Source of the DNA: a virus
Reading direction: 5' to 3' (one strand)
IMG/VR virus record: IMGVR_UViG_3300025674_000179
Location: 1-34,197 of that record
Length of the DNA stretch: 34,197 bases
Shown: positions 1 through 34,197 of the stretch, piece after piece
How positions within the stretch are numbered: position 1 is the stretch's first letter
Layout: each line of letters begins with the position of its first letter
Made by a program: the position numbers and the translations under genes
The notes under the pieces: generated by a model
Seen by the model: the letters and a program-made list of their open reading frames with translations, nothing else
Told to the model about the DNA's origin: nothing
Database searches by the model: none

Positions 1-1
1 A

Positions 2-1260
2 ACTCAGGGAACTCAAGGTATAAGTAATCAGGGTATTCAAGGTATTCAAGGAACTGATGGTACTCAAGGAACTCAAGGAACTCAAGGTATAAGTAATCAG
101 GGTATTCAAGGTATTCAAGGAACTGATGGTACTCAAGGAACTCAAGGAACTCAAGGTATAAGTAATCAGGGTATCCAAGGTACTCAAGGAACTGATGGTA
201 TTCAAGGAACTCAAGGAATCCAGGGTACTGGTAATCAGGGTATTCAAGGTATTCAAGGAACTGATGGTACTCAAGGAACTCAAGGAACTCAAGGTATAAG
301 TAATCAGGGTATTCAAGGTATTCAAGGAACTGATGGTACTCAAGGAACTCAAGGAATCCAGGGTACTGGTAATCAGGGTATTCAAGGTACTCAAGGAACC
401 GATGGTATTCAAGGAACTCAAGGAACTCAAGGTATAAGTAATCAGGGTATTCAAGGTATTCAAGGAACTGATGGTACTCAAGGAACTCAAGGAACTCAAG
501 GTATAAGTAATCAGGGTATTCAAGGTATTCAAGGAACCGATGGTATTCAAGGAACTCAAGGAATCCAAGGTGAAAGTGTTCAAGGTATTCAAGGAACCGA
601 TGGTATTCAAGGAACTCAAGGAATTAAAGGTGGTGGAGGGGATGAAGGAACTCAAGGTATTCAAGGCATTCAAGGAACTGATGGAACTCAAGGAACACAA
701 GGTATCCAAGGTGAAAGTGTTCAAGGTATTCAAGGAACTGATGGAACTCAAGGAACTCAAGGAATTCAGGGTATTCAAGGTATAAGTAATCAAGGAATTC
801 AGGGTATAAGTAATCAGGGTATTCAAGGAACCGATGGTACTCAAGGAATTCAAGGTATAAGTAATCAGGGTATTCAAGGTATAAGTAATCAGGGTATTCA
901 AGGAACCGATGGTACTCAAGGAATTCAAGGTATAAGTAATCAGGGTATTCAAGGTATAAGTAATCAGGGTATTCAAGGAACCGATGGTACTCAAGGAACT
1001 CAGGGTATTCAAGGAATATCTGGAGATGGAATTCAAGGTATTCAAGGAATTCAGGGTATTAGTAATCAGGGAATTCAAGGTATTCAAGGAACCGATGGTA
1101 CTCAAGGAACTCAGGGTATTCAGGGTATAAGTAATCAAGGTATTCAAGGTATAAGTAATCAGGGTATTCAAGGTATTCAAGGAACTGATGGAACTCAAGG
1201 AACTCAGGGTATTCAAGGTATAAGTAATCAGGGTATTCAAGGAACACAAGGTATCCAAGG
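2..1260 (+). repeat. Tandem repeats encoding collagen-like triplets
   Basis: Coding tandem repeats. Near the left edge the unit is 69 bp: the same ATAAGTAATCAG string begins at 20, 89 and 158. Around 841-991 a 75-bp unit repeats (TCAAGGAATT at 841 and 916, variant TCAAGGAACT at 991). Each long unit is built from 9-bp Gly-X-Y codon triplets plus one GISNQ element, which breaks the triplet register once per unit. Such arrays change copy number easily by recombination or slippage, so fibre length may vary between close relatives, and the assembly may be collapsed or expanded here. Confidence 0.9.
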
Positions 1261-2218
1261 TACTAATGACGGTGGATTTGCAATTATCAATGATACAACA
1301 AATACAACTGCATACATCGGATTTGTAACTGCGACATCAGGAATATCTACTATTGTTGGTGTGGGAAGTACATCATTACAATTTAATCCTTCTACTGGAG
1401 CACTTGGAATTGGAACAGTTATTGATATAATTCCTTACGATACTTTAAATTCTGGTACACTTTCATTTGAAGGTTCTGCAGGACAACTTTTTAGTATTAC
1501 TAATAATTTAACTTCAGGTTCTATATTTTCAGTTAATGATGTCTCTGGTATTCCTAGTATTGATGTAGATGCTGACGGAACTATTCAATTAGCACCTTAC
1601 GGAACCACCGAAAAAGTTGGTATAGGAACCACAAATCCAACTCAAAAATTAGATGTTCTTGGAAATACAAGACTCAGAAGTGGACTTTATGATATTCATA
1701 ATCAATTGGGTTCCGCAGGTAATGTTCTTATTTCTACTGGTGCTGGAATTAGTTGGTCTTCTTCTACACCATCTGCAGCAGCAGTAACTCTTACTAATGA
1801 TGAATTAACAGATGCTGACAGATACATAACATTTGAAGATATTTCTTCTGGAACAGTAGAGTCTTTAGGTGTATCAACATCTAAATTAAAATTTAATCCT
1901 TATACTGGAACTTTATTTGCTACTAAATTTACATCTCTATCTGATAGAACTCAAAAAGAAGATATTACACCTATACAAAATGCAATAGATACTGTAAAAT
2001 TATTAAATGGGGTAAAGTATAAGTGGAAGGATGATCATAATCAACCTTCAATTGGTTTAATTGCTCAAGATACAGAAAAAGTTCTTCCTGAAGTTGTAAC
2101 TACATCTTCAAATGGTTTGAAATCAGTTTCTTATGGAAACATAGTTGGTTTATTAATTGAAGCAATTAAAGAACAACAAGTTCAAATTGAAAGATTGGAG
2201 GAAAAATTAAATGCCTAG
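2..2218 (+). CDS. Collagen-like tail fibre protein with C-terminal S74 chaperone (5' partial)
   Basis: The frame is open from base 2 to the TAG at 2216-2218 and runs off the left edge, so the true start is outside the window. There is no ATG in this frame inside the repeat. The first ~420 codons are Gly-X-Y collagen-like triplets (GIQ, GTQ, GTD), then a non-repetitive beta-rich region. The C-terminus reads SDRTQKEDITPIQNAID with GLIAQDTEKVLPEVV, the Peptidase_S74 / endosialidase intramolecular chaperone domain, ending in a Leu/Glu coiled coil. In that family the chaperone trimerises the fibre and cuts itself off before the Ser of the SD motif, here the codon at 1940-1942, which would release about 92 residues. 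Likely a trimeric host-recognition fibre on the virion. The stop overlaps the next ATG (2211), implying translational coupling. Domain assignment is confident; the exact tail position is inferred. Confidence 0.9.
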   Translation, partial: TQGTQGISNQGIQGIQGTDGTQGTQGTQGISNQGIQGIQGTDGTQGTQGTQGISNQGIQGTQGTDGIQGTQGIQGTGNQGIQGIQGTDGTQGTQGTQGISNQGIQGIQGTDGTQGTQGIQGTGNQGIQGTQGTDGIQGTQGTQGISNQGIQGIQGTDGTQGTQGTQGISNQGIQGIQGTDGIQGTQGIQGESVQGIQGTDGIQGTQGIKGGGGDEGTQGIQGIQGTDGTQGTQGIQGESVQGIQGTDGTQGTQGIQGIQGISNQGIQGISNQGIQGTDGTQGIQGISNQGIQGISNQGIQGTDGTQGIQGISNQGIQGISNQGIQGTDGTQGTQGIQGISGDGIQGIQGIQGISNQGIQGIQGTDGTQGTQGIQGISNQGIQGISNQGIQGIQGTDGTQGTQGIQGISNQGIQGTQGIQGTNDGGFAIINDTTNTTAYIGFVTATSGISTIVGVGSTSLQFNPSTGALGIGTVIDIIPYDTLNSGTLSFEGSAGQLFSITNNLTSGSIFSVNDVSGIPSIDVDADGTIQLAPYGTTEKVGIGTTNPTQKLDVLGNTRLRSGLYDIHNQLGSAGNVLISTGAGISWSSSTPSAAAVTLTNDELTDADRYITFEDISSGTVESLGVSTSKLKFNPYTGTLFATKFTSLSDRTQKEDITPIQNAIDTVKLLNGVKYKWKDDHNQPSIGLIAQDTEKVLPEVVTTSSNGLKSVSYGNIVGLLIEAIKEQQVQIERLEEKLNA

Positions 2219-3380
2219 TCCTGGAGGTCAATTTCTTTCTGATGAATTTGGTGATATTGAAGATTATTTTGTAAGTGATTACACAATAATTGACCAATAT
2301 ATTGGTGACCAATTATGGACTTGGGGTCTAGGAAATGGTGGAGCAAATGCTTTAAATACTGACAATACTGGAAAATCTACTCCAGTGACCACATTTGCTG
2401 GAGGAACAAATTGGAAACAAGTTGGTGGAAGAGCAGCAATCAAAACTGATGGAACCTTATGGGTTTGGGGTGGTAATGGTGGAACACTCGGAACAAATGA
2501 TACTACGAATAGAAATACTCCAGTTACAACATTTGCTGGTGGAAATGATTGGAAACAGGTATCTGAAAATGGTAATATGGCAGCAATTAAAACTGATGGA
2601 ACCTTATGGGTTTGGGGAACTAATTCAAATGCACAATTAGGAACAAATGATAATATAACTAGAAGTACACCAGTAACCACATTTGCTGGAGGAAATGATT
2701 GGAAACAAGTTTTTGTATCTACTACTGCAGTAGCAGCAGTTAAAACTGATGGAACCTTATGGGTTTGGGGAAGAAATGATGGATTTAGACTTGGAATATA
2801 TGATGGACCAAGCAGAGTATCTACTCCAGTCACTACATTTGCTGGAGGAACGAATTGGAAACAAGTTAGCATATCAGATACTGATGCTGTTAGAGGAGGT
2901 GCCGCAATTAAAACTGATGGAACCTTATGGACTTGGGGAACTGGATTTGGTAGTCTTGGTAATAATAGTGGATTATTTGCTGCTTCAAGTACTCCAGTTA
3001 CTACATTTGCTGGTGGTACAGATTGGAAACAAGTTGCACTAACCAAAGCAATAAAAACTGATGGGACTTTATGGACTTGGGGATCTAGAAGTGGAGATAA
3101 TACTAATAATAGTCCATTAAGTCCAGTTACCACATTTGCTGGAGGAACAAATTGGAAGCAAGTTGCTTTTAATGGTGGTGAATATGTGGCAGCAATTAAA
3201 ACCGATGGAACCTTATGGGTTTGGGGTAGTGGAGGTGAAGGAAAACTTGGAACAAATGATACTACAAATAGAAGTACACCAGTAACCACATTTGCTGGAG
3301 GAAGTAATTGGAATCAGGTTAATATGCATACTGCTAACATGGTTGCAATCAAATCAGGATTAACAGTAGACCTATCATAA
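2211..3380 (+). CDS. RCC1-like seven-bladed beta-propeller protein, copy 1
   Basis: 389 residues. After a ~35-residue unique N-terminus come exactly seven repeats of about 45-55 residues. Each carries LW(V/T)WG, a variable loop, TPVTTFAGG.(N/D)WKQV, a second variable loop and AA(I/V)KTDGT, which is the RCC1 (regulator of chromosome condensation / alpha-tubulin suppressor) repeat. Seven repeats would close a full propeller. RCC1 propellers bind proteins or ligands through their loops; next to a tail fibre gene this copy is most simply a virion adhesin or receptor-binding part, but that role is inferred. No signal peptide or membrane segment. The ATG overlaps the stop of the fibre gene by 8 bases. 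Copy 3 (8884-10029) is closely similar at DNA level. Confidence 0.85.
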   Translation: MPSPGGQFLSDEFGDIEDYFVSDYTIIDQYIGDQLWTWGLGNGGANALNTDNTGKSTPVTTFAGGTNWKQVGGRAAIKTDGTLWVWGGNGGTLGTNDTTNRNTPVTTFAGGNDWKQVSENGNMAAIKTDGTLWVWGTNSNAQLGTNDNITRSTPVTTFAGGNDWKQVFVSTTAVAAVKTDGTLWVWGRNDGFRLGIYDGPSRVSTPVTTFAGGTNWKQVSISDTDAVRGGAAIKTDGTLWTWGTGFGSLGNNSGLFAASSTPVTTFAGGTDWKQVALTKAIKTDGTLWTWGSRSGDNTNNSPLSPVTTFAGGTNWKQVAFNGGEYVAAIKTDGTLWVWGSGGEGKLGTNDTTNRSTPVTTFAGGSNWNQVNMHTANMVAIKSGLTVDLS

Positions 3381-3383
3381 ATA
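3377..3383 (+). promoter_or_regulatory. T4-late-like promoter box ATAAATA
   Basis: ATAAATA, overlapping the stop codon of the propeller gene and 14 bases before the next ATG (3398). It resembles the T4 late -10 element TATAAATA, which is read by a gp55/gp33-type system without a -35 box. No Shine-Dalgarno is visible before the next gene. Confidence 0.5.
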
Positions 3384-3397
3384 CTTAAAAAAATACT

Positions 3398-4075
3398 ATG
3401 TACGCACTTATTCACAATTCACAATTGATTTTGGGACCGATGGGTTATAATTATCGGTTGATAAATTCTGAATTGGAAGACCTTGAGATTGATTATAAAG
3501 TGTCTCCAAGAGATTATGAAAATGTCCCAATTGCAATTGATGTTGCAACAAAAACTTATCTTTTTCCTGCAACAATCATTATTCCTGACCACGATAGTAG
3601 ATTTCAATCAGTTGGCAATTTTCAATGGAACATTATAGAAGAGAATGATGTTCCAGTAGGAGTTGAATTTATATATCCAATAAGTGATAAAACTTTAGAT
3701 CAAATTAAAGCAGATTATAAAACTCAATTAAGTCCCATTCGTAGAGGAAAAGAAAATACAATTATTGAAATTGATTTAAATGGAACATTAATTACAATTT
3801 CAACAAGTCGTGAAGAAAGATTATCATTAGCAAGTAAATTATCTGCATCTCCCGGTCCTCATAATTTTAAATTTAATAATGATGTATGGATGCAAATTAC
3901 TTCCACAGAACTTGAGTATATAATTTCTCAAATTGATGCAAAAGTTCAAGAAGCATTTGATTGGGAGTATTCAAAAGTTCAAGAAATAGATGCTTGTAGT
4001 ACTGGTGAAGAAGTTTATAGTGTAGTTTTAGTAGAACCAGACCCGGAAATTTATGGCATACCAACCGACAACTAA
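3398..4075 (+). CDS. DUF4376-like phage protein
   Basis: 225 residues, soluble, with no signal or membrane segment. The N-terminal ~100 residues are not recognised. The C-terminal half (about 105-200) has the layout I associate with DUF4376: an Arg-rich helix, a beta element (EIDLNGTLITI), a Ser/Arg-containing helix (TSREERLSLASKL), a turn with NDVWMQIT and a terminal helix (ELEYIISQIDAKVQEAF). DUF4376 proteins are often encoded beside phage tail fibre genes and are regarded as fibre-associated or fibre-assembly factors. It lies between two RCC1-like genes, and its end overlaps the second by 23 bases, consistent with a shared transcript. Family match is by eye and moderate; function is inferred from context. 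Confidence 0.55.
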   Translation: MYALIHNSQLILGPMGYNYRLINSELEDLEIDYKVSPRDYENVPIAIDVATKTYLFPATIIIPDHDSRFQSVGNFQWNIIEENDVPVGVEFIYPISDKTLDQIKADYKTQLSPIRRGKENTIIEIDLNGTLITISTSREERLSLASKLSASPGPHNFKFNNDVWMQITSTELEYIISQIDAKVQEAFDWEYSKVQEIDACSTGEEVYSVVLVEPDPEIYGIPTDN

Positions 4076-5255
4076 TTTTGAAGATAGCAATGAGGTTGAT
4101 TTAGGTAAAAAATTAGTTTCTAAAGGTTATCTTTTAGAGGTTTATGGGAGTGTTTTAGAATCACTTGGTAATAGTGGTTTAACTGTAACTCCTGAATTGT
4201 GGATTTGGGGAGATAGTAACGAAAATAGACTTGGAATATATCAGAGTGGTACTGGCACAAGACAAACTCCAGTTACAACATTTGCTGGAGGATTTAATTG
4301 GAAACAAGTTTCTTTATTAGAAACCACAGGACATGCAATTAAAACTGATGGAACTTTATGGGGTTGGGGAAACGGTAGTGATTTGCTTGGTATTGACAGA
4401 AGTTTTAATCAATCAATAGCTACTCCAGTATCTATATTTGGTGGGGCAACAAATTGGAGACAAGTTGGTGGAACTGCAGCAATTAAAACTGATGGAACCT
4501 TATGGGTTTGGGGAGTAAGAACCGGAACAAATACCGATCACAATTCAACAAAAAAAACTCCAGTAACTACATTTGCCGGTGGAAATGATTGGAAACAAGT
4601 TTCTTCTTATTTTACTTCATATGCAGCAGTTAAAACTGATGGAACCTTATGGGTTTGGGGAGAAAATAATAATTTACAATTAGGAACAAATGATAATATA
4701 GAAAAAAGTACACCAGTTACTACATTTGCCGGTGGAAATGATTGGAAACAAGTTGCTATAAAAAATTATGGTGGTGCAGCAATTAAAACTGATGGAACTT
4801 TATGGGTTTGGGGGTTTCGTAATTTTATGGGTTATCTGGGTACAAATGATGGTCAAGACAAAAGTACACCAGTTACTACATTTGCCGGTGGAAATGATTG
4901 GAAACAAGTTGCAATTGCACACCATAACTATAATAGTTGTAGTATGGCAGCAGTTAAAACTGATGGAACCTTATGGACTTGGGGTAATGTTGCTTCTGGT
5001 AGCAATTCAGTTAGTATTACACCAATTACGACATTTGCTGGAGGAACAAATTGGAAACAAGTTGCTGTTAATGAACAAAATGCTTTGGCAATTAAAACTG
5101 ATGGAACCTTATGGGTTTGGGGAGGTGGTGCTGGATTGGGGGTTATTTCTAATGTAGTTACTCCAGTACCTGTATATGGTGCAGGAAATAATTGGAAACA
5201 AGTTAGTGCTGCTAGATTTCATTCCGCAGCAATTCAATCCATAGATTACATATAA
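4053..5255 (+). CDS. RCC1-like seven-bladed beta-propeller protein, copy 2
   Basis: 400 residues. A unique ~47-residue N-terminus unlike that of copies 1 and 3 precedes seven RCC1-type repeats (LWVWG, TPVTTFAGGNDWKQV, AAIKTDGT). It is the most divergent of the three paralogues: repeat 2 has SIFGGATNWRQV and repeat 7 has VPVYGAGNNWKQV in place of the standard core. The differing N-termini may attach the propellers to different partners. Variation among copies concentrates in two loops per blade while the framework stays nearly identical. Likely a virion surface or adhesin component by neighbourhood (fibre gene upstream). The start lies inside the preceding gene; the TATAAATA box just after its stop probably begins the next transcript. 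Confidence 0.83.
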   Translation: MAYQPTTNFEDSNEVDLGKKLVSKGYLLEVYGSVLESLGNSGLTVTPELWIWGDSNENRLGIYQSGTGTRQTPVTTFAGGFNWKQVSLLETTGHAIKTDGTLWGWGNGSDLLGIDRSFNQSIATPVSIFGGATNWRQVGGTAAIKTDGTLWVWGVRTGTNTDHNSTKKTPVTTFAGGNDWKQVSSYFTSYAAVKTDGTLWVWGENNNLQLGTNDNIEKSTPVTTFAGGNDWKQVAIKNYGGAAIKTDGTLWVWGFRNFMGYLGTNDGQDKSTPVTTFAGGNDWKQVAIAHHNYNSCSMAAVKTDGTLWTWGNVASGSNSVSITPITTFAGGTNWKQVAVNEQNALAIKTDGTLWVWGGGAGLGVISNVVTPVPVYGAGNNWKQVSAARFHSAAIQSIDYI

Positions 5256-5258
5256 ATA
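5251..5258 (+). promoter_or_regulatory. T4-late-like promoter TATAAATA
   Basis: Exact TATAAATA, starting four bases before the end of the propeller gene's stop codon and 24 bases before ATG 5283. This is the only strong promoter candidate I see at the head of the glycan/modification island, whose first genes overlap. Confidence 0.6.
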
Positions 5259-5282
5259 TTCCAAAATACTTTATTATATTTT

Positions 5283-6629
5283 ATGAATCCTCTTGAACTG
5301 GTTGCAAAAACTTTGCATTCTTTTGATGAGAAAGAACTTACTATACAACTTTTAAATGCTTTTGGAAAAAGAGCAAATACTTTTCAGCAATATGACGAAA
5401 TTGCAAAAATATATTTTGAATTAAAAAATTTTTCAAAAGCAATTGATTATGGAGAAATCGCACTTAAATTAGCAAAATCACAGGAAGAAAAATACATTAC
5501 TTCAAAGAATTTAATTAATGCATATAATCAATTTAATTATCCCGAAAAAGCAATTACTCAAATTCAAAAATGTAAACAAATAAATCCAACTGATGTAGAA
5601 CTTTTATTTGAAGAAACTGTTTCTTATTCTCAATTAGGTCAATTAGATAAGTCTCATAAGTTACTCTTTAATCTTTCAAAAAGAAAAGATTTAACGGAAG
5701 AAATAGAAAAAAAAGTAAATCATAATCTTTCTGGATATTATTTTATAAATGATGATTTGCCAAAAGCAATGGAACATTTTTTAATTGAAACTGAAAATAT
5801 TGCTTATAAAAATATTCAAATTCAATTAAAAAAATGGAATGGTGTCATTAAACCATCTCAAACAATTATAATTGATGCTAATTGTGGTGCTGGAGATGAA
5901 GTAATGCATATTAGATTTATGAAAAATCTAAGAGAATTAGGAATGAGACCTATATGGGCAACCACTAGAAAACACTTATGTGATGTTTTTAATTACAATG
6001 GATATGAAAGTGTTTGTGTGTGGGATAATCCAGAATACCCAGAAGATTCTTGTTGGGTGTATGCTCTTGCTCTACCATATTATTTAAATTTAACCGTTCA
6101 TGAATTAGGAAGAGAACCTTATTTAAAACCATTACCTCAAAAAGAAAAAAAATATTCCAACATTCAAAAAGATACAAAATATAAAATTGGGATATTTTGG
6201 AACTCAGATTCTGGATATGAACAGGCACATTTTAGAAGTATAGATTTTTTTGATTTAATTAATGTTGTTAATCAACATAAATTTTCTCTTTATTCATTGC
6301 AAATGAAAGATAATCCTGTTCCGGGTTCTTGTAAAAAATTAGTTAAACAATTTCATTCAAAAGACAGAGAGTTTTCTGACACATTTTCAATCATTAATCA
6401 AATGGATTTAGTGATTACTTCTTGTACTTCAATTGCACATATTTCTGCTTCATTAGGTAAAGAAACTTGTGTATTTGTTCCTATTATGGAATATTATGCT
6501 TGGACAAGTTCTACAGGAAAATCTTGGTGGTATGGTGATTATGTTCATCTTTTCAAACAAAAAAAACCAAGAAACTGGAACGAACCTTTAGGACAATTAA
6601 GGGAATTTTTAAATGATAGAGGAATATAA
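5283..6629 (+). CDS. TPR protein with heptosyltransferase-like (GT9/GT-B) domain
   Basis: 448 residues. About residues 1-180 are helical TPR-like repeats (for example YDEIAKIYFELKNFSKAIDYGEIALKL, quoted by its ends YDEI and ALKL). The C-terminal half looks like a GT-B fold of the ADP-heptose LPS heptosyltransferase type: a KIGIFWNSDSG strand near 300 opening the second Rossmann half, then INQMDLVITSCTSIAHISAS and LGKETCVFVP, matching the 'D..i..dt...HlA.alG.p' nucleotide-sugar site. TPR-GT fusions occur in protein O-glycosylation and in LPS-type assembly. First gene of the island, behind a late-type box; it overlaps the next ATG by 17 bases. Sugar donor and acceptor cannot be told from sequence. 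Confidence 0.7.
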   Translation: MNPLELVAKTLHSFDEKELTIQLLNAFGKRANTFQQYDEIAKIYFELKNFSKAIDYGEIALKLAKSQEEKYITSKNLINAYNQFNYPEKAITQIQKCKQINPTDVELLFEETVSYSQLGQLDKSHKLLFNLSKRKDLTEEIEKKVNHNLSGYYFINDDLPKAMEHFLIETENIAYKNIQIQLKKWNGVIKPSQTIIIDANCGAGDEVMHIRFMKNLRELGMRPIWATTRKHLCDVFNYNGYESVCVWDNPEYPEDSCWVYALALPYYLNLTVHELGREPYLKPLPQKEKKYSNIQKDTKYKIGIFWNSDSGYEQAHFRSIDFFDLINVVNQHKFSLYSLQMKDNPVPGSCKKLVKQFHSKDREFSDTFSIINQMDLVITSCTSIAHISASLGKETCVFVPIMEYYAWTSSTGKSWWYGDYVHLFKQKKPRNWNEPLGQLREFLNDRGI

Positions 6630-7080
6630 TCTTTCTTTTTTAAATCTTCAAAGTATAGAAAAAATTCTATTACAAACTCAAACAAATTCTCACGGATTAA
6701 TAAGTGATGGTGTATCAAGTTTTAATATTGGAATGCCTATTTTGTTGTATCCAGAATTAAAAGGACTATACAATATTATTCGTCAATATGTTAGAATATA
6801 TTGTAATAAATATGAACTTGGAAAATTTAAGTTTATTAATAGTTGGTTTAATATTACTTATGCTGGAAGTGAACTGAAAAAACATAATCACGGAACCAAT
6901 GGTTTAAGTGGTGCTTTTTATGTTTCAGTTGGTAATAATTCTGTTCCTTTAATTTTTTCAAATCAACAAATTAAACCTTATTCAGGTCTATTGATTATTT
7001 TTCCAAGTGATTATGACCATTATACAAATCAAGAACAAGAAAAAAGAATTGTGATTAGTTTCAATACGGAGTTTTTATGA
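6613..7080 (+). CDS. Putative 2OG-Fe(II) oxygenase (PF13759-like)
   Basis: 155 residues. The pattern NSWFNITYAGSELKKHNHG, LSGAFYV, GLLIIFPSDYDHYT and KRIVISFN fits the phage 2-oxoglutarate/Fe(II)-dependent oxygenase family with a double-stranded beta-helix. Candidate iron ligands are H91 or H93 and H136; R145 would hold the 2-oxoglutarate carboxylate. The substrate is unknown; a protein side chain or a sugar are both plausible given the glycosyltransferase neighbours. The frame starts inside the preceding gene and ends in an ATGA overlap with the next, so it is translationally coupled on both sides. Confidence 0.7.
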   Translation: MIEEYNLSFLNLQSIEKILLQTQTNSHGLISDGVSSFNIGMPILLYPELKGLYNIIRQYVRIYCNKYELGKFKFINSWFNITYAGSELKKHNHGTNGLSGAFYVSVGNNSVPLIFSNQQIKPYSGLLIIFPSDYDHYTNQEQEKRIVISFNTEFL

Positions 7081-7871
7081 ATTGTAAATTTTTATTTTTA
7101 ATTAGTTCGGCAATTAATCATTTTTGTGAAAGTAAATATAGTGCTTTTACAAAGGAAGAAAGATTTTTACAAACACTAGAAACAATTCAATGTGTAAGAG
7201 AAAAGGTTCCCGATTCTTATATTGTATTGTTTGAGTGTTCTTTTAAATCTATTGAAAATGAATATAAAGAAATCTTAAAAAATAAGTGTGATTTGTTTTT
7301 AGATTTTTCAACTGAACCGGTCATTCAGGCAATTTATGAGAATATTGAAAAAAGACCGGAACTAATTGTTTACGGTAAATCACTTTTAGAAACCAGAGGG
7401 TTACTGAATACTCTTTATGAAATTCAAAAATATAATTTATTTAATGATAGTCAAAGAATATTTAAATTGACGGGAAGATATTTATTAAATGAATATTTTG
7501 ATGTTAGTGATTATCAAAGTAAATTTTTTGAAAAAAAGTATATAATCAAAAAGTATGATTATCTTCCACAAGAAGCAGATAATTTTAATGAACAAAATCT
7601 TGAAAATGTTTATGCATATCTTTATGGGGCATCGGGTATGATGATAACTGGATTGTGGTCTTTTGACAGAATGTTATTTAAAGAAACTGTTGAAGCATTA
7701 GTAAAATCATTTGATTATATGGAAAAAATGATACAATATACTTCTGGAATAGATGTAGAACATTCACTCTATCGGTTTTTGAATCAAAAGAATATTGTTT
7801 CAATTTCAAATCTTGGTCTTACGATGATTAAAGGAATGTCTGGAGAAAACGGAGGATACTGTCACACATGA
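7077..7871 (+). CDS. Uncharacterised island protein, possibly glycosyltransferase-like
   Basis: 264 residues, soluble, no signal peptide despite a hydrophobic start (KFLFLISSAINHF). I do not recognise a named family. A segment RIFKLTGRYLLNEYF near 122-136 is like the 'iiKltGRY' strand seen in some GT-A-type glycosyltransferases, and an acidic residue run expected for a metal site is not obvious. Coupled to its neighbours by ATGA overlaps (7077-7080 and 7868-7871), so it belongs to the same transcript as the oxygenase and the next GT-like gene. A glycan role is inferred from context only. Confidence 0.6.
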   Translation: MNCKFLFLISSAINHFCESKYSAFTKEERFLQTLETIQCVREKVPDSYIVLFECSFKSIENEYKEILKNKCDLFLDFSTEPVIQAIYENIEKRPELIVYGKSLLETRGLLNTLYEIQKYNLFNDSQRIFKLTGRYLLNEYFDVSDYQSKFFEKKYIIKKYDYLPQEADNFNEQNLENVYAYLYGASGMMITGLWSFDRMLFKETVEALVKSFDYMEKMIQYTSGIDVEHSLYRFLNQKNIVSISNLGLTMIKGMSGENGGYCHT

Positions 7872-8518
7872 AAATTGCAATCTTTTATCATATAGCACAA
7901 ATGGGAATGGGTGCTTTTGTATACCAACAGCAACTTCATAGATTATATACTTCTGGATTAATTGAAGTTGCAGATTACATTCATTTTGGAGTCAATGGAG
8001 ACCAAGAACTTTTTAATGTTCCAGAAAAAGCAATTATAAAAACAAATACTAATTGGAAAGAAGAAACAGAAACTCTTATAGACCTAAAAAATTTCTCCCA
8101 AAAAAATTTGGACTATAAGATTTTATATTTTCATATGAAAGGAGTAAGTAAAGAGACTCTTATTGGCAATTCTTGGAGACTGATGTTAGAGTATTTTGTG
8201 ATTGATAAATGGAAAGAGTGTGTAGAATATTTGAACGAATATGATGCTGTTGGAAGTAATATTAAAATTTTGGGAGCAACAACTTGGAGTGATGGAAGGC
8301 AATCCTGGGAAAGAGCAGGAACTCAACACTTTGTAGGAAATTTTTGGTGGGCAAATGCTTCTTATGTAAATACTTTAGATGATGAGTTTTTAAAAAGTGA
8401 TTTTAGACTAGACCGTGAATTTTGGATTGGTACTGGAAATGGTAAAATGAAATCTTTATATCAACCAGAAGATTATGAACCTTATACACATTACTATAAA
8501 GAAGTAGAATACTTATGA
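7868..8518 (+). CDS. Uncharacterised glycosyltransferase-like protein
   Basis: 216 residues. Features include an N-terminal KIAIFYHIA strand, ILYFHMKGVS near 95-104, a WRLMLEYFVIDKWKECVEYL helix, DAVGSNI, and an HFVGNFWWANASYVNTL block near 160-176. This set (H.KG..., D..G, GNFWWA) recurs in glycan clusters of marine phages and bacteria and looks like a GT-A-like scaffold, but I cannot assign a CAZy family. The island position supports a sugar-transfer role. Overlaps both neighbours by four bases (ATGA). Confidence 0.62.
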   Translation: MKIAIFYHIAQMGMGAFVYQQQLHRLYTSGLIEVADYIHFGVNGDQELFNVPEKAIIKTNTNWKEETETLIDLKNFSQKNLDYKILYFHMKGVSKETLIGNSWRLMLEYFVIDKWKECVEYLNEYDAVGSNIKILGATTWSDGRQSWERAGTQHFVGNFWWANASYVNTLDDEFLKSDFRLDREFWIGTGNGKMKSLYQPEDYEPYTHYYKEVEYL

Positions 8519-8874
8519 GACCTTGTGGAGAATGTACTGCATGTTGTACTTGGTTAATTGGTGATGCTTATGGGTGGGAATTTGGAAATGGAAAATCTTG
8601 TAGATTTTTGTGTGAAAAAGGTTGTAGTATTCATAAGATACGACCAGAAGCATGTCAAAAATATTTCTGTGCTTGGTCACAAGAACTCATAGATGAAGAA
8701 TTTAGACCTGATAAATGTGGAGTATTAATTTCTGTAGAACAAAATGAAAATGGTCAGTATCTTAAAGTATTAAAGATAAAAGATGAAATAAATACAGATA
8801 TAATAGAGTATTTACAAAAATGGAGTGAAAAAATGAACACTCCTATTGTTTATCTTTCCAAAGTTATAGATTGA
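8515..8874 (+). CDS. YkgJ-like CxxCxxCC metal-binding protein
   Basis: 119 residues. The N-terminus has C4, C7, C10, C11 (CxxCxxCC), followed by C29, C33, C37, C47 and C52, with GCSIHKIRPEACQKYFCAW. This is the YkgJ / UPF0153 zinc- or iron-chelating cysteine-cluster family (PF03692). The bacterial members' function is poorly known; binding of a metal or Fe-S cluster is the family expectation. Unusual inside a glycan island; one speculative role is support of the neighbouring Fe(II) oxygenases. Start overlaps the previous stop (ATGA). Followed after nine bases by the third RCC1-like gene. Confidence 0.75.
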   Translation: MRPCGECTACCTWLIGDAYGWEFGNGKSCRFLCEKGCSIHKIRPEACQKYFCAWSQELIDEEFRPDKCGVLISVEQNENGQYLKVLKIKDEINTDIIEYLQKWSEKMNTPIVYLSKVID

Positions 8875-8883
8875 GAATCCCAA

Positions 8884-10029
8884 ATGCCAAAAGAAAATAT
8901 TAATTATAGTTTTACAGAAAATGGAGTTGCCTATGATTTTTATGATGTTTTTGTTCCTGTTGAATTGTTTAGACAACCTTCTTTGTGGGTTTGGGGTCTA
9001 GGAGATGGTGGATCAAATGCTTTAAATACTGACTCCTCTAGAAAATCTACTCCAGTGACCACATTTGCTGGAAGAACAAATTGGAGACAAGTTGGCGGAA
9101 CTGCAGCAGTTAAAACTGATGGAACCTTATGGGTTTGGGGTGTTAATGGAGGAAGACTTGGAACAAATGATACTGCAAATAGAAATACTCCAGTTACAAC
9201 ATTTGCTGGTGGAAATGATTGGAAACAGGTAGATGCTACTTCTTTTTATGGTTGTATGGCAGCAGTTAAGACTGATGGAACCTTATGGGTTTGGGGAACT
9301 AATTCAAATGCACAATTAGGAACAAATGATAATATAACAAGAAGTACACCAGTTACTACATTTGCTGGAGGAAATGATTGGAAACAAGTTTCCGTATCTA
9401 GTAGTGCAGTAGCTGCAGTTAAGACTGATGGAACCTTATGGGTTTGGGGAAGAAATTCTGGATATAGACTTGGAATAACTAATAATGGACCAGACATAGT
9501 ATCTACTCCAGTCACTACATTTGCTGGAGGAAATGATTGGAAACAAGTTAGCATGTCAGATACTGATTCTATTCAAGGTGGGTCAGCAATTAAAACTGAT
9601 GGAACTTTATGGACTTGGGGTAATATTCAATATGCTATATTTTCATATACTCCAGTTACCACATTTGCTGGTGGTACAGATTGGAAACAAGTTGCACTAA
9701 GTAAAGCAGTTAAGACTGATGGGACTTTATGGACTTGGGGGAGTAGAAATGGAGATCTTGGGAATAACATTTATGCTACACCAATTACTACATTTGCTGG
9801 AGGAACAAATTGGAAACAAGTTGCTTTTGATGGTGTTCACCATGTGGCAGCAGTTAAGACTGATGGAACCTTATGGGTTTGGGGTGATGGAGGTGAAGGA
9901 AAACTTGGAACAAATGATACTACATATAGAAATACTCCAGTAACCACATTTGCTGGAGGAAATAATTGGAAACAGGTTCATACGCATACCGGTACTAACA
10001 CGGTTGCAATAAGATATGATAATTTTTAA
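8884..10029 (+). CDS. RCC1-like seven-bladed beta-propeller protein, copy 3
   Basis: 381 residues. A ~35-residue unique N-terminus precedes seven RCC1-type repeats. Repeats 1-4, 6 and 7 align blade-for-blade with copy 1 (2211-3380) and share long identical DNA stretches; repeat 5 is shortened in the loop after LWTWG. Differences are clustered in the loops after WG and after WKQV, for example ENGNMAA versus DATSFYGCMAA in blade 2. The pattern suggests duplication followed by loop diversification or recombination. Its placement inside the glycan island, away from the other two, suggests the island grew by insertion between paralogues or that the gene was copied into it. Receptor-binding or adhesin role is inferred. 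Confidence 0.85.
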   Translation: MPKENINYSFTENGVAYDFYDVFVPVELFRQPSLWVWGLGDGGSNALNTDSSRKSTPVTTFAGRTNWRQVGGTAAVKTDGTLWVWGVNGGRLGTNDTANRNTPVTTFAGGNDWKQVDATSFYGCMAAVKTDGTLWVWGTNSNAQLGTNDNITRSTPVTTFAGGNDWKQVSVSSSAVAAVKTDGTLWVWGRNSGYRLGITNNGPDIVSTPVTTFAGGNDWKQVSMSDTDSIQGGSAIKTDGTLWTWGNIQYAIFSYTPVTTFAGGTDWKQVALSKAVKTDGTLWTWGSRNGDLGNNIYATPITTFAGGTNWKQVAFDGVHHVAAVKTDGTLWVWGDGGEGKLGTNDTTYRNTPVTTFAGGNNWKQVHTHTGTNTVAIRYDNF

Positions 10030-10032
10030 TAT

Positions 10033-10635
10033 ATGAATTTTAATCATGTAGCGTTACCAAATCCTGGGGTAACGATTGGTCAACTCCCAGAAGATTTGTA
10101 TGAATTAGTAATGAATGAAATAAATCAAATTTCTTTGACATTTGATAGTCATTTAAGTTATAATAGTGGTCTTGTAGGAAATATTGAAAAACAATATGAA
10201 CTGAATAAGTCTATTTCAGTTTTACAACCATATTTAAATGCAATGTGCAAATCATACACATCGCATTGGAATTTCTATCAAAAACAAGAAGATTTTAATC
10301 TTACCCATTTATGGGTTAATTTTCAAAAAAAGAATGAATTCAATCCGGTTCATCATCATAGTAGTACTTTTAGTTTTGTTTGTTGGTTAAAAATTCCATA
10401 TAAGATTGAAGAAGAATTAAATGCTTCTCATGTAAAAGACACAAAAGCAAAGGCAGCATCAACATTTCAATTCATTTATCCAAATATTTTAGGTCAAATC
10501 ACTTTAGAAACTTTATATATAAATGCAGATTGGTGTGGTAGAATAATATTATTTCCTGCACATTTATCTCATTGTGTATATCCATTTACTACAAGTGATG
10601 ATTATAGAATTTCTATTTCTGGCAATTTAGTATGA
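10033..10635 (+). CDS. Putative 2OG-Fe(II) oxygenase
   Basis: 200 residues. The core LWVNFQKKNEFNPVHHHSS, FSFVCWLKIP, WCGRIILFPAHLSHCVYPF and YRISISGNL fits the phage 2OG-Fe(II) oxygenase type: an H-rich first ligand site (H107-H109), distal H180 and the 2-oxoglutarate-binding R192. Distinct in sequence from the 6613 enzyme, so two substrates are possible. It follows the third propeller gene after only three bases and overlaps the next gene by ATGA. Hydroxylation of a virion protein or of a sugar is plausible but not shown. Confidence 0.72.
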   Translation: MNFNHVALPNPGVTIGQLPEDLYELVMNEINQISLTFDSHLSYNSGLVGNIEKQYELNKSISVLQPYLNAMCKSYTSHWNFYQKQEDFNLTHLWVNFQKKNEFNPVHHHSSTFSFVCWLKIPYKIEEELNASHVKDTKAKAASTFQFIYPNILGQITLETLYINADWCGRIILFPAHLSHCVYPFTTSDDYRISISGNLV

Positions 10636-11327
10636 AAAAAATTCAAGTATTTTTAAGACATTGTTATTATTCACATTTACAATATTCCAACAATAATCGT
10701 CCTGAATGGTGGGATAAAGAAAAAGTATTTAATAATTTTAAAAAAACACTCAACAAAAAAACTACAGACTACACAATCATCTATGATAAACATCATGGTG
10801 AAAGAGCAGATACATTTTTAAAAGATGAAGAGAATGTTTACGAAATTGATTGTGGAAAAGAGAGTTTGAGTTTTATTGAAACATTAGATTATATTCTTAC
10901 TCAAAATTTTGATGATGATACAATCATTTATTTTGTAGAAGATGATTATATTCATCGTCCAAATTGGGATAAAATTTTAATAGATGGATTTAATCTTCCA
11001 GTTGATTATGTGACCTTATATGACCATGGAGATAAGTATCAGGAAATGTATAAAGATTTTATGACTAAAGTTCTTCATACTGAATTATCTCACTGGATTC
11101 CTACTCCTTCTACCACAAATACTTTTGCTACAAAGTTTAAGACATTAAAGGAGGATTATATCATTCAAAAGAAATGGTCTGTGGGATATGAACCAAGTGC
11201 AGACCATGCAAAGTTTATTGAGTTGAGTCAAAGAAAAAGAATTTTAATTTCAGCACTTCCTGGATATTCAACGCATTGTCAAAAAGAATTTTTATCACCT
11301 TGTATTAATTGGGAGAAGTACTTATGA
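10632..11327 (+). CDS. Putative GT-A-like glycosyltransferase
   Basis: 231 residues. DDDTIIYFVEDDYIHRPNW near 97-115 looks like the donor/metal-binding acidic motif of a GT-A glycosyltransferase, and VTLYDHGDKY follows. The later SADHAKFIELSQ and LPGYSTHCQ segments could be acceptor-side elements. No clear CAZy family by eye. No membrane segment. Overlaps the upstream oxygenase and downstream methyltransferase-GT2 genes by ATGA, so all are co-translated. Confidence 0.6.
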   Translation: MKKIQVFLRHCYYSHLQYSNNNRPEWWDKEKVFNNFKKTLNKKTTDYTIIYDKHHGERADTFLKDEENVYEIDCGKESLSFIETLDYILTQNFDDDTIIYFVEDDYIHRPNWDKILIDGFNLPVDYVTLYDHGDKYQEMYKDFMTKVLHTELSHWIPTPSTTNTFATKFKTLKEDYIIQKKWSVGYEPSADHAKFIELSQRKRILISALPGYSTHCQKEFLSPCINWEKYL

Positions 11328-12877
11328 AAACTTGGAATGAAATACCAGGATATTTTGAATATGAATCTTTTTACAAATTATGTTTAAAACTAGTTCCTGA
11401 AAATGGAACGTTAGTTGAGATTGGTTCTTGGCGTGGTCGTTCTACTTCTTGTATGGGTTCTTTGATTAAAAAATTAAATAGAACGGTAAAATTTTATTCT
11501 GTTGATACTTGGGAGGGGAGCAACGAAGAACCACATATAAAATTTTTACAAAAACTTAAAGCACAAGGTAAAACTTTATTTAATGAATTTCAAGAAAATA
11601 TTAAATCTTGTGGTGTCGATGATGTAATTATTCCTATAAAATCTACTAGTATTTTAGCAGCAGAACAATTTGAGGATAATAGTTTAGATTTTGTTCATAT
11701 TGATGCATCACATGAATATGAAGATGTTTTAAATGATATAAAATTTTGGTATCCTAAAGTAAAACCTGGGGGTATGATTACTGGTGATGATTATCTTTGG
11801 AGTGGGGTGGACAAAGCGGTAAATGAATATTTTAACAACAAAATGATTACAATTCATAATTATGATAATAATGGTGGAAGACTTTGGTATCACAGAAAAG
11901 AAGGGAGTTCTACAAAAATGAAAGTTACACTTTATTCAATTTGTAAAAACGAAGAAAAAAATATTGAAAATTTTCTTAAGAACTCTAAGAAGTTTTCCCA
12001 TACTATAGTAGTAGATACTGGAAGCACAGACAATACAGTTAAGTTACTCAAAGAAGCAGGTATTGAGGTTTATGAACATCCTCAAACTAAAGAAGAGTTT
12101 GATTTTTCTGTGGCAAGAAATACTGCATTATCATATGTAAAAACTGACTGGGCATTTTCATTAAATTTTAATGAAGATGTTGATGATTTATTTTTGGATG
12201 GTTTAGATACCATTGAAAATGAGTTCACAAAGTTTAATCATTTAAGATTTGATAAAACCGAAGATGATGAATCAAAAGAATCATTTGAGGTTCATACAAG
12301 ATTTCATAGAACAAAAAATTATAAATGGACAAATGCTGTTCATGAAATTCCAGTTTTTATGTCTACAGAAGAATATCCAGAAGAAGTTAATGTAGATACT
12401 ACTATCAAAATCACTAAAAAAATTCATAAAACAATTTCAAAAGAACTTTTTTATCTTGATATTTGTGAGCGAGAATATAAAAAAGACCCAAGCAATTGGT
12501 ATTATATTTGGTTTATTTTTAATCACTATTTTATGGTTTCTAATTATCCAAAAGCACTTGAGATGGGTCAAGAGTATTTAAATATTTCAAAGGCATATTT
12601 TGATACATTTAGAATACTTGCTTTTATTAAATGTAGTATTTGTTTAATTAAACTTAATGATGTTTCAAAAGGAGCAAATTATGCTTTTCATGCTGTTAGT
12701 GAAGCAATGAACCTAGGTGAACCATATTTGTCTCAGGCATTTATGCATTTAAATCAAATTTCAAAAATTGTAAATAATCCTAATATTACAATTTTTGCAA
12801 CTGGATTTAATTCTGAAACTTTACAATCACCTGAAAGATATCAGGCAATTGATGATTTATATCAGTCAAAATTATGA
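11324..12877 (+). CDS. Class I methyltransferase fused to GT2 glycosyltransferase
   Basis: 517 residues from ATG 11324, which makes an ATGA overlap with the preceding stop; the TTG five codons upstream is less likely. Residues ~25-165 form a Methyltransf_24-type SAM methyltransferase: LVEIGSWRGRS (glycine-rich SAM loop), YSVDTWEGS, LDFVHIDASHEYEDV, PGGMITGDDY. From ~199 a family 2 glycosyltransferase begins: VTLYSICKNEEKNIENFL, HTIVVDTGSTDNT, FDFSVARNTAL; the usual DxD is replaced by NFNEDVDD, and VHEIPVF matches the later conserved HE site. The C-terminus is TPR-like. An internal ATG at 11918 with AAGGGAG about 10 bases upstream sits exactly at the domain border, so the GT2 half may also be made alone. 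Confidence 0.82.
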   Translation: MKTWNEIPGYFEYESFYKLCLKLVPENGTLVEIGSWRGRSTSCMGSLIKKLNRTVKFYSVDTWEGSNEEPHIKFLQKLKAQGKTLFNEFQENIKSCGVDDVIIPIKSTSILAAEQFEDNSLDFVHIDASHEYEDVLNDIKFWYPKVKPGGMITGDDYLWSGVDKAVNEYFNNKMITIHNYDNNGGRLWYHRKEGSSTKMKVTLYSICKNEEKNIENFLKNSKKFSHTIVVDTGSTDNTVKLLKEAGIEVYEHPQTKEEFDFSVARNTALSYVKTDWAFSLNFNEDVDDLFLDGLDTIENEFTKFNHLRFDKTEDDESKESFEVHTRFHRTKNYKWTNAVHEIPVFMSTEEYPEEVNVDTTIKITKKIHKTISKELFYLDICEREYKKDPSNWYYIWFIFNHYFMVSNYPKALEMGQEYLNISKAYFDTFRILAFIKCSICLIKLNDVSKGANYAFHAVSEAMNLGEPYLSQAFMHLNQISKIVNNPNITIFATGFNSETLQSPERYQAIDDLYQSKL

Positions 12878-13233
12878 AAGTTACAGTTCCAATATCGGTA
12901 GGAGAGTTAATTGACAAGATTACGATTCTTCAAATTAAAGCACTTTTTACAGATAATGATTATATCCATAAAGAATTAGAGGAATTAAATAAAATTAAAA
13001 GTACTATAATTCAATATACTTTAGACTATGAAATTAAACTTAAAACAGTAAACGAAACACTTTGGAAAATTGAGAATAAAATTAGAGCGAAAGAAAAATT
13101 GCAAGAATTTGATGATGAATTTATTGAGTTAGCAAGAAGTGTTTATAAAACTAATGATGAAAGAGCAAGAATCAAAAATAGTATAAATCAATTATGCAAA
13201 TCTGAATATAGAGAGATAAAAATTTATGAATAA
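12874..13233 (+). CDS. DUF6165 family protein
   Basis: 119 residues, mostly alpha-helical with coiled-coil character. The N-terminus VPISVGELIDKITILQIK is characteristic of the DUF6165 family, commonly found next to glycosyltransferase and LPS-modification genes in bacteria. No catalytic motif is seen; a scaffolding or accessory role in glycan synthesis is a guess. ATGA overlap upstream and an eight-base overlap downstream place it firmly in the island operon. Confidence 0.7.
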   Translation: MKVTVPISVGELIDKITILQIKALFTDNDYIHKELEELNKIKSTIIQYTLDYEIKLKTVNETLWKIENKIRAKEKLQEFDDEFIELARSVYKTNDERARIKNSINQLCKSEYREIKIYE

Positions 13234-14203
13234 TTTTGTGAAATTGGCATTAGAAAATGGCGGAATTATTAAACCTTTACTTATTCCACCAGAAAAACTT
13301 TCCGGACCTTCCTGTATGAATCCATCTGTCCTTGTTGTGGATGGAAAAATATTAGTAAATATTCGTAATGTAAACTATACATTATATCACTCTGAAATGA
13401 ATGTTTTTGAACATACTTGGGGTCCATTAGTTTATGTTCATCCGGAAAATGACCTTCATTTAAGAACTACAAATTATATAATGGAGTTGGATGATGATTT
13501 AAATATGATTTATCAATCAAAAATAGATACATCAAATTTTGACACGTATCAACCTCAATGGGAGTTTGTTGGATTAGAAGATGTTCGGTTAATTGAATGG
13601 AACGGTAAAATTTATGGAATTGGTGTAAGAAGAGATTTGGATACTGTTGGAACAGGAAGAATGGAACTTTCTGAACTTGAATTTTCTCAGTCTATAGTTA
13701 AAGAAGTTTCAAGATATAGAATTCCTGGTCCACCCCCAGACAATGAATATTGTATGAAAAATTGTACTCCAATCCAGGATAAACCTTTTACATTATTAAA
13801 ATGGACAAATCCTACAGTATTAATGAAATTTTATCCTGATGGTAGAGATACTGAAGTAGTTACAACTAATGAATATAAATCTGGATATGCTGATATGAGA
13901 GGAGGGTCTCAAATTATTAAATATAAAAATGGTTATATTACATTAATTCATGAAACTTATTTGTATCGTTCAGAGCAAGATAAAAAAGATGGTCATTATA
14001 AACATAGATTTGTAATCTGGGACAACGAGTTTAAAGAGCAAAAATTTTCTGAACTATTTTCTTTTATGAATATGAAAATAGAATTTTGCTGTGGACTGTC
14101 TGTTTACGGAAATGATTTTCTTATAAGTTTTGCCGTACAAGATAATGCATCATATATACTAAAAATACCACAAACTTTTGTTGACAATTTTATAGGTTTA
14201 TAA
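13226..14203 (+). CDS. GH130-like beta-propeller protein
   Basis: 325 residues. Repeated strands such as NPSVLVVDGKILVNIRNVNY, GLEDVRLIEWNGKIYGIGVRR, NPTVLMKFYPDG and RGGSQIIKYKNGYITLIHE resemble the five-bladed propeller of GH130-type mannoside phosphorylases/hydrolases and relatives, including the E-D-V-R element and the R.GSQ motif. Possible roles are trimming or binding of a host or phage glycan. Catalytic competence cannot be judged: the GH130 general acid Asp is not securely placed. Begins within the DUF6165 gene; four bases separate it from the next gene. Confidence 0.55.
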   Translation: MNNFVKLALENGGIIKPLLIPPEKLSGPSCMNPSVLVVDGKILVNIRNVNYTLYHSEMNVFEHTWGPLVYVHPENDLHLRTTNYIMELDDDLNMIYQSKIDTSNFDTYQPQWEFVGLEDVRLIEWNGKIYGIGVRRDLDTVGTGRMELSELEFSQSIVKEVSRYRIPGPPPDNEYCMKNCTPIQDKPFTLLKWTNPTVLMKFYPDGRDTEVVTTNEYKSGYADMRGGSQIIKYKNGYITLIHETYLYRSEQDKKDGHYKHRFVIWDNEFKEQKFSELFSFMNMKIEFCCGLSVYGNDFLISFAVQDNASYILKIPQTFVDNFIGL

Positions 14204-14207
14204 AATT

Positions 14208-15449
14208 ATGCTTTTAAATTTTACCGAGTTGAAAACAAAATATAACGCAAATATAACTGGTATTATACATATTGGAGCACATTATGGAGAAGAGATTAAA
14301 GACTATATTGACAATGGAATACAAAAACTTTTGCTATTCGAACCTCTGGAAGATAATTATAATATTCTTTTAGATAGAATTAATGGATTGAATGCTAATA
14401 TAAAATTACATAAGGTTGCTCTAGGTTCAGAAATCAAAGAAGCAACTATGTATGTAAGTGATAACGAAAAGCAAAGTAGTTCGATATTGAAACCAAAAAA
14501 ACATTTAACACATCATCCGGACGTATATTTTCCAGATATGGAGAATGTTGAAGTGAATATCTTAGATAATTATGACACCTTTGAATATAATTTTATTTCA
14601 ATGGATGTTCAAGGATATGAATTGGAGGTTTTGAAAGGTGCAAAAAATTCCTTAAATAGTATCGATTATGTTTATTGTGAAGTCAATAGAGATGAAGTGT
14701 ATGAAAATAATGCTTTAATAGAAGAAATAGATTTATATCTATCTCAATTTGGTTTTACCAGGGTTGAAACTGATTGGTCTGGTGGAATATGGGGAGATGC
14801 TTTTTATGTTAAAAATTTTTTAAATGATTATCAAAAATGTTTATCTAGAGTAAATTTTGATTCAAAATATTCTCTATTGTTTTTAGATGTTGGGTGTAAT
14901 ATTGAAGATGAAATGGATGATTTTACTGAAATGTTTTTTAAAAAATACAAAAATTCAAATTGTGTAGCAATAGAACCTGTTTTTTATAAAAAATATGAAG
15001 AAAAATGGGGTAATGATTCAAGAGTAACTCTTGTTAAAAAAGCTTTAAGTAATAACTCGTCAACTAAAATTTTATATTCACCTCCAGTTTGGAATGGATT
15101 GTCATCTTTTTATAAAAGGGATTATTTTAATGGTAATTATAATGAACTTTATATTGAATGTTTATCTTTAGATGATTTGTCTGTCGATTTAAATATAAAT
15201 TATATTGATTATCTTAAAGTTGATACGGAAGGTTCTGAATTTCCAATTTTAATAGGGAGTATTAATTTGTTAAAAAATAAAAAAATTAATTATATTCAGT
15301 TAGAATATGGTGGAACATATAAAGATGCCAATTATACTGTTTTAGATGTTATAACCTTTTTACTTTCATATAATTATGAGTTAATTTACTATACTGGAGA
15401 TTGTTATAATAATAATTCTTCTGGAGAATTATTATTTAAATGTATGTAG
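14208..15449 (+). CDS. Tandem FkbM methyltransferase protein
   Basis: 413 residues with two FkbM-type SAM-dependent methyltransferase domains. Domain 1 (~5-200) has GIIHIGAHYGEE, LLLFEPLEDN and NFISMDVQGYELEVLKGA. Domain 2 (~220-410) has LLFLDVGCNIED, CVAIEPV, YIDYLKVDTEGSEFPIL and IQLEYGG. FkbM enzymes typically O-methylate sugars or polyketides, so methyl-capping of a glycan made by the neighbouring transferases is plausible. The first domain keeps the Gly-rich SAM loop (HIGAHYGEE); the second is altered (DVGCNIED) and may be weakened. The next gene has a clear AGGAG ribosome site just after this stop. Confidence 0.78.
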   Translation: MLLNFTELKTKYNANITGIIHIGAHYGEEIKDYIDNGIQKLLLFEPLEDNYNILLDRINGLNANIKLHKVALGSEIKEATMYVSDNEKQSSSILKPKKHLTHHPDVYFPDMENVEVNILDNYDTFEYNFISMDVQGYELEVLKGAKNSLNSIDYVYCEVNRDEVYENNALIEEIDLYLSQFGFTRVETDWSGGIWGDAFYVKNFLNDYQKCLSRVNFDSKYSLLFLDVGCNIEDEMDDFTEMFFKKYKNSNCVAIEPVFYKKYEEKWGNDSRVTLVKKALSNNSSTKILYSPPVWNGLSSFYKRDYFNGNYNELYIECLSLDDLSVDLNINYIDYLKVDTEGSEFPILIGSINLLKNKKINYIQLEYGGTYKDANYTVLDVITFLLSYNYELIYYTGDCYNNNSSGELLFKCM

Positions 15450-15458
15450 GAGAAAAAA

Positions 15459-16238
15459 ATGATTTCAATGAATAAACTTGGGTCAATGGGAAGACTCGGA
15501 AACCAAATGTTCCAATACGCAGCATTAAGAAGTCTTGCGAAAAAATTTAATTATGAATACTGTTTGCCATATTTTGAGGGAAGTTTGTGCGGAGAAGATT
15601 TAACTTTATTCGATTGTTTTGAATTGAATGGGGAGAAAAGAAGAAATACAAATTTATATGAAATTAAGTTAGATACATTATCTTTTGATGAAAATATTTT
15701 TGATAGATGTCCAGATAATGTAGATTTGATTGGTTATTTTCAGGATTCAAAATACTTCGAAAATAATTCAGAAGACATAAAGAAATCATTCAAATTCAAA
15801 GAAATATTTTTTGATCTCGCAAAAAATTATTTTTATTCTACTTTTGGAGATGAAGAAATTATATCTTTACATATTAGAAGAGGTGATTATTTACAGTTTC
15901 CTCATCATATAGTTCAAGATAAAGAATATTATGAAAGAGCATTAAAATTTTTTAATAAAAATTTAAAAGTGCTGATATTTACAGATGATATTGAATGGTC
16001 TCAAAATCAAGATATATTTAAATCACAAAGATTCTTTTTTTCTACAAATAATAATAGTGCAGTTGATCTTTGTATGCAAACTTTTTGTAAATATCATATT
16101 ATATCAAACTCTACTTTTAGTTGGTGGGGTGCTTGGTTATCAGATAGTAAAAAAGTAGTAAAACCTTCTGATTGGTTTGGTTCAGAATTAAGTAATTATG
16201 AGAATTTTCTTCAAGTTGATAGTTGGATTTCTATATGA
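15459..16238 (+). CDS. GT11 family alpha-1,2-fucosyltransferase-like protein
   Basis: 259 residues. GRLGNQMFQYA (11-21), SLHIRRGDYLQ (137-146, the GDP-fucose-binding motif), TDDIEWSQ and HIISNSTFSWWGAWL are the signatures of glycosyltransferase family 11, which moves fucose from GDP-fucose to the 2-OH of a galactose-type acceptor. It has an unusually good ribosome binding site (AGGAG at 15449-15453, six bases before ATG). GDP-fucose would come from the host or from genes outside this window. Overlaps the next ORF by ATGA. Confidence 0.85.
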   Translation: MISMNKLGSMGRLGNQMFQYAALRSLAKKFNYEYCLPYFEGSLCGEDLTLFDCFELNGEKRRNTNLYEIKLDTLSFDENIFDRCPDNVDLIGYFQDSKYFENNSEDIKKSFKFKEIFFDLAKNYFYSTFGDEEIISLHIRRGDYLQFPHHIVQDKEYYERALKFFNKNLKVLIFTDDIEWSQNQDIFKSQRFFFSTNNNSAVDLCMQTFCKYHIISNSTFSWWGAWLSDSKKVVKPSDWFGSELSNYENFLQVDSWISI

Positions 16239-17962
16239 ATGATACATTAAAAATATTGTTCTTTGGAATTTCAAATAGAGAATCAATTTGGGAATATGAT
16301 TATATTCATAATGAGTTTTTTTCAGATTGGGATAACACAAATGATTATTTTTTAACACTATCTGAAGTTAAACAAATAAACTCTAAGTTTGATGTTATTG
16401 TATATTTTTGTAGAGATCCAAATAATTATCCTTGGGGATATATACCAACTTATGAACATATTTTAGAATGTGTCCAAATTACAAATCCAAAAATAGTTAT
16501 TCAATTATCTGATGAATTTATACATGAAAATCTTCAAGAGCACAATAAGTTGGCAAATTATTGTGACTTATTTTTAAGGCAATATAATCATAAAAATTAT
16601 TTTTACGAAAAAAATACAACACACATACCTATTGGATATAGGAATAACTTTAACACTAAAGAAAAGTGTATTAAAAAAATTAAAGATAGAAAATATAATT
16701 GGAGTTTTTTTGGTACTTACAAGTCTGATAGAAAAGAATTAGTTGATATATTTTCCAATATTTCAAATGGAAAATATATTTTACGAGATGAAAGTTGTTC
16801 AGATTTAATATCATCAGATGAATTAGTTGATTTTTTTATTGACTCTATTTTTATTCCTTGTAGTAGAGGATGGTCAACTTTAGACACTATGAGATTATAT
16901 GAATCATCTATATGTGGTGCAATACCAATTGTTGTTGGAACAAAAGAAGAAATTGAATTTGTGTTTAAGTATGAAGAAAATCCACCTTGGTTATTTTTTG
17001 AAAGTTGGGAAGATGCTTGTAAAGAATGTTTGAATTTATTGGAAGACAAAGAGAAACTGCAAGAAATTCAAGATAAAGTTTTACTATGGTGGGAAAATAG
17101 AATTTTTACAATAAAACAAAATATAAAAAAACATTTTATTAACAGTTATGAGCAAAATAAATTAAAAAATTTTCCTCCAGTTAACTTTATAAGTATTGAA
17201 GAATCTGAGGATAGGAGGAAAGTTTTATGTGAAAATTTTAAAAAATATGAAATTACTCGGATAACTCCTCATATATACAAAAAATACAATGATGATTATC
17301 ATAAAATAGTTGGACGTGATGTTGATAATATGATACCAAAACATCATAGAGGTCCAGTAACATCACATTTAAAAGCAATTAAAGAGTGGTACGAATCAAC
17401 AGATGAAGATTATGCGTTTTTTTGTGAGGATGATTTGAGTTTTGAGTCAATTAAATATTGGAATTTTACTTGGGAAGAATTTTTTAATAGATTGCCGAAA
17501 AACTGGCAATGTGTTCAGTTATCTTTTATTACTACACAATTACCATATATTGAATATGTAATAAAACAATATAATAATTTGTTTAGATATAGAGACTGGG
17601 GTGATTGGTCTTGTTGTTCTTATTTAATAAAAAGATCTCATGCAAAAAATATAGTAAATAATTATTTTAATGGTGATAAAATAATTTTAGAATATAAGGG
17701 ACACGATTGGGAAAAAAGATTACAATCCCATAAAAGTTGGTCGATACCTTGTTCAGAAACAATGGTTTGCACTTATTTTTATGAAGATACAATTTATATT
17801 ATGCCACTATTTTTAGAATCTATAGATTTTTCAAGTACTTGGTCTGATGATAAATATGATAGTAGAGATAGTGTTCATAATTTTTCACATCATATAATAC
17901 TAAATTGGTGGAAAAATACTGGTAAGTACTTAACTATAGATCAAATATTTGAATCAAAATAA
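16235..17962 (+). CDS. Exostosin-like (GT47-type) plus GT25 glycosyltransferase fusion
   Basis: 575 residues from ATG 16235, which overlaps the previous stop as ATGA; an in-frame TTG 12 bases upstream is the less likely start. The N-terminal part (to ~300) is exostosin-like: NWSFFGTYKSDR and IFIPCSRGWSTLDTMRLYE (~206-223), then CGAIPIVV. From ~313 a GT25 (LPS glycosyltransferase) domain follows: VNFISIEESEDRRKVL, GPVTSHLKAIKEWY, YAFFCEDDLSFE (acidic metal site ~397-400). Two different transferase folds in one chain suggest two consecutive sugar additions to one chain. No membrane segment. Ends 14 bases before the next start. Confidence 0.78.
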   Translation: MNDTLKILFFGISNRESIWEYDYIHNEFFSDWDNTNDYFLTLSEVKQINSKFDVIVYFCRDPNNYPWGYIPTYEHILECVQITNPKIVIQLSDEFIHENLQEHNKLANYCDLFLRQYNHKNYFYEKNTTHIPIGYRNNFNTKEKCIKKIKDRKYNWSFFGTYKSDRKELVDIFSNISNGKYILRDESCSDLISSDELVDFFIDSIFIPCSRGWSTLDTMRLYESSICGAIPIVVGTKEEIEFVFKYEENPPWLFFESWEDACKECLNLLEDKEKLQEIQDKVLLWWENRIFTIKQNIKKHFINSYEQNKLKNFPPVNFISIEESEDRRKVLCENFKKYEITRITPHIYKKYNDDYHKIVGRDVDNMIPKHHRGPVTSHLKAIKEWYESTDEDYAFFCEDDLSFESIKYWNFTWEEFFNRLPKNWQCVQLSFITTQLPYIEYVIKQYNNLFRYRDWGDWSCCSYLIKRSHAKNIVNNYFNGDKIILEYKGHDWEKRLQSHKSWSIPCSETMVCTYFYEDTIYIMPLFLESIDFSSTWSDDKYDSRDSVHNFSHHIILNWWKNTGKYLTIDQIFESK

Positions 17963-17976
17963 TTTTGAGGTAATGT

Positions 17977-20424
17977 ATGAATGAATTGATTGATTTTTCT
18001 TTAGATACAGAAAATGGAGAAAAAAATTATAATCTGGCAAAATGGTATGAATCTCAAGGACAAACTGCAGCAGCACATACCTATTATTTAAGATGTGCCG
18101 AACGGTCTGAAAACTACCTTTTATCATATTCGGCATTAATTAGAGCGTCATTTTGTTATAAATCTCAAGGTTCAAGAGATGTTACAGAAAAAGTACTTCT
18201 TGAAAATGCTTTAATACTAATTCCAGAAAGACCGGAAGCATATTATTTTATTTCATTATTGTATGAAAAAAAACAAGATTGGCAAAATTGTTACATCTAT
18301 GCGGATTTTGGATTAAGATGTGATTTTTCTCCATTGGACTATATTCCTGAATATGGAGGAAAACATCTATTGATTTTTCAAAAAGCAGTTGCGTCTTGGT
18401 GGTGGGGTAAAGGAATGGAATCCAGAAAATTATTTCATTCTCTTGTTGATAATCATTGGGAACTATTAGATGAAACTCATAAGAAATCTGTAGAAAGTAA
18501 TATTGCAAGATTGGGTTCTGGTCCAAAATCTCAAGAATTTATTTTTTATAAAAAAGAAAATTATTCTAAGTTAAGATATAACTTTCCGGATTCTTCTTCA
18601 ATAGAACATAATTATTCTCAAGTTTTTCAGGATATGTTTATTCTTTCTATGACAAATGGAAAGAAAAATGGAACTTTTCTTGAAATAGGAGGATCAGACC
18701 CATTTAGAGGTAATAATACTGCACTTTTAGAAAAAAATTTTGATTGGAAAGGAGTTTCTATTGAATATGATAAAAAATTTATTGATAATTATACAAATAA
18801 TAGAACTGCAAAATTAATACACGACAATGCATTAACAATAGATTACAATAAACTTCTTCAAGAGAATTTTAAAGATAATGTTATTGATTATCTTCAACTA
18901 GACATTGAACCAGCAAGAAATACATATGAGTGTATGCTAAAAATACCTTTTGATGAATATAAGTTCGCTGTGATTACTTATGAACATGATTATTACATTG
19001 ATATAACTAAGTCTTATCGTGATAAATCAAGAGAATTTCTTAAAAGTAAAGGTTATGTGATGATTGTAAATGATATTTCTCCTGATGGACTTAGTAATTT
19101 TGAAGATTGGTGGGTTCATCCTGATTTAGTAGATAAAAAAATTATGAATATTATGAACGATGTATCAGATAATATTAAAAAAGTTGATGACTATATGCTC
19201 AGTAATGATTATTATTCTGAATTTGATACTGATAAGTACTTAAGAGAAAATTTTTTTCCGGACTTTTCTTATAAAGGAGTAATGGTTGAAGTTGGCGCAG
19301 GTCCACCGACATTCATCAGTACTTCTAAGCATTTTAGAAACAATGGATGGAGAACGATTTGTATTGAACCAAATCCAAAGTTTGTAAAACAGCATAAAAA
19401 AGAAGGAAGTGAAGTCTATCAATATGCGTGTTCAGATGAAGAAAATAAAACTTCATTTGTAATCAACTACAATAATGATAATTGGTATTCTCAAGAAAAC
19501 GATGGAGTTAGTTACTCATCCTTAGGAATTAGATATCAAAATATTCCAGAACACAACACTCAAGAAATAATTGAGGTTAATACAATTAGACTTAATACTT
19601 TACTAGAAAAAATTAATGTAGAAAAAGTTGATATTCTTTCTATTGATGTAGAAGGATGGGAACTTGATGTATTGATGGGATTTGATCATATTAAATATGA
19701 TCCTAAAGTAATTGTTTTAGAAAACTTTGAAAATAAAGTTGAATATGAAGTTTTTATGAGTGAAAGAGGATATTATAAAAAAACTTCTCTTGGTTATAAT
19801 GAAATCTATGTGAAGATTCAAGAACAAAAATTTTTTGAAATTAATTCAAATTTACAATCAACTTCTTGGATTGTTGATAATTTTTATGAAAATCCAGATG
19901 AAATAAGAAAATTTGCATTAGAACAAGATTATGATATTGGAGGAATTGGTAGAGGATACATTGGAAATAGAACTCATAAACAATTTTTATTTCCGGAACT
20001 CAAAGAAAAATTTGAAAATGTAATGGGTAAAAAAATTACTAAATGGGAAGAATATGGGATGAACGGTAGATTTCAATATTGTTGGTCAGGTCAACCATTG
20101 GTATATCATTGTGATAGTCAAAAATGGGGAGGAATGTTATATCTTACTCCAAATGCTCCATATCAATGTGGAACAACTTTATATGCACATAAAAAAACCA
20201 GAGCTAGAACTTATTATGATCAAGGATGGAATTCATCATGGATAGATGTTCCTGGAGATTGTCATCTTGATGGTACACCTTTTGAACCAGTAGATGTTTT
20301 TGGGAATGTTTATAATCGTCTTGTCATATTTGATGCGAGTTGTATACATTCTGCTTCAGAATATTTTGGAACAGTAAAAGAAAATTGTAGATTATGGCAA
20401 ATGTTCTTTTTTGACGCAGATTAA
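17977..20424 (+). CDS. Four-domain protein: TPR, two FkbM-like methyltransferases, 2OG-Fe(II) oxygenase
   Basis: 815 residues, the largest complete gene here. Residues 1-170 are TPR-like helices (AKWYESQGQTAAAHTYYLRC, PERPEAYYFISLLYEKKQDW). Residues ~210-370 hold a first FkbM-like domain (SQVFQDMFIL, GTFLEIGGSDPF, DYLQLDIEP); ~405-605 a second (GVMVEVGAGPPTF, ICIEPNPKF, DILSIDVEGWELDVL). The C-terminus (~615-815) is a DUF6445/2OG oxygenase-like domain: VYHCDSQKWGGMLYL (H701, D703), FDASCIHSASEYFG (H781) and R795 complete an HxD...H...R site. GAGG at 17967-17970 is the ribosome site. Last gene of the island before a fresh sigma70 promoter. A multi-step modification enzyme; substrate unknown. 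Confidence 0.78.
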   Translation: MNELIDFSLDTENGEKNYNLAKWYESQGQTAAAHTYYLRCAERSENYLLSYSALIRASFCYKSQGSRDVTEKVLLENALILIPERPEAYYFISLLYEKKQDWQNCYIYADFGLRCDFSPLDYIPEYGGKHLLIFQKAVASWWWGKGMESRKLFHSLVDNHWELLDETHKKSVESNIARLGSGPKSQEFIFYKKENYSKLRYNFPDSSSIEHNYSQVFQDMFILSMTNGKKNGTFLEIGGSDPFRGNNTALLEKNFDWKGVSIEYDKKFIDNYTNNRTAKLIHDNALTIDYNKLLQENFKDNVIDYLQLDIEPARNTYECMLKIPFDEYKFAVITYEHDYYIDITKSYRDKSREFLKSKGYVMIVNDISPDGLSNFEDWWVHPDLVDKKIMNIMNDVSDNIKKVDDYMLSNDYYSEFDTDKYLRENFFPDFSYKGVMVEVGAGPPTFISTSKHFRNNGWRTICIEPNPKFVKQHKKEGSEVYQYACSDEENKTSFVINYNNDNWYSQENDGVSYSSLGIRYQNIPEHNTQEIIEVNTIRLNTLLEKINVEKVDILSIDVEGWELDVLMGFDHIKYDPKVIVLENFENKVEYEVFMSERGYYKKTSLGYNEIYVKIQEQKFFEINSNLQSTSWIVDNFYENPDEIRKFALEQDYDIGGIGRGYIGNRTHKQFLFPELKEKFENVMGKKITKWEEYGMNGRFQYCWSGQPLVYHCDSQKWGGMLYLTPNAPYQCGTTLYAHKKTRARTYYDQGWNSSWIDVPGDCHLDGTPFEPVDVFGNVYNRLVIFDASCIHSASEYFGTVKENCRLWQMFFFDAD

Positions 20425-20429
20425 ATAAC

Positions 20430-20458
20430 TTGACATAACTTTTTCTTAACTCTATAAT
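20430..20458 (+). promoter_or_regulatory. Sigma70 promoter, perfect consensus
   Basis: TTGACA at 20430-20435 and TATAAT at 20453-20458 with a 17-base spacer, all 12 hexamer positions at consensus. It begins just after the stop of the 815-residue gene and drives the glutaredoxin gene at 20481. Reads as an early promoter for host RNA polymerase. Confidence 0.9.
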
Positions 20459-20480
20459 GTAAAAGACACTTAAATTTTTT

Positions 20481-20717
20481 ATGAATTTTTCTGTATACTC
20501 AAAAGAAAATTGCCCATACTGTGAAAGAGTAAAAAAAGTTTTTGATATGTTAAATATTCAACATAAAATTTTTACTTTAGACAAAGATTTTGTTAAAGAA
20601 GAATTTTATTCTAAGTTTGGAAAAGGATCAACTTTTCCCCAAGTATTATATGATGATGAGATAATTGGGGGGTGTGTAGAAACAATTAAGTTCCTAAAGG
20701 AAAACAAGTTTGTATAA
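20481..20717 (+). CDS. grx: Glutaredoxin
   Basis: 78 residues, the usual size of a phage glutaredoxin. The active site CPYC is at 11-14, the cis-Pro region STFPQV is in the 50s and GG is at the glutathione-binding turn (DEIIGGCVET). It would reduce disulfides using glutathione, classically supplying electrons to ribonucleotide reductase (compare T4 nrdC). Own early promoter upstream; a late-type TATAAATA box follows its stop directly. Confidence 0.93.
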   Translation: MNFSVYSKENCPYCERVKKVFDMLNIQHKIFTLDKDFVKEEFYSKFGKGSTFPQVLYDDEIIGGCVETIKFLKENKFV

Positions 20718-20725
20718 TATAAATA
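20718..20725 (+). promoter_or_regulatory. T4-late-like promoter TATAAATA
   Basis: Exact TATAAATA directly after the glutaredoxin stop. Transcription from here would give a leader of roughly 165-170 bases before ATG 20903, which contains the inverted repeats annotated next. Confidence 0.55.
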
Positions 20726-20775
20726 ACTCTGAAGACTACATTAATCGTGGTTTTGAATTTTTACTTGATGGAGGA

Positions 20776-20828
20776 AGAAAGCAAACTAAACCATTTCAAA
20801 TTATCTTTAAGAAGATAGTTTGCTTTCT
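20776..20828 (+). ncRNA. Structured leader or small RNA with 13-bp inverted repeat
   Basis: In the 185-base gap before ATG 20903, AGAAAGCAAACTA (20776-20788) and TAGTTTGCTTTCT (20816-20828) are perfect reverse complements around a 27-base loop. The inner part of the loop (ATCTT...AAGAT, 20803-20816) could form an alternative hairpin. A second stem, TTTCCTT (20858-20864) with AAGGAAA (20872-20878), follows, and TCTCC at 20846-20850 can pair with the GGAGA ribosome site at 20892-20896. No U-tract follows, so it does not look like a terminator. I read this as a regulatory leader or a small RNA; no known family is recognised. Confidence 0.5.
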
Positions 20829-20902
20829 AAATCGGGAAGTATCTATCTCCTTTGAACTTTCCTTAAGAAAAAAGGAAAAAACCAATCTTTTGGAGAACAA
20901 CC

Positions 20903-21166
20903 ATGTTAGCAGTTAGTCTAGTATTTGGTTCATTTCTTACAGTTTTATTTTTTATTGTTGGATTAATTGTTGGATGGGTTATAAGAGAATATATGATGAA
21001 TTATAGAGAGTTTCCAAAAATGCATCCAGAATTTTTTGATAATGAAGGAAATATCATCTCTGATGAAATAGTATCTCTTAAAGTTGAACCTGGATTTTAT
21101 GATGAATTTTTAGAAGAATATAATGAATCTCTTGAAGATGATGAAGACGAAGATAAAAAGGAGTAA
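20903..21166 (+). CDS. Small membrane protein with acidic tail
   Basis: 87 residues. One N-terminal transmembrane segment (about 4-27, LVFGSFLTVLFFIVGLIVGW), then a segment KMHPEFFDNEGNIISDEIVSL and a strongly acidic C-terminus (EDDEDEDKKE). This arrangement is familiar from cyanomyoviruses, where the function is unknown. Good ribosome site TGGAGAA at 20891-20897. It sits behind a structured leader, so expression is probably controlled post-transcriptionally. Confidence 0.7.
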   Translation: MLAVSLVFGSFLTVLFFIVGLIVGWVIREYMMNYREFPKMHPEFFDNEGNIISDEIVSLKVEPGFYDEFLEEYNESLEDDEDEDKKE

Positions 21167-21204
21167 TATATAAAATAATAAACACATATCATATTGAAAT
21201 TATT

Positions 21205-21795
21205 ATGCCTACAAAAACTGTTGTTACAAAAAAATCTGTTGGTACAAAATCAAAAGGAAGTAGTATTGATCTTCCTGCAAATCCTTTTATTTTTGAAATT
21301 TTAAATCTTACATCAAAACAAAGAGTAACTTCAAAAAAAATTGAAATTTTAAGGAAGTACGAACACCCATCACTTAAATCAATTTTTATTTGGAATTTTG
21401 ATGAAAGTATTGTATCTGCTCTTCCTCCTGGAGATGTTCCTTATGCTGCACTTGAAGAGCAAAATTCTTTTTCAGGTACACTAAGTGAAAAAATTGATGA
21501 TGCTGTATCTAAAATGAAAGAGATTGAATCAAATTCACTTGGGTCTCAAGATCAAGGTAGATCCAGTATTCGTAAAGAATATGAAAAATTTTATAATTTT
21601 GTTAGGGGTGGAAATGATGGACTAAGTTCTCTTCGTAGAGAAACTATGTTTATTAACATTCTACAAGGTCTTCATCCTCTTGAAGCAGAAATTCTTATTT
21701 TAACTAAAGATAAAAAACTACAAACAAAGTATAAAATCACCAAAGAACTGGTAACTGAAGCATATCCTGATATTAAGTGGGGAGGTCGTTCATAA
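21205..21795 (+). CDS. DUF6433 family cyanophage protein
   Basis: 196 residues. FEILNLTSKQRVTSKKIEIL, LKSIFIWNFDESIVSALPPG, FYNFVRGGNDGLSSLRRETM, LQGLHPLEAEILILTKDKKL and a C-terminal WGGRS match the DUF6433 family conserved in T4-like cyanophages. Function unknown; soluble, helical, with a basic Thr/Lys/Ser-rich N-terminus. It ends one base before the next ATG, suggesting they are co-expressed. Confidence 0.75.
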   Translation: MPTKTVVTKKSVGTKSKGSSIDLPANPFIFEILNLTSKQRVTSKKIEILRKYEHPSLKSIFIWNFDESIVSALPPGDVPYAALEEQNSFSGTLSEKIDDAVSKMKEIESNSLGSQDQGRSSIRKEYEKFYNFVRGGNDGLSSLRRETMFINILQGLHPLEAEILILTKDKKLQTKYKITKELVTEAYPDIKWGGRS

Positions 21796-21796
21796 G

Positions 21797-22150
21797 ATGA
21801 GTAAACTTCGTGATGTTATAGAAAAAGCAAAAAATACAGAAGAGCATATGGAACATTGGACACCAACAGAAAAAGAAACATGTAAATCACGATATGGATG
21901 TGATATTTTGTTGGAAAATGGTTCTTATGCTGAAGTGTGTACAAAAGAAGCACCTAATGATGCTTATATTATTAAATATCTGGTAGAAAATAAAATTTGT
22001 TTTGACCTAACTAGAGGAACACGAGTTCGTTTATTTGATATGTATTGGGATAAGTTTCGTGAAAATTTGAAGAGTATTGAATTTGGATACGGTAGATATA
22101 ATCCAAAACTTTGGGGTTATTCAAAATCTAAAAACAAAAAGAGAAAATGA
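21797..22150 (+). CDS. Conserved cyanophage hypothetical protein
   Basis: 117 residues, soluble, with a basic C-terminal tail (YSKSKNKKRK). The core DILLENGSYAEVCTKEAPNDAYIIKYLVENK and RGTRVRLFDMYWDKF (both quoted in part) look like a conserved small domain I associate with the DUF6433 neighbour in cyanophages, but no function is known. Directly follows DUF6433 and is followed by a strong terminator, so it is the last gene of this transcript. Confidence 0.65.
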   Translation: MSKLRDVIEKAKNTEEHMEHWTPTEKETCKSRYGCDILLENGSYAEVCTKEAPNDAYIIKYLVENKICFDLTRGTRVRLFDMYWDKFRENLKSIEFGYGRYNPKLWGYSKSKNKKRK

Positions 22151-22159
22151 ATTTCAAGA

Positions 22160-22188
22160 ACCCGGAAAAAAATTCCGGGTATTTTTTT
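22160..22188 (+). terminator. Rho-independent terminator
   Basis: Stem ACCCGGAA (22160-22167) / TTCCGGGT (22173-22180), loop AAAAA, followed by ATTTTTTTG. GC-rich in a very AT-rich genome; it isolates the riboswitch operon from upstream transcription. Confidence 0.92.
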
Positions 22189-22229
22189 GTCTCTTAAGAT
22201 TTTATAAAATTGTATTTTTTTACCAAAAT

Positions 22230-22258
22230 TTGCTAAATAAAAAGGAATGGTCTATAAT
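22230..22258 (+). promoter_or_regulatory. Sigma70 promoter of the riboswitch operon
   Basis: TTGCTA (22230-22235), 17-base spacer, TATAAT (22253-22258). Expected start near 22264-22266, exactly where the aptamer's first stem begins. The -35 box is imperfect, leaving room for an activator, but no NtcA box with correct spacing is seen. Confidence 0.75.
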
Positions 22259-22265
22259 GACCTTA

Positions 22266-22360
22266 CGTTCATCTCAGGAAACTGAGACGCAAGTAGGACG
22301 GCGGAACGGAACGTTCATTTGCTATTTGTGAATAGCAAACGCAAACCGCCCGAAGGAACG
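22266..22360 (+). promoter_or_regulatory. Glutamine riboswitch (glnA / Downstream-peptide class)
   Basis: The conserved elements of this class are in order: P1 strand CGTTC (22266-22270) followed by AT, hairpin CTCAG-GAAA-CTGAG (22273-22286), the core GACGCAAGTAGG (22286-22297), stem GGCGG (22300-22304) with CCGCC (22346-22350), then CGAAGGAACG, whose GAACG (22356-22360) closes P1. A variable arm with stem TTTGCTATT/AATAGCAAA (22318-22339) is inserted. The class binds L-glutamine and in cyanobacteria and their phages commonly precedes short ORFs. Just downstream GGATT (22361-22365) can pair with AATCC (22387-22391), enclosing the GGAGG ribosome site (22380-22384), so translation control is likely. 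The core differs by one base from the glnA-type GACGGAAGTAGG as I recall it. Confidence 0.88.
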
Positions 22361-22393
22361 GGATTCACAATCTCATTCTGGAGGAAAATCCTA

Positions 22394-22585
22394 ATGGCAA
22401 AAGCAACTTATAGGGGTGTTTCTTATGACACCGAAATTTATCATCAACAAAATCAAACACAAAATCAAAATTTTGATTTGAATTATCGTGGTATTCATTA
22501 TAATACACAAGTTCAACAACATCAGCAACCACAGCAATGTAATTTGAATTATCGTGGTATTAAATATGTGAAGGAAATTAACTGA
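22394..22585 (+). CDS. DUF4278-like Gln-rich small protein under the riboswitch
   Basis: 63 residues. Three copies of a YRG(V/I).Y motif (6-11, 31-36, 53-58), the DUF4278 signature seen in many small cyanobacterial proteins, are joined by Gln-rich linkers: 12 of 63 residues are Gln. ATG 22394 is chosen because GGAGG sits ten bases upstream and the aptamer lies entirely 5' of it; the longer in-frame extension would run into the aptamer. Function unknown; being behind a glutamine sensor links it to nitrogen status. Its stop overlaps the ATG of the next small ORF. Confidence 0.85.
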   Translation: MAKATYRGVSYDTEIYHQQNQTQNQNFDLNYRGIHYNTQVQQHQQPQQCNLNYRGIKYVKEIN

Positions 22586-22683
22586 TGAAAAAATTAAACT
22601 TTCTTCAATTAATTAAAACACAAAAAGAAAAAGAAAACCGTCGCCATCAAGCACAACTTGTTCATTTAGTTGGAGCAAAATAA
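22585..22683 (+). CDS. 32-residue basic peptide in the riboswitch operon
   Basis: ATG shares its A with the TGA of the DUF4278 gene, and its TAA shares the A of the next ATG. The peptide begins MKKLNFLQLIKTQKEKE and is rich in Lys, Gln and His, probably one amphipathic helix. No family recognised. The exact stop-start chaining on both sides is the main evidence that it is translated. A composition bias alone could produce an ORF this short, so confidence is moderate. Confidence 0.55.
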   Translation: MKKLNFLQLIKTQKEKENRRHQAQLVHLVGAK

Positions 22684-22766
22684 TGGCAGTTGTCACTCAA
22701 ATTACAATCGCATCTGCTTTTACAATTACTTTATTATCCATTCTTATTCAGTGTTTATATAAGTAA
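22683..22766 (+). CDS. 27-residue single-span membrane peptide in the riboswitch operon
   Basis: Begins at the A of the upstream TAA (TAATG). Almost the whole peptide (ITIASAFTITLLSILIQCLY) is a hydrophobic helix, typical of tiny cyanobacterial and cyanophage membrane peptides. Ends 15 bases before a strong terminator, so it is the last gene of a three-gene riboswitch operon. No named family recognised. Confidence 0.55.
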   Translation: MAVVTQITIASAFTITLLSILIQCLYK

Positions 22767-22781
22767 TTTAAAATTTATTAT

Positions 22782-22813
22782 AAAAGAAAGAGAGTTGATC
22801 TCTTTCTTTTTTT
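22782..22813 (+). terminator. Rho-independent terminator overlapping a promoter
   Basis: Perfect 12-bp stem AAAAGAAAGAGA (22782-22793) / TCTCTTTCTTTT (22799-22810), loop GTTGA, followed by TTT. Ends the riboswitch operon. Its loop and 3' arm also contain the -35 box and part of the spacer of the next promoter. Confidence 0.88.
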
Positions 22814-22823
22814 ATGCTATAGT
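22795..22823 (+). promoter_or_regulatory. Sigma70 promoter embedded in a terminator
   Basis: TTGATC (22795-22800), 17-base spacer, TATAGT (22818-22823). The -35 lies in the loop and 3' arm of the terminator hairpin. Would start transcription near 22830 for the two small ORFs and thyX. Confidence 0.65.
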
Positions 22824-22846
22824 CAAAATGAAACTTAAATTATTTT

Positions 22847-22987
22847 ATGGATAGAGATAAAATAAAAGTAATTATAAGAAATATGGAACTTCTTCTTGAT
22901 AGTTTAAAAGCAGAAATTTATACCGATGTTCCATCTTATAATTATGACGACATTATTCCTTATGATGAAGAATATGATGAAAAATGA
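22847..22987 (+). CDS. Small acidic protein (46 residues)
   Basis: ATG 22847 to TGA 22985-22987. Begins MDRDKIKVIIRNMELLLDSL (one helix) and ends in an Asp/Glu/Tyr-rich tail (DDIIPYDEEYDEK). No family recognised. First ORF behind the promoter at 22795-22823, and its stop overlaps the next ATG (ATGATGA), supporting translation. Confidence 0.6.
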   Translation: MDRDKIKVIIRNMELLLDSLKAEIYTDVPSYNYDDIIPYDEEYDEK

Positions 22988-23148
22988 TGAAAACTAAAAA
23001 GATAATTAATTTGCTTAAAACAGCAATCAAAAATAAACATATGTATTCTTTGGAAGAAATTGAGTATATAAAACAACAATTAAGTTTTATGGAAAATAAA
23101 CTAAAAGAAGTTCAACATAAAGATTATAAAGGATTTGGAAAAAAATGA
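22987..23148 (+). CDS. Small helical basic protein (53 residues)
   Basis: ATG 22987 overlaps the previous TGA; its own TGA (23146-23148) overlaps the thyX ATG. The sequence starts [18 protein letters not shown] and carries a predicted helix pair with coiled-coil spacing ([19 protein letters not shown]). Not recognised. Chained overlaps on both sides argue that it is real and co-translated with thyX. Confidence 0.6.
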
Positions 23149-23795
23149 GTGTAAAATTAATTAGTGTAACTCCAGATGCTGAAAAACATATTGCTTATTG
23201 TGCCAGAGTAAGTAATCCATCAAATCAAGAATCCAGTAGTTTTGAAGGACTTATTCGTTATTGTATTAAACATAGGCATTGGTCTATTTTTGAAATGGCA
23301 AGTATGACTTTAGAAATTGAAACTACTCGTGGTATTGCTGCACAAATTCTTCGTCATAGAAGTTTTACATTTCAAGAGTTTTCTCAAAGATATGCTGACT
23401 CCTCTTTATTAGGAGAAATTCCTGTTCCACAACTTCGTCGTCAAGATGTAAAAAATCGTCAAAATTCTATTGATGATCTTTCTCCTGGTATGAAAGAGGA
23501 TCTCTGGTTAAAAATTAATGACCATTTTCAGGAGTCTATGAGACTCTACAAAGAACTTCTTGATAAGGGAGTAGCAAAGGAGTGTGCTCGCTTTGTATTG
23601 CCCTTAGCAACACCTACACGCATCTATATGACGGGTTCTGTGAGGTCTTGGATTACATATATTGCTCTAAGAGAAAAATCTGGAACACAAAAAGAACATA
23701 TGGACGTTGCGAAAGAATGTAAAGTTATTTTCAATGAATGTTTTCCAATTACATCTTCTGCTTTAGGTGGAATTGAAACCGAATGGATTATTTGA
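23145..23795 (+). CDS. thyX: Flavin-dependent thymidylate synthase ThyX
   Basis: 216 residues, normal ThyX size. The signature [13 protein letters not shown] (70-82) fits the ThyX motif RHRx7S; an adjacent [15 protein letters not shown] strand-helix and late [20 protein letters not shown] match the FAD/dUMP site. Makes dTMP from dUMP with methylene-tetrahydrofolate, FAD and NADPH, supporting phage DNA synthesis. Common in marine cyanophages. ATGA overlap with the upstream small ORF places it in that operon. Confidence 0.96.
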
Positions 23796-23797
23796 CC

Positions 23798-23805
23798 AAT
23801 AAATA
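23798..23805 (+). promoter_or_regulatory. Late-like promoter box AATAAATA
   Basis: AATAAATA immediately after the thyX stop, 26 bases before the GTG start at 23832. One mismatch from TATAAATA. Confidence 0.4.
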
Positions 23806-23831
23806 TTTTATATTTTATGGAGGAATGAATT

Positions 23832-24074
23832 GTGCCAACATATCCAGTCAAAAATTTAAAAACAGGAGAGACCAAAGAACTTGAGATGAGTATTTCTCAA
23901 TATGAGAAGTGGAGAAAAGAAAATCAAGATTGGGATAAAGATTGGCAGGCAGGAGTTGCTGGTGTTGGTGAAGTGGGTGAATGGAAGGATAAGTTAAATA
24001 AATCTCATCCTTCTTGGAACACAATTTTAGACCGAGCAGGCAAAATGCCTGGTTCAAACGTAAGAAGAAACTAA
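23832..24074 (+). CDS. Conserved phoH-adjacent cyanophage protein
   Basis: 80 residues from GTG 23832, with GGAGGA (23819-23824) as ribosome site. It begins MPTYPVKNLKTGETKELEM and continues with WDKDWQAGVAGVGEVGEW and PGSNVRR. The opening 'MPTYxxxxxxxG' recalls FmdB-type zinc-ribbon regulators, but the four cysteines of that family are absent, so this may be a metal-less descendant or an unrelated small fold. I recognise it as a gene regularly found before phoH in cyanomyoviruses. Function unknown. It ends directly against the phoH ATG. Confidence 0.65.
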   Translation: MPTYPVKNLKTGETKELEMSISQYEKWRKENQDWDKDWQAGVAGVGEVGEWKDKLNKSHPSWNTILDRAGKMPGSNVRRN

Positions 24075-25895
24075 ATGGCAAGAAGAAAAAGAACAGAACA
24101 ACCAATTGGTGTTGGTCTTACTATAAGGCAGATAAAAAGAAAAAAACCAATTAGTTTAGATTATCTTATAGATATAGATCCTCTTACAGAAAATCAAAAA
24201 AAATTATTTGATTCTTATGTAGAAGGAAAAAATATAATTGCATATGGTGCTGCTGGAACAGGTAAAGCACAACCATTATATTCCAAAATTTTAACTCCTA
24301 ATGGTTGGATTACTATGGGACAAGTTAAAATTGGTGATTATGTATTAACTCCAACGGGCAAAAAAACTAAAGTTTGTGGAGTTTTTCCTCAGGGGAAAAA
24401 GCATATTTATGAGGTTGTTTTTCACGATGGTTCTAAAACCAAGTGTTGTTTAGAGCATTTATGGGAAATTAACTGCCCCAGTGGATGGAATAGAAGAAAA
24501 TCTGGAACTAAAAAAATAGTTAATACTCAATATATCATTGATTTTTTGCGTGAAAAAGAAATTAGAAAATCTTCAACTAATATCTCAATTGATTTAATTG
24601 AACCTGTTAAAACTGATGATATTAATTTGCCTTTAGATCCTTATATTGTCGGTTGTTTAATTGGTGATGGTTGTTTAACAACTTCTACTCCCAAAATAAC
24701 ATCAAAAGATGATGTGTTGATTTATAAATTACAAGAAATTATTGGAGAAGAATATTACATAAATCATTGCAAATCTTCTCAATATAATTATAATTTTATT
24801 GATAAATTATCTCGCAAAAATAAAGTTAACAGAATTACTGAGATCTTAAAAGAACTTGGACTACAAGGTAAAAAGTCTTATGAAAAAATTATTCCTTCAA
24901 TATATGTTAATTCAGGAACAGACCAAAAACTTAATCTCATAAGAGGATTAATGGATACCGATGGAACTGTTGATTATAAAAACGGAACAGTTTCATTTTC
25001 AACAACAAGTGAAATTTTAGCAAAACAAGTTCAAGATATTATTTGGTCTTTTGGTGGAATTTGTAAAATTACTTCTAAAATTCCAACATATACTTATGAT
25101 GGAATTAAAAAAGTAGGTAGAAAATCTTATAATGTTTGGATTACTGTTAGAAATCCAAAAGAATTATTTACTCTACAAAGAAAAAAAGACCTTTGTAGAG
25201 AAACTTACGACAAACTTCAATACCGAAGAAAAATTAAAAATGTAAATTATGTTGGAGAAGAAGAAGCACAATGCATTATGATAGATGATGAAAATCATCT
25301 TTATGTCACTGATGATTATATTATTACGCATAATACGTTCATCACACTTTATAATGCTCTTCGTGATGTTTTAGATGAAAGAACACCATATGAAAAAATT
25401 TATATCGTAAGATCTTTAGTTCCTACAAGAGAAATTGGATTTCTTCCTGGAGATCACGATAATAAAGCAGATATTTATCAAATTCCTTATAAGAATATGG
25501 TAAAATATATGTTTCAAATGCCAAGTGATGTTGACTTTGAGATGCTTTATGGTAATCTTAAATCTCAAGAAACAATTAAGTTTTGGAGCACTTCTTTTTT
25601 ACGTGGTGTAACGATTGATAATGCTATTGTAATTGTAGATGAATTTGCTAATCTTAATTTTCACGAATTGGATTCAATTATTACTCGTGTTGGTGAAAAT
25701 TGTAAGATTATGTTTTGTGGTGATGCAACTCAAAGTGATTTGGTGAAAACAAATGAAAGAAATGGAATTATTGATTTTATGAAAATTATTAGAACTATGC
25801 CGTCTTTTGATATTATTGAATTTGGTATTAATGATATTATTAGATCTGGAATTGTAAAAGAATATCTTGTTGCCAAATTGAATAGTGGAATGTAA
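24075..25895 (+). CDS. phoH: PhoH-like P-loop ATPase interrupted by an intein
   Basis: 606 residues, of which 250 are PhoH and 356 intein. The PhoH parts are residues 1-64 (LTENQKKLFDSYVEGKNIIAYGAAGTGK quoted in part, i.e. the Walker A loop GAAGTGK) and 421-606 (TFITLYNALRD, IVIVDEFANLN as Walker B, CGDATQSDL). PhoH is a common cyanophage ATPase, related to the phosphate-starvation protein of E. coli; its role in infection is unsettled. The intein lies between the Lys and Thr of the P-loop, so ATP binding requires splicing. Overlaps the next gene by one base. Confidence 0.95.
   Translation: MARRKRTEQPIGVGLTIRQIKRKKPISLDYLIDIDPLTENQKKLFDSYVEGKNIIAYGAAGTGKAQPLYSKILTPNGWITMGQVKIGDYVLTPTGKKTKVCGVFPQGKKHIYEVVFHDGSKTKCCLEHLWEINCPSGWNRRKSGTKKIVNTQYIIDFLREKEIRKSSTNISIDLIEPVKTDDINLPLDPYIVGCLIGDGCLTTSTPKITSKDDVLIYKLQEIIGEEYYINHCKSSQYNYNFIDKLSRKNKVNRITEILKELGLQGKKSYEKIIPSIYVNSGTDQKLNLIRGLMDTDGTVDYKNGTVSFSTTSEILAKQVQDIIWSFGGICKITSKIPTYTYDGIKKVGRKSYNVWITVRNPKELFTLQRKKDLCRETYDKLQYRRKIKNVNYVGEEEAQCIMIDDENHLYVTDDYIITHNTFITLYNALRDVLDERTPYEKIYIVRSLVPTREIGFLPGDHDNKADIYQIPYKNMVKYMFQMPSDVDFEMLYGNLKSQETIKFWSTSFLRGVTIDNAIVIVDEFANLNFHELDSIITRVGENCKIMFCGDATQSDLVKTNERNGIIDFMKIIRTMPSFDIIEFGINDIIRSGIVKEYLVAKLNSGM
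24267..25334 (+). other. Class 3 intein with LAGLIDADG endonuclease in PhoH
   Basis: 356-residue insertion, precursor residues 65-420. It begins with Ala rather than Cys/Ser (AQPLYSKILTPNGWITMGQVKIGDYV quoted by ends AQPLYSK and KIGDYV) and ends THN before Thr. Block B contains EHLW (H128, W130), block F has C400 in AQCIMID, and T418 precedes HN: this is the Trp-Cys-Thr signature of class 3 inteins, which splice without residue 1 by using the block F Cys as first nucleophile. The middle holds two LAGLIDADG motifs with intact acids, YIVGCLIGDG (190-199) and LIRGLMDTDG (288-297), so the homing endonuclease looks functional. Confidence 0.93.
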
Positions 25896-26572
25896 TGTTT
25901 ACCCATATTGATATAGAACTTCCTAAATTAGATCGTGAAACAATTGATGGTGTTCGTTACTATACTATAAAAGAAGAACAAGAATTATTTAAATTAGTAT
26001 CAATCACTTCTGTTACAAGTCATTTTAATCGTGAAATCTTCAATAACTGGCGCAAAAAAGTCGGTGAAGTGGAGGCAGAAAAGATCACTAAAGCGGCTAC
26101 TTCTCGTGGCACAGACCTCCATTCTCTTGTGGAAAATTACCTTTATAATCAAATTCTCCCTCAAGTTCCGCCGCTTCCGGAGTTTCTTTTTAAAGTTGCC
26201 AAAAAAGAACTAAACAAAATCAATAATATTCATTGTTTAGAAGGTGCTTTATACAGTATAAAACTTGGTGTTGCAGGAACAACAGATTGTATTGCAGAAC
26301 ATAATGGTGAACTTGCTGTAATTGATTTTAAAACTTCTAAAAAACCAAAACCAGTTGAGTGGATTACTCATTATTTTGTTCAGGCAATGTTTTATGGTAT
26401 GGCATACTATGAAATGACTGGAACTCCTATTAAAAAACTTGTAATTATTATGACTTGTGAAAATGGCGAATGCGTTGTTTATGAAGAAAGAGATTTAAAA
26501 AAATATATGAAATTAGTTGTTCAATATATTAAAAAATTTGTGGATGATAAATTAAAACTTATTTCTTCTTGA
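25895..26572 (+). CDS. PD-(D/E)XK nuclease, RecB/Cas4-like exonuclease
   Basis: 225 residues. RGTDLHSLVE (71-80), E116, the strand GVAGTTDCIAE (D131), AVIDFKTSK (D144, K146) and a QAMFYGMAYYE helix follow the order of the RecB/Cas4-type PD-(D/E)XK nuclease core. Probably acts on phage or host DNA; cyanophages often carry such an exonuclease among replication genes. Start TAATG overlaps the phoH stop. The following gp33 gene has its own promoter beginning inside the end of this gene. Confidence 0.82.
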   Translation: MFTHIDIELPKLDRETIDGVRYYTIKEEQELFKLVSITSVTSHFNREIFNNWRKKVGEVEAEKITKAATSRGTDLHSLVENYLYNQILPQVPPLPEFLFKVAKKELNKINNIHCLEGALYSIKLGVAGTTDCIAEHNGELAVIDFKTSKKPKPVEWITHYFVQAMFYGMAYYEMTGTPIKKLVIIMTCENGECVVYEERDLKKYMKLVVQYIKKFVDDKLKLISS

Positions 26573-26602
26573 CAAAATCTTAAGATTTCTTTATAATAAA
26601 TA
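26569..26602 (+). promoter_or_regulatory. Overlapping sigma70 and late-like promoter before gp33
   Basis: TTGACA (26569-26574), 17-base spacer, TATAAT (26592-26597): perfect sigma70 consensus. The late-like AATAAATA (26595-26602) overlaps the -10 box. ATG of gp33 is at 26619. Confidence 0.85.
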
Positions 26603-26618
26603 TAATATTGTAAAAATA

Positions 26619-26924
26619 ATGACAAATTATCTAAAAAATTTACTCTACATTGATATAGAAGAAATGGAAAAAAACGAAGAATTAGAAAAGGTCATAGAAC
26701 AAAAATTTCTAACTCCATCAAAGTTCGCATTAGAAATTGAAAATATTGTAGTAAGTCATAAATTAAATTATATTGATGCTATAATTTTATTTTGTGAGGA
26801 AAATAATCTTGAAATTGAATCTGTTTCAAAATTAATTTCTAAACCATTAAAAGAAAAATTAAAATGGGACGCAATAAATCTCAATTTTATAAAGAAAACC
26901 TCTCGTGCTAAACTTACATTTTGA
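26619..26924 (+). CDS. gp33: Late transcription co-activator gp33
   Basis: 101 residues. TPSKFALEIENIVVSHKLNYIDAI, FCEENNLEIESVSKLISKPL and LKWDAINLNFIKK (first quoted in part) match the cyanophage gp33 family. In T4, gp33 joins RNA polymerase to the sliding clamp and represses non-late transcription, working with sigma gp55 on TATAAATA promoters. Its presence fits the many late-type boxes in this window. Immediately followed by gp59, as part of a replication and late-transcription cluster. Confidence 0.8.
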   Translation: MTNYLKNLLYIDIEEMEKNEELEKVIEQKFLTPSKFALEIENIVVSHKLNYIDAIILFCEENNLEIESVSKLISKPLKEKLKWDAINLNFIKKTSRAKLTF

Positions 26925-27517
26925 TTGTGGCTCCTTTTGAAGTTTATTGTGAATATCTTGCCTTAAAAAATCATTTTTCCAATCCCAAATACGATTATTT
27001 TAAATATAATAAAAAAGTTAGAGCAACTGTAACATCTTTTAATCGCAGAAAAGATCGTTATTTTTTTGAAAGAACTTCTCGTAAATTTTCAGATAAAGAA
27101 ATAGTAGATTTTTTAGTATCAAACTTTGTAGCGGTAGATTCCCCAAGCAACTTATGGATTGGATCAATTATAAATTCTGGAGAAAAAAATTACGCAGATT
27201 GGATGAAGAGACAACAGAGTTTGACATACTTGTTCAAAGAACAATCAATGGAATTGTTCTCAGAGAACGAATTAGAAAATGCGCTGAATTGTTCCAAAGG
27301 ACATCCAATCGTTCTTAAAAATTTTTTGAAAGGGCAAATTTGTATTGAAACTTTAGTGATATATAATAAAATATTTGAATTTGGAAAAAAATTCGATAAA
27401 AAACTTTTAGATCCTGTATGGGAAACTGTAAGTTTGAAAATTAAAAAATATTCTCCATTTCTCCAGATAGATATTTTTAAGTATAAAAAAATTTTAAGGG
27501 ATATTTTAGATGAATAG
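26921..27517 (+). CDS. gp59: Helicase loader gp59
   Basis: 198 residues. PFEVYCEYLALKNHFSNPKY, YDYFKYNKKVRATVTSFNRR, RKDRYFFERTSRKF and LVSNFVAVDSPSNLWIGSI match the T4 gp59 family, which loads the gp41 replicative helicase onto gp32-coated DNA. The start is uncertain: TTG 26921 makes a TTGA overlap with the gp33 stop, while GTG 26927 is two codons later; no ATG is available near the conserved N-terminus. The end overlaps the DUF1825 gene by eight bases. Confidence 0.88.
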   Translation: MIVAPFEVYCEYLALKNHFSNPKYDYFKYNKKVRATVTSFNRRKDRYFFERTSRKFSDKEIVDFLVSNFVAVDSPSNLWIGSIINSGEKNYADWMKRQQSLTYLFKEQSMELFSENELENALNCSKGHPIVLKNFLKGQICIETLVIYNKIFEFGKKFDKKLLDPVWETVSLKIKKYSPFLQIDIFKYKKILRDILDE

Positions 27518-27839
27518 TTTTTTTGAATCTGACATCATACAAGAAGAAATAAAAGAAATTAATAGTCTTCAACAAGAAATATATTCAGATATATTTAATT
27601 TTCTTTCAATGACTGTTGAGGAAAAGCAAAATCATATTGATAAATTGTCTGATTTATTAGAAAAACAAAAAATTATGTATACCCGTCTTTCTTTATCTGA
27701 CGATCCAAGAGCATTAGAATTAAAAGATAATTTAAAGAAATCAATATCTTTTATGGGATTCCCTCCAGAAACTGATATGAATTTAGTTTTCAATACTATA
27801 CAAAAAACTATTAATGCTTTAAAAGAAAGAATGCAATAA
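27510..27839 (+). CDS. DUF1825 family protein
   Basis: 109 residues. NSFFESDIIQEEIKEINSLQ, LLEKQKIMYTRLSLSDDP and MGFPPETDMNLVF match DUF1825, a small helical family confined largely to cyanobacteria and their T4-like phages. Function unknown. The constant position between gp59 and gp32 suggests a link to replication. It is a useful marker for a cyanobacterial host. Ribosome site AAGGG at 27496-27500. Confidence 0.82.
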   Translation: MNSFFESDIIQEEIKEINSLQQEIYSDIFNFLSMTVEEKQNHIDKLSDLLEKQKIMYTRLSLSDDPRALELKDNLKKSISFMGFPPETDMNLVFNTIQKTINALKERMQ

Positions 27840-27849
27840 AATTTTTGGC

Positions 27850-27878
27850 TTGACATCCATTTATAGGTACTCTATAAT
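27850..27878 (+). promoter_or_regulatory. Sigma70 promoter of gp32, perfect consensus
   Basis: TTGACA (27850-27855), 17-base spacer, TATAAT (27873-27878). The leader to ATG 27922 is A-rich, without a Shine-Dalgarno and without a visible pseudoknot like the T4 gene 32 operator; its unstructured A-rich stretch could still be an autoregulatory gp32 binding site. Confidence 0.92.
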
Positions 27879-27921
27879 AAAGTCGTCGTAAAACCAAATC
27901 CAATTAATCTAAAAAAATCTT

Positions 27922-28836
27922 ATGTCATTTCAAAATCTTAAAAAACAATCTAAACTTGGTTCTCTTACCGAAAAATTGGTAAAAGAAGTAGAAAAAATGA
28001 ATTCTGGCAATTCATCAGGTGATGATCGTGTATGGTCTTTAAGCGTAGACAAAGCAGGAAATGGATATGCTATTATTCGTTTTCTACCAGCACCAGAAGG
28101 AGAAGACCTTCCATTTGTAAAACTTTATTCACACGGATTTCAAGGTCCTGGTGGTTGGTATATTGAAAATTCCAGAACTACTCTTGGTGATAAAGACCCT
28201 GTTTCGGAATATAATACTCAACTTTGGAACAATGGAACTGATACGGGTAAAGAGCAAGCAAGAAAGCAAAAACGTAAACTGACATATATTAGTAATATCT
28301 ACGTTGTAAAAGACCCAGCAAATCCAGAAAACGAAGGAAAAACTTTTCTATTTAAATACGGAAAAAAAATCTTTGATAAAATTGCTGCAGCAATGCAACC
28401 AGAGTTTGAAGATGAGACACCAATTGACCCATTTGATTTCTGGACTGGTGCAAATTTCAAACTTAAGGCAAAAAATGTTGCAGGTTATAGAAATTACGAT
28501 TCCAGTGAATTTGCATCACCTTCTGCTCTTTTGAATGATGATGATAAACTGGAAGAGATTTGGAAAAATCAATATTCTCTCTCTGATTTTGTTTCACCAG
28601 ATAAATTTAAAAGTTATGGTGAACTCAAACAACGCCTAAATATGGTCTTAAATGTTAAGACATCTCAGCGTCTTGATGAAGAAGTTGAAGATGAGGATAA
28701 TTATCGTGATACAGAAAGTGAACTTCCTCAAGATCTAAAACAACAACTTAATAGTCTAAAACCATCTAAATCAGTTTCTTATGATGATGAAGATGATGAA
28801 ACTCTATCATATTTTCAGAAATTAACTGAATCTTAA
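27922..28836 (+). CDS. gp32: Single-stranded DNA-binding protein gp32
   Basis: 304 residues, close to T4 gp32 (301). The N-terminal basic segment (LKKQSKLGSLTEKLVKEVEK) would serve co-operative binding. The OB-fold core has RFLPAPEG, LPFVKLYSHGF, NIYVVKDPANPENEGKTFLF, ETPIDPFDFWTGANFKLK and GYRNYDSSEF. The acidic C-terminus (DDEDDETLSYFQ) would contact gp59 and other replication proteins. It contains no cysteine at all, so the T4 zinc site (His-Cys3) is lost; the equivalent region reads GWYIENSRTTLGDKD. Own promoter and terminator, i.e. a single-gene unit. Confidence 0.95.
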   Translation: MSFQNLKKQSKLGSLTEKLVKEVEKMNSGNSSGDDRVWSLSVDKAGNGYAIIRFLPAPEGEDLPFVKLYSHGFQGPGGWYIENSRTTLGDKDPVSEYNTQLWNNGTDTGKEQARKQKRKLTYISNIYVVKDPANPENEGKTFLFKYGKKIFDKIAAAMQPEFEDETPIDPFDFWTGANFKLKAKNVAGYRNYDSSEFASPSALLNDDDKLEEIWKNQYSLSDFVSPDKFKSYGELKQRLNMVLNVKTSQRLDEEVEDEDNYRDTESELPQDLKQQLNSLKPSKSVSYDDEDDETLSYFQKLTES

Positions 28837-28850
28837 TTTTTTGTTTTGTG

Positions 28851-28876
28851 TGGGGAGAATATTCTCCCCATTTTTT
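28851..28876 (+). terminator. Rho-independent terminator after gp32
   Basis: Perfect palindrome TGGGGAGAAT/ATTCTCCCCA (28851-28870) followed by six T. Lies between convergent gp32 and gp53; the T-tract overlaps the gp53 stop codon. Lacks a U-tract for the minus strand, so mainly one-directional. Confidence 0.92.
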
Positions 28877-29522
28877 ATGGTGATGTTACTCTGGTATTTT
28901 CAGTCTTTATTGTTTTTGTATCGACATATTGAGAAGATAAATCATAAACCATTGCTTTTCTCGTATCATTAATAAATTGTTGGAGATAAATTTTCTTCAG
29001 TAAATAAATTGATCTTTTATTATTATTTTTAATGGTCTCATATTCATAATTACTAATTCCAACTACAGGATTTAATGTTGCTAATTTATTTGATGGATTT
29101 GGAATAGTAAAATTATTATCAACAATTTTACCTGCAGGAAGAATTAATCTATCTTCAGAGTCTCTAACTTCTGTTGTTTCATAATGGTGAATATTATTTA
29201 AATTATTTCCGTATATATCTAAAGCATAATTATACAAATCTCTGTCAGATAATGGCCATTGATCTCTAACTCGTGTAATATTTGCAGTAGTTAAAACAAC
29301 CCAATCAAATTTAGTGCTTCCATAATATTCTTTTGCTACTGTTTCTGGACGAGCACCATCTGGAATTTGATATTTTTGAAAAACTGTAAAGACATTTTGC
29401 AAGTCATCACGAAGTTTTACTCTACGAAATAAATTTTTTACCGTTACATATTCATTTGATGAAAGTCTTCCTGGTAATAATGATTGATATTGTAAGTCTG
29501 GTAATTCTCTAAAATAAGACAT
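28875..29522 (-). CDS. gp53: Baseplate wedge protein gp53
   Basis: 215 residues. MSYFRELPDLQYQSLLPGR, EYVTVKNLFRRVKLRDDLQN, FQKYQIPDGARPETVAKEYY and DWVVLTTANITRVRDQWPLS match T4-like gp53, a wedge subunit of the baseplate with a LysM-like region in some relatives. The minus-strand operon order is gp4, unknown, gp48, gp53. The start overlaps the gp48 stop by one base (TAATG). Confidence 0.9.
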   Translation of the reverse strand: MSYFRELPDLQYQSLLPGRLSSNEYVTVKNLFRRVKLRDDLQNVFTVFQKYQIPDGARPETVAKEYYGSTKFDWVVLTTANITRVRDQWPLSDRDLYNYALDIYGNNLNNIHHYETTEVRDSEDRLILPAGKIVDNNFTIPNPSNKLATLNPVVGISNYEYETIKNNNKRSIYLLKKIYLQQFINDTRKAMVYDLSSQYVDTKTIKTENTRVTSP

Positions 29523-30424
29523 TAGTAACCTACTCCTATTCCATCATCAGAACCATTTTCCGAAGTTGTAAGATAATCTTCATAGTAAATTGGAGTGAGC
29601 TCTTTAAACATAAGTGACATTATTAAATTAACTGGTGTTGCATCTGCATAAGTTGCATAAGTATTTCCGCCAGTATAATTTACACCCATATTATTAAGAG
29701 AACAAATTTTAAACTTATGTAAAAACGGATGTTTTTTATTTCCACTCATATATTTAATTCTAAAAACACTTGGCGCTTTTAAAAATAATCCTTGTGCATT
29801 ACCACTATCTAATCCTTTTCTTGCAGAACTGTATTTTTTAAAAGTTCTTATTATTTTTTTTATTTGATCTGATTCTTTTTTGGATCTTGGAAACATATTA
29901 AAATTGAAAGTGAAACCTTGTCTTAATTCTACTGAATTGAATACTAATTCAACATTTTGATTAAATGTTATTCCAAGACCTCTCTCAAGAACACCTCCAA
30001 GTTGTTCTCCCCGTGCTCTGTTGAGTATAGCAGCTGCTATACCCATTGTAATCGCATTTTGTCCTGTTCCACTATTTAATGTATCTATAGTTTTTTTTAA
30101 AGAATCTTTTGCTATTTCATCAATTTTATTTGGTTCTCGTATACCTTGAGATATAGCAGACATAAAATTGGCATTTATAGGTCCCATTTCAGATTTTCCC
30201 CAATTTGCACCGTTCATATCTTGAATGTTATCTGGCATAGGAAGAATGACACTCTCAAGAACTTTACCTGCATTATTTGCATAAGTTTGATCTGATGTGT
30301 TTAATGCAAAAGATGAACTAGACTGTAATCCAAACCCAGGAGGTTGGTAATCTAAAACTTCAATAAACAAATAATCATCAAATTGTTCTAATTTTTTAAG
30401 TGGATATCTAAGTGGTTCTGGCAT
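29522..30424 (-). CDS. gp48: Baseplate tail-tube cap protein gp48 (gp54-related)
   Basis: 300 residues. PEPLRYPLKKLEQFDDYLFI, VILPMPDNIQDMNGANWGKS, VELVFNSVELRQGFTFNFNM, MFPRSKKESDQIKKIIRTFK and PFLHKFKICSLNNMGVNYTG match the cyanophage gp48 tube-cap family. T4 gp48 and gp54 are related to each other and to the tube protein gp19; gp48 is the better call by length and N-terminus. It caps the hub and starts tube polymerisation. A CTAAATA late-like box lies 17 bases upstream on this strand. Confidence 0.8.
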   Translation of the reverse strand: MPEPLRYPLKKLEQFDDYLFIEVLDYQPPGFGLQSSSSFALNTSDQTYANNAGKVLESVILPMPDNIQDMNGANWGKSEMGPINANFMSAISQGIREPNKIDEIAKDSLKKTIDTLNSGTGQNAITMGIAAAILNRARGEQLGGVLERGLGITFNQNVELVFNSVELRQGFTFNFNMFPRSKKESDQIKKIIRTFKKYSSARKGLDSGNAQGLFLKAPSVFRIKYMSGNKKHPFLHKFKICSLNNMGVNYTGGNTYATYADATPVNLIMSLMFKELTPIYYEDYLTTSENGSDDGIGVGY

Positions 30425-30440
30425 TTAAATGTTTTTAAAA

Positions 30441-30447
30441 TATTTAG
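30441..30447 (-). promoter_or_regulatory. Late-like promoter CTAAATA for gp48-gp53
   Basis: Minus-strand CTAAATA, overlapping the stop region of the upstream gene and 17 bases from the gp48 ATG. Confidence 0.45.
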
Positions 30448-30821
30448 GAACGAATATTAATAAAAGGTAACTTTCTTATATCATTTAATTCTTCACTATA
30501 AACTTCATATAGTCCACTTGCAATTTCATCCCAAGTGTATTGTCTGATTTCTCTCCAATGATAATTAAATCCTTTAAATCCCCAAGAAAAAACATTTGTA
30601 ACTGATACTAATGGATGCCTGTCATAAGACTTATTTGGGGTTTTTGCACTATAAATGAAAATATAAATTTTTCCTGGTTTAGGTGGTATTGGACTTTCAT
30701 TTAAACTATTCATTAGTTCATTCATTAAATCATTTGAATTTTCAGTTCCAATTAATTTTTTAACAATAGGAAGAACTCGATTTTTTCTTGATCTTCTTTC
30801 TTCTAATGTTTTTCTTGGCAT
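30444..30821 (-). CDS. Conserved hypothetical virion-cluster protein
   Basis: 125 residues. Basic N-terminus (MPRKTLEERRSRKNR), then KPGKIYIFIYSAKTPNKSYD, HPLVSVTNVFSWGFKGFNYH and WDEIASGLYEVYSEEL. The GFNYHW block looks conserved and I associate the protein with T4-like cyanophages, always among baseplate and head-completion genes, but I cannot name a function. Lies two bases after gp4 on the same strand; probably cotranscribed with it. Confidence 0.65.
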   Translation of the reverse strand: MPRKTLEERRSRKNRVLPIVKKLIGTENSNDLMNELMNSLNESPIPPKPGKIYIFIYSAKTPNKSYDRHPLVSVTNVFSWGFKGFNYHWREIRQYTWDEIASGLYEVYSEELNDIRKLPFINIRS

Positions 30822-30823
30822 AA

Positions 30824-31270
30824 TTAATATTTAATGTTTAACTCTTGTTCCGTAAATATCTTAAATTCGTATCCTCTATCAGCACACCATTCTTTTGCTG
30901 CTTCCCATTTCATTTGATTTCTTGTATACTCATAGACCTCACTAATATATCTTTTTGTTTGTCTTTGAGGTTTTTTTGGAGGAACTGTTTGCTTTTTTGG
31001 TTTAATCTCAATTATATATTTTTTTATAACATTATTTTGCTCTTTAACTTTAATATAAAAATCTGGAAAGTATTTTCTTGCTTTTTTGTATACTGGATCA
31101 TAATATGAAATGGGGATTTCTTCAGATGCCCACTCTAAAATATTTTCATTATTGTCACAGAATACCATAAATTTTCTTTCCCATAGGGATCTATATATTA
31201 CATTTTTTGAGTTTCCTCTGTATTTTTCTGGGTATGATGGTTTATATATTCCTTTATAAGAAGATGCCAT
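30824..31270 (-). CDS. gp4: Head completion protein gp4
   Basis: 148 residues, matching T4 gp4 (about 150). RSLWERKFMVFCDNNENILE (E31), ARKYFPDFYIKV (D70) and KKYIIEIKPKKQ (E88, K90) lay out a TnsA-like PD-(D/E)XK nuclease core, typical of the gp4 (gp50) head-completion family. In T4 it acts with gp2 after packaging to finish the head and allow tail joining. First gene of the minus-strand cluster; its start faces the divergent gp19-like gene. Confidence 0.85.
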   Translation of the reverse strand: MASSYKGIYKPSYPEKYRGNSKNVIYRSLWERKFMVFCDNNENILEWASEEIPISYYDPVYKKARKYFPDFYIKVKEQNNVIKKYIIEIKPKKQTVPPKKPQRQTKRYISEVYEYTRNQMKWEAAKEWCADRGYEFKIFTEQELNIKY

Positions 31271-31277
31271 CTAAATA
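31271..31277 (+). promoter_or_regulatory. Late-like promoter CTAAATA for the plus-strand virion genes
   Basis: CTAAATA right against the gp4 start, 31 bases before the GTG of the gp19-like gene. Pairs with a mirror-image box on the other strand at 31301-31307. Confidence 0.45.
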
Positions 31278-31300
31278 TTATACATAGAACTCATACCAAG

Positions 31301-31307
31301 TATTTAG
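31301..31307 (-). promoter_or_regulatory. Late-like promoter CTAAATA for gp4 operon
   Basis: Minus-strand CTAAATA one base from the gp19-like GTG start, 30 bases upstream of the gp4 ATG. It points towards the plus-strand box, so the two leaders would overlap. Confidence 0.45.
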
Positions 31308-31308
31308 T

Positions 31309-32124
31309 GTGGCTAGAAAATTTCGCATTTCTGAAATAAAACCTTTAATTTCAAATTTAGCACAAACCTCACATTATCAGATAATTTTTGGTGGGTTATC
31401 TGGAGATCTTTTACAATATTTACTATTGAGGGGAGTGACACCTTTTTTTGTTTCCGAAAATGCTGGATTGTTGTGTAACTCTACAACATTACCCACTTCA
31501 TCTTTTGCTACTAAAACTGCAGATGGAAATTATACTGGAATTCAAGAATCTTTTGCGACAAGTAGACTTTATAATGATATTTCAATGACTTTTTATGTGG
31601 ATAGTGATTATAAATGTTTAACTTTTCTTGAAACTTGGATGGAATATATTTCAAGTGGTTCTCACAATAATAAAAGTGGAATTCTTCCATCTATTCAACA
31701 AAATAATGGTGGATATTTTATAAGAATGCAATATCCAGAATTTTACAAATCTGATATGACAAGAATTGTAAAATTTGATAGAAATTACGAAAGTGAAATT
31801 GAATATCAATTTATTGGTTTATTTCCTACTTCAATGTCATCAATTCCAGTATCTTATGGTGGGTCAGAAATTTTAAATGTAACAGTTACATTTAAGTATG
31901 ATAGATATGTTTCCGGAAAATCCTTAAGTCTAAATTATTTTATAGGAGATCAGACTAATATTCTACCAAACAAAAGTGAAAGTTCATCAAATCCTGTTCA
32001 AACTCCTCGTACTGGACAGGCTTTAGGTATTCCTGCTGGTGTTGGATTTATAAGAGGAAATAATTTAATACCAACTCCAGGTAATCCAATATATTCAGCA
32101 ACAGGAAGAATTATTTCAAATTAG
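31309..32124 (+). CDS. gp19-like tail tube / baseplate protein
   Basis: 271 residues from GTG 31309; the conserved N-terminus ARKFRISEIKPLISNLAQTS follows at once and no ATG is near. YQIIFGGLSGDLLQYL, LPTSSFATKTADGNYTGIQE, DISMTFYVDSDY and the closing YQFIGLFPTSMSSIPVSYG, LNVTVTFKYDRY fit the T4 gp19 tube fold (PF06841), with about 60 extra residues, Pro/Ser-rich, at the C-terminus. The T4 tube subunit is 163 residues, so this is more likely a tube-like baseplate or hub subunit than the major tube protein. Confidence 0.72.
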   Translation: MARKFRISEIKPLISNLAQTSHYQIIFGGLSGDLLQYLLLRGVTPFFVSENAGLLCNSTTLPTSSFATKTADGNYTGIQESFATSRLYNDISMTFYVDSDYKCLTFLETWMEYISSGSHNNKSGILPSIQQNNGGYFIRMQYPEFYKSDMTRIVKFDRNYESEIEYQFIGLFPTSMSSIPVSYGGSEILNVTVTFKYDRYVSGKSLSLNYFIGDQTNILPNKSESSSNPVQTPRTGQALGIPAGVGFIRGNNLIPTPGNPIYSATGRIISN

Positions 32125-32127
32125 TAA

Positions 32128-32135
32128 TATAAATA
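32128..32135 (+). promoter_or_regulatory. T4-late-like promoter TATAAATA before gp26
   Basis: Exact TATAAATA, 25 bases before ATG 32161. Confidence 0.6.
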
Positions 32136-32160
32136 AATTATGCTGAATTGAATTTGTCAA

Positions 32161-32880
32161 ATGCCATTACCAAGTGTTAATACGCCAACTTATGAATTAG
32201 AAATTCCTTCTCTTAAAAAAGTAATTAAATATAGACCTTTTCTTGTAAGAGAGGAAAAAATTTTAATTATTGCGATGGAAAGTGAAGATCCAAAACAAAT
32301 TGCTGAAGCAGTTAAATCGGTAATTTCAAATTGTATTTTAACCAGAGGAATTAAAGTAGATAAATTATCAACATTTGATATTGAATATCTATTTTTAAAT
32401 ATTCGTGGAAAATCTGTCGGTGAAGATGTAAGTGTTTTAATTACTTGTCCGGATGATGGTGCAACACAAGTTCCGGTGTTGATTAATTTGGATGAAATTA
32501 AAATTAAAGAAAATCCAGAACATAATAGAGATATTAAAATTGATGATACTTTAACTCTTAGAATGAAATACCCTTCTTTGAATGAATTTGTTAAAAATAA
32601 TTTTGTGGAAAGTGAAAAGTCATCAGTAAATGATACATTTGATATGATTTGTTCGTGTATAGATCAAGTATATAATGAAGATGAATCTTGGACTTCTACA
32701 GACGTTACAAAGAAAGAACTAACAGAATTTTTAGATAATCTTACATCAAAACAGTTTAAAGAAATTGAAAAGTTTTTTGAAACAATGCCAAAACTTTCTT
32801 ATGAAATAAAACTTAAAAATCCAAATACTGGAATAGAAAATGAGATAGTATTGGAGGGTCTGACAAGTTTTTTCGCTTAG
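32161..32880 (+). CDS. gp26: gp26-like baseplate hub protein / putative tail assembly chaperone
   Basis: 239 residues. TYELEIPSLKKVIKYRPFLV, EEKILIIAMESEDPKQIAEA, LTRGIKVDKLSTFDIEYLFL and NIRGKSVGEDVSVLITCPDD match the T4 gp26-like base plate family (PF12322). T4 gp26 is counted as a hub subunit or assembly factor. Here the gene ends in T TTT TTC GCT TAG and is followed two bases later by a small ORF in the -1 frame, then a tape-measure-like gene. That order, and the frameshift signals annotated next, suggest it works as a tail assembly chaperone producing a 298-residue extended form. Confidence 0.85.
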   Translation: MPLPSVNTPTYELEIPSLKKVIKYRPFLVREEKILIIAMESEDPKQIAEAVKSVISNCILTRGIKVDKLSTFDIEYLFLNIRGKSVGEDVSVLITCPDDGATQVPVLINLDEIKIKENPEHNRDIKIDDTLTLRMKYPSLNEFVKNNFVESEKSSVNDTFDMICSCIDQVYNEDESWTSTDVTKKELTEFLDNLTSKQFKEIEKFFETMPKLSYEIKLKNPNTGIENEIVLEGLTSFFA

Positions 32881-32907
32881 CGATGGCGCATCAAGATCTT
32901 GCGTCAT
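32853..32907 (+). promoter_or_regulatory. Putative programmed -1 ribosomal frameshift signal
   Basis: Four elements in proper order: Shine-Dalgarno-like GGAGGG (32853-32858); nine bases on, the slippery heptamer TTTTTTC (32868-32874) in zero-frame phase T TTT TTC; the zero-frame stop TAG two codons later (32878-32880); and, after an 8-base spacer, an 8-bp stem ATGGCGCA (32883-32890) / TGCGTCAT (32900-32907) with one G-U pair and a 9-base loop. A slip gives TTT TTT, then CGC TTA GCG ATG, entering the small ORF in frame. Confidence 0.75.
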
Positions 32908-33056
32908 ATTATAAAACTAATTTTTCTTTAGTTCAATTTCATAAGTATTCTATAACTGAACTTGAAAATATGATACCTTGGGAAAGAGAAGTTTATATTG
33001 GTCTTCTTCAACAATATATTGAAGAGGAAAATTTAAAAAATCAACAAAGATCTTAA
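32883..33056 (+). CDS. Small ORF, probable -1 frameshift extension of gp26
   Basis: 57 residues if started at ATG 32883, two bases after the gp26 stop. The sequence NFSLVQFHKYSITELENMIP, WEREVYIGLLQQYIEEENLK resembles the short second half of tail assembly chaperones (the T part of G-T type proteins: a helix with 'MPWxE.....LL..Y'). No good ribosome site at proper spacing: the only GGAGG is 24 bases upstream. Could be made by reinitiation, by frameshifting as a 60-residue extension, or both. Ends just before a late-like box. Confidence 0.8.
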   Translation: MAHQDLASYYKTNFSLVQFHKYSITELENMIPWEREVYIGLLQQYIEEENLKNQQRS

Positions 33057-33062
33057 TAAATA
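33055..33062 (+). promoter_or_regulatory. Late-like promoter box AATAAATA
   Basis: AATAAATA overlapping the small ORF stop, 26 bases before ATG 33089. One mismatch from TATAAATA. Confidence 0.4.
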
Positions 33063-33088
33063 CTATCAATAGAGAAGAAAAAATATGA

Positions 33089-34197
33089 ATGGCTAGTATT
33101 ATTTCACCACTATCAATTCAAAATAAAATTTCCCCAGAGATTTCTACGGAAGTTATTGTAACTCAACAAAACACCATAGTTGCTCTACAAAAACAGATTA
33201 ATAATATACGGTCAGAAGTTGGTATAATTAATTCTGGACTTCAAAATGTATCAAGATTACTTCAAGATGATTCTCTTTCAGAAAGACTAAGATTATTAGA
33301 AGAACAGAAAAAAGAAAAAGAACTTTCAGATTCTCAAACTAGAATTGGAAAAGAAGAAGAAGTTGAGAGAAATTTAGATTCTGCTATATCTAAACCAATT
33401 CAAAGTTTAGAACCAAAATTATCATCCACTTTAAATAATGTATCAAATTCTCTTAAATTATTATTTTTCGGATTTTTAACAAAAGGTGTAATAGAAGGAA
33501 TTAAAAATACTGCCAATTTTGTTATAAAAGGTTTTTCAAATATTAAATCTTTTATAACAAAAACTTTAGGTGTTATTAATGATACTTTTTCTTGGATGAA
33601 AAGGGGATTTACTGGTATTGCAAATTCAATAGGCAATGTTATTAACAAAGTTAAAGGTGTAATTTCAACTCTTATAAAATCTCCATTTAAGTTCATTTCA
33701 GATTTATTTAAAAAAGCTCAAGGAAAGATTGGAAATTCTGGTGCATCTGCTGTAAAATCGGTTGAAAGTTTTTCTGGTGGATTGTTGGATGATATTTTAC
33801 GATCTATAGGTAAAGCATCTAAAGGTGTTAGTAAAATTGTTCCTCCTGCTTTAGGTGGAGGTTTAACTTATTTTATGGATACTGCAATGGGTGAAAGTTC
33901 AGGTAAAGCAGCAGCAGGTGCAGTGGGAGCTGTTGTTGCTGGTGGTATCGGTGCAACTCTCGGTGCTCCTTTTGGTCCAATTGGTTCTTTTGCTGGATCT
34001 GTTGGTTTAGGTATGTTGGGACAAGATGTGGCAAAAAAAGGATTTGATTTTGTTACAGGTGTAGGAAAAAATATAGAAAAAAAATCAGAAGTTTCAACTA
34101 CTCAACAATCACCTATTTTACCTATAACTCCTTCAAAAAATACAAGTACTCAACAATCACCTATTTTACCTATAACTCCTTCAAAAAATACAAGTAC
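33089..34197 (+). CDS. Tape-measure-like virion structural protein (3' partial)
   Basis: Open from ATG 33089 (MASIISPLSIQNKISPE) through the window end, 369 codons so far. The earlier ATG 33085 is closed by TAG after two codons. Order: a ~110-residue coiled coil (IVALQKQINNIRSEVGIINS, RLRLLEEQKKEKELSD); alternating amphipathic and hydrophobic segments (LKLLFFGFLTKGVIEGIKNT); a Gly/Ala-rich membrane-like block near 270-315 (AAAGAVGAVVAGGIGATLGA); then a Pro/Ser/Thr repeat tail. Coiled coil plus hydrophobic blocks directly downstream of a chaperone-type gene pair is typical of tail tape-measure proteins (T4 gp29 equivalent). Family not proven by motif; a baseplate hub protein is the alternative. 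Confidence 0.65.
   Translation, partial: MASIISPLSIQNKISPEISTEVIVTQQNTIVALQKQINNIRSEVGIINSGLQNVSRLLQDDSLSERLRLLEEQKKEKELSDSQTRIGKEEEVERNLDSAISKPIQSLEPKLSSTLNNVSNSLKLLFFGFLTKGVIEGIKNTANFVIKGFSNIKSFITKTLGVINDTFSWMKRGFTGIANSIGNVINKVKGVISTLIKSPFKFISDLFKKAQGKIGNSGASAVKSVESFSGGLLDDILRSIGKASKGVSKIVPPALGGGLTYFMDTAMGESSGKAAAGAVGAVVAGGIGATLGAPFGPIGSFAGSVGLGMLGQDVAKKGFDFVTGVGKNIEKKSEVSTTQQSPILPITPSKNTSTQQSPILPITPSKNTS
34100..34197 (+). repeat. 48-bp coding tandem repeat, at least two copies
   Basis: Two identical 48-bp units, 34100-34147 and 34148-34195, with a third copy's first two bases at the window edge. Each encodes TQQSPILPITPSKNTS. In frame, so the protein stays open. Confidence 0.9.

Follow-up and report, generated by a model that had tools for sequence, protein, structure and literature searches.

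The window examined here, by which is meant the whole stretch of 34,197 bases that was analysed, is a virus record (IMG/VR IMGVR_UViG_3300025674_000179) from a T4-like cyanophage and constitutes a genome fragment. Going by gp26, with 72.8% identity, Synechococcus phage S-SRM01 is the closest cultured relative of this phage. The gp26-like ORF of the window matches PF12322, the T4 gp26/gp51 family, with a score of 252.8 bits (the curated cut-off being 24.5), and it is the single gp26 match in this 34-kb portion of a genome. In profile scans, gp26 and the extension that follows it are located between a tail tube gene on the upstream side and a gene on the downstream side, the likeness of which to a tape measure, already remarked upon in the earlier note on this DNA, agrees with the weak matches that it shows to several tape-measure PHROGs. 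The features of this region are as follows:

31309..32124, + strand: upstream gene, tail tube protein (PF23849, E 5.5e-15; phrog_45, E 7.2e-41).
32161..32880, + strand: gp26-like ORF of 239 aa, the zero-frame product of which is the putative short form of a tail assembly chaperone (PF12322, E 3.8e-75; phrog_150, E 1e-79; predicted N-terminal domain similar to the HK97 tail chaperone 2ob9).
32853..32858, + strand: GGAGGG, possible internal Shine-Dalgarno-like stimulator, read directly, nine bases 5' of the heptamer.
32868..32874, + strand: slippery heptamer T TTT TTC, in phase (X XXY YYZ); T TTT TTN in 210 of 215 distinct junctions.
32875..32882, + strand: 8-base spacer GCTTAGCG, read directly, including the zero-frame TAG at 32878-32880.
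32883..32907, + strand: stem-loop of 8 bp with a 9-base loop, in which 32883-32890 pairs with 32900-32907; pairing and compensatory changes are seen in relatives.
32868..33056, + strand: -1 frame segment including the 57-residue ORF 32883-33056, the putative C-terminal extension of the long form (phrog_634, E 2.6e-25; C-terminal part of phrog_150).
33089..34195, + strand: probable tape measure gene, cut by the end of the window (best tape-measure match E 5.6e-7).

By direct reading, the 3' end of the gp26 ORF is AGT TTT TTC GCT TAG, with the TAG located two codons past the heptamer. The two arms of the stem, ATGGCGCA (32883-32890) and TGCGTCAT (32900-32907), form 8 bp, one of which is a G-U pair. 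From the heptamer onward, the -1 frame stays open into and across the ORF at 32883-33056, and reading on in this frame would lead to a fusion of 238 + 60 = 298 residues with the predicted junction peptide LTSFFRLAMAHQDLASYYK. Both the window and its clade show the TAGCGATG geometry, where an ATG is found two bases past the TAG. The GGAGGG, T TTT TTC, TAG, spacer, stem and 298-residue fusion were described in the earlier note, and its description of them is base-for-base correct. A scan of the window revealed 127 in-phase X XXY YYZ heptamers among the approximately 9,800 codons of its larger ORFs; the heptamer at 32868 is the only T TTT TTC among these and also the only one of them lying 6 codons or less from an ORF end. 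However, because in-phase heptamers of this kind are common in such AT-rich genes, the occurrence of this heptamer in the window alone provides little evidence for frameshifting, and the decisive evidence in this regard is comparative.

For this comparison, IMG/VR loci obtained by four single-protein queries were combined with phage records of several families, yielding 215 distinct junctions, and the junctions with the heptamer were grouped below 80% protein identity into 90 clusters. The conservation of the heptamer in relatives, which the earlier note had named as a check, is clearly seen, as T TTT TTN is present in phase in 210 of the 215 junctions (with C as the last base in 166, T in 22, A in 20 and G in 2), where it sits at two main distances from the stop. 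Its range includes Kyanoviridae, some Straboviridae (viz. the KVP40 type, Ishigurovirus and vB_VmeM-32), Emdodecavirus, Pootjesviridae, Chakrabartyvirus and Busanvirus, and all 30 of the clusters below 60% identity that were drawn from the heptamer-bearing set contain it. The T-run could alternatively reflect nothing more than a Phe-Phe ending that is conserved in genomes rich in AT, no frameshift being involved; gp26 proteins do often end in GLxxFF and the genomes are often AT-rich. However, the synonymous choice at this site is fixed: the P-site codon is TTT in 90 of 90 clusters, compared to 65% TTT among the other Phe codons of these genes, and the codon preceding it ends in T in all 90 clusters. 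The naive probabilities of these two observations are 10^-17 and 10^-19.5, respectively, values which concern heptamer-bearing junctions only and in which shared ancestry is uncorrected. Further, the A-site codon may have C, T, A or G as its third base, and the residue changes from Phe to Leu (TTA, TTG) with the six Ts remaining intact, which indicates that it is the nucleotides and not the residues that are held. Additionally, gp26 of T4, a phage in which the long form has a separate gene, writes its FF as TTC TTT. A mere Phe-Phe terminus is thus an exceedingly improbable explanation.

The -1 frame remains open for 57-70 codons in 88 of the 89 clusters in which its end is visible, and the third frame is usually closed within about 16 codons. 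If the small ORF is instead translated by coupling, where ribosomes ending at the TAG reinitiate at the ATG two bases further on, then a separate 57-residue protein will be made, either in place of or alongside the fusion, and the T-run will be incidental. The window and its clade, with their TAGCGATG geometry, would allow such reinitiation, and many records annotate a separate small ORF. However, 30 of the 90 clusters contain no ATG, GTG or TTG in codons 1-12 of the -1 frame, and frameshifting is therefore the only evident route to the extension in them; in these cases also the -1 frame is retained and the peptide, which in an alignment of 32 sequences is conserved from FF onward, holds from the slip site. 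The examples of this kind include Methylophilales phage Melnitz-1, Aeromonas phage ZPAH1, Vibrio phage vB_VmeM-32, Pseudomonas phage Milchi and Synechococcus phage S-RIM8, in the annotation of which the extension ORF is either begun too late or omitted, and the window shares the slip site of these start-less relatives. Coupling also leaves the conserved T TTT TTN unexplained; in the window's clade the ATG lies within a covarying stem (see below), and the relative T4 makes the extension domain only as a fusion. Translation of the extension by coupling is, in view of these results, very unlikely. Independent initiation of the small ORF, which was also considered, was ranked low.

Profile scans relate the extension to phrog_634 ('baseplate hub assembly catalyst', gp51) with an E value of 2.6e-25 and, in addition, to the C-terminal end of the gp26 family phrog_150, and therefore some members of the gp26 family carry both parts. 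The cyanophage 'gp51' ORF is most likely the tail of a frameshifted long chaperone rather than a separate baseplate hub catalyst, so that several records start this ORF too late or omit it. In both Vibrio phage vB_VmeM-32 (L086, after 4714) and Aeromonas phage ZPAH1 (L090, after 4696), the extension is found in a stretch with no annotated gene.

Some junctions depart from the common pattern. In one relative (L019:1501-2391; IMGVR_UViG_3300049043_000112), two bases have been lost at the slip site (TCTTTTTGG), and gp26 and the extension form one ORF of 297 residues, which could represent a permanent fusion that arose naturally, or else an error of sequencing. In four other loci (L088, L091, L096 and L101; Vibrio phage K361 and Ackermannviridae), the -1 extension is retained and the junction reads ATT TTC ATT TAA or CTT TTC AAG TAA, without a canonical heptamer; no ATG begins the extension at the junction in L096 and L101. 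Junctions of this latter kind may use a non-canonical slip or some other mechanism.

The earlier note had also proposed that the stem and the upstream GGAGG be examined for conservation, and for both of these the results are mixed. In 63 relatives, 97.6% of the stem cells are paired, compared to 17-52% for structures slid along the same alignment, the former percentage being biased upward because the alignment is restricted to relatives with the ATG-type stem. The useful part of this result is, due to this, the compensatory changes, which were found in 27 cells versus 8.5 in shuffles: one G-C pair is replaced by U-A in 23 sequences and by A-U in a single sequence, and another pair has changed from C-G to U-A in three. 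The number of stem pairs with changes on both sides was not beyond that seen in shuffles (80/500). The stem therefore covaries within the window's clade, and it is specific for this clade, as it was not seen in several of the other clades compared; a downstream stimulatory structure is not always present at frameshift sites of this type. In Synechococcus phage S-PM2 (L099:1486-1540), a hairpin of different sequence and about 14 bp is found in a similar place past the slip site; it is longer than that of the window and much more stable than shuffles of its own sequence (z about -9.8). The GGAGG element is not universal: in 48 of the 90 clusters, a GAGG or GGAGG is found with its end exactly 10 nt before the slip site. 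It overlaps a conserved Glu-Gly codon pair (GAG GGN) and many relatives have GAA at this position, and for these reasons this Shine-Dalgarno-like element is not counted as strong or independent evidence.

These results also bear upon slippage at the level of transcription, where a polymerase slipping on the T-run would produce mRNAs of altered base number in which the two frames are fused. In favour of this, the T-run is conserved at a length of six to eight bases. However, polymerase slippage usually needs runs longer than the six Ts followed by C that are present here. Further, the T-run is locked to the tandem-tRNA codon phase in 210 of 210 cases, a phase which polymerase slippage would not require, and the covarying hairpin lies at a spacing typical of ribosomal frameshifting. 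Transcriptional slippage is accordingly regarded as highly improbable.

The fold of gp26 was examined using an AlphaFold model (pLDDT 87.6). When residues 1-95 were compared by VIA-align, the top matches were 3fgx (uncharacterised; Z 8.0), the HK97 tail chaperone 2ob9 (Z 7.9; rmsd 3.9 over 84 residues) and YqbN 3klu (Z 7.2), with the next row at 4.7; a Z near 8 lies in the range which this tool flags as possibly non-specific. A Foldseek search of the model against the PDB gave no match with E < 0.39, and for the chaperone fold Foldseek alone was weak (E 1.8), the tail chaperones coming to the top only in the second look by VIA-align. Sequence profiles of gp26 and of the extension retrieved no convincing solved homologue. 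The model is thus suggestive of a tail-chaperone fold for the N-terminal domain of gp26, and the fold matches together with the position of this gene before the tape measure gene support such a role.

Taken together, the locus very probably encodes a tail assembly chaperone in two forms that are produced by a predicted -1 ribosomal frameshift. The proposal of the earlier note, that a frameshift like that of lambda G/GT operates ahead of the tape-measure gene, is well supported at the sequence level by the heptamer conservation, the relatives lacking start codons, the stem covariation and the fold. From the signal, its phase, the open frame, its conservation and covariation, the fold match and the gene order, all of which are observed, we infer the slippage itself, how efficient it is and what the two products do, as set out here. 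Most ribosomes would read gp26 to the TAG and produce the 239-residue short form. A minority of them, with tRNA-Phe in both the P and A sites on T TTT TTC, would move back by one base to TTT TTT and miss the TAG, leading to the 298-residue long form, the C-terminus of which is extended by about 60 residues (the 'gp51' ORF). This slippage would be stimulated by the downstream hairpin, and perhaps also by the upstream GGAGGG. By analogy with lambda gpG/gpGT, the role of the short form may be to coat the tape measure protein, and that of the long form's extension to recruit tail tube subunits.

The lambda gpG/gpGT pair resembles this locus in that short and long forms are made by a -1 shift at a heptamer; this shift takes place near the 3' end of the short gene and shortly ahead of the tape-measure gene. 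The lambda slip heptamer is G GGA AAG, whereas that found here is T TTT TTC, and the short form here is 239 aa in length. Family scans showed no sequence relation of lambda gpG/gpGT to the window's proteins. A similar -1 frameshift has been deduced for the tail assembly chaperone locus of Vandenendeviridae and Andersonviridae (phage Adele; PMC12846349) from a conserved T-rich motif and an unbroken -1 frame before the tape measure gene, although the families concerned are different and the motif is GTTTTT. For T4-like phages, the tail chaperones have been identified by Vladimirov, Gautam and Davidson 2022 (Virology 566:9-15), as this work is cited in PMC10885494 and PMC12846349. The same work is cited for poly-T -1 slip signals that T4-like phages carry in their short-chaperone (TAC-N) genes (PMC12846349), and for the use by some of these phages of separate short and long genes (PMC10885494). 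The view taken in the earlier note, that T4-like phages have no established frameshifted pair, is thus incorrect as judged from this citation, and its recasting of gp26 as a tail chaperone, while it fits with the conservation, fold and gene order, is not new. As earlier work is credited with both the gp26/gp51 role and the existence of frameshifting among T4-like phages, the novelty is limited; what the present sequence comparisons appear to add is the breadth of the conservation, the start-less cases and the covarying stem.

In T4 itself, gp26 and gp51 are both members of PF12322 (gp51 with E 3.9e-52), and only gp51 runs on into the extension domain. T4 gp51 is a paralogue of gp26 fused to the small-ORF domain and it aligns with the full-length fusion, so that the fused product exists as a gene. 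T4 gp26 is homologous to the short form of the window, and gp51 to its full fusion; however, in T4 these are two separate, divergently transcribed genes, and gp26 ends TTC TTT GAG without a slip site and is followed by gene 25, whereas the window has one gene with a slip site. Thus, the short and long forms have a gene each in T4, and many relatives encode them by one shifted gene. A literature search for duplication of the tail chaperone genes in T4-like phages returned nothing. It is possible, though in our judgement somewhat doubtful, that frameshifting at T TTT TTN is ancestral across the T4-like phages in the wide sense, that the T4 lineage replaced it with the duplicated and permanently fused gene 51, and that Ackermannviridae kept the extension and lost the canonical heptamer (ATT TTC ATT TAA), so that they would use a non-canonical slip or another route. 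The frameshift reading of the present locus links the hub genes 26 and 51 of T4 to the mechanism of lambda G/GT, with a recoded pair and a duplicated gene pair seemingly performing the same job in related phages. The T4 genes 26 and 51 (L001:7803-9229), which are transcribed divergently, are only about 20% identical over their aligned part.
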